A stretch of 64,000 nucleotides of DNA from Verrucomicrobiota bacterium. GTDB taxonomy: Bacteria; Verrucomicrobiota; Verrucomicrobiia; Limisphaerales; J093. The first letter of the stretch is position 1; the number at the start of each line of letters is the position of its first letter. This document shows positions 1 to 64,000 of this stretch, piece after piece. The position numbers and the translations under genes are program-made. The notes under the pieces are model-generated. The model was not told the origin of the DNA. It ran no database searches and saw nothing but the letters and a program-made list of their open reading frames with translations. The stretch is taken from the NCBI GenBank assembly GCA_022710935.1, contig JAKLFY010000006.1:62001-126000 (forward strand). Direction: 5' to 3'.

Positions 1-623
1 TGGCCGCGGCCATCGGTGATGCCTCGCTGAGAGTGACGTCGCTGGCCGGAACGATGGACGCGACATTCGAGATCCCGACAGTCGAAAGCCTTGTGGCGAA
101 CCTCTGGGCACAGCCGGAGACGGCGATGGCCGAGGCGGATCTTCGCGCACGTGCGGCGCGAGTGGATGTCGCGAAAGCCGAGCGAATTCCGGATTTGAAG
201 GTCGAATTGCTCTACCACCGCCTGGAAGCCAGCGGCGCCAATACCCTGGACGTGGGTTTGAGCATTCCACTGCCGCTGTTTGATCGGAGCCAGGGCAGAC
301 TCAAGGAGGCCGCGGCCGAGGAGGCCGCAGCCGAGGCACGGGCGCGCATGACCCGGAATGACCTGAGCACGCGGTTGCGCGAGTCCTGCCTGCAACTCAC
401 CGCGGCACTCGCCAGCAGCCGGACGGTGAAGACGGAAATCCTTGCAAGGGCAGACACCGTGCTCGAGACGGCGGAGGCCCGCTATGCGGCGGGCGACATC
501 AGCCTGATGGAGATCCTGCCGGTGCGCAGGGACTGGGCGGCGGTGCAGTTGAGCTACCTCGAGTCTTTGCGGGACGTGATGCGGGCGTGGGCTGAGCTGT
601 CGGGTTCCCTGGGATTGCCGTAA
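1..623 (+). CDS. TolC/CzcC-family outer membrane efflux protein, C-terminal part
   Basis: The frame is open from the window edge to the TAA at 621-623, so the N-terminus lies outside the window. About 205 residues are visible. They are long amphipathic helices rich in Ala, Glu and Arg, with a short beta-like segment (LDVGLSIPLPLF) of the kind TolC proteins use to enter the barrel, and a Tyr-Ala-Ala-Gly-Asp-Ile-Ser turn typical of the second OEP repeat. This fits the periplasmic channel of a tripartite (RND) exporter. The next gene on the same strand, 27 nt on, is a cation diffusion facilitator, so metal efflux (CzcC/CusC-like) is a reasonable inference. The substrate cannot be read from this half. 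Confidence 0.8.
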   Translation, partial: AAAIGDASLRVTSLAGTMDATFEIPTVESLVANLWAQPETAMAEADLRARAARVDVAKAERIPDLKVELLYHRLEASGANTLDVGLSIPLPLFDRSQGRLKEAAAEEAAAEARARMTRNDLSTRLRESCLQLTAALASSRTVKTEILARADTVLETAEARYAAGDISLMEILPVRRDWAAVQLSYLESLRDVMRAWAELSGSLGLP

Positions 624-649
624 CTCCTTGGCTTTGGTATCCGGTCTCC

Positions 650-1585
650 ATGGACCGGACTGAGGCATCGGGCTGGCAGCACTCGCACGATTACACCGTT
701 GACACCTCGGTGGCCGAGCGGCGCACCCGCATCGTGATTGCCATCACCGCGACCATGATGGTGGTCGAGATCGGCGCCGGGATCGTCTTCGGCTCGATGG
801 CGCTGCTGGCCGACGGCTGGCACATGAGCACGCATGTCGCGGCGTTCCTCATCACCGCCCTGGCCTACCACTACAGCCGACGCCACCGGGCCGACGCGCG
901 CTACAGCTTCGGCACCGGCAAGGTGGGAGTGTTGGGAGGCTTCGCCAGCGCGATCGTGCTGGCTGTGATCGCCCTGTTGATGGCGGGAGAGTCGGTCCAT
1001 CGTTTCTTCGCTCCCCAGGCGATCCAGTTCAATCAGGCGATCGGGGTGGCGATCGTCGGTTTGCTGGTCAACCTGGTGTGCGCCTGGCTGCTGCACGGCG
1101 AGCATCATCACGCGCGAGGCCACGGACATGACCACGGGCACAGGCATCACCATCGCCATCACGACCTCAATCTGCGTGCCGCTTATGTGCACGTGCTGGC
1201 GGACGCCATCACGTCCCTGACCGCGATCGCGGCTCTGACGGCCGGCAAGTTCCTTGGCTGGTCCTGGCTCGATCCGATGATGGGGATTGTCGGCAGTGCA
1301 GTGGTGTCCGCCTGGGCCTACGGACTGATCCGGGACAGCAGCGGCATCCTGCTGGATCGAACGCCGGAGTCATCCGATCTCCCTGACGAAATCCGGCGGG
1401 CGGTGGGCAGCGACGGTGACTCGGTGATCGGCGATCTGCACGTGTGGCAGGTAGCCTCGGGGAAGTTTGCCGCCATCGTGTGCATTGCGGGACCCAATCC
1501 AAAGCCGCCGGAGGCATACCGGGCCATGCTCCGCGAGCACGAGGAACTGGTGCACGTCACGGTTGAAGTGCGCCGCGGCGCTTGA
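650..1585 (+). CDS. dmeF: Cation diffusion facilitator, DmeF-like (Co/Ni/Zn efflux)
   Basis: A 311-residue CDF exporter of divalent metal ions across the inner membrane. Six hydrophobic segments are visible. TM2 carries the metal-binding Asp/His set in LLADGWHMSTH and TM5 carries HVLADAITS. Between TM4 and TM5 is a very His-rich cytoplasmic loop (residues about 148-172, HxH repeats with Asp and Gly), the usual metal-sensing loop. The opening motif WxHSHDY and the STH variant of TM2 are features I associate with DmeF rather than CzcD, so Co(II)/Ni(II) is the likelier substrate; that is inference. It lies directly behind the TolC-like gene, which suggests a metal-resistance cluster extending leftwards. 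Confidence 0.9.
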   Translation: MDRTEASGWQHSHDYTVDTSVAERRTRIVIAITATMMVVEIGAGIVFGSMALLADGWHMSTHVAAFLITALAYHYSRRHRADARYSFGTGKVGVLGGFASAIVLAVIALLMAGESVHRFFAPQAIQFNQAIGVAIVGLLVNLVCAWLLHGEHHHARGHGHDHGHRHHHRHHDLNLRAAYVHVLADAITSLTAIAALTAGKFLGWSWLDPMMGIVGSAVVSAWAYGLIRDSSGILLDRTPESSDLPDEIRRAVGSDGDSVIGDLHVWQVASGKFAAIVCIAGPNPKPPEAYRAMLREHEELVHVTVEVRRGA

Positions 1586-1675
1586 ACCGCGCCGAGGTCG
1601 ACCGGCGTTTGGGGGTGGACCGACCGAACGATTGTCTGGCGCTGGCTCAAGCGCCACGGGCTGACTCAAAAGAAA
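1586..1675 (+). mobile_element. Possible transposase fragment
   Basis: In frame 2 from 1586 the sequence reads through about 30 codons containing TIVWRWLKRHGLTQKK, which resembles the helix-turn-helix end of IS630/IS481-type transposases (TVWRxLKRxGLTxKK). No start, catalytic domain or inverted repeat is visible. It abuts the PadR/ABC chimera on the other strand, so it may be the scar of an insertion that helped shuffle this stretch. The match is short and could be chance. Confidence 0.2.
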
Positions 1676-1991
1676 GAGCCGGGTCCTGGCTGACGAAGCC
1701 GATGCCCTGCCGCGGACCATCAACAAGGTCGCCGCCGACATAGACGGAGCCGCGTGTTGGGCGGTCCAGGCCGGCCGCGAGTCGGAGCAGCGTCGTCTTT
1801 CCGCAGCCCGATGGCGACGGTGTCAATCGCGATCGAACCAGGCCCTCCTGTCCCATGTGACGGATCAGCCGGTAGACACCCGTTGGGTCCGGCTTTCGCC
1901 CATGGAACATCCGCAGCCTGGCCAGGCGGTTGACCAATTCACAGCCATGCGTGGATTCCCGGGCCAGCAGCGTGAGAATCGCGGCGTGCAT
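1647..1991 (-). pseudogene. Chimeric remnant: PadR-type HTH joined to an ABC transporter ATPase
   Basis: Residues 1-60 look like the winged helix of a PadR regulator (ILTLLARESTHGCELVNRL, then VYRLIRHMGQEGLVRSRL). At TPSPSG the sequence switches to the start of an ABC ATPase: GCGKTTLLRLAAGLDRPTRGSV is a Walker A region of the nitrate/taurine/sulfonate importer type. The frame ends soon after the Q-loop (GFVSQDPAL), with no signature motif or Walker B. PadR proteins commonly read TPSPSG-PARR here and ABC ATPases GPSG-CGKTT, so the joint falls on a shared Pro-Ser-Gly, as expected of a deletion between short matching sequences. It is almost certainly not functional as either protein. With its flanks it explains the gene-poor stretch 1586-2045. 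Confidence 0.6.
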
Positions 1992-2045
1992 GAACTTGTC
2001 CAGGTTCCTGCCGCTGCACGGACACAGCTCAAAACTCCGGTGTTT

Positions 2046-3059
2046 TTAACGCAAGGAACCGGTACCGGGCTCGTCCAGACACAGATGCGCCGTGAGCGCA
2101 GCCCAGACTTCCTCGACTTCGAGTTCTGCCAGGCGCATTCCTGCATGAAGACATCGCATTGCCTCCTGACAGGGGCGCCAAACGCGGATGGCCGACTCGC
2201 CCCACAGGACCAGTCCCGGCAGCCCAAGCGCCGCGGCCAGGTGCGTGATGCCCGAGTCGTGTCCGATGTAGAACCGACAGTCCGCCAAACGACGCGCCAA
2301 CTCGACCAGTGGAAGACTGCGCGCGATTTCGAGGCGCTCCGCAGGCCAACAGAGGGCCAATCGCTCGAGGCGTTGGCCTTCGGCCTCGCCGCCCACCAGG
2401 ACCAGATCCCAGTCGACACGCGAAGCCAGCCGCGACATGAGATCGGCCCAGCACGACTCCGGCCAGTTCTTGCGCTCGCTGCCGCTCCCGGGATGGATCG
2501 CCAGTCGGCTCGGCCGGGCCGGGTGGGCTTCTGCCGGCGGCATGTCCGCGCGTGGCGGTGCGGTCTGGGCATGTCGAAGGTTCAGACGCGGGGTGGGATC
2601 GGACCGCAGCACTCCGATCTCTGCGAGCGGCTGGAGAAAGATCTCGGTCGCATGCTTATCGGCAAACGGGTCCGGTCGATGCGGCCCGGCAATAAAGCGG
2701 GCCGGGGAGACGCTGGCGATATTCTCCTGGAAGATCTGGCCCGGATCGTACAAGTACGACACGATCAAATCGAAGTCGGAAAAGTAGTCGGCCAGGTCGT
2801 CGCTGAGAACGGCATCCGGGGCGAATGCCGCGGCCAGGTCGCGCGCCTCGATCGGACGCACGGCGTCCACCAGGCCTCCTTCCAGGGCCAGTTGTGCGAT
2901 GTGCGGATACCCGAGCAATTCAAGGCCGGCCTCGGGGTAGTGCGCGCGGAGGGCGGACAGGACGGGCAGGGTCAGGATGAAATCGCCGATTGCGCCGCCG
3001 CGGATCACGAGGATCTTCTCGCATCGAGCAGACGTGGCGGTGGGAGGCTCCCCCAGCAT
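2046..3059 (-). CDS. Glycosyltransferase family 9 (heptosyltransferase-like)
   Basis: A 337-residue GT-B enzyme of the ADP-heptose:LPS heptosyltransferase family, which adds sugars to the lipopolysaccharide core at the inner face of the inner membrane. The N-terminal Rossmann half opens with ILVIRGGAIGDFILTLPVL (residues about 15-35), where the Gly-Asp is the family hallmark. The nucleotide-binding half has HPGSGSERKNWP and later YIGHDSGITHLAAALGLPGL, where the GHDSG-T-H block contacts the donor. Length is normal. The C-terminus runs into the scarred 1586-2045 stretch but the gene itself looks whole. Sugar donor and acceptor cannot be told from sequence. It stands alone, with rpmB upstream on the same strand. 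Confidence 0.88.
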   Translation of the reverse strand: MLGEPPTATSARCEKILVIRGGAIGDFILTLPVLSALRAHYPEAGLELLGYPHIAQLALEGGLVDAVRPIEARDLAAAFAPDAVLSDDLADYFSDFDLIVSYLYDPGQIFQENIASVSPARFIAGPHRPDPFADKHATEIFLQPLAEIGVLRSDPTPRLNLRHAQTAPPRADMPPAEAHPARPSRLAIHPGSGSERKNWPESCWADLMSRLASRVDWDLVLVGGEAEGQRLERLALCWPAERLEIARSLPLVELARRLADCRFYIGHDSGITHLAAALGLPGLVLWGESAIRVWRPCQEAMRCLHAGMRLAELEVEEVWAALTAHLCLDEPGTGSLR

Positions 3060-3165
3060 AAATCAGGGCGGAATTGTGGAGCTGGGCCTGGCGGCCTCCC
3101 CCAAAACCGATCGGGCGAGGCCAGCCGGCCCCGCCCGAAGCGATGCTGGAAATCGAGAGGAAGCG

Positions 3166-3441
3166 TCAGGGCTTGGTTGCGCCCTTCGGCTCGGCCTTCT
3201 TCCATGTCCGCTTGGGGGCTTTGACAACAAGGCCTTTCTTCAACGCGCTGGCGGCGACGCGAATGTATCGGACTTCGCCATTGACGACAGCCTTGACCCT
3301 CTGGAGGTTGGGGAAAAAGCGGCGTTTGGTGATGGCGGTGATGTGGGTGCCGATGCCGCCCAGCTTCTTCGCCTTGCCACTTCTCCAAATGGTACTGCCC
3401 TTCCGCGGGCCCTTGCCGGTCAATGCACAACGTCTGGCCAT
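3166..3441 (-). CDS. rpmB: 50S ribosomal protein L28 (bL28)
   Basis: A 91-residue basic protein starting MARRCALTGKGPRKGS, the bL28 signature, followed by RRFFPNLQRVKAVVNGEVRYIRV, which matches the conserved core of the family. It binds 23S rRNA in the large subunit. Only one Cys remains of the possible zinc-binding set (Cys5), so this is a zinc-free (C-minus) type. The last 20 residues are a Lys-rich tail. rpmG, often beside it, is not here. It is transcribed away from the coiled-coil gene at 3676, leaving a 234-nt divergent promoter region. Confidence 0.95.
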   Translation of the reverse strand: MARRCALTGKGPRKGSTIWRSGKAKKLGGIGTHITAITKRRFFPNLQRVKAVVNGEVRYIRVAASALKKGLVVKAPKRTWKKAEPKGATKP

Positions 3442-3675
3442 AAAAAATCGCCTCGATTCAGTTCAAAGGGGGGTGAAGCTAGCAACGAGGCCTCGGAGCA
3501 AGCAAGAACAAACTGACCGCAAATCGTCAGGCAACAGCGGCCTTGCACGTTTCCTGCTGACATTGAATGCGGACCGGCAGCCGGCCAGCCGCGCGGGAAC
3601 GGATTTCACACGAGCGTTGACACCGGGGGCCGCGATGATTAGCTTGCCGCCGGTTCGCAAAACCAGACTAGAAAC

Positions 3676-4431
3676 ATGTTACTCAAAGTCAGCCTCGTTG
3701 TTGCCATTCTGGCGAGCATTGCCACCTTGGTGATCAGTCATTTGCAGGTCGCCACCGGCATTACATCGTTGAAGGATACTCTCAGCCAGACACAGGGCGA
3801 TCTGGCCCGGACCCAGGAGGAACTCGACGGCGCCAAAAAGGACGCCCGGACCGCCCGGGACGAGGCCGAGAAGACCGCTCGCGATCTCGATGAAACCCGA
3901 TCGAACCTCGAAGTCGCCACCGCGAATTGGAAACAGCAGCAGGAGCGCGCCGACAAGTTTGAAGCGGATTGGAAGAAAGCGTCCGGCCTCCTGAATGACT
4001 CTCAGCGTGATTTGGCCGCCTGGGGCGCCCTGGCCATCCCGGTCGAGCAGGTGCAAAACCGCCTGGCGGAACTGGCCAAGTTGCGGGAAACCACCGAAGC
4101 TTTGAACGAGGAAAACAAGGTCCTCAGCAGCAAAGTCAACGAACTCGCAGCCAGGGTCGCCGTCTACGAAAGCGACAAGGAAGTGGTGCCGCCCCTTCCT
4201 CCAGGGCTCCGGGGCACGGTGGTCGGCGTCGACCCGCAGTGGGACTTCGTGGTGCTCGATATCGGCGGCGACCAGGGCCTGGTGCCACGTGGTGAAATGC
4301 TCGTGAACCGAAACGGCAAGCTCGTCGCGAAGGTTCGAATCACAACAGTCGAGCCCCAGCGCGCCATTGCCAATGTCCTGCCCGAGTGGAAACAGGCCGA
4401 CGTGGTCCCCGGCGACGTGGTCATGCACTGA
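3676..4431 (+). CDS. Membrane-anchored coiled-coil protein with a C-terminal beta domain
   Basis: A 251-residue protein whose function I do not recognise. Residues 1-22 form a transmembrane anchor (VSLVVAILASIATLVIS). Residues about 30-160 are a long heptad-rich coiled coil full of Ala, Glu, Lys and Asp. Residues about 175-251 are a compact beta-rich domain (LRGTVVGVDPQWDFVVLDIG, then GEMLVNRNGKLVAKVRI), reminiscent of the small beta-barrel of MreC-like proteins but not close enough to name. The predicted topology places the coiled coil in the periplasm. The stop is 4 nt before the start of a small lipoprotein gene, so the two are probably co-translated and act together at the cell envelope. 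Confidence 0.75.
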   Translation: MLLKVSLVVAILASIATLVISHLQVATGITSLKDTLSQTQGDLARTQEELDGAKKDARTARDEAEKTARDLDETRSNLEVATANWKQQQERADKFEADWKKASGLLNDSQRDLAAWGALAIPVEQVQNRLAELAKLRETTEALNEENKVLSSKVNELAARVAVYESDKEVVPPLPPGLRGTVVGVDPQWDFVVLDIGGDQGLVPRGEMLVNRNGKLVAKVRITTVEPQRAIANVLPEWKQADVVPGDVVMH

Positions 4432-4435
4432 GATT

Positions 4436-4615
4436 ATGGCGGCCCGACCGATTTTTCGACGCAGTCTCGCAATGGTCGCTCTGGCGATTGGGTTGCTGGC
4501 CTCGATCTGCGGTTGTTCCACCACCGACGATGCCGAGAACCGCTCCGAGCGCCCCTGGAACGCGCCCAAGAGCTGGGAGGGCGGAATGCCATCCGGCATG
4601 TTCGAGGGGCGCTGA
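4436..4615 (+). CDS. Small lipoprotein (59 aa)
   Basis: ATG at 4436, 4 nt after the previous stop. A basic N-terminus (MAARPIFRR) leads into a hydrophobic stretch and the lipobox-like ICGC, so a lipidated Cys near residue 28 is likely. The mature peptide is only about 30 residues and ends ERPWNAPKSWEGGMPSGMFEGR-like, with a Trp-Asn-x-Pro/Trp-Glu pattern that I recall from small uncharacterised lipoproteins of Verrucomicrobiota (memory, not checked). It is probably an envelope partner of the upstream coiled-coil protein. The function is unknown. Confidence 0.7.
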   Translation: MAARPIFRRSLAMVALAIGLLASICGCSTTDDAENRSERPWNAPKSWEGGMPSGMFEGR

Positions 4616-4670
4616 TCTCGCCGGAAGACGTCCCCAGGCGTCGCCGATCTGGGCCCCCCAGCGAGGCGGT

Positions 4671-6239
4671 TTATTTCGCGAACTCGATGCATCGAGTCTC
4701 GCGCACAACCGTGACCCGGATCTGGCCTGGATAGTGGAGGTCGTTCTCGATCTTTCGGGCAATGTCGCGGGCCAGAAACTGCGCCTGATCGTCGCCGATC
4801 GCCTCCGGCTGCACAATCACACGGAGTTCGCGCCCGGCCTGAACCGCATAGCATTTTTCAACACCCGGAAAACCGCCGCCGATCTGTTCGAGGTTCTCGA
4901 GCCGCTTCAGATAGGTGGTCATCGACTCCGAGCGCGCTCCCGGGCGGGACGCGCTGATGGTGTCCGCGGCGCTGAGCACAATGGCGAGCAGCGAATTGGG
5001 TGCGACTTCGTCGTGATGGGCCGCCACGGCCTCGACCACCTCGGGCGATTCGCCGCAGCGGCGGACGAGATCGGCGCCCACCAGCGCGTGCGAGCCCTCG
5101 ATTTCGTGGTTGACCGCCTTGCCGATGTCGTGGAGCAGCCCGGCCCGCTTGGCCAGCGCAAGATCCAGCCCCAGCTCGGAGGCCATGAGCCCGGCCAGGT
5201 GCGCCACCTCGATCGAGTGATCCAGGACGTTCTGCGAGAAACTGTACCGGAACCTCAGACGCCCCAGGAGATTGGTCAGCTCCGGATGGATCGGCGGCAG
5301 CCCGACCTTGAACACGGCGTCTTCACCGGCGCGGACGATGGTCTCCTCGATCTCTTTCGTCACTCTGGCCACAACCTCCTCGATGCGCGTCGGATGAATC
5401 CGCCCGTCGAGAATCAGATGCTCCATGGCTTGCCGGGCCACCTCGCGCCGCACCGGATCAAAACCGGAAATCACAACCGCATTGGGTGTGTCGTCGATAA
5501 GCACCGTCACCCCCGTCGCCGCCTCGAAAGCCCGGATATTGCGTCCCTCGCGCCCGATGATCCGCCCTTTCAGATCGGCTCCATTGAGAGCGACGGTGGC
5601 GGTGCTGGTTTCGAAGGTGTGGTCGCTGGCGTACCGCTGAATGGCCAGACCCAGGATGCGCCTGGCTTGGTCCTCGGCCCGGGTGCGCGCTCCCTCGAGG
5701 AGATGCCGCGACAGGTCCGCGGCATCCTTGAGCGAGTCGCGCTCGACCTGCTTGAGCACCGCCGCGCGGGCCTCGGCCTCGGTGAGGTGGGCCGTGCGCT
5801 GGAGCTGTTCCCGCTGTTCGCCCAACAGCCCGTCCAACTCAGCCTGCTGCGCTTTCAACCTGGCCTGTTGCTCTTCAACCTCCCGCTGCTGCTCGCGTAG
5901 ACCCCGTTCCCGCTCGACCAGGCCCGCCAACTGTTGGTTGACCAACTGCTCGCGCTCAGCCAGTCGCTGCTGCCATCCGTCGCACTCCTGCCTCCGTGCC
6001 GCCAGAGCGTCCTCGGCCTCCTGACGAAGCCGGATTCCCTCCTCCTGGGCGGCCAGGCGAGCCTCGCGAATCAACGTTTCTGACTGTCGCTGAGATTCTT
6101 CCAGTCGCTCGGCCTGCTGTAGAGCAAAGGCCTTCTCTCGCGCCAGACACCGCGATCGCCAGATCAAAAGGCCGATGCCGATGCCAAGGAGAAACCCCAG
6201 ACCGCCTTGGATCCAATCAATTACCGCCATCAGATTCAT
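4671..6239 (-). CDS. rny: Ribonuclease Y
   Basis: A 522-residue membrane-anchored endoribonuclease that starts mRNA decay. I chose the ATG at 6239 because MNLMAVIDW leads straight into the N-terminal transmembrane helix (GGLGFLLGIGIGLLIW); the open frame extends 18 codons further without support. Domains in order: TM anchor, about 170 residues of coiled coil, a KH domain (DLKGRIIGREGRNIRAFEAATG), then an HD phosphohydrolase domain with LLHDIGKAVNHEIEGSHA and AAHHDE, which hold the metal ligands. Length matches the family (about 520). The start lies 2 nt after the stop of the fau-like gene, so it is the last gene of a rarA-fau-rny operon. Confidence 0.95.
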   Translation of the reverse strand: MNLMAVIDWIQGGLGFLLGIGIGLLIWRSRCLAREKAFALQQAERLEESQRQSETLIREARLAAQEEGIRLRQEAEDALAARRQECDGWQQRLAEREQLVNQQLAGLVERERGLREQQREVEEQQARLKAQQAELDGLLGEQREQLQRTAHLTEAEARAAVLKQVERDSLKDAADLSRHLLEGARTRAEDQARRILGLAIQRYASDHTFETSTATVALNGADLKGRIIGREGRNIRAFEAATGVTVLIDDTPNAVVISGFDPVRREVARQAMEHLILDGRIHPTRIEEVVARVTKEIEETIVRAGEDAVFKVGLPPIHPELTNLLGRLRFRYSFSQNVLDHSIEVAHLAGLMASELGLDLALAKRAGLLHDIGKAVNHEIEGSHALVGADLVRRCGESPEVVEAVAAHHDEVAPNSLLAIVLSAADTISASRPGARSESMTTYLKRLENLEQIGGGFPGVEKCYAVQAGRELRVIVQPEAIGDDQAQFLARDIARKIENDLHYPGQIRVTVVRETRCIEFAK

Positions 6240-6241
6240 TG

Positions 6242-6835
6242 TCAAACCGTGCGCGGGCGGCAACAAATCCAGCGCATCGGCGTCAGGATGCAATCCACCG
6301 GTTCATCGTGCGGTTCTGCCGGCACGGCGCCAAGTACTTGCCATTCTCCGGCAACTCCGCAACGGATTCCATGCACGGACACCAGCAATCGGTCGTAAAA
6401 CCCTTTGCCTCGACCCAATCGGCGTCCGCTGCGGTCGAATCCTAGCCCAGGCACCAGCACCAAGTCCAGTCGGTTTAACGCGACCGACGGGCATGAAGGC
6501 CCCGGCTCGGGGATTCCCGCCCAGCCCGGGCGCAGGTCCCGTCCCTCATCCTGGATGACCGCCGCTTCGTACTCACCTCGATCCGCCTGATACCTCGGCA
6601 GCGCAACCACCCGCCCAGCCGCCAGCGCCTCGCGCAAGACCGGACGAAGGTCAAGCTCGTCCGGCAGCGGATAGTACAAAAGGACGCATTTCGCCCGATT
6701 CCATTCCGGACGGCCCCGCAGAACTCCGCACGCCAGACGCGACATCTCGCCCCGCGCCTCTCCGCGGACTTCGGCATTGCGGGCGCGAATCTGGCGCCTG
6801 AGCGACGCCTTGGTTTCACGAGATTCAATGTTCAT
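6242..6835 (-). CDS. fau: 5-formyltetrahydrofolate cyclo-ligase
   Basis: A 197-residue enzyme that converts 5-formyl-THF with ATP to 5,10-methenyl-THF in cytoplasmic one-carbon metabolism. Family marks are the N-terminal KASLRRQIRAR, the substrate pocket region VLLYYPLPDELDLRPVL, and the glycine-rich ATP site LGRGKGFYDRLL (residues about 150-160). The frame is open well upstream, but MNIESRETK at 6835 gives the normal length and overlaps the rarA stop by 4 nt (ATGA), so I take that start. The C-terminal tail after DEPVDCILTP is short and ends in a basic, Cys-containing stretch. Confidence 0.92.
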   Translation of the reverse strand: MNIESRETKASLRRQIRARNAEVRGEARGEMSRLACGVLRGRPEWNRAKCVLLYYPLPDELDLRPVLREALAAGRVVALPRYQADRGEYEAAVIQDEGRDLRPGWAGIPEPGPSCPSVALNRLDLVLVPGLGFDRSGRRLGRGKGFYDRLLVSVHGIRCGVAGEWQVLGAVPAEPHDEPVDCILTPMRWICCRPRTV

Positions 6836-8265
6836 GGATGCCGGGGGGACGCCGAAGAGTCGGGGCGCGACCCGGGCTCTGGCGCAGGCTTGGCCGGGCA
6901 AGCGCGCGCTTGATCGAGCGAAGCGCGCCAGGAAGCAACGCGCTCTTTGATCTTCTTCTCGATGCCCTGATCGGTCGGCTGGTAATAGCGCCGCGCCGCG
7001 CCCAGGTAATCCTGGGGAACGAAATGCTCCGGGTAATCGTGGGCGTACTTGTACCCAACGCCGTGGCCCAGACGCTTCGCCCCCCCATAACTGGCGTCGC
7101 GAAGGTGCTGAGGCACCGCCAGGGTCCGTCCGGACCGCACGTCCTCGAGTGCGGCATCGATCGCCAGGTACGCGCTGTTGCTCTTGTTTGCCGTCGCCAC
7201 ATAAACCGTCGCCTCGGCGAGCGGGATTCGGGCCTCGGGCCACCCGATGAACTCGGAGGCCTGAAACGCCGCCAGCGCCAATACCAAAGCCATCGGATCC
7301 GCCAGGCCGACATCCTCGGCCGCGCAAATCACAATCCTCCGCGCAATGAAACGCGGATCCTCGCCCGCATGGATCATCTTGGCCAGCCAGTACAGCGCCG
7401 CGTCCGGGTCGCTGCCCCGCATCGACTTGATGAATGCCGAAATGGTGTCGTAATGCCCGTCCTCGTCCGCGTCATACACAACCGCCTTGCGCTGGATGCT
7501 CTGCTCCGACACCTCCCGGGTCAGATGAATGGCTCCGTCGTCGCTGGCGGGCGTGGTCAATGCTCCGATCTCGAGGGCGTTCAAAGCCTTCCGCGCGTCG
7601 CCATCCGCCACCTTCGCCAGATGACGCAACGCATCTTCGTCAGCCCGAATACGCAGCATCCCCAGACCGCGTTCCGTGTCCGCCAGAGCCGCCCGGAGCA
7701 GGCCGAGCAGATCCGATTCGCTCAGCGGCTCGAGTTCGAACACTTGCGATCGCGACACAAGTGGCGCGTTGACGAAGAAGAACGGATTGTGTGTCGTGGC
7801 GCCAATGAGCCGAACCACACCGCTCTCGACGTCCGGCAACAACACATCCTGCTGGGCCTTGTTGAACCGATGAATCTCATCGATGAACAGAATCGTCCGC
7901 TGGCCGGTGTTCGTCAGCCGATTCCCCGCTCCCGCCAGCTCCCGCCGCACGTCGGCGACGTTGGATTCGACCCCGCTGAGCCGGACGAACCTCGACCGGG
8001 TGTGCCGCGCAATCACTTGCGCCAGAGAGGTCTTCCCCGTCCCGGGCGGCCCAAAGAAAATCAGCGATTGAATCCGGTCCGCCTCGATCGCGCGCCGAAG
8101 GAGTTGGCCAGATCCCAGGATATGCCTCTGCCCCACGTACTCGGCCAGGTTCCGCGGTCGCATGCGCGCCGCAAGCGGCGCCGTCTGGGGGGAAGGCGCG
8201 GACTCGACGGACGGCGCCTGTTCGGCGTGCCGCGGTTCCTGCGTGAACAAATCGTCACCAGACAT
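6832..8265 (-). CDS. rarA: Replication-associated recombination protein A (MgsA/RarA AAA+ ATPase)
   Basis: A 477-residue clamp-loader-like AAA+ ATPase acting at stalled replication forks. After a variable 30-residue lead come RPRNLAEYVGQRHILG, Walker A FFGPPGTGKTSLA, Walker B ILFIDEIHRFNKAQQD, and the sensor region IGATTHNPFFFVNAPLVSRS. The C-terminal tetramerisation part has AAEDVGLADPMAL and the late motif HDYPEHFVPQDYLG typical of RarA. It is slightly longer than average because of a Pro/Ser-rich tail. It is first in the operon with fau and rny, with a 4-nt overlap into fau. Confidence 0.95.
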   Translation of the reverse strand: MSGDDLFTQEPRHAEQAPSVESAPSPQTAPLAARMRPRNLAEYVGQRHILGSGQLLRRAIEADRIQSLIFFGPPGTGKTSLAQVIARHTRSRFVRLSGVESNVADVRRELAGAGNRLTNTGQRTILFIDEIHRFNKAQQDVLLPDVESGVVRLIGATTHNPFFFVNAPLVSRSQVFELEPLSESDLLGLLRAALADTERGLGMLRIRADEDALRHLAKVADGDARKALNALEIGALTTPASDDGAIHLTREVSEQSIQRKAVVYDADEDGHYDTISAFIKSMRGSDPDAALYWLAKMIHAGEDPRFIARRIVICAAEDVGLADPMALVLALAAFQASEFIGWPEARIPLAEATVYVATANKSNSAYLAIDAALEDVRSGRTLAVPQHLRDASYGGAKRLGHGVGYKYAHDYPEHFVPQDYLGAARRYYQPTDQGIEKKIKERVASWRASLDQARACPAKPAPEPGSRPDSSASPRHP

Positions 8266-8418
8266 GCCGCCATTCTAACGCAGCGCTGCCCAGCCGCAAC
8301 CATAGCCAGGCGGCACAGAAATGGCCCGGCGCGCCTGTTCGTCTCGCGGGGCGATCGAGGCCGACGCGCCTTTCCGTTTGCTAAACGGCCAGTTCTTTGG
8401 CAAGGAGTTGGCGTTTCT

Positions 8419-10131
8419 ATGAAACTGCATGTTCTGTTGATCAGCCTGATCGCCTGTGGCGGCGGCTGCGTCGTCTGGCCGCTGAACGCTGATCCGGCTC
8501 CGACGGCCTTCGCCGAGGGATCGGCCCAAGTCGAGGCTCGGTCGAAATCGCCGGACGGGGCGCTCTCCTGGCATTGGGTGGGCACGGCGAGCCTCGCCGG
8601 CAACACGAACGGCGCGGAGGCGAGGGTGATCCTGGCACAGCCGGCCTCGCAACGCGTGCTGCGCACCACGCTCGAGAAACTGGCGCGCTCCCCGGGCTCC
8701 TGGCTCGCACCGGGCGCTGCAACGAATCCCCCTGCGGCATCATTGTTGACCCCGTGGATCGAGGAATTGGTCGCGTCGCAAAGCTTTGGCCAAATCGTGT
8801 TCGGCGCTGAAGGCAGCGTGGCGATAGCTGCCGCGGTGCGTGTGTCCGATGAGAAGCGAAACACCCTCGAGTCCGGGTGGCTTGCGTGGGCCGGGGCGGC
8901 AGGCGGCACAACGCCGACCGAGGTTCAGACAGAGAATGCGAAGGTTCGGGAAACCCGGTTTGCCCAAACGCAAGGCTGGTCCCGGGTCGGCCGCGCCGGA
9001 GGCTGGGCATTGATCGGCATGGGCAGAGGCCCGGCCGCGCCCTTTGTCGACCTGGCGAAGCGCGTCGCCGCTCTGGGCACGCCTCAGGGTTGGCTCGATA
9101 TCGAAGCGGATGGGGCAAGAGTCGCGGAGATTCTGGGCTGGCCCGAGTCTGCGAGTTGGCCTGCGATCGGGATCCAGATCGAGGGACGGGGGCCGATCCT
9201 GCGAACGACGGCGTCGCTGACCTACCCGAAGCCGCTCGACTTGAAGATCGAACCGTGGCGCATCCCCGCGCATACCCTGGGCGATCCGGTGGTCGGCTTC
9301 ACCGCCCTGCGGGGGGTTCGCCCCTGGCTGAGCCGGCAGGCATGGTGGAAGCAACTGGAGTTGCCTGCCACACCGAATCAGGCTGTCGGTTGGACGATCG
9401 CCGAGATCCCATTTGCCTCCTATGTCGCTTGGGAAACGCCCGAGGTGACAAATGTCCTGACGCGGCTCGGTCCGAAAGTGTCCGCCGTTTTGGAACGGTA
9501 CATCCCGAAGATTCGGTTTGGCGACGCCCTCTTCCAGACCAACACAACCCGTCTGGTCTGGACTGGCCTGCCAATCGCCGAGCCGTTTGTCAGCCCTGCC
9601 GCCGCCCAGGATTCCGGGTTCGCCGTTGCGGGTCTTTTTCCCCTGGTTAAGACCAAGCGCCCACTCCCGCCCGAACTCCTGTCCCAGATCATGGATCGGA
9701 CCGACCTGGTCTATTACAACTGGGAGTTGACCGCCCAACGCGTCAACGGCTGGCGACACGTCAAGAACCTGTACTGGATGCTGGCAGGCTACGCGCCCCT
9801 GCCGACCAATTACACCGGTGAGGCGTGGTTGTTTGACACCAACGTCGTCAATGGTCTGGGCAATACCGGCACCGAACTCAGGCTCGAGTCCCCGCGTCAA
9901 TTGGCCGGGGTGCGGAATTCGGTGCTGGGCCTCAGCGGGCTTGAACTTGTGGCGCTCATGCGATGGCTGGACGACCCGGCCTTCCCGCGCCTCAGCGAGC
10001 CGGCTGCGAGCCCGGCGCTGTTGCACCGCCTGCGCGCCAGGCAGACCGGCAAACCGGACGCGGGCGTTCCCCACCCGTCCCCTGCCCCGTCGAACGCCCC
10101 TGCGGCCCCGCCCGTCCGCCCATCCCCCTGA
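8419..10131 (+). CDS. Exported lipoprotein of unknown function (570 aa)
   Basis: I do not recognise a family. The frame is open far upstream, but the start must be the ATG at 8419 because [17 protein letters not shown] is a lipoprotein signal with Cys near residue 17, preceded by an AAGGAG-like ribosome site; the upstream part lies over rarA. The mature protein has repeated alpha/beta patches (for example [18 protein letters not shown] and [20 protein letters not shown]) and ends in a long Pro/Ala tail. The sequence has the look of a conserved periplasmic protein of Verrucomicrobiota. pdxJ begins 7 nt after its stop, so the two may be co-transcribed. Confidence 0.75.
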
Positions 10132-10138
10132 TGTCGCC

Positions 10139-10879
10139 ATGCTCAAACTCGGGGTAAACATCGACCACGTGGCCACGCTGCGCGAGGCCCGCTACCGCGG
10201 CCTTGATGCCGGCGAACCGGATCCGGTGGATGCCGCCCGACGCTGCGAAGCGGCCGGAGCGCACGGGATCACAGCACACCTGCGGGAGGATCGGCGGCAC
10301 ATCCAGGATCGCGATGTGTGGCGGCTGCGAGAAACGATCCGGACGCGATTCAATCTCGAGATGGCCAATTCGCCGCCGATTGTGGATCTGGTTCTCGAAC
10401 TCAAGCCGGAGATCGTCTGCCTGGTGCCGGAACGCCGGCAGGAGGTCACCACGGAGGGCGGCCTCGATGTCGCGGGCCAATGCAACGCGCTGGCGCGAAC
10501 CCGCCGCCGCCTCAACGAGGCAGGAATCGAGGTGAGTCTTTTCATCACGCCGGATCTGCCCCAGGTTGCCGCCGCCGCCCGCGTCGGCAGCCAGTTTGTC
10601 GAACTGCACACCGGCCGCTTTGCCGAGCACTTTGAGAACCCAGCCCGCGGAAAGCGCGAGCTCAGACGCCTGATCGCGGCCGCACGGCGCGCTCACCAGC
10701 TCGGCCTGCGGGTGAATGCGGGCCACGGCCTCAACTACCGCAACCTGCCCGCGCTCCTCGAAGTTCCGCACCTTGTGGAACTCAACATCGGCCACGCCAT
10801 CATCAGCCGGTCGGTCGTGGTCGGTCTGGCCCGGGCTGTCCGGGAAATGCTCGCTCTCATGCGGCCCTATGATGGATGA
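10139..10879 (+). CDS. pdxJ: Pyridoxine 5'-phosphate synthase
   Basis: A 246-residue TIM-barrel enzyme that condenses 3-amino-2-oxopropyl phosphate with 1-deoxy-D-xylulose 5-phosphate to give pyridoxine 5'-phosphate, the last step of the DXP-dependent vitamin B6 pathway. [18 protein letters not shown] is the family start and [13 protein letters not shown] the second block; [11 protein letters not shown] and [12 protein letters not shown] are the phosphate-binding ends. The ATG at 10139 is chosen by family match. Length is normal. Its 3' end overlaps the acpS start by 11 nt, a pairing found in many bacteria, where pdxJ-acpS form one operon. Confidence 0.97.
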
Positions 10880-11297
10880 GCATCCGCACCCGCCCGCCCC
10901 GGACGTGCCTCGCCAGACGATTCTGGGCATCGGCGTCGACATCATCGAAGTCGAGCGCATTCGATCGAGCGCCGAGAAGTTTGGCGATCGCTTTCTGACT
11001 CGGATCCTGCGGCCGACGGAATTGGCCTATTGCGCCACCTTCCGCCACCCGGCGCCGCACTGGGCGGCCCGATTCGCCGCGAAAGAGGCGATTTCCAAGG
11101 CGTTAGGGACGGGGATTGGAGCCGAGTTGGGATGGCTGGACATGGAAGTTCTGCGGCACCCGTCGGGGCAGCCCTACGCCGCGCTCCACGGCCGAGGGGC
11201 GGTCTTGCTTGGGGACCGCGGGGGAAGCGCTCTCCATCTGACGCTCAGCCATACAGCCCATCACGCCGTGGCCGTCGCCCTCATCGAGCGGGGCTGA
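10869..11297 (+). CDS. acpS: Holo-[acyl-carrier-protein] synthase
   Basis: A 142-residue phosphopantetheinyl transferase that moves 4'-phosphopantetheine from CoA to acyl carrier protein. [14 protein letters not shown] carries the metal-binding Asp and [16 protein letters not shown] the second Glu/Lys cluster; [14 protein letters not shown] is the third block. There are two adjacent ATGs (10869 and 10872) inside the end of pdxJ, and I give the first. The N-terminal 17 residues are Pro/His-rich and not part of the fold. Length is slightly above the usual 120-130 for that reason. Confidence 0.95.
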
Positions 11298-11365
11298 CCC
11301 AGGCCCCTCCCCCAATCCGCCAGTTCCGGCTTGCGTCCTTTCGAGACACTCCGAATGCTCCTGCC

Positions 11366-11746
11366 ATGTCACAGACTGACCGATTGAGTGAGATCTTCAG
11401 GCTGCAGCGGTCCCTGAACGAGCGGATTGGGGTGCAAACCTCGGGGATGAGCCAGGCCGACAAGGTGACGTGGACCTTGAACTACTGCCGCGCGATGAGC
11501 CAGGAGATCGCCGAGTTGACCGACAGCGTCCCCTGGAAGTGGTGGGCCAAATACCAGGAGTTCGACGAACAAAACGCGCGGGTCGAGGTGGTCGATCTGT
11601 TTCACTTCCTGATCAGCCTTGCCCAGGTGCTGGGCATGGACGCGGAAGACGTCTATGCGGCCTACCTGAAGAAGAACCAGGTGAATGTGCAGCGCCAGGA
11701 AGACGGTTACACCCACAAGGATAACAACGATTCGCGACATATTTGA
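11366..11746 (+). CDS. Dimeric (all-alpha) dUTPase-like nucleotide pyrophosphatase
   Basis: A 126-residue protein of the dUTPase_2/MazG-like all-alpha superfamily, expected to hydrolyse dUTP (or a related NTP) to the monophosphate. The Mg-binding motifs are visible: SQEIAELTDSVPWKWW (E-x-x-E/D region) and VVDLFHFLISLAQVLGM (E/D-x-x-D region), then AYLKKNQVNVQRQ near the end. The ATG at 11366 is chosen because LSEIFRLQRSLN is the family start. The stop overlaps the hpt start by 4 nt, so nucleotide sanitation and purine salvage are translated together. This fold replaces the commoner trimeric Dut; no trimeric dut is seen in the window. Confidence 0.85.
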   Translation: MSQTDRLSEIFRLQRSLNERIGVQTSGMSQADKVTWTLNYCRAMSQEIAELTDSVPWKWWAKYQEFDEQNARVEVVDLFHFLISLAQVLGMDAEDVYAAYLKKNQVNVQRQEDGYTHKDNNDSRHI

Positions 11747-12441
11747 ACCCTCCCCCTGTCCCATCGCCTTCAGCAGGATCGCCCGACGACGCCGCTCGGC
11801 CCGCCGCCTCCGCGTCCGAGGTCTGGGCACGCCCTCGGCGCGTCACCCAAACCCACGTGGTGCCTCCCCAATGGCGGGCCGACCTGCGCGAAGTGTTGAT
11901 CACCGAAGCCCAGATCAAACGGCGCGTCGCGGAGTTGGCGCGCGCGATCACGCGCGACTACGTGGGCCGGGATCCTGTGGTCGTGGCGCTTCTGACCGGC
12001 ACGTTGATGTTCCTGGCCGACCTGCTCCGGCGGCTGGTGGTCCCGCTCAAACTCGACTTCATCGGCGTCTCGAGCTACCGCGAAGGTACGGTCTCCCGGG
12101 AACTGGTCTTCACCAAAGACCTGCGCTTGGAAGTCGCGGGGCGGGATGTCCTGATCGTCGACGACATCCTCGACACCGGACGCACCTTGAAGACGGTCCG
12201 TGCACGACTTGAAAAGCTCAAGCCGGGATCGCTCCGGACTTGTGTGCTCCTCGACAAGCCAGGCCGGCGCACCGAGCCCATCGAAGCCGATTACGTCGGC
12301 TTTATCATCCCCGACCTTTTCGTTGTGGGGTATGGACTCGACTATGCCGAGAGGTATCGGAATCTCCCGTTTGTCGGGGTGTTGCGCCCCGAGCTCTACC
12401 AGGTCTCGACCAAAGAGACAGGCCTCGGCCCGACAACCTGA
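11743..12441 (+). CDS. hpt: Hypoxanthine phosphoribosyltransferase
   Basis: A 232-residue type I phosphoribosyltransferase that salvages hypoxanthine/guanine with PRPP. The PRPP loop is VLIVDDILDTGRTL, the substrate region is VVVALLTGTLMFLADLL, and VGYGLDYAERYRNLPFVG is the conserved C-terminal purine site. The first 40 residues are Pro/Ala-rich and extra compared with the usual 180-190 residues. An internal start is possible, but the ATGA overlap with the dUTPase gene favours 11743. Convergent with larC, with only 40 nt between the stops. Confidence 0.94.
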   Translation: MNPPPVPSPSAGSPDDAARPAASASEVWARPRRVTQTHVVPPQWRADLREVLITEAQIKRRVAELARAITRDYVGRDPVVVALLTGTLMFLADLLRRLVVPLKLDFIGVSSYREGTVSRELVFTKDLRLEVAGRDVLIVDDILDTGRTLKTVRARLEKLKPGSLRTCVLLDKPGRRTEPIEADYVGFIIPDLFVVGYGLDYAERYRNLPFVGVLRPELYQVSTKETGLGPTT

Positions 12442-12481
12442 CAGGGCTCCGCACGGCCGGATCTTGGGGCCGCGGAGAAGG

Positions 12482-13864
12482 CTACCTCGAATCGCCTGAG
12501 AAGGCCGGGACCGCCTGAACTGCGGCTGTGTAGACAGCCTTCAGAGGCACCCCCCGCTCCGCCGCAACCGCGCGACACGATTCATATTCAGGGGCCACCT
12601 GGACAATCCGGCCGTCCAGGCGCCCCACCTTCACCTTGATCCGCCCGACAGGTGTGTCGACACTCAGGAACTCCCGCCGCAGCTTCCGACGTTCGAGAAC
12701 GCCGCGCCGCACACCAAAGGCGGTTGTCTCGCGCAGAATCAGTTCGCTGAACCGATCGCACTCGGCCGCGGGACACAGAACCGTCAGAACCACGCCCGGA
12801 CGGTTCTTCTTCATCTGAACGGGTCCGTAGAAGACATCGAGGGCCCCCGCAGCCAATGCCCGGTCGAGAAAATGCCCCAGCACTTCCGGGTTGGCGTCAT
12901 CGAGGTTCGTTTCCAAACAGCCGACCTGATCGACCTCCCAGTCAAGGGACGTCACCGGGCCGCCGGGTTCGGACTCGAGTTCGCCCAGAACGGCGCGCAG
13001 CACATTGGGACGCGTCCTCATGTCGCGCGTGCCCAGGCCATAGCCGACGCGTTCGAGTCGCATGGCGGGCATGGGACCGAAAGCTTCCGCGAACTCGGCC
13101 AGGAAGGCTGCGCCGGTCGGGGTGACCATCTCGTGCGGCTCTTCACATTGTCTTAAGGTCAGACCCCGCGCCGCAAGGATTTCGAGAGTGGCCGGCGCCG
13201 GCACAGGGAACCGTCCGTGCGCACACCGGATCCATCCCGTCCCCTCGATCAAAGGCGCCGCGAACACGCGCGGTCGGCCGAGGGCTTCGAGCGCCAGACA
13301 ACCCCCGACGACGTCCACGATCGAGTCCACTGCGCCGACTTCGTGGAAATGCACCGACTCGGGCGGGCAACCGTGGATCTTGCCCTCCGCCTCGGCGATG
13401 CGCCGGAACACGCCCAGGGCGCGGTCGCGCACCGGGCCGGGAAGCGAACTCCCGGAGACCATGTCTGCGATGGACCGGAAGTCGCGGACTTCGGCATGCC
13501 CATGATGAGGTCCGCAGTCGGCATGGCCAGGATCGGGAATCGAGGGGTGGGAACGGCCGGCGTGCGCGTGGGTGTGCCCCTCGGGCGCCCCAGGCTGCGA
13601 ATCCGGACTGTTTTGCGGTTCGTGGTGATGCCCCTCTTCCTCGGCGGCGTGCGCGTGTTCCCGCGCCTCGCCCAGATGCACGTCGAACTTCGTCCCGCTC
13701 ATCCCCGCCTTGGTCCGGCGAGTGGCATGCAGATGATAGCCGCGAACGGGGAGGCGGGCGAGATCCTCGCGGAGGCTGTCGATCTCGACCCCCACATCGA
13801 GGAGGGATCCGAGGATCATATCTCCGCTGACGCCGCTGAAGGCATCGAAATAGACGGCTTTCAT
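12482..13864 (-). CDS. larC: Nickel pincer cofactor biosynthesis protein LarC
   Basis: A 460-residue cyclometallase that inserts nickel into pyridinium-3,5-bisthiocarboxylate mononucleotide. MKAVYFDAFSGVSGDMILGSLLD is the family start, and the ATG at 13864 overlaps the larB stop by 4 nt. Between residues about 75 and 135 is a His-rich stretch (HAHAAEEEGHHHE, EGHTHAHAGRSH, GPHHGHAEV) suited to nickel binding. The C-terminal catalytic half has NLDDANPEVLGHFLDRALAAGALDV and RRKLRREFL. It is one continuous frame; some lactobacilli split larC into two frames joined by ribosomal frameshifting. larA and larE are not in the window, so the lactate racemase that uses the cofactor must be elsewhere or be another enzyme. 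Confidence 0.95.
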   Translation of the reverse strand: MKAVYFDAFSGVSGDMILGSLLDVGVEIDSLREDLARLPVRGYHLHATRRTKAGMSGTKFDVHLGEAREHAHAAEEEGHHHEPQNSPDSQPGAPEGHTHAHAGRSHPSIPDPGHADCGPHHGHAEVRDFRSIADMVSGSSLPGPVRDRALGVFRRIAEAEGKIHGCPPESVHFHEVGAVDSIVDVVGGCLALEALGRPRVFAAPLIEGTGWIRCAHGRFPVPAPATLEILAARGLTLRQCEEPHEMVTPTGAAFLAEFAEAFGPMPAMRLERVGYGLGTRDMRTRPNVLRAVLGELESEPGGPVTSLDWEVDQVGCLETNLDDANPEVLGHFLDRALAAGALDVFYGPVQMKKNRPGVVLTVLCPAAECDRFSELILRETTAFGVRRGVLERRKLRREFLSVDTPVGRIKVKVGRLDGRIVQVAPEYESCRAVAAERGVPLKAVYTAAVQAVPAFSGDSR

Positions 13865-14622
13865 GCGGTGTCTCCGCTGAGGGCGTTGATCTGACTTGCG
13901 GCGTAGCCGGCCCCGAATCCGTTGTCGATGTTGACCACGGTCACGCCGCTGGCGCAACTGTTGAGCATGGCGAGCAGGGCGGCCAGGCCGCCAAGACTGG
14001 CCCCGTACCCGACACTCGTGGGCACGGCGATGACGGGGCGCGAGACCAATCCGGCGACGACGCTGGGCAAAGCCCCTTCCATTCCCGCCACGGCGATGAT
14101 GACATGGGCGTTCTGGATCGCTTCGAGGTTTCCGAGGAGGCGATGCAGGCCGGCCACGCCGACGTCGTAGACCCGTTCGACGTAGTTTCCCATGATCTGG
14201 GCGGTCACGGCCGCTTCTTCAGCCACGGACAGGTCGGTTGTCCCGGCGCACAAGACGGTGATCGGGCCCCCTCGTTTGGGCAGGGGCGTCCGTTCGAGGG
14301 TGATGCAGCGCGCATTCTCGTGATGCACGGCGCGTGGAAAAGCGCGCTTCATCGCCCGAGCGTGGCTGGGCGTTGTCCGGGTCACGAGCACCCGGCCCTC
14401 GTGGCGCCAGATCTGGCGTGCGATGGCGACGACCTGCGCCGGTGACTTACCCTCACCGAAAATCACCTCGGGGAATCCTTTGCGCAGGCCGCGATCGAGG
14501 TCCACGCGGGCGAAGCCGAGATTGCTCACAGCGGGGCCCCGGAAGGCGCTCAACACCTGGGCGCGAGTGGCTGCGCCGGCGCGAAACTGCTCCAAGAGCT
14601 TGACAGCGTCGTGTGTCGTCAT
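13861..14622 (-). CDS. larB: Nickel pincer cofactor biosynthesis protein LarB
   Basis: A 253-residue carboxylase/hydrolase that makes the first pincer precursor from nicotinic acid adenine dinucleotide; it is related to PurE. The N-terminal part has LGFARVDLDRGLRKGFPEVIFG, the C-terminal PurE-like part has AGTTDLSVAEEAAVTAQIMG, IAVAGMEGALPSVVAGL and TSVGYGASLGGLAALLAMLNSCASG, where the Cys and Gly-rich loops form the site. An alternative start lies 11 codons upstream (14655). The 4-nt overlap with larC shows co-translation. Confidence 0.95.
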   Translation of the reverse strand: MTTHDAVKLLEQFRAGAATRAQVLSAFRGPAVSNLGFARVDLDRGLRKGFPEVIFGEGKSPAQVVAIARQIWRHEGRVLVTRTTPSHARAMKRAFPRAVHHENARCITLERTPLPKRGGPITVLCAGTTDLSVAEEAAVTAQIMGNYVERVYDVGVAGLHRLLGNLEAIQNAHVIIAVAGMEGALPSVVAGLVSRPVIAVPTSVGYGASLGGLAALLAMLNSCASGVTVVNIDNGFGAGYAASQINALSGDTA

Positions 14623-14671
14623 GGGGTCAGGCTGAAAAGTCCGGGCGTCTCCCATCCGAACAGGCCGGCCC

Positions 14672-17662
14672 TCACGGGGCGGCGGGGCGCCCCGGCGAGG
14701 CGGTTCGCGGAGGCAACGCGGATCGCATGGCGCCGAGTCGATTGGCTTCGGTGGGGAAGAGCATGCTCCAATCCATCCGATCGGCCATCTCCCAGGCGCC
14801 GGCGTGGTCGTTTCGTTTGAATCTCAACTCGAACAGCGCCTGGTAATAGGAGTTGAACTCTTCCTTGTGCTGGAGCGTGGAGGAATCGACCTGGTTCAAG
14901 AGCAACGCGGCGTCGAGGAGTCGATTGTTCATCAGCAACGCCAACGCGTGATTGATCCGAAACGCGTTCGAGTCCGGCATCCGGGCCAGCAGCCCCAATG
15001 TCAGCGCGACCGCCTCGCCGGGGCGTTCACCCCGAATCAGCAGGGCGGCGGCATACCGGTTGGCCAGGTCGATGTTGGACGAATCGAGTTCATAGGCCGC
15101 TTTCGAGGTCGACATCATGAGCGCCTCGTCGCGCAGGTCGATCGCCACGCGACTCATCAGGTCGAGATACTGAAGACGATTCGTGATCGTTGTGTCCGCC
15201 CGGTCCAGGATCGATCGCGCGTGCGTGGCATAGCCGAGGTCGAGCAGGCTGCGCGCGACTGCCATCGACTGCTCTGGCGTTTGAAAGTCCAGATTGGTCG
15301 CGGCGTCGAAGGCTCGCCGGGCCGCTTCAACCTGCGCGGTGGCCAGATCGGCACGTCCCTCGTGATAGTAGCTGAGGGGGACCAGGCGCCCCTGCAGCAT
15401 GGGGAGCAGGCGCATCTGCAGAGCCACCGCCCGCAAGCCCGTCCAGTCTTTCGCCTCGAGCAACAGGTTCGCGTAAGTGCTCCAGACGGCATCGGAGGCC
15501 GGGTAGGAATTGGCGAAGGCCTGCATGAGCTTGAGGGCGTCGTCCTTGAGCCCAAGCACAAACTTGACGGTCGCCAATCGCACTAACTCCCCCTGATTGC
15601 GGGGAGGAATCACGAACTGCTGGGCGAGTCGAACGGCCTCGGCCCGCCGCCCGCTCCCAACAAGGAGCATCCAGTAGTCGGCGTTGTCGACCGCGTTGTC
15701 CAGTTGCGCCTCCTGAAGCCTGTCGAGCGCGGCGCGATAGCGATCCGGATTGGATTGGGCGGAGCTAATGGACATCTCGAGGCGATTGGCCAGAAACCAG
15801 AGCGGCCCCCGTTGACGGGCGGTCTTGTCGAGCAGTTCGTTGACCTCGGGCGCCGAGCCGATCCTCCCCCACCCGGCCTGATACGCGGCGTGGATCAGAG
15901 CCATGTCGGGCTGGGCCTTCTCGGCGGGGGAAAGCTGTGCATACAGTTCTTTGTAGCGGTCAAAACTGCCCTGGAAGAAGAGGCACTTGACGTAAATGGG
16001 CTTGAGGCGCCCGGTGAGTTCGCCGGAGAATGGCTCGAGCACGGCGTTCGCCAATCCGTAAAGCTGCGCCTTGTCGTAGAAGGCGCAAACCAACTCCAGG
16101 TCCGCCCGGTTGGTCGCAGCGAGCCGCAAGAGCCAATCCGATGTCTGGACCGTCGGGCCAAGCCTCGCGGTGGGGATCGGATCCAAGGCTGTGGTGCTGC
16201 GGATCACACCGCGCGCCAGGGCGGGGTTGCCCATGTCGTTGGCGAACGCGTTTCTCCAGCTTAACAAAGCCGCCTCGTGATCTCCGCGGGCCACGGCCTG
16301 CTCGGCGCTGTTGCGCAGCATATAGGCCTGCACCTTGTCCAGAAGGCTCACCCTGACCCTCGGACGAAAACCCGAGGGTGTCGTCGGCCAGACCTTGGCC
16401 AGCACGGCCAGGCTGAGCACCACCGCCAGCACCAAGGCAATGACGACCATGCGGAACCAGAAGTGCAGGACCAGAAGCCTGACCAAAGGCCAGTCATTGA
16501 GTTTGTCGCCCAGAATCAGCTTGATCTCCAAACGACTCGACGACGACGCCTTGCGGCGAGGCTTGGACTCGGCAGCAGCATGATGCGTCCGCATTCCGCC
16601 TCGCCCGGCCTGCGCCTGCCGCCACGGAGGTATGCCCCGGGGAGCCTCGGACGTCTGGGATGCGACAGGAGCCTTCACCTCGCGCGCGCCCGACGGAACA
16701 GCCAGCAGGCACGTTGCCTTTCCGTCCGTCTCCACGACCGTGTCACGCAGACTCGCGGGTATGAGACAGAACTGGCCTGGGCCGAGGGTCACGGTCTCGC
16801 CAGCCCCGGCCACGGTCGCTTTGCCTGACAGAATCCCGACAATGATCGGGCGATTCGGGGCATTCAGGACCCGCCGATTGGGCGTCTGGCTCTGCCACTC
16901 CTCGACTTGAAACCAGGGGGTGTCGGCCAGCCGGCGCGTCACGGCGGCGTCGTCTCCCTCGAAATCGGTCCGCACCAGGTCGGGCTCGATGTCGTCGTAG
17001 TCCGTCGCTGCCAGACCCTGCTCGATGTGAAGCTCACGAGGCTTGCCGTCAGGCCCGAGCCGGTCCCAGTCGAAGAGACGGTAGGTGGTGTTCGAGTTCT
17101 GTTGGATCTCGCACAGGACGATCCCGCCGCCAACGGTATGGACCCGCCCACTGGGAACGAACATGACATCGCCGGTCTGAACGGGGATGGTGTGGAGGCA
17201 TTCCAGCACGCGCCCTTCACCCAGTTTCCGCTCGAATTGGAAGCGCTTGACGCCGCGGACAAGCCCCGCGGTCAAACGGGCGTCGGGCTCCGCCTGAGTG
17301 ATGTACCAGATCTCAGTCTTGGGCTCGTCGCCCGATCGGGCCGCCATGTCGTCGGGTGGATGGACCTGCACGGAGGGCGCCTCCCGGCAGTCGAGCAACT
17401 TGACCAGCAGTGGGAATCGTCCGTTCGTCGACCCCGCCGATCCCAGCAGCTCGGCGGCGTGATGTTGCATGAGCCATCGCAGATCCTTGCCGGCGAGGGG
17501 GCCGTTGGTGACAACGCTGACGCCCTCGGGGCGATCGGAGATTTCCCACGATTCGCCGATCCGGAGGCCTGGAGGCAGCGCCTTGGCGTAGAGTTCCTCC
17601 AGTTTGCGCCCTCCCCAGACGTGCTCCTTGAAAATGGGCTGAAAAACCAATGGGTACAGCAT
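14672..17662 (-). CDS. manA: Mannose-6-phosphate isomerase fused to a membrane TPR protein
   Basis: One uninterrupted 996-codon frame. Residues 1-325 are a class I phosphomannose isomerase: PIFKEHVWGGRKLEELY, zinc ligands in VQVHPPDD (near 99-101), KTEIWYI (Glu117) and RVHTVGGG (His175), and the cupin end TLGPGQFCLIPASL. It interconverts fructose- and mannose-6-phosphate for cell-surface sugars. Residues about 330-390 are a Pro/Ser/Arg linker, residues 400-425 one membrane helix (FRMVVIALVLAVVLSLAVLA), and residues 430-985 helical TPR-like repeats. Met357 (16594) has a weak GAGG-type site 4 nt upstream, so the TPR part may also be made, or only made, as a separate protein after loss of the manA stop. 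It lies 18 nt behind accA. Confidence 0.8.
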   Translation of the reverse strand: MLYPLVFQPIFKEHVWGGRKLEELYAKALPPGLRIGESWEISDRPEGVSVVTNGPLAGKDLRWLMQHHAAELLGSAGSTNGRFPLLVKLLDCREAPSVQVHPPDDMAARSGDEPKTEIWYITQAEPDARLTAGLVRGVKRFQFERKLGEGRVLECLHTIPVQTGDVMFVPSGRVHTVGGGIVLCEIQQNSNTTYRLFDWDRLGPDGKPRELHIEQGLAATDYDDIEPDLVRTDFEGDDAAVTRRLADTPWFQVEEWQSQTPNRRVLNAPNRPIIVGILSGKATVAGAGETVTLGPGQFCLIPASLRDTVVETDGKATCLLAVPSGAREVKAPVASQTSEAPRGIPPWRQAQAGRGGMRTHHAAAESKPRRKASSSSRLEIKLILGDKLNDWPLVRLLVLHFWFRMVVIALVLAVVLSLAVLAKVWPTTPSGFRPRVRVSLLDKVQAYMLRNSAEQAVARGDHEAALLSWRNAFANDMGNPALARGVIRSTTALDPIPTARLGPTVQTSDWLLRLAATNRADLELVCAFYDKAQLYGLANAVLEPFSGELTGRLKPIYVKCLFFQGSFDRYKELYAQLSPAEKAQPDMALIHAAYQAGWGRIGSAPEVNELLDKTARQRGPLWFLANRLEMSISSAQSNPDRYRAALDRLQEAQLDNAVDNADYWMLLVGSGRRAEAVRLAQQFVIPPRNQGELVRLATVKFVLGLKDDALKLMQAFANSYPASDAVWSTYANLLLEAKDWTGLRAVALQMRLLPMLQGRLVPLSYYHEGRADLATAQVEAARRAFDAATNLDFQTPEQSMAVARSLLDLGYATHARSILDRADTTITNRLQYLDLMSRVAIDLRDEALMMSTSKAAYELDSSNIDLANRYAAALLIRGERPGEAVALTLGLLARMPDSNAFRINHALALLMNNRLLDAALLLNQVDSSTLQHKEEFNSYYQALFELRFKRNDHAGAWEMADRMDWSMLFPTEANRLGAMRSALPPRTASPGRPAAP

Positions 17663-17680
17663 GGCGTGTCTTCTGGCGGA

Positions 17681-18667
17681 TCAGCCATTCTCAGGCGGGC
17701 TGGGAACGGCTTCGTCGAAATGACCGAAACTGCGGAATTTCTGGTAGCGCTGACGCAAGCGCGCGTCGGTGGGGATGGCTTCGACCTCGTGCACGTGGCG
17801 CAGAAGATAGACCCGCAACGTCTCCGCCATGGTCGGGAGGTCATTGTGCGCACCGCCCAAGGGCTCGGGAACGATCTCGTCCACCAGCTTGAGTTCGAGC
17901 AGGTCCTTCGCGGTAATCTTCAGAGCCTCGGCCGCCTTGGGCGCAGCCGAACGGTCCTTCCAGAGAATGGCGGCGCAGCCTTCGGGGCTGATGACGGAGT
18001 AGTAGGCATTCTCGAGGATTAACACGCGATCGGCCACCCCAAGGCCGAGAGCCCCTCCGGATCCCCCCTCCCCCAACACAACCGCGACAATCGGCACGGA
18101 GAGCAACATCATCTCCCGCAAGTTGACGGCGATCGCCTCCGCAATGTGCCGTTCTTCCGCACCAATCCCCGGATACGCGCCCGCCGTGTCGATCAGGGTC
18201 ACGATCGGCAGTTGAAATTTCTCAGCCAGGCGCATCAGGCGCAACGCCTTGCGATAGCCCTCCGGATGCGCCGACCCGAAGTTGCGCAGAATATTCTCCT
18301 TGGTGTCCCGTCCCTTCTGGGTGCCAACCACCAGAACCGGCTCCCCCTCCAGACGGGCGAACCCACCCACAACAGCCCGGTCGTCGGAGTACGCCCGATC
18401 GCCATGCAGTTCCTCGAAGTCCGAGAATGTCGTGCTGAGATAATCGAGGGTGTAGGGCCTCTTGGGATGGCGGGCCATCTGGACCCGCTGCCAGGCCGTC
18501 AGGTTCGAGAACACATCACGCCGCGTCTCGGCGATCTTCTTCTCGATCTGCAACACCTCGTCATCGAGGCTGATTTCCAGGGAATGCATCTCGGGATGCC
18601 GTCGCATTTCGTCCAGTTTCCGCTGCAATTCCAGGATCGGTTTCTCGAAGTCCAGGTAGTGTTTCAT
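17681..18667 (-). CDS. accA: Acetyl-CoA carboxylase carboxyltransferase subunit alpha
   Basis: A 328-residue subunit that, with AccD, moves the carboxyl group from biotin to acetyl-CoA to make malonyl-CoA. The start at 18667 gives MKHYLDFEKPILELQRKLDEM, the family N-terminus; the frame stays open for 100 codons upstream without family match. Core motifs are RPYTLDYLSTTFSDFEELHGDR, HPEGYRKALRLMRLAEKF, PIVTLIDTAGAYPGIGAEER and LGEGGSGGALGLGVADRVL. Length is normal (about 320). It leads the accA, manA-TPR, larB, larC run on the minus strand. Confidence 0.97.
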   Translation of the reverse strand: MKHYLDFEKPILELQRKLDEMRRHPEMHSLEISLDDEVLQIEKKIAETRRDVFSNLTAWQRVQMARHPKRPYTLDYLSTTFSDFEELHGDRAYSDDRAVVGGFARLEGEPVLVVGTQKGRDTKENILRNFGSAHPEGYRKALRLMRLAEKFQLPIVTLIDTAGAYPGIGAEERHIAEAIAVNLREMMLLSVPIVAVVLGEGGSGGALGLGVADRVLILENAYYSVISPEGCAAILWKDRSAAPKAAEALKITAKDLLELKLVDEIVPEPLGGAHNDLPTMAETLRVYLLRHVHEVEAIPTDARLRQRYQKFRSFGHFDEAVPSPPENG

Positions 18668-18992
18668 AGCACGGAACCACGGCCCGGATGCCATTTCGTT
18701 CGCCGAAGCAGCGTGCCTCTCGAAACCGCGGCCCAGTGTCCGCCTGTCCCGGAGACTCCATGCCGGGACGAGGACGCCGATTCCCGGGCTGTGGCAGAAC
18801 CGCCCCCGGAAAGGGAACCAGGAGCCTCCGGTCGGTTCTGAAGGCGTCCTGTCATGGGAACACTGTGTTGCATTTCTCGATCTCTCGGACCCGGCGCGGT
18901 CTTGCCTATCCAGCCTGCATGGGGCGCACTGTAGACGCCTCTTGATGGCCCCGCAACGTCGAATTCCCAATCTGTCGACCGCTTGACCCCCT
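18668..18992 (-). promoter_or_regulatory. Intergenic stretch upstream of accA with a weak promoter candidate
   Basis: This 325-nt stretch holds no gene I can support. On the minus strand TTGCGG (18956-18951) and TACAGT (18933-18928), 17 nt apart, are a fair sigma-70-like pair that would give a leader of about 260 nt for accA. A short hairpin (TCCCGG...CCGGGA near 18747-18768) lies inside that leader. Neither is strong, and no known riboswitch is recognisable. Confidence 0.25.
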
Positions 18993-21548
18993 TCAGCCGT
19001 CGTCGCCGCCCCGGCACGGACCCGCCCCCGCGTTTCTGTCCGCCGGCAGCCTCGTCAAGTCGAGATCCTCGGCCAATGTGTCAAGGAAGACTCCGACCAG
19101 ACGCTGGAGCCGGTTCTGCTGGCAACTGAGCCACCACACATACGCGGGCAAGGCCAGAAGCAGAGACCACCACAACGGCTGCCCCCGCCCGAGGACCCCG
19201 ATCGTCAGAAGGACGCCGCCCAGAAGAACCCCCATCCCGACCCGAGCCGGCAGCGCGAGCGCCGGACGCAACCGCACGCGCATCCTGCATTGGCCGTCCG
19301 AACCCAGATCGGTCACGGTCGCCAGGCGCATCTTGCACCATCGCCCTCCGTAGAGTTCGAGATCGAACCAACTCCAGCCGCTGTCGACCCGGTGGGCCCA
19401 CCCCTGTTCGGTCAGACGTGCCGCAACCCGCGACAGAAACGCCCGGCGATCGAACCCCGACGGAGTGCGATAGACGAGGAGATCCGGCATCTCCTGGCGT
19501 TGCTCACGCCTGAGCGATTCCAGAGTCTCGTAGGCTTCCAGCCGCGTCTGCCTCGAAAGGAGACGCCCCTGATACCGGGCCCAGCCCCGCACGATCGGCT
19601 GAAGCGCGAACAAGAGCGCGACCAGGGGTTTGGACCAGACACGGCGCTTCCCGTCCGGCAAAGCCGCCTGCGACGCGGCGGCCACACAGACGCCAATCGA
19701 ACCGATCAGGCTCAGCGCCGCGAGCGGCCAAAGCCACGGGACCAACGGCGCCAACACAAGGAGCGGGAGGGTAATCCCCAAATGATACTCGAAACTGGTC
19801 AGAACGATCGGCGAAAATGCCGAGGGCGCGGCGTAGAGTCCCTGGAAGAGGCCCGCCCCGAACAGACCATGATAGATCATCGGGCGGCGCGCCCGAACGC
19901 CGGTCTCGTGCGCTGCGTAGATGCGCCCACGCCACATGCTGCCTCCGAGCGGACTGAAGTACTCGGGGTGCTTGCGTTCGAGAAGGGCCTCGGCTTCGCC
20001 GTAACCGTGCTGCTGCCTTAAATACGCCCGCACGGTCGATCTGCGGTAATGCCAGACCACCGCGGCCGGGCTGAATCCGATCTCATAACCCCGCTGCTGC
20101 AAACGCCAGCAGATGTCGACGTCGTCGCCCGCCTTCCGGAACACCGGGTCGAAACAGCCAATCTCATCGAGAGCCCACTTCCAGAATGCCATGTTGCAGC
20201 CGGGGATGTGCTCGGCCACCTGGTCTGTGAGCAGCACGTGCGCCGGGCCGCCCGGTGACACCTGCACCGCCGCCGCCACCCAGGAATCCTCCGAAGGCAG
20301 CAGGTTCGGACCGCCCATCCCGGCGAGCCGGCTCCGCACCAAATCGCTCACCAGGTAATGCAGCCAGTCTTCGTCGACACGGCAGTCGGCGTCGGTGAAC
20401 GCGACGATCTCACCCCGCGCCGCCTCGATGCCGGTGTTGCGCGCCGCTGACAACCCAAGATTCCGCGGGTGACGCAAATAGCGCACCCATGGGAAGCGGC
20501 CCGCAATCTCTGGAGTCTCGTCGGTCGAACCGTCGTCGACCAGAATGACCTCGCAGGCGGGATAAGACAGGGCGCCGAGCGATTCCAGGCAGGCGCTCAA
20601 GGTGCGCGCCCCGTTGTAACTGGCCACCACCACCGAAACCATCGGGCGGGAGACGGTCCGGAAATGCGGTGCGCCCCCGTAGGCCCTCTCCACGGCGAGC
20701 GCCGCGGGTTTGGGAACCCGCGTCGCGGTTGTCAGCCCGAAATGCCAGTCCTCGATGGCCAGTCCGTCCTTGAACCACGCGTCCGTGAAGCTGAAAACCA
20801 CGGCACCGGCAGCCCCGGCCTGAAAGACGCTTTCGATGCTCGATTCGAGCAGTTCCGCTTGGCGGGACTCGCCTTCCCGCAGCGAGTCGAGTCCGAACTC
20901 GCCGAGCACCAGGGGTTTGGAATCGGCCAGCACCTGCAGGCGGGCGAGGTAATTCCTGAATGCCTGAGGATGATGGAGATAGACGTTGAAACACACGAAG
21001 TCGATCGACTCCACCCGGAGGTACTCTGTCGGAGGAAAACTCCCGAACGTGCAGAGGCACTGAGCGTCGACGCTCTTGACCACACCCACCAACTCCTCCA
21101 AGAACGACCCGACCGCCGCCGGGCCGGTCCAGCGAACGCTGTCGGGCGGCAACTCGTTGACCACGCTGATCCCGAACACGGCCCGATGCCCCGCACAGGC
21201 CAGCGCCGCCTCCCGCACAGCCCGCCGGGCCGCCTCCCTGGCCGGCGCGTCGTCCAGGCAGGCCTGCTTATTCCAAGGCACATCCACCAGCAACGACAGC
21301 CCCTGCAAAGCGGCCAGCTCGAGGAACCACTCCGGCGGCACATCGTATAGGCGCAGCAGATTGACCCCCCACGCGCGCATCTGATCGAAATCATGGGCCG
21401 TCTGCGTCGGCGAGCAGAAGTGCTCGCCGGGAGCGTTCGGCGCGAATGGCCCGTAGGTCACGCCGCGCGCGAAGAACTTGTCTCGCCCGAGACGGAAGAA
21501 CTTGCCATCCACCACCACTCGGGCGCGGTGTGACTCAGCATCCGGCAT
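18993..21548 (-). CDS. Glycosidase-like TIM barrel fused to a family 2 glycosyltransferase
   Basis: An 851-residue two-enzyme protein. Residues 1-300 look like a GH2/GH5-type barrel: FFARGVTYGPFAPN at the start, acid/base candidate Glu in SVVNELPPDS and nucleophile candidate Glu in VLGEFGLDSL. Residues about 305-545 are a GT2 (GT-A) domain: MVSVVVASYNGARTLSACL, VILVDDGSTDETPEIA, the metal motif AFTDADC, and the acceptor region FRKAGDDVDICWRLQQRGY. The remaining 300 residues hold about four membrane helices and a soluble basic part. There is no signal peptide, so the barrel is probably cytoplasmic. Building or remodelling an exported glycan is the likely role; substrates are unknown. Confidence 0.82.
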   Translation of the reverse strand: MPDAESHRARVVVDGKFFRLGRDKFFARGVTYGPFAPNAPGEHFCSPTQTAHDFDQMRAWGVNLLRLYDVPPEWFLELAALQGLSLLVDVPWNKQACLDDAPAREAARRAVREAALACAGHRAVFGISVVNELPPDSVRWTGPAAVGSFLEELVGVVKSVDAQCLCTFGSFPPTEYLRVESIDFVCFNVYLHHPQAFRNYLARLQVLADSKPLVLGEFGLDSLREGESRQAELLESSIESVFQAGAAGAVVFSFTDAWFKDGLAIEDWHFGLTTATRVPKPAALAVERAYGGAPHFRTVSRPMVSVVVASYNGARTLSACLESLGALSYPACEVILVDDGSTDETPEIAGRFPWVRYLRHPRNLGLSAARNTGIEAARGEIVAFTDADCRVDEDWLHYLVSDLVRSRLAGMGGPNLLPSEDSWVAAAVQVSPGGPAHVLLTDQVAEHIPGCNMAFWKWALDEIGCFDPVFRKAGDDVDICWRLQQRGYEIGFSPAAVVWHYRRSTVRAYLRQQHGYGEAEALLERKHPEYFSPLGGSMWRGRIYAAHETGVRARRPMIYHGLFGAGLFQGLYAAPSAFSPIVLTSFEYHLGITLPLLVLAPLVPWLWPLAALSLIGSIGVCVAAASQAALPDGKRRVWSKPLVALLFALQPIVRGWARYQGRLLSRQTRLEAYETLESLRREQRQEMPDLLVYRTPSGFDRRAFLSRVAARLTEQGWAHRVDSGWSWFDLELYGGRWCKMRLATVTDLGSDGQCRMRVRLRPALALPARVGMGVLLGGVLLTIGVLGRGQPLWWSLLLALPAYVWWLSCQQNRLQRLVGVFLDTLAEDLDLTRLPADRNAGAGPCRGGDDG

Positions 21549-21635
21549 TGCGCACTTAGACGAGGACCCGTGGCGTCGGATTCAGTGTTGGCAACGCATC
21601 GCGAAAGCTCTTGTCAGCGCCAGCGTGGAATGCCA

Positions 21636-21652
21636 GACTAGACAACGACTAG
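21636..21652 (+). promoter_or_regulatory. GACTAG direct repeats upstream of the VapBC-type pair
   Basis: GACTAG occurs at 21636-21641 and again at 21647-21652, 11 bp apart, which is one helical turn, and the second copy ends 18 nt before the antitoxin ATG. Antitoxins of this class usually repress their own operon at short repeats near the start, so this is a candidate operator. The -10 and -35 elements are not clear. Confidence 0.3.
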
Positions 21653-21670
21653 TTAATGCAAGGGAGTCCT

Positions 21671-21931
21671 ATGTCAACCGTCACTGCATTCGAGGCGAAG
21701 ACCCGGTTCGGAGAGCTGCTCGACCGAGTGGTCCGGGGCGAGGAAATCGTGATCACCCGTTACGAGAAACCGGTGGCCCGGCTCGTGCCGGAGGGCGGCG
21801 CGAACCTTGACCAGATCAGCCAGGCGGTCGCCGACCTGCGGGCGGGCCGCCTGGCGATGGCCAAGCGCCGGGGATTCAAGGCGCTGATTGACCGGGAAAT
21901 CAGGACGTCCATCGAGGAAGGACGCCCATGA
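21671..21931 (+). CDS. Phd/YefM-family antitoxin
   Basis: An 86-residue antitoxin. MSTVTAFEAKTRFGELLDRV and EEIVITRYEKPVARLVPE are the standard Phd/YefM DNA-binding and dimerisation half; the C-terminal helix (LRAGRLAMAKRRGFKALI) should wrap the toxin. I chose the ATG at 21671, after AGGGAGTCCT, which holds a good ribosome site; an in-frame codon upstream has none. The stop overlaps the toxin start by 4 nt. Confidence 0.9.
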   Translation: MSTVTAFEAKTRFGELLDRVVRGEEIVITRYEKPVARLVPEGGANLDQISQAVADLRAGRLAMAKRRGFKALIDREIRTSIEEGRP

Positions 21932-22347
21932 GCGAGGGATTCATCGCAGACTCCTCGGTGGGCGTCGCCTGGGCGGTCCATTCGCAGGCCAGCGAGGCGA
22001 CGGACCAGTTGTTGGAGCAGGTCGCCGCGGGCACGCCGCTGGTGGTGCCGAGCCTTTGGCCTTTTGAAGTCGCCAATTCCCTGCTGATCCTGCTCCGCCG
22101 CGGGCGAATTCTGGCCGAAGAGCGGGGCCGGGCGCTGGACGCTCTGGGCCGGTTGCCACTGGTGGTTGACGAGGAGGGATGTCGCCTCGCTTTGGCGAAG
22201 ACCTCCAAACTCGCGGCGGAACACGGGTTGTCGGTCTATGACGCCGCGTACCTGGAACTGGCGATTCGGCGGAAACTGCCGCTGGCATCGAGGGACCAAT
22301 CCTTGTGCGGTGCCGCACAGGGCTGCCGCGTCAGACTGCTGCTCTGA
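21928..22347 (+). CDS. vapC: VapC-type PIN-domain toxin
   Basis: A 139-residue PIN-domain ribonuclease, the toxin of the pair. The acidic metal-binding residues are all present: Asp8 (FIADSSVGVAW), Glu47 (PSLWPFEVANSLL), Asp105 (LSVYDAAYLEL) and Asp123 (PLASRDQSL), so it should be active against RNA. It is translated with the antitoxin through an ATGA overlap. A copy of the 9-mer TCTTGTCAG lies on each side of the module. Confidence 0.92.
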   Translation: MSEGFIADSSVGVAWAVHSQASEATDQLLEQVAAGTPLVVPSLWPFEVANSLLILLRRGRILAEERGRALDALGRLPLVVDEEGCRLALAKTSKLAAEHGLSVYDAAYLELAIRRKLPLASRDQSLCGAAQGCRVRLLL

Positions 22348-22419
22348 AAACGAGGCTCGGAACGCCGCCGCGAGGTTCTTGTCAGTCTCTCGTCCCTCGG
22401 GCCAGACGGGCCCGGCCCC

Positions 22420-25374
22420 TCACGGTTCGAGCCGCAGTGCGTCGATAGCAACCTCGACGCCTCGTTGATTGCACGGATCGAGCCGCAGCCGGGTGATGGT
22501 CCTGCGCCACCGGCGATTTCCACCGAGGTCAACCCGATACGCGTGCCACGCGCCATCCGCCAGGACGTCGAACCGCTCGCTGGTGGCCTCGCTCTCCGGC
22601 AACCGATCCGGGCGCCAGAACAGTTGAGCCCGGTCCGGCAGAGACCGCCCATCGCGACGCGTCAGTCTCATTCGGACAACCGCGGTCCGATACGCGTCGG
22701 CCCGCGCCTGAATGGGCGGACCGAACAAGGCCGGGTCGTTGCCGGTGCTGAGCGCGGTCAGGGCGCCGTTCTCGATCCGCACGTCGGTCAGGTCCATCGT
22801 CTGACTCCATCCCTCATCGCTCTCGCGGAACTCCCACAGGGGCGGGGGCATCGCGTGCACCGCGACATCGTAGGGCCCTCGCCCCACGTCCGCGGGCGTC
22901 AGATCGACATGGTCCCCGGGCGCGGCCGTGAACACCTCGCGCAAGGCGTCCAGATACCCGAATCCGAATTCCTGATGCGGCTCGATATAGGAGCCTTCGC
23001 CGAATTCATTCCAGGCCTCGACCAGCAGCAGGGTCGAGAGCGGTGAGGGGTGAGCGGTGCGTCTCAGGAGTTGGGCGGCGTCCTGGGCGTGTTGGCGGAA
23101 CAGCTCCGGCGTGCGGCCAGAGCGAACGAGGTTGTTGGCCCCGTGCCACGGACGGCTGTCCCAACCGCCACAGAGCGGAATCAGGAGAGGAATTCCAGCC
23201 GAATCGAGGATGTGCTCCCAATTGCGCCGATAGGCGGGGAGAAGCGAGGCGTAAGGCGCCTCCATCTGGCCGGCAGGCATATCGAGTCCAGGCCAGTTAT
23301 AGGCCGTGACCGCGTCGTAACCCTCGGCGGCAGCCTGGCGGGCCTGCGCCGCGTCGCCCACGCAGGCAACGAGCAGCAATCCGGGAAATCCGGCCTCGCG
23401 GCATGTTGCGCGCATGGCGTCGAATGCCGACTTGACGCCGGTCGATCCGAGGTCGGCGGAAAGGCGATCCGGACTGAAGATAATCACCAGCGGCTTGCCC
23501 TCGACGGTCAAATGCTCGGGTTGTCGGAAATAGTGTTGGATCCAATGGCGGGTGACCGCCACGCAGTCGGCGTGCGACGATGTCCCGGGCGCGTTGTGGT
23601 TGGCCCAGAGCAGACAAAACTTGAGGTAGCGGCGGTACCGTGCCTTGAAGTAACCGTCGTGCAGCGCGTGTTCGAGCTGCCGCGCCCCTTGCGACCAATA
23701 CCAATCATAGGCGAAGAATGTGATCCCATGCTCGACCGCCCACTTGATGTGCCAGTCCGCAACCTCCGGATCGCCTTCCCGATACCATCCGAGCACCGGA
23801 CGCCGCTCCGGAAAAGGCCGGATCGGATGCCATTGGCTGGCGCTCTTCCAGCCCGGGAAGTAGTAGACGCCCACCTCGTAAGGTCCACGCACCGGTTTCG
23901 GTTCAGGCACGTAATCGCATGCACCGATCTCCACAGGCTCTTTCAAAGCCACCGCGATGCTGGCCCGGGCCGGCTCGGCCTGGTCCGCATGCAGACGCAA
24001 CTCGATCTGCCCCCGCACTGGCCGGGCCCCGACGAGAGCCCACTCCCAGATGGCCGTCCCACCCGGATCGAGCTGCGGCGTGCTCCGACCCGCCGCTTCC
24101 CCGCCCCGAACCGCAAGTCCACCGGGAAGGATCAGCTCCCCCGTGACCGCGCGAGCCAGGGCGCCGCCGTGGTTGGCCAACACAGCTTCGAGTCTGAGAG
24201 GCTTACCCACCCGCGGCAACGCCGGCTCGAGGCCGAGCGAAGCCACGCTCAAGCGCGCCGGCCCCAGAGGACGATCGGCGATCTTGAGCCAGTGGAGCTC
24301 CGGTTGCCCGGCAGCATCGAGCGTGGGCTCGAACCCGAGCGCCACAATCCGTCCGCGCCACCCGTTGACGGCCAGCATGTCCACGTTGTAGACGTGCTGC
24401 TGTCCATCGGCATGGACGGGAACAGCGACGCTCTTGAAACCAGGATCCTGTTCGCTGGCAAACCAGAGCGTCACACGCGGCGCGGCGAGGGGTGCTCCGG
24501 GAGATGTCTCGCGTTGCCCGGCATCGCGTTGCGAGGGAACCGTCATGCACATCGAGACGTAATCGAGCGCCTCGGCGTCGATCGACAGCGTCGGACCCAG
24601 GCGCAGTCGGTCGCCACCCGCCAAAGGCGAGGCCGAAGACAGGATGCGCCCCACCCGAATCCACGGCCAGTCACGGTCCGCGGACGGAAACTCGAACTCA
24701 GGAGTGGCAACCGGTTGCGACTCGGGCCACGAGACGATCCGAATGGCATCGATCGCGAACTCGGCGCTGTCGTACAGATCCAGACGCAGACGAATGATCC
24801 GGCCCTCGGCCTGCCAGCCGGGCAACACGCGGTAGGTTGCCCATCCGTTGTCCCCGACAACCGGGAAACGGGTGGTCTTCTGCTGGCTAAACCCACCGTA
24901 CCGACCATCAGTCGTGTTGCTCCAGAAAAACTCGGCCGTTCCGTCCCGACTCGCCTTGAGCCGCACCTCGATAGCCTGCCGGTGCGAAGCCGCAACTTCG
25001 AGCGGCAACCCGAGCTCGAGAATCGGGTCCGATCCGGCCCCCCGGCATTCGAGCGCGCCGCCCACGACCCGAACATCCGCAAAATGGCCGTTGGCGTGCC
25101 ATCCGGCGTGGTCACCCTCGCGGTCGAACGCCCACTCGATGATGGTCCGGGGCTGGATCTCCAGCGCTTCGGCCAACCCATGACAGAAGAAACCCGCCCA
25201 CACAAACGACGCAGCCCAAGCCAAGGACGCCAACACAGACGCTCGTCGATGGTTGTCCGGGCGGCTCGCGCAGGCTGGACACTCTGGCCCGCCCGACCGC
25301 AGTCCGAATGCCGCGCAAGGCTCCGCGAGGTCCGCTCTCCCGCTGAACTCGTCTTTTGTGGAGAAAGTTCGCAT
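22420..25374 (-). CDS. Secreted GH99/WbsX-like glycan-active protein with flanking accessory domains
   Basis: A 984-residue exported protein. The basic lead (NHRRASVLASLAWAASFV) through about residue 70 is a signal peptide preceded by an unusual 45-residue extension; a later start is possible. Residues about 78-220 and 830-984 are two related beta domains, each with WxF...GW, a DxRxxxGAL strand and an ending of the form A-I-D-A-I/L-R, likely carbohydrate-binding. Between them, residues about 490-810, is the catalytic part: VGVYYFPGWKSASQWHP, GITFFAYDWYWSQGAR, and VEAWNEFGEGSYIEP with the probable catalytic Glu. WbsX/GH99 relatives act on mannose-type or polysaccharide chains. It stands alone, facing away from rdgB. 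Confidence 0.85.
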   Translation of the reverse strand: MRTFSTKDEFSGRADLAEPCAAFGLRSGGPECPACASRPDNHRRASVLASLAWAASFVWAGFFCHGLAEALEIQPRTIIEWAFDREGDHAGWHANGHFADVRVVGGALECRGAGSDPILELGLPLEVAASHRQAIEVRLKASRDGTAEFFWSNTTDGRYGGFSQQKTTRFPVVGDNGWATYRVLPGWQAEGRIIRLRLDLYDSAEFAIDAIRIVSWPESQPVATPEFEFPSADRDWPWIRVGRILSSASPLAGGDRLRLGPTLSIDAEALDYVSMCMTVPSQRDAGQRETSPGAPLAAPRVTLWFASEQDPGFKSVAVPVHADGQQHVYNVDMLAVNGWRGRIVALGFEPTLDAAGQPELHWLKIADRPLGPARLSVASLGLEPALPRVGKPLRLEAVLANHGGALARAVTGELILPGGLAVRGGEAAGRSTPQLDPGGTAIWEWALVGARPVRGQIELRLHADQAEPARASIAVALKEPVEIGACDYVPEPKPVRGPYEVGVYYFPGWKSASQWHPIRPFPERRPVLGWYREGDPEVADWHIKWAVEHGITFFAYDWYWSQGARQLEHALHDGYFKARYRRYLKFCLLWANHNAPGTSSHADCVAVTRHWIQHYFRQPEHLTVEGKPLVIIFSPDRLSADLGSTGVKSAFDAMRATCREAGFPGLLLVACVGDAAQARQAAAEGYDAVTAYNWPGLDMPAGQMEAPYASLLPAYRRNWEHILDSAGIPLLIPLCGGWDSRPWHGANNLVRSGRTPELFRQHAQDAAQLLRRTAHPSPLSTLLLVEAWNEFGEGSYIEPHQEFGFGYLDALREVFTAAPGDHVDLTPADVGRGPYDVAVHAMPPPLWEFRESDEGWSQTMDLTDVRIENGALTALSTGNDPALFGPPIQARADAYRTAVVRMRLTRRDGRSLPDRAQLFWRPDRLPESEATSERFDVLADGAWHAYRVDLGGNRRWRRTITRLRLDPCNQRGVEVAIDALRLEP

Positions 25375-25445
25375 ACCGAGAGGCCAACCCTACTCCCCAG
25401 ACCTCGAAACGAGAAACGGAAAGTCAACGCGTCAGTCCGCGCGGG

Positions 25446-25576
25446 TGCATCTGGTTGTTGTCGGTGTTCCGTCGCCCGGTGATGGCACCGGGCCTACAAA
25501 GGATGGAGACTCCCGCTGTAGGCCGCGTGCCCCCACGCGGCGCAAACTCGATTCCCACCGACAACCTACAAATGCA
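25446..25576. repeat. REPIN-like element: two REP hairpins in inverted orientation
   Basis: The arms 25446-25466 and 25556-25576 are inverted copies (17 of 21 positions match). Inside each arm is a GTAG-headed hairpin pointing outward: on the plus strand GTAG at 25518 followed by CCGCGTG-CCCC-CACGCGG, and on the minus strand GTAG (25497-25494) followed by GCCCGGTG-CCAT-CACCGGGC. A GTAG or GGAG head before an imperfect palindrome is the hallmark of REP sequences moved by RAYT (TnpA-REP) transposases, and a facing pair is a REPIN. It occupies most of the 306-nt gap between the GH99-like gene and rdgB. No RAYT gene is in the window. Confidence 0.65.
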
Positions 25577-25680
25577 CTGAATGCGAGGGCCATGAACCGC
25601 TGTCGGAAGGACGGTCAGCATGGGTGCCTCGAACGCTTTGTGCTCTTGTTTGACGAGCGGTTCGAGCACACTCTCCGCAC

Positions 25681-26322
25681 ATGACAACGCTGGTCATCGC
25701 CACGCGCAATCACCACAAGACTCGGGAGATTCGGGCGGTGCTGGGCGACGGGTTGCGCTACCTGACGCTCAACGACTTGCCTGGCGCGCCGAGCGTGGTG
25801 GAAGACGCCGACACCTTCGCGGGGAACGCGGCGAAGAAGGCCGATGCGCTGGCGCGATGGCTGGCCGGGCAGCCGATCGCGCGCGAAGGGGGCGCGCTCT
25901 GCGTCCTGGCCGACGATTCCGGGCTTGAAGTGGATGCGCTCGACGGGGCGCCGGGGGTGGTCTCAGCCCGCTTTGCCGCTCTGGACAGCGCGCCTTCAGC
26001 CAATGCAACCGACAGCGACAACACGGCCAAACTCCTGCGGTTGCTCCGCGGCGTGCCCACCCCGAACCGCACCGCGCGATTCCGTTGCGTGATCGCCCTG
26101 GCCACGGTCGGCCAGGCCCGCCCGCTTCGGCTCTTCGAAGGCGCCTGCGAAGGGATGATTCTCGACGAACCGCGCGGCGCGCACGGCTTTGGCTACGACC
26201 CGGTTTTCCAACCCCTTGGACACACGGAGTCGTTTGCGGAATTGGGCGAGCCAGTTAAGAACAGGATCAGCCATCGCGCCCGCGCCCTCGCTCAGGCGGC
26301 GCGCGGCCTCGAGGTGCCGTGA
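25681..26322 (+). CDS. rdgB: Non-canonical purine NTP pyrophosphatase (RdgB/HAM1)
   Basis: A 213-residue enzyme that hydrolyses dITP, ITP and XTP to monophosphates and so keeps deaminated purines out of DNA. LVIATRNHHKTREIRAVLG is the N-terminal triphosphate-binding motif; FAGNAAKKADALA, LADDSGLEVDALDGAPGVVSARF and GAHGFGYDPVFQP follow in the family order, and NRISHRARAL ends the fold. Length is normal with a small insert near residues 100-115. Convergent with the FAD-oxidase gene. Confidence 0.95.
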   Translation: MTTLVIATRNHHKTREIRAVLGDGLRYLTLNDLPGAPSVVEDADTFAGNAAKKADALARWLAGQPIAREGGALCVLADDSGLEVDALDGAPGVVSARFAALDSAPSANATDSDNTAKLLRLLRGVPTPNRTARFRCVIALATVGQARPLRLFEGACEGMILDEPRGAHGFGYDPVFQPLGHTESFAELGEPVKNRISHRARALAQAARGLEVP

Positions 26323-26446
26323 TGGCAGGACGACCGCATCGGCAGGATCCGCGCGCGTGCCGCTCAGGTTTGCCCCGATAAAGAGCCGGGCAGTGCCCCG
26401 GCCGTGTCCGCACAATCGCCGCGGCGCGTTCGCGCATGTTCCACCC

Positions 26447-27856
26447 TTACCAGGTCCCCGCCCCGCGGGAGAGATGGCTCGCACTGAGTGAAACGAATTT
26501 GCCCGGATTGAGAATGCCCTTGGGATCCAGGGCGCGCTTGATCGTGGCGTGGAGTTGCCGCACTTCGGGCGAAACCGCCTGGTTCCACCACGGCATTTTA
26601 GCCAGGCCAACGCCATGTTCGCCCGTGATCACACCGCCCCAGGCCAGGACTTGTCTGAACAGATCATCCAGGGCAGCGCGGCTCCGTGCCTCCGCCCCCG
26701 GCTGTGTCCGGTCAACCATGATATTAGTGTGGATATTGCCGTCGCCGGCATGACCAAAGCAGGCCACAGGCAGTCCGTGTTTCTTCTGGAGACGCGCCGC
26801 AAAAGCGAACAGGGCCTCGAGCCGGCTGCGCGGCACCGCGATATCCTCGTTCAGCTTGGTCAGTCCCGTGTCGCGCAGGGCGTACGAGAACTCGCGGCGC
26901 AACTGCCAGATCCGTTCGCACTGCGCCGCGCCCAAAGCCCGCTCGACAAAGCGCGGATGGTGCTGCCCGATGACCCGCTCGACCTCGCGCAGCTCGGACC
27001 GCACGGACCGGGATTGCCCGTCCAGTTCGGCGATGAGGTGGGCCTCGCACCCGGCCAACCGACGGCTGCCGGTGCGTTTCGCCGCCGCGGCGAGTGTGAA
27101 TGCATCCGCCACTTCGAGCGCGCAGGGAAGAAACCCGGCCCGAAAGACAGACTGGAGAGCGCGGGTGGCGTCCCGCGTCGTGCCGAAGCCCGCCGCGAGA
27201 GCGGCGCGGTAGGGTGGCAGCGGCAACAGCTTGAGGGTGGCTTCCGTGACAATGCCCAGAAGACCTTCGGATCCGACAAAGAACCGGGCGAGATCGAATC
27301 CGGTCTTGTTCTTGTGCGTGCGGCTTCCGAGTCGTACGACCGTTCCGTCGGCCAGCACCACTTCGAGGCCCAGGACGTAATCCCGCGTGACACCGTACTT
27401 CAAACACCTCGGCCCGCCCGCGTTGGTCGCGATATTCCCGCCCACGCTGCATTCCGAGCGACTGGCAGGGTCCGGCGGGTAGAACAAGCCCCTGCGCTCG
27501 ACCGCATCCTGAAGCGCCTGCGTGATGACGCCCGATTGCACAACGGCCACGAAGTCCCTTGGGTGAACCTCGCGAATGCGATTGAGCCGGGCCACCGACA
27601 GCACGATGCCCCCTTGCACAGGCACGCACCCGCCCACGTAGCCGTGCCCCGCTCCGCGCGCCGTGATGGGGATGCCACGGCGGTGGGCAAAGGAGAGGAT
27701 CGAGGCGACTGACTCCGTGCTCCGGGGCAACGCCACCGCGTCGGGCAGATGGCTGGCAAACCACTTGTCGCCTGCGTGGGCCTGACGGATGGCTGGATCA
27801 GCGGTGAACTCGCCGGGGGGCAGCGCCCGAGCCAGCGGCCTGAGCGCGGCCCTCAT
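26447..27856 (-). CDS. FAD-linked oxidase, GlcD/D-lactate dehydrogenase type
   Basis: A 469-residue flavoprotein of the PCMH/VAO family that oxidises a 2-hydroxy acid such as glycolate or D-lactate. The FAD-binding part has ITARGAGHGYVGGCVPVQGG and ECSVGGNIATNAGGPRCLKYG (residues about 60-155); the substrate domain carries CFGHAGDGNIHTNIMVD and GGVITGEHGVGLAKMPW near the end, typical of GlcD. There is no iron-sulfur domain. glcE/glcF partners are not adjacent, so it may act alone with quinone or another acceptor. The start overlaps the DUF2007 stop by 4 nt. Confidence 0.9.
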   Translation of the reverse strand: MRAALRPLARALPPGEFTADPAIRQAHAGDKWFASHLPDAVALPRSTESVASILSFAHRRGIPITARGAGHGYVGGCVPVQGGIVLSVARLNRIREVHPRDFVAVVQSGVITQALQDAVERRGLFYPPDPASRSECSVGGNIATNAGGPRCLKYGVTRDYVLGLEVVLADGTVVRLGSRTHKNKTGFDLARFFVGSEGLLGIVTEATLKLLPLPPYRAALAAGFGTTRDATRALQSVFRAGFLPCALEVADAFTLAAAAKRTGSRRLAGCEAHLIAELDGQSRSVRSELREVERVIGQHHPRFVERALGAAQCERIWQLRREFSYALRDTGLTKLNEDIAVPRSRLEALFAFAARLQKKHGLPVACFGHAGDGNIHTNIMVDRTQPGAEARSRAALDDLFRQVLAWGGVITGEHGVGLAKMPWWNQAVSPEVRQLHATIKRALDPKGILNPGKFVSLSASHLSRGAGTW

Positions 27857-28089
27857 GTACCTGCCGCTGGCGGTGGTTCCTCGGCATCGGCAAGCAGTGC
27901 CTTTGCCTCCTCCGCCCGGTCGCCTGCCACCTGGACCTCGATGCCGCCGGCCGCCACGCTGTATCCCTCGATCGAGAGCGACGCCGTCTCGTGGATGACG
28001 TTTGCGGGAATGCCGGCCGCCTCGAGCCTCGAACGGACGAGTTGGGCCTCGGCGGGGCTGAATGTGCTAAAGACGGTTACCGGTTCCAT
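27853..28089 (-). CDS. DUF2007-like small protein
   Basis: A 78-residue protein with the ferredoxin-like layout of DUF2007: VTVFSTFSPAEAQLVRSRLEAAGIPA followed by GGIEVQVAGDRAEEAKALLADAE. Members are often annotated as putative signal-transducing or PII-related proteins, but no biochemical role is established. The ATG at 28089 follows a short gap; the stop overlaps the FAD-oxidase start, so it is translated with that enzyme. Confidence 0.8.
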   Translation of the reverse strand: MEPVTVFSTFSPAEAQLVRSRLEAAGIPANVIHETASLSIEGYSVAAGGIEVQVAGDRAEEAKALLADAEEPPPAAGT

Positions 28090-28114
28090 GTGGTGTCAAC
28101 TGCGTCCGATCGTC

Positions 28115-28528
28115 CTATGTGCCGCTCGGGGACCGGGAGGGTTCGCTCTTGCGCGATTTCGGCGGCTTGGGCCGATCGGGATATGTCAGCCTCAGAAGTG
28201 TCACACCCTGCGCCTCGCCGGTCATCGGATGAAGCGCCAGAACATCCGTGCCGTCTCCATATTCCTTCGGGGCGAACGGGCTCATCATCCGCAGCAGACT
28301 CTTGCTGCGGATCGCCTTTGGAATGGCCCCGTCGACCACCACGCCAGCCTGCGGCGCAACGGGCGCCGGACGGCTGATCGACGAGACGACACGGCCACCC
28401 GGAGTCGGCCCGGGCGCCTGCATGGATGCTGCCACGCGTTCAGGCGGCGTGTTCGTGCTCGATTCCTGGCCGAAAGCGAGGCACGCGCCCAAACACCCAG
28501 CGAGTATGGCGACCATCTTGACTGGCAT
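28115..28528 (-). CDS. Exported protein of unknown function (137 aa)
   Basis: The start at 28528 is chosen because MPVKMVAILAGCLGACLAFGQ is a clean signal peptide with a GGAAGGA-type ribosome site just upstream; the frame is open 49 codons further back. The mature part is Pro/Ser-rich with one globular patch (KSLLRMMSPFAPKEYGDG, then EAQGVTLLRLTYPDRPKP) and a basic tail. I do not recognise it. It lies 25 nt before the DUF2007 gene on the same strand and may belong to that operon. Confidence 0.65.
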   Translation of the reverse strand: MPVKMVAILAGCLGACLAFGQESSTNTPPERVAASMQAPGPTPGGRVVSSISRPAPVAPQAGVVVDGAIPKAIRSKSLLRMMSPFAPKEYGDGTDVLALHPMTGEAQGVTLLRLTYPDRPKPPKSRKSEPSRSPSGT

Positions 28529-28637
28529 ACGTCCTTCCCCGTTCCCCGTTACACTCTGCTGCAAAGGTCCACCACAGCCCGTCGCTTTGTCAACCTCATC
28601 CGGAATCATCCGGAATCCCGGAATCCGGCTCGCAGTC

Positions 28638-29888
28638 TCATTCCGGCAGGGGTTTCCCCTTGGTCTCGGGACCAAACCAGATCAGCACCATCCCCACGAC
28701 ATAGATCAGAGTCACCACGGCCCCCGCTTGCGCGTAGCTGCCGCCGTAATGAGACACGAGCTGGCCCTGCGTCAACGCCCCGCCGGCAGCCAGAATCCGC
28801 CCGGCATTGAAGCTGATGCCCTGGCCCGTCGCGCGCGCGCGCGTCGGGAACAACTCGGGCAAGTAGAGAGGGAGCCACCCGTAAAAAGCCGCCGTCGCCG
28901 CTCCGACGACGAAGGACCCGACGACAAACGCCGGACCGAAACTGTCGACCATCCGAAACAGAACGGCACAAGACAGCAGGGAGGCCGCGCACAGGCTGAA
29001 GTAGGCCATGCGCCGCCCCAAGACCGCGCCGATCCAGGGTCCGATGAAGCAACCGAGGATCGCCCCCACCGACAACGCCAGCATGATGACGCCCTTGACC
29101 TGCGGAAAGCTCTTGCCCACGAGCTGGTCGCCCCACAACGGCAGCCATTGGACCGATCCCCACGTGCCGATCAGGGCGATTGCGCCGAAGGCAATGGCGA
29201 GCAGCGTCGTTCTCCAGAGGCTGGCTCCGAACACAATCCGCAACGGTTCCGCGCGCGCGCGCTGCACCGATGCCTTCCACCGCTGGGATTCCGGAACCAT
29301 CAGGACCAGGAAGAACGCAAGCAGGGCCGGAATCGCCCCGGCCAGCATCACCCAGCGCCAGGAATCGGGCCGGACGGGAATGACCCAGGTGACCACACCG
29401 ACGAGAGCATAGCCGACATTCGCCGCGGCCCCGATGATCCCGGCCATCAATGGGCGTTTGGCTTCGGGCCAGCACTCCATGACCAGCGCCACACCCAGCG
29501 ACCATTCGCCGCCCATCCCCAAAGCGGCGAGAAAACGGAGCAGACCAAGCTGCCATGCGGCCTGCGCGAAATAACACGCCCCCGTGAACAGCGAATAAGC
29601 GAGAATGCTCGCCGTCATCGCCCGGACACGCCCCACCCTGTCGCCCAGCCAGCCGAAGACCAGGCCCCCGCCCGCCGCTCCCACCAGGAAGAGGGCCGTG
29701 ATGTAGCCCATCCATGGTCCCACCGCCTGGTCCGCCTCCGTGCCAAGAATCTCCTGAAGCGCAGGCCGCGCAACCACCGGAAAAATGCCCATCTCCACAC
29801 CGTCGAACATCCAGCCCAGGAACGCGGCGATCAACACCATCCACTGGCCTCGGGTAAAACCGCCGGAGCGGGCAGGCGCGGCTTGCAT
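28638..29888 (-). CDS. Major facilitator superfamily transporter, sugar/organic acid type
   Basis: A 416-residue 12-TM MFS carrier. TM1 reads VLIAAFLGWMFDGVEMGIFPVV, the Asp-Gly motif seen in the sialic acid/aromatic acid (NanT/BenK-like) group; the loop 2-3 motif is GWLGDRVGRVRAM and the loop 8-9 copy is WIGAVLGRRMAYF. A further RxRATGQGISFNAGR block before TM11 fits the same group. The substrate is not known; a sugar acid or organic acid is likely. It stands alone on the minus strand. Confidence 0.88.
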   Translation of the reverse strand: MQAAPARSGGFTRGQWMVLIAAFLGWMFDGVEMGIFPVVARPALQEILGTEADQAVGPWMGYITALFLVGAAGGGLVFGWLGDRVGRVRAMTASILAYSLFTGACYFAQAAWQLGLLRFLAALGMGGEWSLGVALVMECWPEAKRPLMAGIIGAAANVGYALVGVVTWVIPVRPDSWRWVMLAGAIPALLAFFLVLMVPESQRWKASVQRARAEPLRIVFGASLWRTTLLAIAFGAIALIGTWGSVQWLPLWGDQLVGKSFPQVKGVIMLALSVGAILGCFIGPWIGAVLGRRMAYFSLCAASLLSCAVLFRMVDSFGPAFVVGSFVVGAATAAFYGWLPLYLPELFPTRARATGQGISFNAGRILAAGGALTQGQLVSHYGGSYAQAGAVVTLIYVVGMVLIWFGPETKGKPLPE

Positions 29889-30005
29889 GCGCCCGATTCT
29901 AAGAGCCGATCTCCTCGGATCAAAGCCCGATCTTTCTAACCCGCATGGCAGTCCTCTTGCGAAGTCTGACCGCCCTGTGTACGGACGGGGTGGGAAATAT
30001 GCGGG

Positions 30006-30542
30006 TTAGAACGGCACGTCGTCGTCGCCGTCGTCCAGCGCCGGCAGATGCCGCAAAAGACGCACCATTTCAACGGCGCTCTGAGCGGCTTCCGTTCCGC
30101 GATTGTGGTCACGGCTCAGACAGCGGACGCGCGCCTGCCCCTCGTTCTCGAGGACCAATACCTCGTGAATCATCGGGACACCGGTCTGGATCTGGAGCTG
30201 GATCAACGCCGCGGTGACGCCCCCGCCAATGTGCTCGGCGTGACTGGTCTCCCCGCGCAGCACCACCCCCAGGCAGATCACCGCCTCGGGGCGAATCCCG
30301 ACGCCGCGACTCAGGCGAGCGGCCACCACCGGGATTTCGAACGCGCCGGGAACACGCACCACATCGACGTGACCGGCACCGGCCCGCCGCAACTCGGCGC
30401 GCGCTGCCCGCACCATGGCATCGACGTAGCGCGCGTTGTATCGTGACGCGACGATCGCGAAGCGACCGCCGCAGGCGCTGGTTTGGGAGGGTTTAACCTT
30501 GCGAAGCATCAGCAGGGATCTTTCTGTTTTGTGCATTCTCAC
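30006..30542 (-). CDS. ribH: 6,7-dimethyl-8-ribityllumazine synthase
   Basis: The penultimate riboflavin enzyme, which joins 5-amino-6-ribitylaminouracil to dihydroxybutanone phosphate. FAIVASRYNARYVDAM, VRVPGAFEIPVVAARL and CLGVVLRGETSHAEHI are the three active-site blocks, with the catalytic His in SHAEHI. The GTG at 30542 overlaps the ribBA stop by 4 nt; ATGs at 30536 and 30509 are also possible and the last gives the most usual length. The C-terminus has a Asp-rich tail (DDGDDDVPF) beyond the fold. Confidence 0.94.
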   Translation of the reverse strand: MRMHKTERSLLMLRKVKPSQTSACGGRFAIVASRYNARYVDAMVRAARAELRRAGAGHVDVVRVPGAFEIPVVAARLSRGVGIRPEAVICLGVVLRGETSHAEHIGGGVTAALIQLQIQTGVPMIHEVLVLENEGQARVRCLSRDHNRGTEAAQSAVEMVRLLRHLPALDDGDDDVPF

Positions 30543-31744
30543 AGCGTGTGCCCCATCTTCTCGCGCTTGGTCCGCAGGTACTTGATATTATGGGGGTTGG
30601 GCGCGACCCGAATGGGCAATTGCTCGACGATCTCGAGGCCGTAGCCCTCCAAACCGACCAGTTTTTTCGGGTTATTGGTCAGCAGTCGAATGGTCTTGAG
30701 ACCCAGATCGACCAGGATCTGCGCGCCCAGTCCGTACTCCCGCAGGTCGGCCGCGTATCCGAGCTTGTGGTTGGCCTCGACGGTGTCGTAGCCGCGCTCT
30801 TGAAGCTTGTAGGCCTGGATCTTCGGCCCCAACCCGATCCCGCGGCCCTCCTGGCGCATGTAGACAATCACGCCGCGCCCGGCCTCGGCGACCTGGCGCA
30901 TGGCTTGGTGCAATTGCGCGCCACAATCACACCGTCGAGAGCCGAAGACATCCCCGGTCAGGCATTCGCTGTGCACCCGCACCAGCACGTCTTTCCCTCC
31001 GGCCACCTCGCCGCGGACCAGGGCAACGTGATGCTGGCCATCCAGGCGCGATCGGTACAGATGCAAATCGAAGTCGCCGTGCTCGGTCGGCAGCCGAACC
31101 GTCTCGATCCGCTCCACCAGCTTCTCCCGGCTGCGACGGTACTGGATCAGCGCCTGGATGCTGCCCAAACGCAGGCGGTGACGCCGGGCGAACTTACGCA
31201 ACTCGGGCAGCCGGGCCATGCTGCCATCGGTGTTCATGATCTCGCAGATCACAGCGATGCCGCGGCATCTCGCCAGCAGGGCGAGGTCGACCGCGGCTTC
31301 GGTGTGTCCCGCGCGCTGCAACACCCCTCCGGGCTTGCAGCGCAGTGGAAAAACGTGCCCGGGCTGGGTCAGATCTGTCGGCGTGGCGGTGGGATCGGCC
31401 ATGACCTGAATCGTGCGGCAGCGGTCCGCGGCGCTGATGCCGGTGGTGATCCCGCGGGCGGCGTCCACGCTCACCTGGAAGTCGGTCTTGAAGCTCTCCC
31501 GGTTCTCCGTGACCATCTGCTTGATTCCGAGTTGCTCGATGCGCTCCGAAGTGGTGGGAACACAGATCAATCCGCGCGCAAATCGCGCCATGAAATTGAC
31601 CGCCACCGGCGTCACGTGCTCGGCGGCCATGATCAAGTCGCCTTCGTTCTCCCGATCGGCGTCATCCACCAGAATCACCATCCGCCCACGGGCAATGTCG
31701 GCAATCAACGCGTCGATCGGGTCGAGATTTAATGTCCTCGTCAC
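30539..31744 (-). CDS. ribBA: Bifunctional dihydroxybutanone phosphate synthase / GTP cyclohydrolase II
   Basis: About 401 residues making both riboflavin precursors. The RibB half has VILVDDADRENEGDLIMAAE and TEAAVDLALLARC; the RibA half has SECLTGDVFGSRRCDCGAQL, with the three zinc Cys, and YMRQEGRGIGLGPKIQAY. Both halves keep their catalytic residues, so I expect a two-function enzyme. I chose the GTG at 31744 (VTRTLNLDPIDALIADI) because it fits the family length; the frame is open 26 codons upstream. I looked for an FMN riboswitch ahead of it and do not see one. ribH follows with a 4-nt overlap. Confidence 0.94.
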   Translation of the reverse strand: MTRTLNLDPIDALIADIARGRMVILVDDADRENEGDLIMAAEHVTPVAVNFMARFARGLICVPTTSERIEQLGIKQMVTENRESFKTDFQVSVDAARGITTGISAADRCRTIQVMADPTATPTDLTQPGHVFPLRCKPGGVLQRAGHTEAAVDLALLARCRGIAVICEIMNTDGSMARLPELRKFARRHRLRLGSIQALIQYRRSREKLVERIETVRLPTEHGDFDLHLYRSRLDGQHHVALVRGEVAGGKDVLVRVHSECLTGDVFGSRRCDCGAQLHQAMRQVAEAGRGVIVYMRQEGRGIGLGPKIQAYKLQERGYDTVEANHKLGYAADLREYGLGAQILVDLGLKTIRLLTNNPKKLVGLEGYGLEIVEQLPIRVAPNPHNIKYLRTKREKMGHTL

Positions 31745-31938
31745 GCCACCGAGGGTACGGCGATCCCGCCCGTTTTCCAGCTTCAAAACACAATCGGACA
31801 AGCCAAGGGCGCCTCGGACCAATCCCAGTCCTCACCCGGACTTCCCTGCACGGGCGTCCATTCGCGGTGAAACTGAAGGGTCACACGCTCACTGCGCCGC
31901 CCCGCTCCGGGTGCCCCGGATGCCGCGCCTGAAACAGG

Positions 31939-33705
31939 TCACCGGGGCTGCCCCAGGCGCGCGCGCACCAGCTCGGGCAGGTACTTCACCGGGACGGCGC
32001 CCGGATCGAGGACGGCCTCGTGATAGCGGTCCAATGCGAAACGCTCGCCCATCTCGCGCTGGATTGCCTGGCGCAACCGGCCCATTGCCATGCGGCCGGC
32101 AAAGTAGGTGGACAGTTGGACGGAACTCTGTTTGGCGCGAACGATCTTGAGGCGCGCCTCGCCCTCCGACTGGAAGGCGTCTTCCGTGAGAAATCGCAGG
32201 GCCTCATCGTCGCTCATGTCCGCGCAATGCATCTTGTGATCGAGAATGGCGTTGGCCACCGCGCGAAGATAGAATTTCAGTTGGGTCAACCGGAGGGGCA
32301 GACTGCCTTCGCCGAAGCCCTGATCGAGCATCATCTGCTCCGTGTAAACCGCCCAGCCCTCGATGTACACGCCCGACTGGAGCACCCGCCGCACGAGCGA
32401 AGGGTTGCGATTGGCGTATTCGAGTTGGACATAGTGGCCCGGATACGCCTCGTGAATGGTCAGAATCCGCAGCATCTGGGAATTGTACTCCTCGAAGTAG
32501 CTCCGAACACGGTCGGCGTCCCAATCGCGCGGCGGCGGGCTCACGGCGTAGTATCCGCCGGCCTGCGGATCCAACGGCGGCGGCGAGTTCATGTAAGCGG
32601 TCGAGTTGCCGCGCTGGAACTCCGGCATCTCGATGATCTGACATTGGTCTGGCTGCGGCAGGCGCAGAATGTGGGCGTCGGCAATGAACCGCTTGACCTC
32701 GGCCACCACCCCGCGCACATCGGCCACAACGGTTTCAGCACTGCTGTGGTCCCGCGCGATCGCGGCCAACACGCTTTGGACGGTGGCCCTGCGACCCGCG
32801 GGATCATCGGGGGGCAAGGGGGCTCCGGGATGAAAACGGCTCCAGAGCTGACGGGCGATGGTGAACATGTCGCGTTCGACGCGCTCGAATTCGCGCTGCG
32901 CGTCGGCAAGCACCTGGTCCGCGGTCACCCCGGCATCCACCTCCAGCTCCAGCTTGCGCCAGAATCTCTCCCGTCCCAGCCGCCATTCCCCAGGCACCCT
33001 CGCCCGCAGGTCGGATTCCAGGAAGCGCTGATAATCCCTCAAACTCTCCGCGACGCGGGCGGCCGCGGCCTCGAGCGCCGCGCGCTGCGGCGTCGACCCG
33101 GCCAGCTCGAAAAGACCCCGTTCGTAAAACGCAATGGCCCCCCTGTTCTGCCCGATCGCGGTCTCGATGTGCGCCGCCGGAGGATTGCGGAGATTCGCCC
33201 GCGCCGCGGCGACGACCTGCGGAATCCGCTCCATGCGCGCGAGGGCGTTGGCGATGTTGGTCTCCTTGGGCAGCGACGATTGTGCCAGGAGCAGGAACAC
33301 ACTGTCGCTGATGTACTCGTTGTAGACGCGCGGGTCTTCCTCGTACGGACGCGTGTTCTCGGCGAGCCAGAGCGATTTGACCAATTCATGGCGCAGGATC
33401 TCGAAGTCGATCTGCCCCGACCGGGTCAGCGTGGCGTAGTCCACCTGCTCGGGCAGGGCATCGAGCGTCTCGCGCGTCAAGGCGATCCATTGGGCGCGCG
33501 CCCCGGGCGAGAGATCATCCAGGCGCTGATCGAAGCGATGGTCGCCCAGGCGGGTCGCGTCCAAAGGCCGCAGGGCGAACCAGCGATCCAGATAGGCTCC
33601 AAAAAACTCCTCGAGCCGGCGATCGTTGCCGGGCTCCGCGCCCCAGGCGCAATGAGCGGCGAAGGGGATCAACACCACCGAGGCAAAAAAAACGGTCAGT
33701 CTCAT
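31939..33705 (-). CDS. DUF885-family exported protein (probable metallopeptidase)
   Basis: About 588 residues. I take the start at 33705, where MRLTVFFASVVLIPFAAHCAWG is a signal peptide. The family hallmark is ILTIHEAYPGHYVQLEYANR (residues about 415-435), a zinc-binding HExxxGH-like motif, followed by EGWAVYTEQMMLDQG with a Glu that could complete the site. DUF885 proteins are annotated as peptidases, but the substrate is generally unproven. Length is typical (about 580-600). It runs in the same direction as ribBA and the ankyrin lipoprotein upstream, with 31 nt to the latter. Confidence 0.88.
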   Translation of the reverse strand: MRLTVFFASVVLIPFAAHCAWGAEPGNDRRLEEFFGAYLDRWFALRPLDATRLGDHRFDQRLDDLSPGARAQWIALTRETLDALPEQVDYATLTRSGQIDFEILRHELVKSLWLAENTRPYEEDPRVYNEYISDSVFLLLAQSSLPKETNIANALARMERIPQVVAAARANLRNPPAAHIETAIGQNRGAIAFYERGLFELAGSTPQRAALEAAAARVAESLRDYQRFLESDLRARVPGEWRLGRERFWRKLELEVDAGVTADQVLADAQREFERVERDMFTIARQLWSRFHPGAPLPPDDPAGRRATVQSVLAAIARDHSSAETVVADVRGVVAEVKRFIADAHILRLPQPDQCQIIEMPEFQRGNSTAYMNSPPPLDPQAGGYYAVSPPPRDWDADRVRSYFEEYNSQMLRILTIHEAYPGHYVQLEYANRNPSLVRRVLQSGVYIEGWAVYTEQMMLDQGFGEGSLPLRLTQLKFYLRAVANAILDHKMHCADMSDDEALRFLTEDAFQSEGEARLKIVRAKQSSVQLSTYFAGRMAMGRLRQAIQREMGERFALDRYHEAVLDPGAVPVKYLPELVRARLGQPR

Positions 33706-33736
33706 GAGGAAACGCTCTCCGGATCTTGCGGCGCGC

Positions 33737-34174
33737 TCAGAAGCCTTCGAGCACCTCGGACACACCCACGCCGCCGTCGATCAGCCCCCGCCCGCGCGGT
33801 TGCTTTTCAACCGGCTCGGTCTTCTGAGCGAGCCGCGCTTCGAGATACTCGACCACCGACGTGTGCCCTTGCTCCCGCGCAACAGCCAGTGTGGTCTTGC
33901 CCTGCGGCCCGGTCCGCTTCGGATCGGCCCCCGCATCCGCCAGCAACTGCACCATCGGCAGGTCCCCCCGCATCGCCGCCCGATGGAGCGGCGTCCAGCC
34001 GGAAGTGTCCTTGGCATTCAGATCCGAGCGGGCGGCAATGTGTCTTCGGACAGCCGGGTAATCGCCGTCCTCGACAGCCGAGTGCAGCGGGGTGCTCGGG
34101 GCGCTTGGCCCGCAGCCCGCGGCCACCAGGCCCACAACACAGGCGAGCAGAATCGAACCAGCTTGTGCTTTCAT
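33737..34174 (-). CDS. Ankyrin-repeat lipoprotein
   Basis: A 145-residue lipoprotein. MKAQAGSILLACVVGLVAAGC gives a lipobox LVAAGC with Cys21. Then come about three ankyrin repeats: TPLHSAVEDGDYPAVRRHIA, GWTPLHRAAMRGDLPMVQLL and GKTTLAVAREQGHTSVVEYL. It is likely an envelope protein-binding adaptor. It stands 31 nt ahead of the DUF885 gene and may be co-expressed with it. Its upstream region has been cut by the transposon at 34340, which left about 165 nt of native promoter region. Confidence 0.88.
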   Translation of the reverse strand: MKAQAGSILLACVVGLVAAGCGPSAPSTPLHSAVEDGDYPAVRRHIAARSDLNAKDTSGWTPLHRAAMRGDLPMVQLLADAGADPKRTGPQGKTTLAVAREQGHTSVVEYLEARLAQKTEPVEKQPRGRGLIDGGVGVSEVLEGF

Positions 34175-34335
34175 GCGGCCTTGATACCGCCCGGCGGGGC
34201 GACTGGCGAGCGGAAAACCACGGTCTTTTCATTTGGAGCGGTGCTTGAGGAGTGCTTGGAAAGGGATACGGGGGTCGTGCTGGCAGCGCTCCTGCGGGGC
34301 CGGCCAAGAAGGCTCGGGGTGAAGGTCCGCCTTGA

Positions 34336-34339
34336 GCGA
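34336..34339. repeat. Target-site duplication, left copy (GCGA)
   Basis: GCGA directly before the left end of the insertion and again at 42525-42528 directly after the right end. Counting one more base, AGCGA is shared on both sides, so the duplication may be 5 bp if the terminal A of the right end belongs to the target. A 4-5 bp duplication is normal for Mu/Tn7/IS21-type insertion. Confidence 0.6.
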
Positions 34340-34386
34340 TGTAAGTTCGCCGCCCACTTGTGAATGTTCGCCGCCCACTTGTGAAA
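34340..34386 (+). repeat. Left transposon end with tandem 21-bp repeats
   Basis: After TGTAA come two adjacent copies of GTTCGCCGCCCACTTGTGAA plus one base (34345-34365 and 34366-34386), identical except for the last base. Such repeats at an element tip, starting TGT, are the usual transposase-binding sites of Mu, Tn7 and IS21 relatives. The first copy aligns with the right end; the right end does not repeat it clearly. Confidence 0.7.
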
Positions 34387-34450
34387 GTCGAGAGGAAACA
34401 CAAATCGCGCGCCCTTCCAACAGGGGGCGTGCAACGATAAGCGAAACTGA

Positions 34451-34470
34451 TTCAGCGCGCTTGCGCTGAA
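34451..34470 (-). terminator. Hairpin after the transposition operon
   Basis: A perfect 8-bp stem (TTCAGCGC / GCGCTGAA, loop of 4) lies 11 nt past the stop of the ATPase gene. Read on the minus strand it is followed by a mixed T-rich stretch (TCAGTTTCGCTT), not a clean T run, so it is only a probable terminator of the minus-strand operon. Confidence 0.45.
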
Positions 34471-34481
34471 ACCGTCCCGCG

Positions 34482-35894
34482 CTATGTCTCGACTGTCACC
34501 AAAGCCCGCTCCGAGACCAGTCTTGAACCGTCCGCGGGCAGGTTTTGACGCCGGAAATCTTGCCGTGCCGGGGCCGTCGGCGGAGGCGCCGCCGGGGTCC
34601 GGCGAGACTGCGGCAGGACAGCCGCGGCGCGCTTGCCGCGCGCCCGCTCGATGGCCCCAGCGAAGGCCAATTCCTGCCCATTGCGCCGGGCGATGATCTC
34701 CCGGAAATCGGATTCGGTTGGCGCCTGGCGCCCCATAGCCAGGGCGAAATCCGCGGCGCCGGATGAAACGGATTCAATCCATGCCAAAGGAATCGGGGCA
34801 TGGCCCGCCAACGCGCACACGGCCCGGCGCGCCTTGCGATCGAGCGCCGGCATGCGAACGTCCACCAGGGCCGCAATGTCGGCCTCGGCCAAAGCGTCAG
34901 GAAGCTCGATCTTTTGCTGAAGGCGCCCGTCAAGCTGTTCAACCCGCCAACCGCCAGCCGCGGTTCTCTCCCGCCCGGCAAACCAGTCCCGGAGCGTCAG
35001 GAAAACGACGGGCACGCCCGCGTTGATCAACTCCATGATGAACAGCACACGATGGGGGCAGGCACCCCGAGAAGGCCAAAGCCGGCTCGCCTCATCCAAG
35101 ACCAGCATGACGCCGGGCATCCCCGGCAACGCCGCCTTGACCGCCTCGCGCATTGCCGCAGTCCGATCATCCAAGTGAACCGGGATTCCCAAGGCGCGCC
35201 CCACCGCAACCAGAAAGCCCTTCTCATCCTGATAGCTCGGGCACTCGACCAGCCGCGCCAAACCGGGGTGTCTTGCCACCCAATTGGCCGCAGAGAAGCT
35301 TTTCCCGATCCGATGCTTGCCCCACACCAAGGCCGACGTATGCGTCCGCGCACAGGCCGCCATGCACTCGCAAATGGCCGTTGCGACACTGGTCCCGGCC
35401 AATTCCGATTCAACCTGTGCCGCACGCTTCGCCATTGCGTCCCGCACCAGGTCAAACAGCGCGGGGGACCAGGCCGGCCCGGAAAGCTTGCTGGCCCCAG
35501 CAACCGACCGTTCATCATGCGAATACTCGTCCGGGCTGCCCGGATACGTGGCCCCGATCCCATCGGAGCCATTGGCCGCGGCCCACAGGAAACGCGGCAG
35601 GTCGAGATAAACGCTCGCCGGTACGCCGCCGGGCGTCTCCGGCTTCAGCCTTGGGCTGACAGGCATGCAAATGTCCTCAAACTCGACACGCCCCCGACCG
35701 GCACGCTCGCCGAACTCGTCAGGACTGGCGGCAATCAGTTTGTCGGCCAGCCCCGCCAGACCGCCGGGCTGCCAAGACTGCCATTGAAGGAACCGGACAA
35801 TATTCCGGTCTGACGCTGACAACAGACGCCCGCAACGGCGCGCCGTGTGGACGGCGGAGACTGGTTCGACAAAAGGACGGAATGGCGCTTTCAT
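34482..35894 (-). CDS. MuB/TniB-like AAA+ ATPase (transposition target selector)
   Basis: A 470-residue protein. Residues 1-165 are a long N-terminal part I cannot place. The ATPase core has Walker A GKHRIGKS (192-199, in SALVWGKHRIGKSFSAANW), Walker B VMLVLDEAS (262-270) and a sensor-like VVFLTLRDWF. The C-terminal 60 residues are a basic Pro/Ala-rich tail, as expected of a DNA-binding end. In Mu, Tn7 and Tn5053 relatives this protein picks target DNA and activates the transposase. It is the last gene of the operon, joined to the minor head gene by an ATGA overlap. The N-terminal extension makes it longer than MuB (about 310). Confidence 0.78.
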   Translation of the reverse strand: MKAPFRPFVEPVSAVHTARRCGRLLSASDRNIVRFLQWQSWQPGGLAGLADKLIAASPDEFGERAGRGRVEFEDICMPVSPRLKPETPGGVPASVYLDLPRFLWAAANGSDGIGATYPGSPDEYSHDERSVAGASKLSGPAWSPALFDLVRDAMAKRAAQVESELAGTSVATAICECMAACARTHTSALVWGKHRIGKSFSAANWVARHPGLARLVECPSYQDEKGFLVAVGRALGIPVHLDDRTAAMREAVKAALPGMPGVMLVLDEASRLWPSRGACPHRVLFIMELINAGVPVVFLTLRDWFAGRERTAAGGWRVEQLDGRLQQKIELPDALAEADIAALVDVRMPALDRKARRAVCALAGHAPIPLAWIESVSSGAADFALAMGRQAPTESDFREIIARRNGQELAFAGAIERARGKRAAAVLPQSRRTPAAPPPTAPARQDFRRQNLPADGSRLVSERALVTVET

Positions 35895-36730
35895 TTTGAG
35901 CGGCTTTCTTTCCAGCGGATTGCACCGTTGCTGTCGATCTCTACCTTGTCTCCGAGCGCGTCCACCAGGCGCTTCAGAAGATCGGAGGCTAACTTTCCAA
36001 CGCTCGATTCGAGACGGGCGTTGAAACTCGTCTCGACGTCCTGCACTTTCTCGCCCGGATCAATCAGCCCAAGCCTCTCCGCCTCGTCTCGATCGACGTC
36101 CTCCACGTCATGCCCACACCCCCAGCCCCAAGGCCCCCAAGGGACACCAAAGTCTTCGTTAAGCGCTGTCCAGAATCCAACATCGGACTTCAGACGAACC
36201 TCGCCCTCATGGATGCGATGCTCGCCGCGGGGCTCCTTGACCCCGCGCACGCGGACGAAGCGCTGGGCGGGGAATTCGTCCAAGACAGCCGGGTTGTTTC
36301 CCTGCTTCCAGTTGCCGTAATCATGCGCCTGGCGCGTCTGAACATCGAAAATCAAGTCCAGCCGGCGCTGGCTTCGGATGTCTTTGATCGTGCCGGCGTC
36401 CTCAGGGTCAAGCGGCCCCATCCCCTCCGAAATCGCAAACTCCCGCATTTGCTCGACGAACCTGGCCCGCCCCCAGGTCTTAAGGGCTGTCGTCTTGGTT
36501 CCATCGGGCGCCGTGATCTCCTCGCGCGCCGATTCAAGGAAGTCCATAAGCGCGTTCTTCGCCCGATCGAGAAACCGAACCGATTCGATTCTCGACGAGA
36601 AGAAAGCACGCTCGCGCAACGCAACCGGAACGTAAGCCCATTCAGCGCTGGTCAAATCCGCGCCAACAATCGACCGGACCCCCAGCTTCACCAGGGCCTC
36701 AGCAAACGGCAAAGGGCGAACGAACTTCAT
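35891..36730 (-). CDS. Phage minor head protein, Mu F / SPP1 gp7-like
   Basis: A 279-residue protein. Residues 25-70 are helical (AEWAYVPVALRERAFFSSRI), and residues about 112-215 carry the head-morphogenesis pattern: LIFDVQTRQAHDYGNW (126-141), FPAQRFVRVRG, PRGEHRIHEGEVRL (167-180) and the closing WGPWGWGCGHDVEDV (198-212), equivalent to the R-x-x-H...PPNGWGCRC block of Mu F and SPP1 gp7. These proteins sit inside the capsid near the portal and can enter the host with DNA. It lies exactly between transposase and ATPase genes with 4-nt overlaps on both sides, so it is translated with them. The usual final Cys pair is reduced to one Cys followed by Gly-His. Confidence 0.72.
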   Translation of the reverse strand: MKFVRPLPFAEALVKLGVRSIVGADLTSAEWAYVPVALRERAFFSSRIESVRFLDRAKNALMDFLESAREEITAPDGTKTTALKTWGRARFVEQMREFAISEGMGPLDPEDAGTIKDIRSQRRLDLIFDVQTRQAHDYGNWKQGNNPAVLDEFPAQRFVRVRGVKEPRGEHRIHEGEVRLKSDVGFWTALNEDFGVPWGPWGWGCGHDVEDVDRDEAERLGLIDPGEKVQDVETSFNARLESSVGKLASDLLKRLVDALGDKVEIDSNGAIRWKESRSK

Positions 36731-38760
36731 TGCTTGGCCTCCAACCAGGCGCGCGCTTGCGCCAACTCGTCAACGTCAGTGTCCGCCAGCCGCCGGCCAG
36801 TGTCCGGCAGGCCGATCTCGCGCAGCACACGGCGCCCGCGGTCCCGAGCACGGCCAGCCTCGACGGCGGCCTCTCGATTCGCTCGGATTCTGTCCCCAAG
36901 CTCGGCGGCGCGGACCGATTCCCAACTCGGCGCCACGGGCCGCAACTTCGGCAGATACTCAGCGCGCAAGCTCGAATAAAGCCCCTTGGCATAGGAATTC
37001 TGAGAAGCAACGCTGCGGGCGGCGCCCTCGATCTCATCAGGGCTCGCGTTGTATGAAACGCTTGGCGCCAGAGGAACGCACACAGGATTCCCGCGATTCA
37101 GATCCGTCAGGCACGCGAACTCAGGGCATTCAGGGTCAAACCACAGGATCACAGGACGGCCCACAAGGGCCGCGGTCTGAGCGTCCCGATAAACGAACCT
37201 ACGGTTGCCGAATTGAACCGCGGCGCCGTTCCCCGTCACCGTGACCTGCCGGCGATGATGGGCGAGCAAATAGCGCAGTCTTGGCGGGAACCCGATCGGC
37301 GGATCGCTTTGATTCTGAAACCTGGCCCATGCGTCATCCGGCGAAATCGTCTCGCCCGGCCAGGCTTTGCTCTGCATTGGCTCGGCGTTGTACGCTTCGC
37401 AAATCGAACCCAACTCGGAGAACCATTGCCGCATGCTGAACAGACCGGATTCGGCGGGATGCCGGCGCCCAGCCCGGACAGACGCAATTACCGCATTTTC
37501 GCGCTCGAATTTGTCGGTCATTTCCGCCCGCCCGACATAGCCTGGGTGAGCCTCCATGCGGTTCTGAGCCAGACCGATAATCCGCTCGATCACCTTGCCC
37601 CGCGGGGTGTGGGTGTGGCGAAACTCGACGAACTCGCGCAGCCCAAGCTCGATCTCTTCATCCTCGCAAGCGGCAGGATCGCCCTTCAGCAACTTTGACT
37701 TGCGCCAAATCCCGTTCTCAAGAAGCAGCCCTTTGCGCGGCAGCCCGTAGCGGGAAAAGACCTTGTTGAACAGCGTCCGAATTGCGAAAGCAGAATAACC
37801 CTCCGTTGGCAAGAGACAGAAATCGAGAATCCGGCGCGATCTCTCGTCATTCATCAGCAACGCTTGGCCGCGGCGCAGCACCGGCTTGCCCTTCTCATCG
37901 AGCACGGGGTTGCCGTCCCCATCATCCAACCAGAACACAACCGGCAGCGTGACGTCATCCGCGCTGAACCAGTCGCCCGCCGCAATGCCCAACCAATCCC
38001 GGTCAATCCATGCCCCGCGCAGCCCGCCGGTCCGCGGCCCGCGATGCCACGAGGCCAGGGCTTTTGCCACAGGCCCGATCTCGCGCCGGACGGTTGCCGG
38101 GACGTAGCTCTTTCGGGACGGATTCGACACGAAGCGCCCTTTCGTCGGTTCACTCAGCAAGTCCGATTGCAGCCCGTTCCGCCAGGCCTCAGACACCCGC
38201 CCGCCATGCTTCAGCGTTGCCAGGGCAACCAGGGCGCGGTGGTCACGCTCCGGCAAGGCAACCGAACGCGCCCGATTGGCATCCGCGCGGCGATCGAGAA
38301 AAGCCGACGGTTTTCGGTCCCCATGAATCCAGCGATCGAGTTTGCGGCACCAGGTCACATACAGCGCATGCCCGCGGGCCTCGATCCACGGGCAACTTCT
38401 TGCGACCCAATCGAGAAAGGCAGCCCGGCGCCCAAGAGCCTCCGCGCCTTCGATCGGCCCCGCCTCCCAAGCCTGAAACAAAGCATCCCAAAAAAGCGAT
38501 TCCTCCGCCGCCGTCGGGGCGGACCGATCGCCCATGCTGGCGACCAGATCAGCCAGGCCAGCCAACCCGTCGGCGATCGCCCCCCGGCGCAGCCAGGCCA
38601 GCCGCAAATCGTCGGGGAGTTGGTCAAGACCGTAAACCTTGGTTTGGCCGCCCCGGCTTGGCCGGAACGTCTGAGGCGGCACGCTTTTGAGCTTATGGCG
38701 AACCGTTCGCTCCGGCATGCCCAGCCCGGCGGCGAGTTCTTTGGAAGTCAGCAACGTCAT
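36727..38760 (-). CDS. MuA/TnsB-like DDE transposase
   Basis: A 677-residue transposase. The start at 38760 overlaps the HTH gene by 4 nt and gives MTLLTSKELAAGLGMPERTVRHKL, a MuA-type N-terminal DNA-binding domain. Helical binding domains fill residues 60-240. The RNase H-like core begins near 262: GDWFSADDVTLPVVFW (first acid Asp268/269), LLLENGIWRKS, where the expected second Asp (DNG) is Glu348, and GKVIERIIGLAQNRM with Glu392. A beta-barrel-like part follows (PPRLRYLLAHHRRQVTV) and the C-terminus is basic and helical, probably the part touching the ATPase. Length agrees with MuA (663). The Glu at the second acidic position is unusual. Confidence 0.85.
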   Translation of the reverse strand: MTLLTSKELAAGLGMPERTVRHKLKSVPPQTFRPSRGGQTKVYGLDQLPDDLRLAWLRRGAIADGLAGLADLVASMGDRSAPTAAEESLFWDALFQAWEAGPIEGAEALGRRAAFLDWVARSCPWIEARGHALYVTWCRKLDRWIHGDRKPSAFLDRRADANRARSVALPERDHRALVALATLKHGGRVSEAWRNGLQSDLLSEPTKGRFVSNPSRKSYVPATVRREIGPVAKALASWHRGPRTGGLRGAWIDRDWLGIAAGDWFSADDVTLPVVFWLDDGDGNPVLDEKGKPVLRRGQALLMNDERSRRILDFCLLPTEGYSAFAIRTLFNKVFSRYGLPRKGLLLENGIWRKSKLLKGDPAACEDEEIELGLREFVEFRHTHTPRGKVIERIIGLAQNRMEAHPGYVGRAEMTDKFERENAVIASVRAGRRHPAESGLFSMRQWFSELGSICEAYNAEPMQSKAWPGETISPDDAWARFQNQSDPPIGFPPRLRYLLAHHRRQVTVTGNGAAVQFGNRRFVYRDAQTAALVGRPVILWFDPECPEFACLTDLNRGNPVCVPLAPSVSYNASPDEIEGAARSVASQNSYAKGLYSSLRAEYLPKLRPVAPSWESVRAAELGDRIRANREAAVEAGRARDRGRRVLREIGLPDTGRRLADTDVDELAQARAWLEAKQ

Positions 38761-39026
38761 TGAGCGTTGTCCTTGCGCCGCCGGCCCGCCCGATTCCACC
38801 GGGGCACCAAACCGTTCAACCCGCCGGCCTCATACGCGCGCGCCCAACGCCAGGCCGTCGAATAGCTCGCCCCCGACAACAAGGAAAACCGGCGCCGATC
38901 GAGCCCCACTCGGCGCGCTTCGTCGAAAAACAGGACCAGATTCAAGCGGCGCCAGGCCTCGACCGCGTAGCGGCATCGGCCCGCGATATTCAGAATCCGA
39001 TCGGGAATAGACGGCGCGCTCGTCAT
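38757..39026 (-). CDS. Small HTH protein upstream of the transposase
   Basis: An 89-residue protein starting at the ATG 39026 (MTSAPSIPDRILNIAGRC). Residues 30-75 form a helix-turn-helix of the kind found at the N-terminus of IS transposases (RRFSLLSGASYSTAWRWARAYEAGGLNGLVPR). It probably helps recognise the element ends or controls the operon, like Mu Ner or a separate end-binding subunit. It overlaps the transposase start by 4 nt. The long hairpin at 39042-39076 lies just ahead of its start. Confidence 0.65.
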   Translation of the reverse strand: MTSAPSIPDRILNIAGRCRYAVEAWRRLNLVLFFDEARRVGLDRRRFSLLSGASYSTAWRWARAYEAGGLNGLVPRWNRAGRRRKDNAQ

Positions 39027-39041
39027 GACTTTATGGAAGGG

Positions 39042-39076
39042 GGCGCGGTCGGGAACCAGACCAGCCCGACCGCGCC
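39042..39076 (-). promoter_or_regulatory. Strong hairpin between the capsid and transposase gene groups
   Basis: A perfect 12-bp GC-rich stem (GGCGCGGTCGGG at 39042-39053 pairs with CCCGACCGCGCC at 39065-39076, loop of 11). On the minus strand it ends 16 nt before the HTH start codon and is followed by CCCCTTCCATAAAG, not a T run. It could slow read-through from the capsid gene, protect the 3' end of its mRNA, or gate translation of the transposition genes. Confidence 0.5.
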
Positions 39077-39241
39077 TTGAACGCTCCCCCCGCTTGCCGA
39101 CGGCCCCGCAGAGGGTCGGGACGCGCGCCGCCGGAAATTGAAGCCGCCCTCCGTGGATTAGCAGGCCTGGCGGCGGAGACCTTTTGACCATGCGCTCTCA
39201 CGGCGTACGCTTTACCATGCTGCACCCAAAAACACTCAGAC

Positions 39242-40309
39242 TCAGGCCGCGCTGACGAGCGTATGTCCGACGGCGGGGTTCCCGACGGCAACGCCAAAGA
39301 GCGTCGTCATGCGGCAGGTCAAGTTCCACCCCGAGTCAGCAAACACGTTGCGGACGAACGACAGACCCGTGCGCGGATCGGTCATGACTTCATACGTGGC
39401 ATGAATATCAAGGCCGCGCTCGCGCCCGGCGTGCCGGGGCACGCGACAGACGCAGACGAGCGAACTTCGGGCACCAAAGAACCCGATCAAGTTGATGTCG
39501 TTCGTCGGCAAACTCGGGACTTCCCAAATGTCGCGGAATCCGGCGCACGCGCTCCAATGCGCATAATCGGACACGTCCGGCTTGCGATCGTAGGAAAGCG
39601 TCATGATTTCGTCGGCGCATGCCGCGGTTGCGACGTCGGAACTAATCCAGCCGAACCGACCAGCCGGCGGGACGCCGGCGTCGGTCATGGCCTTGGCGAT
39701 GCCGCGCAACGTACTATGATCGAACGTTTCTGCGGCTTTGATCGTTTGCGTTGCGGCCGTGTCGCCGAAGGCGGTCTCGGTGATCAGGGCAGTAACCGCG
39801 GCAAAAATATCGTTCCCCAGAGCGATGGCCAGGGACTCGCCGCGCTCAAGGACCAGGTGGCGAGCCGAGCCGACAACCTCCGTCGGCGCGAATCGCACGC
39901 TCGCCTCCCGCCATTTGTCGAGGGTGACGGGGACGTCCACTTCAACGACGTCTGTCGGAGCCTCCCCGAAATCTTTGGCGGTCGGTTGGCTGGCGATGCG
40001 CGAAGTTATGAGGTCGCCCAAGTTACCCTCCTTGGGTGCGAAGTCCGTGGCGACCCCGGCAAGCATTTGAGCGCGCGCGCCGACATCCTCAAGCGCGATT
40101 TGCGACGCAAACTCGATGGACAAATTGCCCAACGTGTTGGAGGCCGAGACCGGAAAGCCCGAGAGGAAATCCTCGCCCGCTCGGATCCGAGCGCTCATTT
40201 GCTTGCGAAATAAAGCCGTGCGATCGGCGGGAGATTTGCTCGGCTTTGTGTACTCGGCGAGGATGGCCGTTGCCGGCTCCCGCTCGATTTGAAGTTTATT
40301 GAATTTCAT
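39242..40309 (-). CDS. Phage major capsid (coat) protein
   Basis: A 355-residue protein from the ATG at 40309 (MKFNKLQIEREPATAILAEY); an in-frame ATG at 40360 would overlap the upstream gene. It has the layout of HK97-fold coat proteins of the P22/Mu-like large group: a long N-terminal helix region, then GEAPTDVVEVDVPVTLDKW (E-loop/strand part), LRGIAKAMTDAGVPPAGRFG, SAYDYAHW-like region SDYAHWSACAGFRDIWEVPS, and the closing RTGLSFVRNVFADSGWN plus LFGVAVGNPAVG. A G/A-V-P-x-x-G-R-F block, a decoded 'I...P.LP.N' strand and a late T-G-L-S are common in coat proteins. No scaffold or protease gene adjoins it. It should assemble shells; with which portal is unknown. Confidence 0.72.
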   Translation of the reverse strand: MKFNKLQIEREPATAILAEYTKPSKSPADRTALFRKQMSARIRAGEDFLSGFPVSASNTLGNLSIEFASQIALEDVGARAQMLAGVATDFAPKEGNLGDLITSRIASQPTAKDFGEAPTDVVEVDVPVTLDKWREASVRFAPTEVVGSARHLVLERGESLAIALGNDIFAAVTALITETAFGDTAATQTIKAAETFDHSTLRGIAKAMTDAGVPPAGRFGWISSDVATAACADEIMTLSYDRKPDVSDYAHWSACAGFRDIWEVPSLPTNDINLIGFFGARSSLVCVCRVPRHAGRERGLDIHATYEVMTDPRTGLSFVRNVFADSGWNLTCRMTTLFGVAVGNPAVGHTLVSAA

Positions 40310-40332
40310 CGGTTTTTGTTCTGTAGACTCTT

Positions 40333-40521
40333 TCACTTGCGGCCCGTTTCGCGTGGCCATTTGACCCGCTTGTCCTCAGGGATGCCGCGCAGCGCCTGGC
40401 CCTCGCGCATGGCCGCGATGTTGCGCCGAATCACAGCGCTGGCGTCCCGGCTAGTTTCGCCGCGTTCGTGCGCGTGCCCGCGCTCAAAAGCCAGCCGAAC
40501 GTGATACGCGAGAGAGCTCAT
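40333..40521 (-). CDS. Small protein of unknown function (62 aa)
   Basis: ATG at 40521 overlaps the stop of the Cro-like gene by 4 nt, and the stop lies 23 nt before the capsid start, so it is part of the same transcript. The protein is basic and mostly helical (SSLAYHVRLAFERGHAHE, DASAVIRRNIAAMREGQ). I recognise no family. A scaffold-like or capsid-accessory role is possible only from its place. Confidence 0.5.
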   Translation of the reverse strand: MSSLAYHVRLAFERGHAHERGETSRDASAVIRRNIAAMREGQALRGIPEDKRVKWPRETGRK

Positions 40522-40760
40522 CGGGAGGCCCCCGTAACCGCACGCCCCGGAGCAACCGGGTCGCCGAACAACCGGCGACCGTGCAACCGGCGCATCCGCA
40601 AATCGAGAAAGCGGGCGAAGAGGCCCGGCGATTCACGCTCTCCGTCGATCACGGCGCGAAGATGCCCGGCGGAAACGCCAAGGGCCACCGCGTCTTCGCG
40701 AAGCGCGCCATACTTGCCACTCCCTAGCGGCCGGCCTCGACGTTCAAGTTTTGGACTCAT
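40518..40760 (-). CDS. Cro/Ner-like small HTH regulator
   Basis: An 80-residue protein from the ATG at 40760 (MSPKLERRGRPLGSGKYGAL; 40766 is an alternative). Residues 15-55 resemble a lambda-type helix-turn-helix (ALREDAVALGVSAGHLRAVI, then ESPGLFARFLDLR). It is transcribed away from the larger regulator at 40849, with the 6-4-6 palindrome at 40762-40777 at its very start. The pair looks like a phage lysogeny switch. It is the first gene of the minus-strand operon with the capsid gene. Confidence 0.6.
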   Translation of the reverse strand: MSPKLERRGRPLGSGKYGALREDAVALGVSAGHLRAVIDGERESPGLFARFLDLRMRRLHGRRLFGDPVAPGRAVTGASR

Positions 40761-40761
40761 A

Positions 40762-40777
40762 ACCATGTACGCATGGT
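40762..40777. promoter_or_regulatory. Operator palindrome between divergent regulators
   Basis: ACCATG-TACG-CATGGT is a perfect 6-4-6 palindrome in the 88-nt gap between the Cro-like gene (minus) and the CI-like gene (plus). On the minus strand TACCAT (40778-40773) with TTGCAC (40800-40795), 16 nt apart, is a reasonable promoter whose -10 element lies inside the palindrome, so binding here would block it. Transcription would then start about at the start codon, giving a nearly leaderless mRNA. Confidence 0.6.
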
Positions 40778-40848
40778 ACACACATTTTGTCTCCGTGCAA
40801 GAAAAAACAATCACAAGTTTGCGCGGGGCTGTATGATGTCGCTTCGAC

Positions 40849-41721
40849 GTGCCCCGAAAGAGACCGCTATCGAAACGGGAACTTGAGATTTGCGATCGTC
40901 TGCTCCTATGCAGACGCGCGCTAGGTATGACGCGCGCAGTCTTCGCCCATCGGGCCGGCATCGAGTATTCCCTGCTTGCTAACATCGAGCACGCTCGATC
41001 CCCGACACGATGGGGTGTGATCGAGAAGATCGCCAAAGCCCATCAAATCAGTCTCCGCTACCTGGCCGAAGGCAATGGCGCAATGTTCAGACCTTCGGCT
41101 TTTTGGCCTGTTTCTGAGGAATTCACCGCCGATCCGCAAGCATGCTTCAGCACGATATACGATCGGGACTTGCGCGTAATGATCGCCACAATGGACTTGG
41201 CTTTTGATCTCGTCGATAAGAGTGGAGGCAAGGCACCCCGGCCAGTTCCGTTGGCGGGAATGCCTCTCTGGGAGTTTGAGCTTATCACGGTCGAGAGCAA
41301 AGCGCGGCAACTCATGCGGAAGCTCTCAGACAAGGAGAACGTCGAGTTTTACAAGACACTTCACCGGACCATTGACAACTTCGCCAATGCCCTCAAATCC
41401 AGAGCCACAAGTCAAAAAGAGGACTTGACAGACGGTCTGAATTCACTCACAACAGGCCCCGTGCAACCCGTCTTGCCAAAGCTGATTGATCGAATCCGTG
41501 AGGCCACGAAAGAGCGGGGCGGCAAGGCCGCGCTGGCCGCATGGCTCGGGGTCCATCGGCATTGCGTGACGGATTGGCTGAAGGGCAAACAGAAGCCCAA
41601 CGGCGAGACAACGCTTCGCTTGCTTCAATGGGTCGAGGCGGAGGAGCGCAAACAACAAAGCCCCGGCGATGCTATGATTCACCGCCGAGGCGAAGACCCA
41701 ACGCAGAAAACCCCTCAATGA
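40849..41721 (+). CDS. CI-like repressor with two HTH regions
   Basis: A 290-residue protein from the GTG at 40849. The N-terminal XRE-type domain (residues about 15-75) has RRALGMTRAVFAHRAGIEYSLLANIEHAR. The middle is helical, without a recognisable LexA/S24 Ser-Lys peptidase. A second XRE-like HTH near the C-terminus reads GGKAALAAWLGVHRHCVTDWLKGKQKP (residues about 225-255). It is transcribed from the divergent control region and is probably the maintenance repressor. The codon use and base composition are a little more AT-rich than in the host genes nearby. The next gene overlaps its stop by 4 nt. Confidence 0.7.
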   Translation: MPRKRPLSKRELEICDRLLLCRRALGMTRAVFAHRAGIEYSLLANIEHARSPTRWGVIEKIAKAHQISLRYLAEGNGAMFRPSAFWPVSEEFTADPQACFSTIYDRDLRVMIATMDLAFDLVDKSGGKAPRPVPLAGMPLWEFELITVESKARQLMRKLSDKENVEFYKTLHRTIDNFANALKSRATSQKEDLTDGLNSLTTGPVQPVLPKLIDRIREATKERGGKAALAAWLGVHRHCVTDWLKGKQKPNGETTLRLLQWVEAEERKQQSPGDAMIHRRGEDPTQKTPQ

Positions 41722-42092
41722 ACACTCAACGTCAGGCCCGCCAACAGAATGCGTCAACACGCGCCGAAGTTCAAGACTCAAACGATGCCGCCCAAGCTCC
41801 GGCGGCGGAGTCATTCGACGGCTTGGACTTCGACCGCGAGAAAGGCCCCGATCCGGACGCGCTCGGATTCGAGCGCATCAGCAACGATCCTTTTGAAGGC
41901 GGCGATCGCCTGATGCGCGCCCCGAGCGGACGCCTCTACCTCTGGCCGGAAATGGAGGGGACGATCAGGGAAATCACATTCGAGCAGGCGGTCGAGTGGC
42001 TGCTGGTTACGTGGATTCCGAGCCCGTTCCGCGAGACCATCACCGACGCCTTGACGGTGAAGCGCGTCCGAAACTACCGCGGACTTGTCTGA
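41718..42092 (+). CDS. Unknown transposon-encoded protein (124 aa)
   Basis: ATG at 41718 overlaps the repressor stop (ATGA). The first 45 residues are Gln/Ala/Asp-rich and probably disordered. The rest is compact (GGDRLMRAPSGRLYLWPEMEG, TFEQAVEWLLVTWIPSPFRE). I do not recognise it. A terminator follows 33 nt after its stop, so it ends a two-gene maintenance operon. It could be an accessory of the repressor, an immunity factor or an anti-phage function, but nothing in the sequence shows which. Confidence 0.55.
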   Translation: MNTQRQARQQNASTRAEVQDSNDAAQAPAAESFDGLDFDREKGPDPDALGFERISNDPFEGGDRLMRAPSGRLYLWPEMEGTIREITFEQAVEWLLVTWIPSPFRETITDALTVKRVRNYRGLV

Positions 42093-42125
42093 TTGAGGAA
42101 TCGACCCGAGCGGCTTCGATTCACA

Positions 42126-42163
42126 CCCCCGGCTGGCCCAGCGCTGGCCGGGGGTTTCTGTTT
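42126..42163 (+). terminator. Rho-independent terminator of the repressor operon
   Basis: A GC-rich stem (CCCCCGG at 42126-42132 with CCGGGGG at 42148-42154; the interior CCAGCGCTGG folds further) followed by TTTCTGTTT (42155-42163). It lies 33 nt after the stop of the 124-residue gene. Confidence 0.8.
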
Positions 42164-42496
42164 GAGGCGCCGGCACTGGCCCCCGCCAGCCCCCGGCGGC
42201 CCGACAGCCGGCGGGGTGCGGCCAGACGGCGGACGCCTGGCCGGGCGATCATTAGCGAAACCTTTTTTTCGAGAGGGGGAAAACCCGTCGGCACCGGGAG
42301 GGGAAATATTTCCAATGCTCGGAAAACGGCTCCTTACGCGGCAAAGAGGGTGTGCGTTTGACCGCGGCAACGCGGCAAGAAATCGACGTAACCCGTTGGT
42401 AATCAAGAGAGGCTTGTGATTCCACGATTGCGGCAATGCCGAGGTCGTTTTTTGTGCATAAGCCATTGATGCACCGGGCATTGCACTGGATTTTCC
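42164..42496. other. Gene-free transposon arm with short repeats
   Basis: There is no supportable gene between the terminator and the right end. The stretch has a perfect 12-bp AT-rich palindrome (GGAAATATTTCC, 42302-42313) and three copies of CGCGGCAA at 42337, 42363 and 42371. These may be internal binding sites for the transposase or a host bending protein. The open frame on the minus strand here has no ribosome site and no protein-like character. Confidence 0.4.
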
Positions 42497-42524
42497 ACAA
42501 TCACAACTCGGATGAGAACAAACA
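42497..42524 (-). repeat. Right transposon end
   Basis: Read inward on the minus strand from 42524 it starts TGTTTGTTCTCATCCG and continues to TTGTGATTGT. Compared with the left end, 20 of 28 positions match, including TGT, GTTC and TTGTGA. It is followed on the outside by GCGA, the partner of 34336-34339. Confidence 0.65.
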
Positions 42525-42537
42525 GCGAATTCTTCAT

Positions 42538-42567
42538 TTGACAGATCCGGCGAGGCTGGTGTAAATA
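42538..42567 (+). promoter_or_regulatory. Promoter of the brnTA pair
   Basis: A perfect TTGACA (42538-42543) and TAAATA (42562-42567), 18 nt apart, in the 90 nt between the transposon end and brnT. The -35 starts only 14 nt beyond the transposon end, so the insertion spared the promoter. The operator palindrome begins right after the -10. Confidence 0.6.
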
Positions 42568-42583
42568 CATTGTAAACACAATG
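42568..42583. promoter_or_regulatory. Operator palindrome of the brnTA pair
   Basis: CATTGT-AAAC-ACAATG, a perfect 6-4-6 palindrome immediately after the -10 element and 31 nt before brnT. Ribbon-helix-helix antitoxins such as BrnA bind short palindromes at this place to repress their operon. Confidence 0.65.
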
Positions 42584-42614
42584 CATGGGCGATTGCTTTA
42601 CGTGAGACCGCTAA

Positions 42615-42899
42615 ATGGAGTTTGACTGGAACAACCCGCCCTTTGAATGCGACAGATCTTTGACGCTTCGGGATATTGAAGAATCGTTCGAGGACCCATT
42701 TGCCGTGAGATTGATGCCTGATTCACCCCGGTTTTCAGTACAGGCGCGGTTCTTTAACCTCGGCAGGTCGGCTTCCGGGACCGGAATCATGAGTCTGTAT
42801 CGGACAAACGGGCGTGTGGTCCGGGTCCTTTACGCCCGTCCGTTCACTGACGAGGAACAGTTCTTTTATCAGAGGAAAGTGAACCAGACATTGGCCTAG
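42615..42899 (+). CDS. brnT: BrnT-like ribonuclease toxin
   Basis: A 94-residue protein of the BrnT (RelE-fold) family. FDWNNPPFECDRSL... corresponds to the F-x-W-D-x-x-K opening, DIEESFEDPFAVRLMPDSP to the F-x-x-A-x-x-x-F-x-D-P block, and RFFNLGRSASGTGIMSLYR plus VRVLYARPFTDEEQFFYQ to the R-x-x-x-I-G...R-I-I-S-A-R end. The usual Lys-His at the start of the second helix is replaced here, so activity should be tested rather than assumed. As is usual for this family, the toxin gene comes before the antitoxin gene. Confidence 0.75.
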   Translation: MEFDWNNPPFECDRSLTLRDIEESFEDPFAVRLMPDSPRFSVQARFFNLGRSASGTGIMSLYRTNGRVVRVLYARPFTDEEQFFYQRKVNQTLA

Positions 42900-42921
42900 G
42901 AATTGCAGGCAGGACCGTCGA

Positions 42922-43230
42922 GTGGCTGGGTCTGGGCGAAGTTCGAATGCGCTTGTGAACACGATCAGCACTTGGGAAGAGGTGCCGCTGTTCGACAGCG
43001 AAGAGGCTGAGGCGGCATTTTGGGCCGACACGCGCGTCGATCTGCGCTTGATGGAAAGCGCCGTGGCATCGAGCGCGGACAGCGCCGAATCGGTCACGAT
43101 CACGCTGCGGATGGATCCGCGGATGCTGGGGCGGATCAAGCGGATGGCGCGGGAACGGTATTTGAACTATCAAAGCATGATCAAGCAGTGGTTGAGCGAG
43201 CGGATGGAGCGTGAACTGCGGGGGCGCTGA
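42922..43230 (+). CDS. brnA: BrnA-like ribbon-helix-helix antitoxin
   Basis: A 102-residue antitoxin from the GTG at 42922, 22 nt after brnT; a GTG at 42955 is an alternative. VPLFDSEEAEAAFWADT is the toxin-binding start of BrnA, and the C-terminal VTITLRMDPRMLGRIKRMA with LNYQSMIKQWLSERM is the ribbon-helix-helix. It neutralises the toxin and should repress the promoter upstream. Confidence 0.8.
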   Translation: MAGSGRSSNALVNTISTWEEVPLFDSEEAEAAFWADTRVDLRLMESAVASSADSAESVTITLRMDPRMLGRIKRMARERYLNYQSMIKQWLSERMERELRGR

Positions 43231-43258
43231 AGAGGCCCACCGCAACCAGGACAATGAA

Positions 43259-44002
43259 ATGAAGAGTCTGAATCGTCCAATCTTCCGGAAACCGGATGCG
43301 CCCGCGGCGGCGAGTGCCGCTCCCCGAAACGGGGCTGTGGCGTTTACCCTGATCGAGTTGCTGACGGTCATTTCCATCATCGGAGTGCTTGCCGCCATCG
43401 GGGCGGGCCTTGCGGGCGTGGCGAGTCGGAAGGCGAAGGAATCGACCATCCGGGCGCAGAAGGACCAACTGGGGGCGGCCATCGAGAGTTACCGGACCGA
43501 TTTCAACCAGTATCCCCCGGACAACTCGCTCAATGGCGTGAATGTCAATCCGGCGCTCAATCCGCTCTTCTACGAACTCACCGGAACCATCGCCTCGCAG
43601 CAAGGCATGTATTACCGCTCCGCCGACCGCGAACAGCGGTTGCCGTCGGCACAGCTCCAGCCGGCGCTTGGCGTGCAAGGGTTCGTGAATTCGACTGAAG
43701 CGCCGCAGCGTCCGAAGACCTTCCTCACGGGGCTCAAGGCCAATCAGCACCAGGAAATCCCGCTGACCTCATCCGCCGGCTCTCTGACAGTCGAAGTGCT
43801 GGTCATCCCCTATCCGTGGCCGAAGAAAGAGGCTGCGACCGCGCCCCTGGCAGGGCGGGTGAACACATCAGCGTCCGCGGACAAGCGGTTTGCGAATCCG
43901 TGGAGATACGTGTGTACCAAGCCGACGAACAACGTGGCGGCCTACGACCTGTGGGCCGAGGCATACATCGGCGGCAAACGCGTGACAATCGCCAACTGGT
44001 AA
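43259..44002 (+). CDS. Pseudopilin (prepilin-type cleavage domain), GspG-like
   Basis: A 247-residue protein. After a 28-residue basic leader comes FTLIELLTVISIIGVLAAI, the type IV prepilin helix, cut before Phe by a prepilin peptidase. The rest has the GspG-like layout: a long helix (AKESTIRAQKDQLGAAIESYRTD), NQYPPDNSLNG and a C-terminal globular part. ATG at 43259. It begins a run of pseudopilin genes on the plus strand; no ribosome-level coupling to brnA is seen (28-nt gap), so a new promoter is likely. Confidence 0.85.
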   Translation: MKSLNRPIFRKPDAPAAASAAPRNGAVAFTLIELLTVISIIGVLAAIGAGLAGVASRKAKESTIRAQKDQLGAAIESYRTDFNQYPPDNSLNGVNVNPALNPLFYELTGTIASQQGMYYRSADREQRLPSAQLQPALGVQGFVNSTEAPQRPKTFLTGLKANQHQEIPLTSSAGSLTVEVLVIPYPWPKKEAATAPLAGRVNTSASADKRFANPWRYVCTKPTNNVAAYDLWAEAYIGGKRVTIANW

Positions 44003-44210
44003 CCGCGACATGATGATCGGCCTCAACATCCCGCCGGCAGGCCGGCTGAAACTGACCATCCGATGGTCGGCGCCGTCCTGGCCGGTCCCGATTCGATGGA
44101 CGCGCCGCGATGGCCGCGGCCGCCGATCCGCGCCTCGATTGCCGGGCGCGCGCCCGACTGCCTTTGTTCTCCCTTGGAAGTCTTACTCAAGAAACCAGCC
44201 CTCTCCGATT

Positions 44211-45095
44211 ATGAAGAAGCACATGCTCCAAACCCGCTGGAACGACCTCGGGTTCACCCTGATCGAACTGCTGACGGTCATCGCGATCATTGGCGTTCTG
44301 GCTGCCATGATCACGCCCGCCGTCAGCAAGGCGAAGGAAAAGGCCCAGATCATGACCGCCAAAAAGGACCTCCAGGTGATCATTGGCGCGATCAATTCGT
44401 ACAATGCGACCTACGGACGCCTCCCCGCACCCAAGCCGGCCCAAAACTCGGTGAACGACAACTCCCCCGACTTCACGTTCGGCACCGTCGCCTCGAGCGG
44501 CGGGACCGCACTGGTCGATCGGCGGGGACAGGCGCTGCCGCTCCTTCAGAACCAATGGGCCAATTACCAGGGCAACAATTCCGATGTCATCGCCATTTTG
44601 CGGGATATTGACCGGTTTCGCGACGGGACCCTGCCGGCCAATTGGAACCCGGCGAAATCGAACCCGCCGCAGAGCATGAACCCGCAGAAGCAGGACTTCC
44701 TGGACGGTTTCAAAGACGTCGATTATCAGAAGGCGCCGGCAGGCGGCAACCAGGGGATCTCGAAGGGGGGCGGCATCGGTCCCGACGGCGTGCTGCGGGA
44801 TCCGTGGGGCAATCCCTTCATCATCACGCTCGATCTGAACTACGACAACAGTTGTCGGGATGCCCTCTACCGGACGGAAGCCGTGTCGCAAGACAAGTCC
44901 CAATCGGGCACGCCGGATCTCGGATACAACGGGCTGCGGCGCGTGCCCGCGGCCAGCGCGGGCGACAACACGCCACACCGGTTCGAGGCCAAGACCTCCG
45001 TGATGGTCTGGTCGTTCGGACCCGACGGCAAGATCAACAGCAACGCGGGCGCCAATCTGCTGCAGAACAAGGACAATGTCTGCAGTTGGAAGTAG
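44211..45095 (+). CDS. Pseudopilin, GspG-like
   Basis: A 294-residue protein from the ATG at 44211. The leader is 13 residues (KKHMLQTRWNDLG), then FTLIELLTVIAIIGVLAAM, and KAKEKAQIMTAKKDLQVIIG continues the helix. GRLPAPKP and a later DPWGNPFIITLDLNYDN are typical of GspG-type major pseudopilins, in which the DPWG loop binds calcium. The 208 nt before it encode nothing I can support. Confidence 0.88.
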   Translation: MKKHMLQTRWNDLGFTLIELLTVIAIIGVLAAMITPAVSKAKEKAQIMTAKKDLQVIIGAINSYNATYGRLPAPKPAQNSVNDNSPDFTFGTVASSGGTALVDRRGQALPLLQNQWANYQGNNSDVIAILRDIDRFRDGTLPANWNPAKSNPPQSMNPQKQDFLDGFKDVDYQKAPAGGNQGISKGGGIGPDGVLRDPWGNPFIITLDLNYDNSCRDALYRTEAVSQDKSQSGTPDLGYNGLRRVPAASAGDNTPHRFEAKTSVMVWSFGPDGKINSNAGANLLQNKDNVCSWK

Positions 45096-45105
45096 GAGGC
45101 TTGGC

Positions 45106-46023
45106 ATGATCGCCGGCACCATAACCAATACTCCGGTGAACCCGGTTCATTCACCCCGCCGGGCGTTGCGCCTCGGACGGGGCCAGCCTGGCCCGACCGC
45201 CCCGACCACCGAGCCTCGAACCGGCACGCCGCGCCGTCTGAGGACCGGGGCGTTCACGTTGATGGAGGTGCTGGTGGTCATCGGCATCATCGTGGTGCTG
45301 GCGGTCAGCAGCGTGCCCGCCATCCGCAGCCTCACCCAGGCCAACACACTCGCCTCCGGGAGCCGCCAGATTCTGGATGAACTGAACCTGGCGCGCCAGC
45401 AGGCCCTCAGCTCGAGGCGGACTGTTTACATGGTGTTCGTGCCGCCTACCGCGGGAAGCCACATCACCCAGTTGCAGGCGATGCCGGCGGGCCGGAGTCG
45501 CGATCAGGCCCTGCGGCAGTTCACCAACCTGGTCGCCGGCCAGTACCGCGCCTACGCCTTGTTCTCGAAGCGCACCGTGGGGGACCAACCCGGGCGTGAA
45601 ACACCCCGTTACCTGAGCGGAGGATGGAAACTGCTGCCGGACGGCATGTTTTTCGCGACCAACAAGTTCGTCGATCTCGGTTCCGCGTGGACCAACCAGC
45701 TCACGGTCGTCGTCACGAACCGTGTTCTGCCCTATGCCTGGTTCCCGTTCCCGACCGCCGAGAGCGAGGTCATGCGGATGCCTTACATCGCGTTCGATCC
45801 TTCGGGGCGATTGACATTCGAGGGCCAGGGCAGCCAGAAGATCCAGATGGACTCGGGCGTGACGCTCAGCCGCGGCAGTGTGTTCTACGCGAAAGACAAT
45901 CAGAACCACTACCTGCTCAACGCCGAGCCTGACGTTGTCACCACCCCGCCGGCAAACCGGACCGATGTTGTCGTGAACTGGATCACGGGCCGCCCGCGCA
46001 TCCTGGAGGCGAAAGTCGAATGA
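45106..46023 (+). CDS. Pseudopilin, Verru_Chthon cassette protein D-like (GspH type)
   Basis: A 305-residue protein with a good ribosome site (AGGAGG) before the ATG at 45106. The leader is long, about 48 residues, before FTLMEVLVVIGIIVVLAV. The helix ends SRQILDELNLARQQALSSRRTVYMVFV, as in GspH-like minor pseudopilins and cassette protein D. The gene order D, B, C, A from here to 51.7 kb is the Verru_Chthon cassette known from this phylum. The stop overlaps the next start by 4 nt. Confidence 0.78.
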   Translation: MIAGTITNTPVNPVHSPRRALRLGRGQPGPTAPTTEPRTGTPRRLRTGAFTLMEVLVVIGIIVVLAVSSVPAIRSLTQANTLASGSRQILDELNLARQQALSSRRTVYMVFVPPTAGSHITQLQAMPAGRSRDQALRQFTNLVAGQYRAYALFSKRTVGDQPGRETPRYLSGGWKLLPDGMFFATNKFVDLGSAWTNQLTVVVTNRVLPYAWFPFPTAESEVMRMPYIAFDPSGRLTFEGQGSQKIQMDSGVTLSRGSVFYAKDNQNHYLLNAEPDVVTTPPANRTDVVVNWITGRPRILEAKVE

Positions 46024-46874
46024 ACCCACACCCTCTATCCCAGCCCCAAGCGCCCGGTTCAGTGCGAACGGACCGCCGCGAGGCTGGTTTCACCATGGTC
46101 GAGATCGCGATCTGCATCGCGGTCGTGGCGTTCGCCCTGGTGGCCATCATCGGCGTCATGCCCACCGGCCTCCAGGTCCAGCGGCAGAACCGCGAGGACA
46201 CCATCATCACGCAGGAAGGGAAGCTCTGGCTCGAAGCGATCCGCAGCGGCTCGCTCGGACTCAATGACCTGACCAACTACGTCGAGGAGATCTCAGTCAA
46301 CACGCGGACCAACCGCGTGCGCGATTCGGGAGTGTGGCGGGCCTCGACCTACCGCCTCTACGACGGGTCGTCGGGCCTCGTTGGCTTCCGCAACGGGCGC
46401 GATATCATCGGCCTCCTGAGCCTGCCCCAATACTACCAGTGGGGCGCCACAAACGCGCGCATGGAATTCGAGTCCCTGCCCGCGGCCGCCTATGTGCGCG
46501 CGATGACCGGGTCGGCGGCCGAGAAGACGATCGCAAACGAGTTCGCCCTCATGTACCGCCTCCGGGCCGAGCTCGTCCCGTTCTCCGCCATCACCGGCAT
46601 GAACACCAATCTCAATGAAAGCGGCCTGAGCGCCGCCGACAAGCAGGTGCGCCTCAACACCCTCCTGCGCGCGAGCGCGCTCATGGCGAACCTGTACGAA
46701 CTGCGCCTGACCGTCGACTGGCCAGTGTACCGTCGACAGAACCGTTTCGATGTGGGCGGGAATCGCAAGGTCTTTCGCACTCTGGTCGGTGGAAGCCTGG
46801 CGGTGACAAACGTCGACTATCTGGACCAGCGGCACTTGTTCTTCCTGCAACCCTCGCAATTCGTGTTGCCCTGA
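46020..46874 (+). CDS. Pseudopilin, Verru_Chthon cassette protein B-like (GspI type)
   Basis: A 284-residue protein. The leader is 23 residues, then FTMVEIAICIAVVAFALVAI and MPTGLQVQRQNREDTIITQE, which matches cassette protein B, where a conserved G-x-x-P-x-G-L follows the helix. The rest is a beta-rich domain. It overlaps both neighbours by 4 nt or 1 nt, so the cassette is one translation unit. Confidence 0.78.
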   Translation: MNPHPLSQPQAPGSVRTDRREAGFTMVEIAICIAVVAFALVAIIGVMPTGLQVQRQNREDTIITQEGKLWLEAIRSGSLGLNDLTNYVEEISVNTRTNRVRDSGVWRASTYRLYDGSSGLVGFRNGRDIIGLLSLPQYYQWGATNARMEFESLPAAAYVRAMTGSAAEKTIANEFALMYRLRAELVPFSAITGMNTNLNESGLSAADKQVRLNTLLRASALMANLYELRLTVDWPVYRRQNRFDVGGNRKVFRTLVGGSLAVTNVDYLDQRHLFFLQPSQFVLP

Positions 46875-47893
46875 TGAAGATGCACCCTCGAACCTTCCCG
46901 GCCGCGGCGACCCCCGCGACGGCACGCCAGCGGGCCTTCTCGCTCATGGAGTTGATGCTGGCCCTGGGCATCATGGCCGTCATCGTCGGCGCCCTCTACG
47001 GCATGTTCCATCACACGCAAAAGGCCCTGCGCTCGAACGTGACCCAGGTGGACGTCCTCGAAGCCGGCCGCGCGGCGATGGACTTTCTCATCCGCGATTT
47101 CGAGCAACTCGCCGCCTCGGATGTGGACGGCGAGACCAACCTCCTCGTCGGGATGAGCCCCCTGCCCCTGCTCGCCAACAACGAAGCGGTCCTCAAGCGC
47201 CTTTACTACACCACCAACCCGCCGCCCGACTTCGACGGTTACAACCCCGTGACCCAGAAACTCATGGGGGCAAGCGCCACCCGCACCAACACGCTCGGCG
47301 AAGTCTACCTCCTCAATCGCGTCGGCGACCGTTTCATCGGCACCAGCTACCGCGTCCTCAATGCCACAAACGGCGTCGGCACCCTGGCGCGGCACAGCGG
47401 CGAGATGCTGGCGCGCCACATGGCGCACGGCTGGCTCAGCTCGAATATCCTGACCGCTCCGGCCTTCTCCTACGCGTCGGTCGTCGATCGCGTTCTCCAT
47501 TTCCGGATCCAGGCCTACGACGCCACCGGCCTGCCGATGACCTGGAACACGACCAACCGGTTCATGGGCCTTGTCGATTTCAACAACGACGGTTTCCTCA
47601 CCGGACTGGATGCCATCTATCACCCGTCGATCAAGCTCAATACGAACGTCTTCATCGCCCAGGACCGTCTTCCCAGCGAGACGGCCCTTCTCTTTCTGAC
47701 CAACGCCCTGCCATCGTATATCGAGATCGAACTCGGGCTGCTCGAACCCAGGGCGTACGAGCAGTACCGCGCCTTTGACGCCGGGTCCACCATGGCGCGA
47801 CAGTTCCTCCAGAATCGCGCCGCCCAAGTCCACCTCTTCCGCCAGCGCATTCCGATCCGCCAGGCGGATCTCCTTCAGGTCGCTTTCCCATGA
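46874..47893 (+). CDS. Pseudopilin, Verru_Chthon cassette protein C-like (GspJ type)
   Basis: A 339-residue protein. AFSLMELMLALGIMAVIVGALYGMF is the prepilin helix with the usual Glu at +5. Then comes LEAGRAAMDFLIRDFEQLAASD, typical of GspJ-like minor pseudopilins and cassette protein C, which have a D-F/L-R-D-L-x-Q pattern here. Start overlaps the previous stop by 1 nt. Confidence 0.78.
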   Translation: MKMHPRTFPAAATPATARQRAFSLMELMLALGIMAVIVGALYGMFHHTQKALRSNVTQVDVLEAGRAAMDFLIRDFEQLAASDVDGETNLLVGMSPLPLLANNEAVLKRLYYTTNPPPDFDGYNPVTQKLMGASATRTNTLGEVYLLNRVGDRFIGTSYRVLNATNGVGTLARHSGEMLARHMAHGWLSSNILTAPAFSYASVVDRVLHFRIQAYDATGLPMTWNTTNRFMGLVDFNNDGFLTGLDAIYHPSIKLNTNVFIAQDRLPSETALLFLTNALPSYIEIELGLLEPRAYEQYRAFDAGSTMARQFLQNRAAQVHLFRQRIPIRQADLLQVAFP

Positions 47894-50800
47894 AGCCTCA
47901 TTCACAACGACAACGCGGTGTCGCCCTGGTCATCACACTGATCATGCTGGCGGTCGTCACCCTCATGGCGATCACGTTCCTGGCGGTCAGCCGACGCGAA
48001 CGGTCGGCGGTGGCCGTCACCGAAGAACAGAACACGTCCCGTTTGATGGCCGATGCCGCCCTGGCGCGCGCCCAGGCCGAGGTGGTCGCCCGGATGCAGG
48101 CGAACAGCAGCCCCTACGCCTATGACCTCATGGTGTCGACCAACTACATCAGCCCCGTCGGGTTCAATCCCAGCCTCGACTGGCAGCAACTCAACCCCAC
48201 CAACGTCAATTACGACCACCTCCTGGGCAACTCGGCCCCGGTGACCGGACGCGATCGCCTGCGCAACATCGCCAACCTGGTCCTCGACCCGCGCGCGCCG
48301 GTGTTCGTCAGCGACGGAACCAACGTCGACTTCCGATTCTACCTCGATCTGAACCGGAACGGGCGTTTCGAGACCAACGGACTGCAGCCAATCCTCGACG
48401 AGAATGGGCGGACGATCCGCGTGGGCACCGGAACAAACGTCCTCCGCGAACACCTGGTGGGAGATCCCGAGTGGATCGCCGTTCTCCAGCATCCCGATTA
48501 CCCACACTCGGCAACAAACCGCTTCGTGGGCCGTTACGCCTACATGGTCCTCCCCGCCGGCAAAAGCCTCGATCTGAACTTCATCCACAACAACGCCGGG
48601 GCCAGAGGGGGCGACGCAGCAATGGCGAACAGCCGGTTCTTCCGCAACCAGGGCGTCGGCTCGTGGGAATTGAATTTGGGCGGATTCCTCCATCACCTGA
48701 ACACCAACGCCTGGCCCAATTACGACTACCGCGGCCTCGCGGCCCCGCAGTCCGGGGCGTGTTTCCTCACCGCCCTCGATTTCCTGCGGCACCGTTACGG
48801 CGGCAACTACAACACGCTCGCGCCCGCCCGGGATTGGTTCATCTGGAACCAGGCCAGCATGGCCAACGTCCTGCGCAACGATTACATCGACATGTACGCC
48901 GACGGCCCGGCGTTTACCGGGACCGAGCCGTTGACCGCCGACAACGACGACCCGACCTTGCCCTGGCCAGGGAGCGAGAGCGCCACCACCTACTACGAGA
49001 TCAACGATCTCTTCAGCACAAACAAGGCGCCCGCCCGCTGGCTGACCGGAATCGTCCTGGCCCAGGCCCAGCCGTCCACCTACGACCGCTACACGCTCTA
49101 CCGAATGCTCGGCCAAATGGGCATGGACTCCGTTGCGCCCACGGATCGAAAGATCAATCTCAACTACAACAATCTGGCCCCGTACCATGCGACCAACCTC
49201 GTGTCGTGGGAGCCCCACGATTTCTTCACGAATGTCGCCAACCGCCTGATCCAGGCCCATCGGACCATGCGATCCGTCCGCGTCAGCGGCGGCGCGGTCT
49301 ACAACAACACCTACATCGGCGAATACCTGGTCCGCCCCGGCATGTCCGTCACCAACATCCGCATCCACCCCTTCAACGAATACTCGCCGGCCTTGCATCG
49401 CCTCCTCCAGCTCACCCTGAATCTCTACGACGCCACCGGCCAGCGAAACCTGACCGGGGCGTCCGCGAACAGGCCGCATCATCCGACGGTGATGCGCCCG
49501 CTCTTCGGGCTGGATCAGGACGGCTCGAGCATCATCATCCGAGACTATGTCGAGGTGACGAATGCGGCCGTGGTCAACAGCCTCAGGACCTACGACCTGA
49601 GCTCCGCCGACGACCGCGCCCGGCTCGTCAACGATCCCTATGCGGTTGTCTATGACGTCCCGTTCGTGATCGGCGCCAAAAAGGGATGGCCCAACTTCAA
49701 CGAGGTCGCGATGCTCAACGTCGCCCAACTCACCCGGAAGACCGAGGTCCGAAAACGCACCCTGCTCGAATTGCCATCCCAGACCAACCTGCTCTATTTC
49801 CTGACCGTGTCGAACAAGGTCGGACTCGAAGCCTGGAACTCGTACACCCAAAACGTGAGCCGCGCGCTCCAGGTCGTCGTGAAGGGAAACTTCAGCATCG
49901 CCGTCACAAACCTCGACAGCACGGTCCCGCTCAATGGCGTGTTCGGCGACTTGCCCTACAACACGAATTTCGCCCTCGCGGCCTGGCCCTCCAACCACTT
50001 CGTCCTCCCCGTCTCGCAGTCGCTGGTGGTCCTCTCGAACGTGATGTACCACCCCCAGACCGGCCAGTTCATTCCCGCCGGCACGGACCTCAACTTCATC
50101 CCGAACCAGGGGTTCTACATGCCGCAGTTGGCGCTCGAATTCACGAACCGCTTCTTCTACGCGCTCGTCGACCAAAGCGTAACCCCGAACCGACTGGTCG
50201 ATTTCGTCTGCCTCGGCAACATGAAAGGGGTCATGGACCTGAGCCGCGAGATCGCCGGACGCGCCCAACTCGCCTCGGTCGCCGGCTCGGGCTCCGAGCC
50301 GCCCAACACCTGGCTCACCAATCGCGTCGGCGGGTCCACCGACCTGCTGGCGCCGACGCTCGGCGTGCAGAACCAGATCGACATCTCGCTTGGCAATATC
50401 ACCACCAGCGCCCAGCAGTGGCGCAGTTGGAGCGCCGTCTCCGCCGAGGGGCGCGACAAGGAGAGAAGCATCGACCGGCTGCGTCTGTTCTGCGGTCTGA
50501 CACCCCTCACCTACACCAGCCAGCGGGAGCGGGACCGCCTGGCGCAGGAGATCGCGGGCAAACTGGCCATCCAGGCGGGCTATTCGCCGACGCGCAAGGT
50601 CTATCAGGAAATCACCTGGCAGGCCAATGACCCCCTGGTCCACTACACCCTGGGCGATCTGCTCGATCCCTTCAACCCGCCCAACGACCCCAATCGCACC
50701 AACGCCGTCCGGTTCGCCATCCCGCCCCAGATCACCCTCACCAACTCGAACCTCGGCTTGTTGAACCAGCGCTACCGGCCCTGGGGCGGCAATCCCAACG

Positions 50801-51699
50801 AGTCGGCCGATGTCCTGGCCCGCGATATCCGGGTCAAAGACCCCCTGATCGAACGCTCGGACGACTGGGCCTTCCCGACCAACAAATTCCCCAATGTCGG
50901 CTGGATGGGGCGCGTCCACCGCGGCACCCCGTGGCAGACGATCTACCTCAAGGCCGACATCGCCGACACCAACACGACGACCCAGACCTCGTGGTACCGC
51001 TGGGCCGGCAGCCAGGGCACCCACCCGACCAACGACTGGATCCTGGCCGACCTGTTCACCACCGCCCCCACCGACAACGCGCAGCGCGGCCTGCTCTCGG
51101 TCAATCAGGACAACCTCGCCGCCTGGGCCGCTGTCCTGAGCGGAGTGAGCGTCCTTGTCCCCATCGACGACACCGGCGCCCTCGACGAACTCTTCCTCGA
51201 GCAGGTGTCATCAAACCTGTTCGAGCCCTCGGCCACCAACCTCAGCACCCTCCGGAAGATTGTCGATGGCATCAACCGCACCCGCGCGCAGGAAACCAAC
51301 ATCCTGTTCGGCGCCCATGCGCCCTACTTCGATTCCCTCGGACGCATCCTCGCCACGCCGGAACTGACCTTCGCCAGTCCGCCGGCCACCCCCGGAAGCA
51401 CGGGCACACTCCCCCGCAAACTGCCGGTCTGGCCGCGCGACGAAGTGATCGAGCGCATCCCTCAACAGATTCTCTCACTGCTCAAGTCGGATGAACCCCG
51501 ATTCGTGGTCTACGCCTTCGGCCAGACGCTCAAGGAAGCGCCCAGCTCGCTCTACTTCGGCGAAGGCATCTTCAACCGCATGTGCACCAACTACCAGGTC
51601 AAGAGCGAATTCGTCACCCGGTCCGTCGTTCGCCTCGATGGGTCGCTCGACAGCCCCCGGGCTGTCGTCGAAAACTTCAATGAGATCCTCAGCGAATAA
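47890..51699 (+). CDS. Verru_Chthon cassette protein A-like large pilus-assembly protein
   Basis: A 1269-residue protein. RGVALVITLIMLAVVTLMAITFLAVSRRER near the N-terminus is a PilX/GspK-type anchor without a normal prepilin cleavage motif. The remainder is a very long exported part rich in Asn, Thr and Tyr with helical and beta patches; ALARAQAEVVARMQAN continues the anchor helix. Its size and place as the last gene of the D-B-C-A order match cassette protein A. It may cap or organise the fibre made from the smaller pseudopilins. Its start overlaps cassette C by 4 nt. Confidence 0.72.
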   Translation: MKPHSQRQRGVALVITLIMLAVVTLMAITFLAVSRRERSAVAVTEEQNTSRLMADAALARAQAEVVARMQANSSPYAYDLMVSTNYISPVGFNPSLDWQQLNPTNVNYDHLLGNSAPVTGRDRLRNIANLVLDPRAPVFVSDGTNVDFRFYLDLNRNGRFETNGLQPILDENGRTIRVGTGTNVLREHLVGDPEWIAVLQHPDYPHSATNRFVGRYAYMVLPAGKSLDLNFIHNNAGARGGDAAMANSRFFRNQGVGSWELNLGGFLHHLNTNAWPNYDYRGLAAPQSGACFLTALDFLRHRYGGNYNTLAPARDWFIWNQASMANVLRNDYIDMYADGPAFTGTEPLTADNDDPTLPWPGSESATTYYEINDLFSTNKAPARWLTGIVLAQAQPSTYDRYTLYRMLGQMGMDSVAPTDRKINLNYNNLAPYHATNLVSWEPHDFFTNVANRLIQAHRTMRSVRVSGGAVYNNTYIGEYLVRPGMSVTNIRIHPFNEYSPALHRLLQLTLNLYDATGQRNLTGASANRPHHPTVMRPLFGLDQDGSSIIIRDYVEVTNAAVVNSLRTYDLSSADDRARLVNDPYAVVYDVPFVIGAKKGWPNFNEVAMLNVAQLTRKTEVRKRTLLELPSQTNLLYFLTVSNKVGLEAWNSYTQNVSRALQVVVKGNFSIAVTNLDSTVPLNGVFGDLPYNTNFALAAWPSNHFVLPVSQSLVVLSNVMYHPQTGQFIPAGTDLNFIPNQGFYMPQLALEFTNRFFYALVDQSVTPNRLVDFVCLGNMKGVMDLSREIAGRAQLASVAGSGSEPPNTWLTNRVGGSTDLLAPTLGVQNQIDISLGNITTSAQQWRSWSAVSAEGRDKERSIDRLRLFCGLTPLTYTSQRERDRLAQEIAGKLAIQAGYSPTRKVYQEITWQANDPLVHYTLGDLLDPFNPPNDPNRTNAVRFAIPPQITLTNSNLGLLNQRYRPWGGNPNESADVLARDIRVKDPLIERSDDWAFPTNKFPNVGWMGRVHRGTPWQTIYLKADIADTNTTTQTSWYRWAGSQGTHPTNDWILADLFTTAPTDNAQRGLLSVNQDNLAAWAAVLSGVSVLVPIDDTGALDELFLEQVSSNLFEPSATNLSTLRKIVDGINRTRAQETNILFGAHAPYFDSLGRILATPELTFASPPATPGSTGTLPRKLPVWPRDEVIERIPQQILSLLKSDEPRFVVYAFGQTLKEAPSSLYFGEGIFNRMCTNYQVKSEFVTRSVVRLDGSLDSPRAVVENFNEILSE

Positions 51700-51738
51700 C
51701 GAGGCGCTCCTCGGGCCACCCCACCTTCCATTCGTTTT

Positions 51739-54700
51739 ATGACGTCGCGAACACGGTCATTCCTCGTTCTGGCCTGCGTCCTGGGCGCATTCGGCTTCTG
51801 GCAACTCGCCCATCGCCGTGCTGCCCTCGAAAAGATCGCACCCTCGGACCGTTTGACCCGGACCGCCCAGGCCGCCCCAGACAGCCCTGAACCGGCGCCA
51901 GACGTCCGGTTGCTCACCAATCTCATCCCCCTCCCCGCCGCGGTCAGGCCCATCGACCAATCCGCAGCCGCGACCGCACCCGAGTCCGATGCGGCGGAAC
52001 CGGCGGTCGATCCGCAGTTCCCCCGCCGCCTGCGCAACACGTCCAAGCCGATCCGTGAACTCGCCCGCAGCGACTCCGCCATCCTCCTGCGCAACGCCCT
52101 GATCGACACCGCCTCGGACGTTCCCCTGTCCTTGCCGCCGCACCTCAAGACCGGCGAGGAACCGGGGAGCTATGTGATCCAGGCCAAGGGGCCAATTACC
52201 GAGGCTTTTCGCGCGGCGCTTGCCGATCAAGGGGCCGACATCGTCTCGTACATCCCGAACAACGCCTACCTGGTGCGCGCGTCCGCGTCCGCGGCGCATG
52301 CCCTCCGGATCTCCGGCTCGGCCCGGGCGGTGATTCCCTTCGAGCCCTACTACAAGATCGATCCCAGCCTCCTCGAACTCGCCGTCGAGCAGCAACCGCT
52401 GCCGCCCCGCGCGCGCCTGCGCGTCACGCTCCTGCCCGAGGAGGGACCCGGCGCGCGCCACGCCCTCGAAGCCATCGGCGCCAACATCCTGGCCGAGGCG
52501 CGATCCCCCTTCGGTCCGCAGTTCGTGGTCGATCCGCCTCCGGGCGAGGTGACCGCGCTGGCCTGCCTGCCGGAAGTCCAGTTGGTCGAGCCGTGGGTCG
52601 CGCGCCTTCCCATGAACGACCTGACCGGGGTGCGCATGGGCGTGCTCTGGAACACAGTCGACGGCGGGGCTTCGACGAATCTGACCCTGCCCCTGACCGG
52701 ATCGAACATCTGCGTGAATGTGAACGATTCGGGCGTCAAGACCAATCACCCCGATCTGATGCTGGGCGGGCAGCACCGGATCTACGGCGACACCAACGCC
52801 GCCTCGCTCGTCGACACCAACGGCCACGGCACCCATGTGGCCGGAACGATCATTGGCCTGGGGACCAGCGTCACGGCGGGCACCAACGTGTACGGCTCGC
52901 TCAGCAACGCGGTCTTCCGCGGCATCGCCCCCGCGGCCAGCCTGTTCGTGCTGCCGATCGACCTGGACGGCGGCCCGACCATATCGGACACCTACCTGCA
53001 GGAGACGGCCGCCAACACGCGGTATGGAACAAACCACAGTCTGACCAACATCCTGATCTCGAACAACAGTTGGGGCTACCCGGGACGGTTTGACTACGAC
53101 TCGTCCGCCGCAAGCTACGACGCGGCCACGCGCGATGCCCTGCCCTACTCGCCCGGTCCCCAGGCCCTGCTGTTCGTCTTCGCCGCCGGCAATAGCGGCG
53201 CGGGCAATGACGTCGGCACGGGCGGCGAGCCAGGCACCATCACCTCTCCGGGCACGGCCAAGAACGTCCTGACCGTGGGGGCGACCGAGCTCAACCGCTT
53301 CGTCTATCTCACCAACATCGTGACGAACATCATCGACGTCATCGACACGAACGGCGAACCGATCACGGTCACGAATATCGAGGCGGGTCAATACACCTTC
53401 CCCGAGACGGACACCGACAGCCAGGTCGCGCCATTCTCGAGCCGCGGCAACGTCGGCATCGGGTTCGAAAGCGAGGTGGGCCGCTTCAAACCCGACGTGG
53501 TCGCGCCGGGCACGTTCGTCTACTCGACCTGGATCGACGACTGGCCAACCAACGGCCTGGTGACCAATCGCGTGGTCCAGACTTACGCCCAGCAAATCGC
53601 CTTTCCGGGCGAGACAAATACCTACGTCTACACGGTCGCCCCCAACGTCGTTTACCTCGAGATCGAGGTGCTCCCCAACGAGCGCACGATCCTGCCCTTT
53701 TCGCCCTTGACCATCCGGGCGCGGTTGAACGGCGCCGATGTCACCGGCCAGACCAACGTGGTCGTCACCCCGCTGTCCGAGGGCACGCTGATCTACACCA
53801 TCACGACCGATGAAGCCCAGGCCGAGGCGGTGGATTTCGACTTGCGGGTGACGACGCTGGTCGAGAATTCACTGGGCAATTACGTCGGGCCGTACACGCA
53901 GTCCTACACCAACAGCACACCGGGCGCGCGCTATCGCTTCAGTTCCGGCACCAGTTCCTCGGCGGCGGCGGTTTCAGGCATGCTGGCCCTGCTCCAGGAG
54001 TTGTTCGAGCAGCATCTCGAGACCAATGCCAGCCCCGCCCTGCTCAAGGCGCTCATCATCAACGGGGCGCGGTCTTTGGGGCCCGAGTACAGCTACGGCG
54101 TGAAGGCCTCCTACAACTACCAGGGCTGGGGCCTGGCCAACCTCACCAACACGCTGCCCCTGGCCATCACCAACGCCCTCTCCGACACCTCGAACTGGCC
54201 GGTCCAATGGGTCGATCAAAGCCCCACCAACGCCATCGCGACCGGGCAGACGCACGAGTACCAGATCGCGTTGCCCACCAACGCCTCCCCATCCGCGCTG
54301 CGCGTGACTCTGGTCTGGACCGACCCGCCCGGCAATCCGGCGGCGGCATCCAAACTCGTCAACGACCTCGATCTCGAAGTGCAACAGGGCACGAACCAGA
54401 TCGTCTACGGCAACGACTTCGAACCCGATTACGACTTCAACACGGTCCACCCCGTCGGCACCAACGCCGTCACCGACGCCCCCAGAGACACCATCAACAA
54501 CGTCGAGAACGCGTTCTTGAGCCTGCCCTCGAACACCAATTACACCGTCCGCGTGATCGGACGCCGGGTCAACGTCAACGCCGTCACCGCCCACACCAAC
54601 GCCATCGTCCAGGACTACGCGCTCGTGGTGTCAATCGATTCCACCAATCGCCTCGAACTCAGGCCTCAGCCCACCAACTCGGCCGCGTTCACAACGCCCT

Positions 54701-57700
54701 CGCCCGATGTGCTGACCAACGGCCTGCCCCGGCTCCACGACCGCGCGGGCGCCAACTCCCCCCTCCTCGAATACCCGTTGGGCACACGGCTCCAATGGCA
54801 CTTCTATGTCTTCACCAATGCGCCCACGCCCTACGATTGGTACACCAACTTCGGCACCAACGTCGCCATCGCCCTCCACACGCCGCTGAACCTCTCGGTC
54901 GCGCGCAATGTCGAGCCGGACATCGACCTCTACGTGTCCAGGGACCGGCGTCTGCTCGATCTTGATCAGCAGGTGGTCGCCGCCGCCGACCGCTCGATCC
55001 AGCGCGGCGGGTCGTCGGAGACCATCATGTACACGAACGCGGTCGTGGACCCGTCGGAGGTGTTCTATGTCGGCGTCAAGTCCGAGGACCAGATGGCGGC
55101 GGAATACAGCATCGTGGCCCTCTCGACGATGGAGCCTTTCGCCACCATCGATGAACAGGGCAACCACTGGCTGCGGGGATTGCCCGTGCCCCGGCCCATC
55201 GCGGACGGCTCGCCCGTGACGCCGGCCTACGCCCAGGTGTACGCGTTCGATCCGTATCCGATCGACGTCAACATGGTCGTCGTCTCGAACACGCTGGTCC
55301 ACGAACTGCTCGGCGACCTGCTGGGGGCCCTCAGCCACAACACGCGCGGCATGGTCCTCAACAACCACCGCAGTTTCGGCGACGTCGGCGGCGTCTACTC
55401 GATGCTCTACGACGACAGCGGCTCGGGCGAATTCCCCGACGCCGATACGACCGACGGCCCCGGATCGCTCGACGATTTCATCGCTGTCGAAGGAAGCGGG
55501 TCGTGGATGCTGACCGCCGTCGACAATGCCCTGGGCCAGACCGGCTACGTCCAGAACCTCACCATCCGATTGACCCCCAACCTCGATTTGCTCGCCGGCG
55601 CCTTCGTCAACCTCGGCGCCAACATGTGGCGCTTCGCCCACCTCGATGTCCCCCCCGGCGTCAGCCGCATGATCGTCGAGGTCCGCTCCCTCTCCGCCGG
55701 CCCTCTCGAGGTCTATGTCCGCCGCGGCGCGCGCCCCACCGCCACTCGATTCGATGCCCATGCCACCATGTTCCCGACCGGCGGCGACCTGAGCCTGGGA
55801 ATCGAGGATGATCCGCCGCTGCGCTACGGCCTCTACCACTTCGGCTTCTTCAACCCCACCGCCTCCGATATCTCCTTCTATGTCTCCGTCCGCTTCGAAT
55901 ACGACGTCCCCGGCATCTTCCGGTCAGATTCGGCCTCGACCAACATCGTCGCCCTGGGCGACGACGTGATCAGTGTCGGCACCAACGCCCTCACCAGCGG
56001 CCTCACGATCAGCGAGATCAAGGTCGGCGTCCGCCTCAACCACGAGCGCGCGTCCGACCTCGCCGTCTACCTGGTCACACCCCGCGGCGAGCGGGTCCTG
56101 CTCAGCGAGAATCGAGGCGGCACCAACTGGCAAACGTGGGGCGGCGAAACCCTCGTCAGCGATTTCCGCCACGTCGCGCTCACCTACGACCAGGCCAGCC
56201 GCGTCGCGGCCCTTTACCTCGATGGCGAAAGGATCCAACAGAAGGAATGCGTCGATCTGTCGGATCAGTTGCTCACCCGGGGCGACCTCTACCTGGGCTG
56301 GAAGCTCGACGGCACCAACACCCCCGGACGCTTCCCCGGCTATCTCGACGAAATCGATGTCTACCGCCGCGCCCTGTCCGCATCCGAAATCCGCGGCATC
56401 TTCAAGTTCGGGCCCGCCGGCAAGCCGGACGACGGTCTGGTCAGCCGCTGGGCCATGGATGATCTCGATGGCGGCATCACGCCCGACGCCCTGACCAACA
56501 ATCCCGCCGAACTCTTTGGCGCCGCGGAGATCGACTGGCCGGGCCAGATCGCCCAATCGCTGCATCTTCCCACAAACTCCAACGCCGGTTACGCCCGCAT
56601 CCCGGCCAGCCTGAGCCTGGACGTCGGCGCCGGCACCCCCGGCTTCACCATCGACGCCTGGATCAATCCCCAGGACCTGAGCGAGGAACGCCCCATCCTC
56701 GTCTGGAGCCCCTCGACCAACCAATCCGGACTCGAACTCTTCCTGCGTCCGGGCGCGCTCACCAACCGCCCGCCCGGCGAACTGGTCGGGCGCCTGGTCG
56801 ACTCGACGGGCATCACCAACGAACTGGTCGCCGGCCCCGACTACCAGGGGGCCATCCGCACCAACCTGTGGACGACGAACCTGGTGTTTGCCACGTTCAG
56901 CGACGACACCAACGTGGCCCACCTCCCGATCAAGCTGGCGGGCTTGACGAACAACGGCACCGCCTATCTCACCAACTACGTCGGCCCGGCCAGCGACGCC
57001 ACCAACACGTTCACCAATCGCCTGGTCAGCGGCTTCGAACGGGTCGATGCCACCCCCACAGCCACCTTCTGCGGCACCTTGATCCCCTGCGATCTCCGGT
57101 GGCTCGGCGACACGAATCTCGACGACGGCCCGACCAACGGCTGGTGGGTGCTCTCGAACGCCGTCACGGTCATTCAGGCGCCCGCCGTCGCTCATACCGG
57201 CACCAACCTGCTCGCCCTGCGCGACGGCCATATCAGCCGCCTCTTCAGAACAGAGCCCGGCACGGAGTACCGGCTCCAGTTCACCCACCGGCGCCAACCG
57301 ATGCCCACCGACATCGTCGCCTGGTGGCCCGGCGCGGGGAACCTGACCGACCGCGTCAGCGGCCGTGAAGGCGAGGAGGAGGGCGAGCTTCGCTACACCA
57401 ACGCCTTCGTCTACGACGCCTGCGCCGATCCCGGCCGGGGCTTCCTCTTCATGACCAACGCGGGGCACATCGTCATCCCACACGACCCGTCCCTCGAAAC
57501 CACCAATCAATGGACCATCGAGGCCTGGGTCAACCTCTCGAACGCGCTCGACCTCACCAACGCGCCGCCCCTCGGCGGACCAGTCGTCATCCGGCAATCC
57601 CTTGCCACAAACGGGCTGGGCAATGCCCTCATCAATTACGGATTGGGCATCTCCGAACAGGGAGTCGAGCTCTGGTACAACGACCCGTGGGTCCAGGGAC

Positions 57701-60207
57701 ATCCCGACTCCGAAGATCCACTCTTCGAGCTGATCCGATCCCGCGAGGCGCTCAGCACCGAGCGCTTCCATCATGTCGCCGGCACCTTCCGTCAGGTGAG
57801 CCCCGACCGCGTCGAGCTGCGGCTCTATGTGGACGGCGCGCTCGATCGCCATGTGGCGCTCCCCGGCTCATTGGCCAACACAATCGACCTTGCGCAACCC
57901 GACGCCCTTAGCCTTCTCATCGCCACCAACGCCGTGGGCCACCCCACCCTCGGCGGCCTCGATGGCTTCAACGGCATCATCGACGAACTCAGCCTCTATG
58001 CGCGCGCACTGACCGCCGACGAAATCCACGCCGTCTATGCCATGCGCAGGGTCGGCAAAGCCCCGCCCCCCGGACGCGCGCGCACCCGCCTGACCGTAGG
58101 CGGAGCGGACGATGCGGCATGCGCGTGCACGTGCGAGGCTTGGCCCACCAACTGGCTGAGCCGGAGCACCCGCGTGTTCAACACGGACAGCGACCAGTGG
58201 CAGACCAACACGATCACGTTCCTGGCCGTGGCGCCCCACACGCGGATCGATCTCGAGGCGATCGCGCCCGGGGCTTTGATTGACTCGCTCGAGGTGATCG
58301 AGTTGCGCCCACGCTACTTCCAGCCCGAGGAATCCATGTCGAGCCTCATCGGCCAACTCGCGGTCGGGGACTGGCGCCTCGAAGTGGTCGACCGCCGGAC
58401 CGGCGCGACCAACGACATCGCTCCCGAGCTTCTCACCTGGCAGTTGGACCTCCAGTTCGGGCCGCCACTCTATCCCATCCTCACCCTCACCAACGGCGTG
58501 ACCTACACCAATACGCTCCCGCGCGCCACACGCTATTTCATGGTCAATGTGCCCGAGGGGACCGAGCGGGTGCTGAACACGCTCACCAACCTCGCCGCGG
58601 CCGGCATCGACCTCTGGTTCAACGCCAAGGGATTGCCAACCGGCGAGCCCGAGTACGGCGATTTCCGGTTGCTCACCAACGTCGTCATGGGCGCGCCCGG
58701 TTACTCGATCGTCGCCACCAACGGCTCCTGGCTCACCTCGTCCGACTTGCAGGCCACCAACCACTTCGCCGGCGCGCCCCGCCTCGAGCCGGGCCGCACC
58801 TATTACCTGGGCGTTCGCAACGATCAGGCCACCACCGCCGAGTTTGCCCTCCGGGTCGATTTCTTCCCGAATGAAAACCGCGAAATCTGCCCCGAACTCG
58901 ATCCCCTGCCTCCAGGCGGCGTGATTGGCACCATGTCCGAATCGGACGATCTTCAGTACTATTGTTACACCGTGCCCCAGGGAGCCGCGTGCGTCCGGTT
59001 CCACCTCGAACCGCTCGACGGGGACCTCAACCTCTACATCCGCAACGCGCGTTCGGAACTGCCTCTGCGCCCGCAACCCGATTGGTTCGAGTACGCAGCC
59101 AACAGCCCGGGCACCAACGCCGAAGTGATCGTTGTCAACCAGCGCTCCTGCGTCCCCCTCTTCGCCGGCCACTGGTACCTGGGCATCGAAAACCGCGAGG
59201 CCCGCGGCGTCCAATACCGGCTCTGGGTCGAAGAACAGCACGCCTACATGGATACGCCGCTGGCAGCCGATCAGCCGATCATCGCAACCGCGCGCCCAGG
59301 CAACGACACCTGCTCCTACTTCGTCTTCTCCGTCACCAACGCCGTCCCCGCCGTGCAGTTCGACCTCGAGTCATTCTCGAACCCCGCCCGGCTCCTGGTC
59401 AGCCGCAACAGCCGGCCGGGGCCGTGCGACAGCCTGCGTGAGGACGAGGCCGCCCCCGGCCTGCCCACCCGCATCCTCATCTGCACAAACGATGCCCTGC
59501 CCGATTTGCGCGGCGATTGGTACGTCGCCGTCATCAACCGCGCCCCGACCGACACCCCCTTCCGGCTCAGAGCCGGCTACGGCCTCGATCTCCTGCCCGT
59601 GCTCCGCGCGGGCGTGACGATCACAAACACGATCGGCAGCACCCTCGAAGGCGGGGGCTGCATTCCCGATGCCTACCGCTTCACCGTCGTTCCCAATGCC
59701 ACGCGCGCTCTGTTCCGTCTGGTCCCCCTCGACGGCGACGCCGACCTCGCCCTGCGGTTCGGCGAACTTCCCGAGTCGTGGCTTTTCGACTACCTGGGCA
59801 GCACGCCTGGCATCGCTCCTGAGTTCATCGAGGTCGAGACGAATAGCGTCCCGCAGCCGTTGGTGCCCGGCGACTGGTTCGTGCGCGTGTTCAACCAAAC
59901 CCAGAGCGCCGTCACTTACCTCCTCGTTGCCGAGCAATACGCCGGAGACGATCCGACGGGCATCTTCCTCGACATGCCGGTCATCGCCCCCGACGGCACG
60001 GTGACGCTCACCTGGATGACGTATCCCGGACTGGTCTTTCGACTCCAGTACGCCACAACGATCCCCGCCTCCGGCCCGATCCCCTGGATCACAATCCCGA
60101 TCGACCTCACGTCGCCCACCAGCTTCTACTCGTTCGTCGACGATGGCGCGTTCACCGAGCCGTTCACATCGTTCCGGATCTACCGGCTCCTGCTGGTCGG
60201 ACCGTGA
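51739..60207 (+). CDS. Giant subtilisin-like exported protein with P-domain, LamG and PPC repeats
   Basis: A 2822-residue protein. Residues 1-25 hold a signal anchor. A propeptide-like part (75-290) is followed by an S8 protease: Asp330 (VNVNDSGVKTNHPDL), His363 (NGHGTHVAGTI), oxyanion Asn485 (FAAGNSGAG) and Ser739 (SGTSSSAAAVSGM), so the triad is complete. A P-domain-like region is near 1190-1290 and another begins near 1411, whose second half (SLIGQLAVGDWRLEVVD) appears only near 2200. Between are LamG-like segments. From 2250 on are about four PPC-like repeats and a C-terminal LTW...YRLLLVG module of the kind common in Verrucomicrobiota exported proteins. It starts 39 nt behind the pseudopilin cassette, so it may use that machine. 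Confidence 0.85.
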   Translation: MTSRTRSFLVLACVLGAFGFWQLAHRRAALEKIAPSDRLTRTAQAAPDSPEPAPDVRLLTNLIPLPAAVRPIDQSAAATAPESDAAEPAVDPQFPRRLRNTSKPIRELARSDSAILLRNALIDTASDVPLSLPPHLKTGEEPGSYVIQAKGPITEAFRAALADQGADIVSYIPNNAYLVRASASAAHALRISGSARAVIPFEPYYKIDPSLLELAVEQQPLPPRARLRVTLLPEEGPGARHALEAIGANILAEARSPFGPQFVVDPPPGEVTALACLPEVQLVEPWVARLPMNDLTGVRMGVLWNTVDGGASTNLTLPLTGSNICVNVNDSGVKTNHPDLMLGGQHRIYGDTNAASLVDTNGHGTHVAGTIIGLGTSVTAGTNVYGSLSNAVFRGIAPAASLFVLPIDLDGGPTISDTYLQETAANTRYGTNHSLTNILISNNSWGYPGRFDYDSSAASYDAATRDALPYSPGPQALLFVFAAGNSGAGNDVGTGGEPGTITSPGTAKNVLTVGATELNRFVYLTNIVTNIIDVIDTNGEPITVTNIEAGQYTFPETDTDSQVAPFSSRGNVGIGFESEVGRFKPDVVAPGTFVYSTWIDDWPTNGLVTNRVVQTYAQQIAFPGETNTYVYTVAPNVVYLEIEVLPNERTILPFSPLTIRARLNGADVTGQTNVVVTPLSEGTLIYTITTDEAQAEAVDFDLRVTTLVENSLGNYVGPYTQSYTNSTPGARYRFSSGTSSSAAAVSGMLALLQELFEQHLETNASPALLKALIINGARSLGPEYSYGVKASYNYQGWGLANLTNTLPLAITNALSDTSNWPVQWVDQSPTNAIATGQTHEYQIALPTNASPSALRVTLVWTDPPGNPAAASKLVNDLDLEVQQGTNQIVYGNDFEPDYDFNTVHPVGTNAVTDAPRDTINNVENAFLSLPSNTNYTVRVIGRRVNVNAVTAHTNAIVQDYALVVSIDSTNRLELRPQPTNSAAFTTPSPDVLTNGLPRLHDRAGANSPLLEYPLGTRLQWHFYVFTNAPTPYDWYTNFGTNVAIALHTPLNLSVARNVEPDIDLYVSRDRRLLDLDQQVVAAADRSIQRGGSSETIMYTNAVVDPSEVFYVGVKSEDQMAAEYSIVALSTMEPFATIDEQGNHWLRGLPVPRPIADGSPVTPAYAQVYAFDPYPIDVNMVVVSNTLVHELLGDLLGALSHNTRGMVLNNHRSFGDVGGVYSMLYDDSGSGEFPDADTTDGPGSLDDFIAVEGSGSWMLTAVDNALGQTGYVQNLTIRLTPNLDLLAGAFVNLGANMWRFAHLDVPPGVSRMIVEVRSLSAGPLEVYVRRGARPTATRFDAHATMFPTGGDLSLGIEDDPPLRYGLYHFGFFNPTASDISFYVSVRFEYDVPGIFRSDSASTNIVALGDDVISVGTNALTSGLTISEIKVGVRLNHERASDLAVYLVTPRGERVLLSENRGGTNWQTWGGETLVSDFRHVALTYDQASRVAALYLDGERIQQKECVDLSDQLLTRGDLYLGWKLDGTNTPGRFPGYLDEIDVYRRALSASEIRGIFKFGPAGKPDDGLVSRWAMDDLDGGITPDALTNNPAELFGAAEIDWPGQIAQSLHLPTNSNAGYARIPASLSLDVGAGTPGFTIDAWINPQDLSEERPILVWSPSTNQSGLELFLRPGALTNRPPGELVGRLVDSTGITNELVAGPDYQGAIRTNLWTTNLVFATFSDDTNVAHLPIKLAGLTNNGTAYLTNYVGPASDATNTFTNRLVSGFERVDATPTATFCGTLIPCDLRWLGDTNLDDGPTNGWWVLSNAVTVIQAPAVAHTGTNLLALRDGHISRLFRTEPGTEYRLQFTHRRQPMPTDIVAWWPGAGNLTDRVSGREGEEEGELRYTNAFVYDACADPGRGFLFMTNAGHIVIPHDPSLETTNQWTIEAWVNLSNALDLTNAPPLGGPVVIRQSLATNGLGNALINYGLGISEQGVELWYNDPWVQGHPDSEDPLFELIRSREALSTERFHHVAGTFRQVSPDRVELRLYVDGALDRHVALPGSLANTIDLAQPDALSLLIATNAVGHPTLGGLDGFNGIIDELSLYARALTADEIHAVYAMRRVGKAPPPGRARTRLTVGGADDAACACTCEAWPTNWLSRSTRVFNTDSDQWQTNTITFLAVAPHTRIDLEAIAPGALIDSLEVIELRPRYFQPEESMSSLIGQLAVGDWRLEVVDRRTGATNDIAPELLTWQLDLQFGPPLYPILTLTNGVTYTNTLPRATRYFMVNVPEGTERVLNTLTNLAAAGIDLWFNAKGLPTGEPEYGDFRLLTNVVMGAPGYSIVATNGSWLTSSDLQATNHFAGAPRLEPGRTYYLGVRNDQATTAEFALRVDFFPNENREICPELDPLPPGGVIGTMSESDDLQYYCYTVPQGAACVRFHLEPLDGDLNLYIRNARSELPLRPQPDWFEYAANSPGTNAEVIVVNQRSCVPLFAGHWYLGIENREARGVQYRLWVEEQHAYMDTPLAADQPIIATARPGNDTCSYFVFSVTNAVPAVQFDLESFSNPARLLVSRNSRPGPCDSLREDEAAPGLPTRILICTNDALPDLRGDWYVAVINRAPTDTPFRLRAGYGLDLLPVLRAGVTITNTIGSTLEGGGCIPDAYRFTVVPNATRALFRLVPLDGDADLALRFGELPESWLFDYLGSTPGIAPEFIEVETNSVPQPLVPGDWFVRVFNQTQSAVTYLLVAEQYAGDDPTGIFLDMPVIAPDGTVTLTWMTYPGLVFRLQYATTIPASGPIPWITIPIDLTSPTSFYSFVDDGAFTEPFTSFRIYRLLLVGP

Positions 60208-60269
60208 TCCCAGGCTCCGTCCAACGCAACGTCTGACGCCTGACGCGCCGGCAGCCCCGGATGCGCAGT

Positions 60270-60298
60270 CCAGAGAGATTCTTCAGATATTTCTCTGG
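60270..60298 (+). terminator. Possible hairpin terminator after the giant protease gene
   Basis: CCAGAGA (60270-60276) and TCTCTGG (60292-60298) form a 7-bp stem with a 15-nt loop, followed by ATTTTCAG. It lies between the giant gene and the zinc-ribbon gene. The stem is modest and the T run is short. Confidence 0.35.
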
Positions 60299-60357
60299 AT
60301 TTTCAGAAACCAAATCGCGACACTCTCTTCCTGTCGGGTACGAGAGGCCTCGAAGAG

Positions 60358-60738
60358 ATGAAAGTCATAGAGCGATTGCTGGAACTGCAGAAACTGGAGA
60401 TGGGACCAGAAGCCGAGGCGCCCGAGAATCGCCCGATCATCGACGCGTTGCGCAAGGAAATCCCCGAACCCATCCTGGGACACTACGATCGCTTGCGGGC
60501 CCGCGGCAAGAAAGGAGTCGCCCTCGTGCGGCATGGCGTCTGTTCCGGCTGCCAGATGAAACTCGCCACCGGCGTCCACGCCGCGTTGCTGCGGGACGAG
60601 GATATCGCCATGTGCGACAATTGCGCCCGCTACCTCCTGGTCGCCCCCGACCTGCCGCCTTCAACGCCGGAACCGCCCCCCCCAAAAGCCCCTGTTCGCC
60701 GCAAACGCCGCAAGGCTGCGCCCGATCCTTCCGCCTGA
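60358..60738 (+). CDS. Small zinc-ribbon protein with helical N-terminus
   Basis: A 126-residue protein. The N-terminal helical part ([19 protein letters not shown]) resembles the end of the coiled-coil zinc-ribbon (CdsZ/DUF164-like) family. The ribbon uses Cys62/Cys65 ([11 protein letters not shown]) and Cys86/Cys89 ([10 protein letters not shown]). The tail is basic and Pro-rich. Most relatives have about 120 more residues of coiled coil before this, so this may be a short form. Nucleic acid binding is plausible but unproven. Confidence 0.75.
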
Positions 60739-60797
60739 GCCAGCCCCCCTTCGATCGGGCCCTCGATGCCCAGACCGCGCCGGCATCCACAAGGCTG

Positions 60798-61448
60798 ATG
60801 ACCAACGGTTCGCGCGCCTTCACCCTGATCGAACTGCTCGTCGTGATCGCCATTGTCGCGATCCTCGCCGGCCTGTTGCTGCCCGCGCTGGCCCAGGCCA
60901 AACAGCGCGCCAAACTCGCCGCCTGCACCTCGAACCTGCGCCAACTCGGCCTCGCCATCACCATGTACGCGGACGATGCCGGCCAGAATTTCCCGGAAGC
61001 CGACTTCAGCGATAATGCCCTCGGCCTCCCCCCCGCCACCCACTCGAACTCCCTGCAAACAGCCTTGTCGCCATTCGCACCGGCCATCGGCGCCTTCCTC
61101 TGCCCCACAATGCGCTCCCAGCCCAATCGCGCCGCCGATTACCCAACCGACTACAATTACCTCTGCGTTCACGGCTGGAGCCTCGTCCCCTTCTTCACCG
61201 GCTTCGACAACGATCTCTCGGGCGTCTGCGGCCACCCCGTCAGTTCAATCCGCCGCTCCTCCGAAAAACCGATGATCGTCTGCGACGGCCTCGGCGAACA
61301 TGTCGGCGTCCCGGGTGACCGGGTGTTCACCGGCGGTGGCGGCGGCGCCCGCGGAGCCCAGAACACGCTCTGCGTGGACGGTCACGTCGCGCTCCGCCGC
61401 GGAACATTCGAGGAGTTCCTCGCCGCGTACCAACTGCCCAACCAGTAG
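60798..61448 (+). CDS. Pseudopilin-like protein with H-x9-DG-type tail
   Basis: A 216-residue protein from the ATG at 60798. The leader is only seven residues (MTNGSRA), then [22 protein letters not shown] and [31 protein letters not shown], the common verrucomicrobial/planctomycete prepilin-type start. The end has [20 protein letters not shown], close to the H-x9-DG tail of this family. Many copies are usual in these genomes; the role is unclear. Confidence 0.88.
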
Positions 61449-61554
61449 CCTCCTTAACGGTGTGCAGGACCGGCCTGGTGCATGTTCATCGACTGGGTGG
61501 AGTGACATGGCCTCCGGCTGGTGAATCACGCCAACCTCGTGTACTGTCTCCTCC

Positions 61555-61899
61555 GTGAATCCATTGTTGCCCTTGGGACGCCGCCTGGCCGGGCCGATCC
61601 TCTTCCTGCTGACGCTCGCAGGCGCCGTGGCCGCCGCCGAGTTCTGGATGCGGCGCCAGTTGCCCCGTCGACCGCCTGCCAGCGATAAATCCCGCCAGCG
61701 CCAAACCATCAGCAAACGCACAACCGCATCGAGAACCGTTCAATCCGCAACCCGAAGGCGGTCGGCTCGCACCGGGCCGCGCTCGCGTGACACTGGCGAA
61801 GAGGCGCGTTCTGGCGCCGCCGAGCTGCCCCGCCTCCGCCCCAAGAGGCTGGCCAGCCGCGGAGGTCCTGAGAAGCGCAGAGGGCAAAGTGCCTCATGA
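61555..61899 (+). CDS. Doubtful small membrane protein (114 aa)
   Basis: A GTG start at 61555 gives one membrane helix (GPILFLLTLAGAVAAAEFW) followed by a long Arg/Ser/Pro-rich tail with no folded look. The first 30 residues are believable, the rest could be non-coding. Other frames here are no better. I list it because the 600 nt between 61449 and 62039 otherwise have no gene. Confidence 0.3.
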   Translation: MNPLLPLGRRLAGPILFLLTLAGAVAAAEFWMRRQLPRRPPASDKSRQRQTISKRTTASRTVQSATRRRSARTGPRSRDTGEEARSGAAELPRLRPKRLASRGGPEKRRGQSAS

Positions 61900-62039
61900 A
61901 TTCGGGGCGGATCTTGGAGTAGCAGTGGGAACTCCAGGCAGTGTTTTCCTGAATTCCGGGACCGACCCCGCTCACGGGTGACTCGTCGAGCGGCGCTGGC
62001 GCGAATTCTGCTCCTCGACTGGCAACTGGATTCGCGTCC

Positions 62040-64000
62040 ATGAAAGCCCGGATTGTCCTGTCTTCGCTTGTATTCATCGCAATGGGAGGGATCGCGGCCG
62101 ATTTGCCGGTTGTTCGGAGCGAAATCCTCTTCGACGGACTCGACCGGATCCAGATCCGTTGGGCAGCCGAGCCGGGCGACGTGTACTTTCTGCAATCGAC
62201 CACCAACCTGGCCGAGCCGTGGCAGGAGTTAGAAACCGATCCGCCAGTCCTCACGGCCACGACCAACCTGCTTGCCTATGAGTTGATGGTGGCCAATCAG
62301 ACTCAGTTCCTGCGGGTCGGCTGGCGCGACATCCACGCGCCGCGCCTGATCCCCATCTCCCCCCGGTTGGGAGGAATCGCCGTGCCCCGAGATTCGGCGC
62401 TCGAAACCCGCTTGTGCGATCCAAGCGGGGTGGATGGCAGTTCGATCCAGTTCAGTCTCGCCAATCAGGCGCCAATCGGGCTTGACGACCCCCGACTGGC
62501 GTACACAAACGGGGTGTTGACCTATCGCCCTCTGCCTGGCGAGACACTCGGCGACTATGGCCGGGAACTCAGCGCCACAGTCGTGGTCTCCGACCAGGCG
62601 GGCAATCGCTCGACCAACCTTTGGCCCTTCCAACTCGAACTGCAAACGATCCTGAGCACGAACATTCTGGTGGTCGGCGGTCCGACCGTCCGAGGTCCGG
62701 GTTTGGCCGGTCCGGGTGGGCTGACGCTTGTATCCCGCAACGGGCTCGTGTTGGTCTACCGGTATGAGGGGGCGAGTGCGGGACTGCGCCAAGGCATGCA
62801 TCTGGTTGATTCGACACCCGGCCAAGAGTACGCCCTCACGGTGATGCTGTTCAGTGAAGATCCACTGACCCGGACCGTGTCGGTATGGACTCAGCGGGCA
62901 GCGCTGGCTGATTTGATTGAAGAGGGGAGCGTCTCGACGCGCTCGGCCATTCCCAATCCGCCGGGGGTCGTGCAGCCTCCCATTGGGTGGGAGACGGGAA
63001 TGGATCTGTACTTCGACCACACGGTCCCCTTGGCAACGACGCTCTGTGAATCGAGCGAAGGCGGGAGTTCCATCCGAGCGGAGTTGACGGACGCCAGCGA
63101 GTTGCGACTGCATGCCAGGGCCGGCTTCGCGGCCAACTTCCGCAACTTCAGGCTCACGGAATTCGAGGCCTACGCCGGGGGGAGCGCGACGCTGAACCTC
63201 GAACTGGATGCCGAGGGCAACTGCAGGAAAGAGTGCGAAGGACACATTGATCTGATCGCGCCGATCTACGAACATTTTGTGATTCCTGTGGCGGGCATCC
63301 CTGTCGAGGTGACGACGTTACTCGAGCTCGAGGTGCCCTACGCGCTGGACTTTCAGGCCCAAGGCCATTTCCGCAACGCGATCCGGGTAACGCAGGAGAT
63401 CGACATGGGCCGCAAATGGGACGGTGAGTGGCACGATACGTCTCGATACCCGCCGCCTGGCTTGGACTGGTCAAAGGTCGATTGGCAGGTGTCAGGAACA
63501 ATCGCTGCCCGCGTCGATGTGAAGCCGCGGATGAAGGTCCTGATTTATGGCCTGATGGGGCCCTATGCGGGTCTGAATCCGTACGCCGAATTCGAGGGCT
63601 GGGCCGAGGGCACTCCCGAGCAGTTCGAGTGGGGATTGTATGGCGGGCTGGACGCGCACCTGGGATGCGGCCTCACGGTATTCGACCGTTTGTTCCCGAA
63701 ACTCTCGTTCGAGCAGGCTTATGAAATCCTGCCGCGAACCCGGATCGCGAGTGGCGGGAATGTCGCCAGACTGCCCCGCATCGTGATGAACCCGCACGAC
63801 CGGACGGTGTCGGTTGGGGAGCCAGCGGGCTTCGCGGTGTTCACGGCCGATGGGACACCGCCAGTCTGGTTTCAATGGCAGTGGAACGGCGTCGACCTCG
63901 TCGATGACGGACGGATCAGCGGGGCGCGGAATTCCGTGCTGCGGATCGCCAATGCGCATTTGAGCGATGCCGGAGAGTACCGGGTACTGGCGCGCAACGC
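62040..64000 (+). CDS. Exported protein with Ig-like domain, runs off the window
   Basis: The frame from the ATG at 62040 is open to the window end without a stop, about 653 residues. MKARIVLSSLVFIAMGGIAAD is a signal peptide. Next is a beta module of the verrucomicrobial type (IQIRWAAEPGDVYFLQSTTNL), a Big-like/cadherin-like stretch (RLIPISPRLGGIAVPRDSAL), a long beta-rich part with Cys pairs, and from residue about 580 an Ig-like domain (MNPHDRTVSVGEPAGFAVF, WFQWQWNGVDL, HLSDAGEYRVLARN). Such Ig repeats are common in giant surface proteins of this phylum. The C-terminus and any anchor are not in view. The 140 nt ahead of the start show no clear promoter. Confidence 0.85.
   Translation, partial: MKARIVLSSLVFIAMGGIAADLPVVRSEILFDGLDRIQIRWAAEPGDVYFLQSTTNLAEPWQELETDPPVLTATTNLLAYELMVANQTQFLRVGWRDIHAPRLIPISPRLGGIAVPRDSALETRLCDPSGVDGSSIQFSLANQAPIGLDDPRLAYTNGVLTYRPLPGETLGDYGRELSATVVVSDQAGNRSTNLWPFQLELQTILSTNILVVGGPTVRGPGLAGPGGLTLVSRNGLVLVYRYEGASAGLRQGMHLVDSTPGQEYALTVMLFSEDPLTRTVSVWTQRAALADLIEEGSVSTRSAIPNPPGVVQPPIGWETGMDLYFDHTVPLATTLCESSEGGSSIRAELTDASELRLHARAGFAANFRNFRLTEFEAYAGGSATLNLELDAEGNCRKECEGHIDLIAPIYEHFVIPVAGIPVEVTTLLELEVPYALDFQAQGHFRNAIRVTQEIDMGRKWDGEWHDTSRYPPPGLDWSKVDWQVSGTIAARVDVKPRMKVLIYGLMGPYAGLNPYAEFEGWAEGTPEQFEWGLYGGLDAHLGCGLTVFDRLFPKLSFEQAYEILPRTRIASGGNVARLPRIVMNPHDRTVSVGEPAGFAVFTADGTPPVWFQWQWNGVDLVDDGRISGARNSVLRIANAHLSDAGEYRVLARN

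Follow-up and report, generated by a model that had tools for sequence, protein, structure and literature searches.

A MuA/MuB-type transposon of Verrucomicrobiota that carries capsid and minor head genes, and its possible role as a helper-dependent phage satellite

The element and its ends

The window analysed here, a 64-kb stretch of DNA, contains a defined mobile element of 8,185 bp (34340-42524) with paired TG...CA ends, which is flanked on both sides by the same four bases (Table 1). The left end carries the sequence TGTAAGTTCGCCGCCCACTTGTGAATGT at 34340, followed by a second tandem copy at 34361, and the right end carries TGTTTGTTCTCATCCGAGTTGTGATTGT on the minus strand, ending at 42524. 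A 28-base end pattern, derived from the element's own two ends, is found with no more than two mismatches at three places in the 64 kb, namely both ends and the left tandem copy, and did not occur in 100 shuffles. When terminal pairs were sought without regard to the flanks, the top pair for this locus was exactly 34340/42524, and the flanks outside it are identical over 4 bp. No single empty site was found: in the sister species (G012) the left flank lies on a separate contig, and its right flank is 93.6% identical, beginning at the final base of the right duplication. Neither the major capsid protein (MCP) nor the MuA-type transposase has a match in that genome.

Genes read leftward in the order o81 (40763-40518), o62, MCP, HTH, MuA, the MuF-like protein (hereafter F) and MuB, while the CI-like repressor and, after it, a 124-aa ORF are read rightward. 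Overlaps of 4 nt join HTH to MuA, MuA to F, F to MuB, and o81 to o62. The transposase is intact, with its D, D and E motifs at positions 262, 305 and 348, and the family profile of MuA matches the MuA transpososome structure (4fcy). The small ORF o81 resembles an N-terminal extension of the MCP ORF in one relative (G003). A first-pass annotation, made from the letters alone, had already named MuA-like, MuB/TniB-like, HTH and CI-like genes with 4-nt overlaps, and the family matches and coordinates agree with it. Its statement that portal, terminase and tail genes are absent also holds: within the element no gene was recognised for a portal, a terminase, a tail or lysis. No integrase family appeared among the matches of the nine ORFs, no packaging signal or terminase redirector was recognised for the element, and a promoter scan across it gave a result no better than chance.

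Table 1. Features of the element and its flanks, in window coordinates.
Feature	Position	Strand	Evidence
Target duplication, left copy (GCGA)	34336..34339		Sequence; 4-bp duplications in five further members
Left end, two tandem 21-bp transposase-site-like repeats	34340..34388	+	End pattern
MuB/TniB-type AAA ATPase, 470 aa	34482..35894	-	PF13401 7e-8, PF05621 1e-5, phrog_296 3e-11; family alignment
MuF-domain minor head protein (F), 279 aa, N-terminal domain only	35891..36730	-	phrog_220 1e-8
MuA-type DDE transposase, 677 aa	36727..38760	-	Family profile against 4fcy, E 1e-10
Small HTH protein, 89 aa	38757..39026	-	PF13384 9e-5
Major capsid protein (MCP), 355 aa	39242..40309	-	phrog_283 2e-13; AlphaFold2 and fold matches
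Small ORF o62, 62 aa, no assigned role	40333..40521	-	4-nt overlap with o81
o81, 81 aa, small regulator-like ORF	40518..40763	-	o81-like matches in other members
CI-like repressor, 290 aa, divergent	40849..41721	+	PF13560 3e-8, phrog_4 1e-12
ORF, 124 aa	41718..42092	+	ORF list; no family match
Right end, inverted relative of left-end repeat	42497..42524	-	End pattern; flank-blind pair search
Target duplication, right copy (GCGA)	42525..42528		Sequence

A family with a common backbone and changing cargo

A search with the window MuA found relatives in 35 of 293 genomes from the order. Among 388 genomes sampled across the phylum and queried with a related MuA, seven more had one besides the window's own, and a scan of GTDB contigs with an alignment returned matches in Verrucomicrobiota only. 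Together with the window, 27 other loci share a backbone of CI, cargo, MuA and MuB: MuA is present in 28/28, MuB in 26/28 (the contigs of the other two end too early) and a CI-like protein in 24/28. Mostly, an end of the form ...TACA comes within 100-300 bp after MuB, and a few loci have small extra genes after MuB. Elements with such ends measure 8.2, 8.5, 11.7, 12.2, 12.8, 12.8, 13.1, 15.1 and 15.3 kb; the 15.3-kb member, G003, has an apparent IS66-type insert inside it.

The flank-blind search gave top pairs with exactly 4 bp of identical flank in six members (the window, G003, G130, G121, G280 and G240). Against a control in which left and right regions were paired across different loci, the end match came out at 0.8% for the window (G000), below 0.2% for G130 and G003, 0.2% for G280, 0.8% for G348 and 2.8% for each of G023, G121 and G459. 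More than half of the 28 loci gave no convincing end pair, and there the contigs or fetched stretches may end early or the ends may have diverged more strongly. In a transposase tree (a quick tree with a midpoint root and some long branches), 38 element rows are split from 17 rows of Mu-like phages by one branch with support of 100.

Since 27 further loci have the same backbone and the transposases form a separate branch, the element is not a truncated prophage; its defined ends and the selection described below likewise rule out a random remnant, so that the first-pass reading of a mobile element, based on paired ends and the GCGA duplication, holds. Also ruled out, for this element and for relatives with located ends, is a complete phage with ends farther out: where both ends were found, the relatives span 8-15 kb and MuB lies close to the end, and the same ends were not seen beyond portal, terminase and tail genes.

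Virion cargo is present in 20 of the 28 loci, as judged by PHROG matches or by clear identity to a protein that has one, and BLAST to phage genes adds two cargo loci (G348 and G459); the remaining six (G264, G080, G081, G663, G540 and G305) have no virion gene by the PHROG, identity or BLAST tests. The cargo slot lies between the regulator and MuA, sometimes between MuA and MuB or beyond MuB, and what fills it is often non-homologous among members. Three MCP groups occur, belonging to phrog_283/267 (the window, G003, G130, G068 and G108a), to phrog_10 (G023, G147a, G111 and G149, and as a protease fusion in G280) and to phrog_1005 (G138, with a phrog_673 head protein and MuF). Portals fall into two groups, phrog_12 (G111, G149) and phrog_113 (G240, G667, and a protease fusion in G411), as do proteases, phrog_80 (G149) and phrog_328 (G147b, G141, L101 and G133). 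MuF proteins and tape measures (G121, G240, G089 and G411, weakly G068) complete the list; the cargo of G111 was assigned through its 80-88% identity to that of G149. Relatives thus hold single parts or partial sets, such as a protease only, a portal only, a tape measure only, or portal, protease and MCP together. A large terminase was sought by comparing the large-terminase proteins of the available phage contigs with all element proteins, with no match at E 1e-4. Of the gene order that the first-pass annotation had proposed to look for elsewhere in the phylum, the backbone is conserved, with paired ends in some members, but the cargo does not amount to a single capsid module.

The type of head gene switches at least seven times along the transposase tree, and G280 and L101, with MuA proteins 76% identical, carry different head genes. 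MCP and transposase nevertheless occur together in members whose MuA identity is as low as 37-38%. The MCP frame of G003 is broken. The cargo genes of the G111/G149 pair are under purifying selection, with dN/dS of 0.19 for the portal, 0.20 for the protease and 0.23 for the MCP, compared with 0.32 for MuA; these values come from this one close pair, and the window MCP and F have no equally close partner. In the same pair MuB is 41% identical and MuA 85%, which indicates that backbone genes are exchanged too. The cargo as a whole looks like a set of interchangeable virion parts for another's particle.

Trimmed counterparts of phage head proteins

The first-pass annotation had called the 39242-40309 product a major capsid protein, an identification borne out by its phrog_283 match and by structure prediction. 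An AlphaFold2 model built from a 17-sequence alignment (the window and 16 relatives) reached a pLDDT of 77, compared with only 38 from a 6-sequence alignment, and has a predicted HK97 fold, matching the P22 procapsid with a Z of 18.2 over 272 residues (VIA). In Foldseek it matched phage capsids at 7.5e-13 (PDB) and 5e-23 (BFVD), with encapsulins also among the fold matches. The window MCP aligns with residues 369-692 of a 692-aa phage fusion protein and, in general, element MCPs correspond to the C-terminal half only of phage fusions of 672-720 aa, the protease/scaffold half being absent.

F, likewise identified from the start as an F/gp7-like minor head protein, is 50-63% identical to the N-terminus of longer proteins in Mu-like phage contigs; it covers the first 279 residues of proteins that are mostly 484-1056 aa long, contig L018 with a 269-aa F ORF being an exception. 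In IMG/VR 13 loci have a relative of F, 11 of them at 51-63% identity, and a MuF profile had no noteworthy sequence match in the PDB. One Mu-like phage contig, G290, encodes MuA, a MuF protein, TerL-like and portal-like proteins and a 672-aa protease-MCP fusion, and the window proteins are 53% (F) and 30% (MCP) identical to its own. Such source-type phages occur within the same order. Comparison of the window MuA and MCP with phage records and IMG/VR gave nothing usable; a weak MuA match in L010 proved to be a 24-residue chance match on an unrelated contig.

Trimming is seen elsewhere in the family, as the G240 portal corresponds to residues 33-422 of a 577-aa phage protein and the phrog_328 proteases of the elements to the N-terminal part of their phage counterparts. 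It is frequent but not universal: in G459 and G411 the tape-measure-like proteins are almost as long as those of phages, and G348 has a full-length head-region protein.

A possible helper-dependent satellite

That the members mostly carry one or a few virion pieces, and in no case a complete virus, points to a new kind of phage parasite built on a Mu-type transposon. Our leading interpretation, to which we assign a probability of roughly 0.5, is that the element belongs to a Verrucomicrobiota-wide family of MuA/MuB transposons and would act as a helper-dependent phage satellite, with induction, assembly and transfer all putative. Tentatively, such elements may form an undescribed class of satellites, in which MuA/MuB transposition takes the place of an integrase and individual, often incomplete virion genes, taken repeatedly from resident phages, fill the cargo slot and let the element track helpers as they change.

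The gene arrangement suggests a repressor-controlled operon that makes transposition proteins and virion parts. The CI-like protein would silence the leftward operon, and upon infection by, or induction of, a Mu-like phage the same operon could yield MCP, F, MuA and MuB together, so that transposition or replication and the virion parts would be provided jointly. The protease-less MCP and the short F might then join the assembling heads of the helper and redirect or spoil them; by analogy with Ccm of SaPIbov5 (see below), a direct precedent for a lone capsid homologue, the MCP could assemble jointly with that of the helper, while the short F could replace or compete with the helper F. Element DNA would thereby be packaged or, at minimum, the helper would be restrained, and the element alone would build no complete particle. 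The host genome has no match to a large terminase of the G290 type, so any helper of this kind would need to be of outside origin; resident helpers are not required for the satellite interpretation. Against this interpretation stand the missing match to a large terminase of that type in the host, the lack of any recognised packaging signal, terminase redirector or lysis gene, the six of 28 loci without a recognised virion gene and the fact that trimming is not universal.

At the sequence level, an element serving immunity only or loaded with passive cargo would look similar. If the virion parts acted purely as dominant-negative subunits that wreck the assembly of competing phages, protecting host and element without any packaging, the varied single parts (a protease, portal or tape measure alone) would fit sabotage better than particle building, the window MCP and F are indeed partial versions of phage proteins, and blocking of tail assembly by satellites and prophages is already known (Tai; PMC11364771). 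We nevertheless consider pure interference rather unlikely, as regulator and transposase in one operon-like block resemble an inducible mobile element, and immunity alone leaves transfer between distant hosts unexplained. Passive collection of fragments of Mu-like prophages at landing sites, the virion genes being useless to the transposon, strikes us as unlikely. Members do differ in cargo, phages of the source type are present in the same order, six members lack recognised virion genes and the G003 MCP frame is broken, but a fixed slot between regulator and MuA is occupied mainly by virion genes, portal, protease and MCP are (in one pair) under purifying selection no weaker than that on MuA, and MCP and transposase stay together down to 37-38% MuA identity.

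The first-pass annotation had proposed a satellite that makes its own shell. The satellite part remains the best interpretation; the shell part is unsupported, and a transposon enclosed in a complete capsid of its own MCP appears quite improbable, because the window MCP and F each align with just a portion of their phage counterparts. The MCP does have a full HK97 fold (predicted) and cf-PICIs build their own heads (PMC10690885), but the window element has no scaffold, protease, portal or terminase, no large terminase is recognisable in the family, and the majority of relatives have no MCP or have different parts in its place. Least probable is the use of the HK97-fold protein as a non-phage protein compartment: encapsulins are among its fold matches, but by sequence it is related to phage capsid proteins that form fusions with a Mu-type protease, and it is accompanied by a MuF gene, with portals and tape measures in relatives.

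In the open-access literature we found neither MuA/MuB-type satellites nor satellites of Verrucomicrobia, and a recent review describes none of the satellites it names as MuA/MuB-based (PMC11389934). A MuA/MuB element with virion genes appears undescribed in the open-access papers searched, as do satellites in this phylum; on this coverage of open-access papers, the novelty of a MuA/MuB satellite is provisional. Known satellites mostly use integrases and bring either specialised redirecting proteins or an entire head module. If our proposal is correct, interchangeable and sometimes partial virion parts carried on transposons would provide another route to parasitise or block phages, and it raises a testable question, namely whether a mobile element can control a phage by means of one virion piece borrowed from it.

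The elements share with Mu and Mu-like phages the MuA-type DDE transposase, the MuB-type ATPase, the repressor switch, the MuF domain and the TG...CA ends. They differ in size (8-15 kb against about 35 kb), in having MuB near the end and virion genes mostly between regulator and MuA, in lacking terminase, sheath, baseplate and a lysis set, and in their separate transposase branch. Transposons of the Tn7/Tn5053 type also combine a DDE transposase with a TniB/MuB-kind ATPase partner, but their target duplication is 5 bp, whereas here it is exactly 4 bp (six members) and the passengers are phage virion genes under phage-like control.

Among satellites, those of the SaPIbov5 type are likewise small, repressor-controlled elements with a lone diverged capsid homologue, Ccm, which has 23% identity to the helper capsid protein and enters small capsids but still requires that protein (PMC6893505). 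SaPIs have a common integration and replication module, whereas the present elements move by a MuA/MuB transposase, and co-assembly of their capsid homologues is a conjecture. The cf-PICIs, like our elements, are smaller than a phage and bear virion head genes, but they possess the whole set of head and packaging genes, including both terminases (PMC10690885), compared with a partial set and no recognisable large terminase here. Tai and similar systems are also mobile elements that block virion assembly; the Tai proteins target a tail part, and homology to virion parts is not described for them (PMC11364771), whereas the cargo of the elements presented here consists of homologues of the virion parts themselves.

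The junction and its flanks

Immediately to the right of the element, window positions 42528-46000 are 93.6% identical to a contig of the sister species (G012:C197), and the homology begins with the final base of the right-hand GCGA copy (42528). The homologue of the left flank lies on a different contig of that genome (G012:C39), so the junction came with a rearrangement or with insertion into a repeat. On the left, window 34219-34338 corresponds to the first 120 bp of a non-coding dispersed repeat with a full unit of ~188 bp, and this copy ends where the left end of the element begins. The repeat is present in more than 30 copies in the sister genome, some incomplete; the window's genome has, besides this copy, no more than a single 60-bp piece.

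Directly adjoining the element on the right are two genes that, judged by eye, resemble a BrnT/BrnA toxin-antitoxin module (42615-43230), followed by a series of genes (43211-46023) that are type II secretion/pilin-like and bear N-terminal methylation motifs; their paralogues are numerous in related genomes.

Backbone and cargo in family elements

The portal-carrying elements L058 and L061 share only 41% identity in MuB, against 85% in MuA and 80-88% in portal, protease and major capsid protein; MuB has been swapped between close elements. L120, a MuA/MuB locus of the same kin in genome G305, has no recognised virion cargo and is perhaps the bare backbone.

RadC/JAB-like genes within portal-carrying elements
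Locus	Position	Profile
L061	3322-3858	phrog_10276
L058	2886-3437	phrog_10276

MuF proteins of Mu-like phages

In the Mu-like phage contigs (L011-L021), the MuF gene lies apart from the portal. Most of their MuF proteins, 484-1056 aa in total length, carry variable C-terminal extensions, possibly MuF-linked effector domains.
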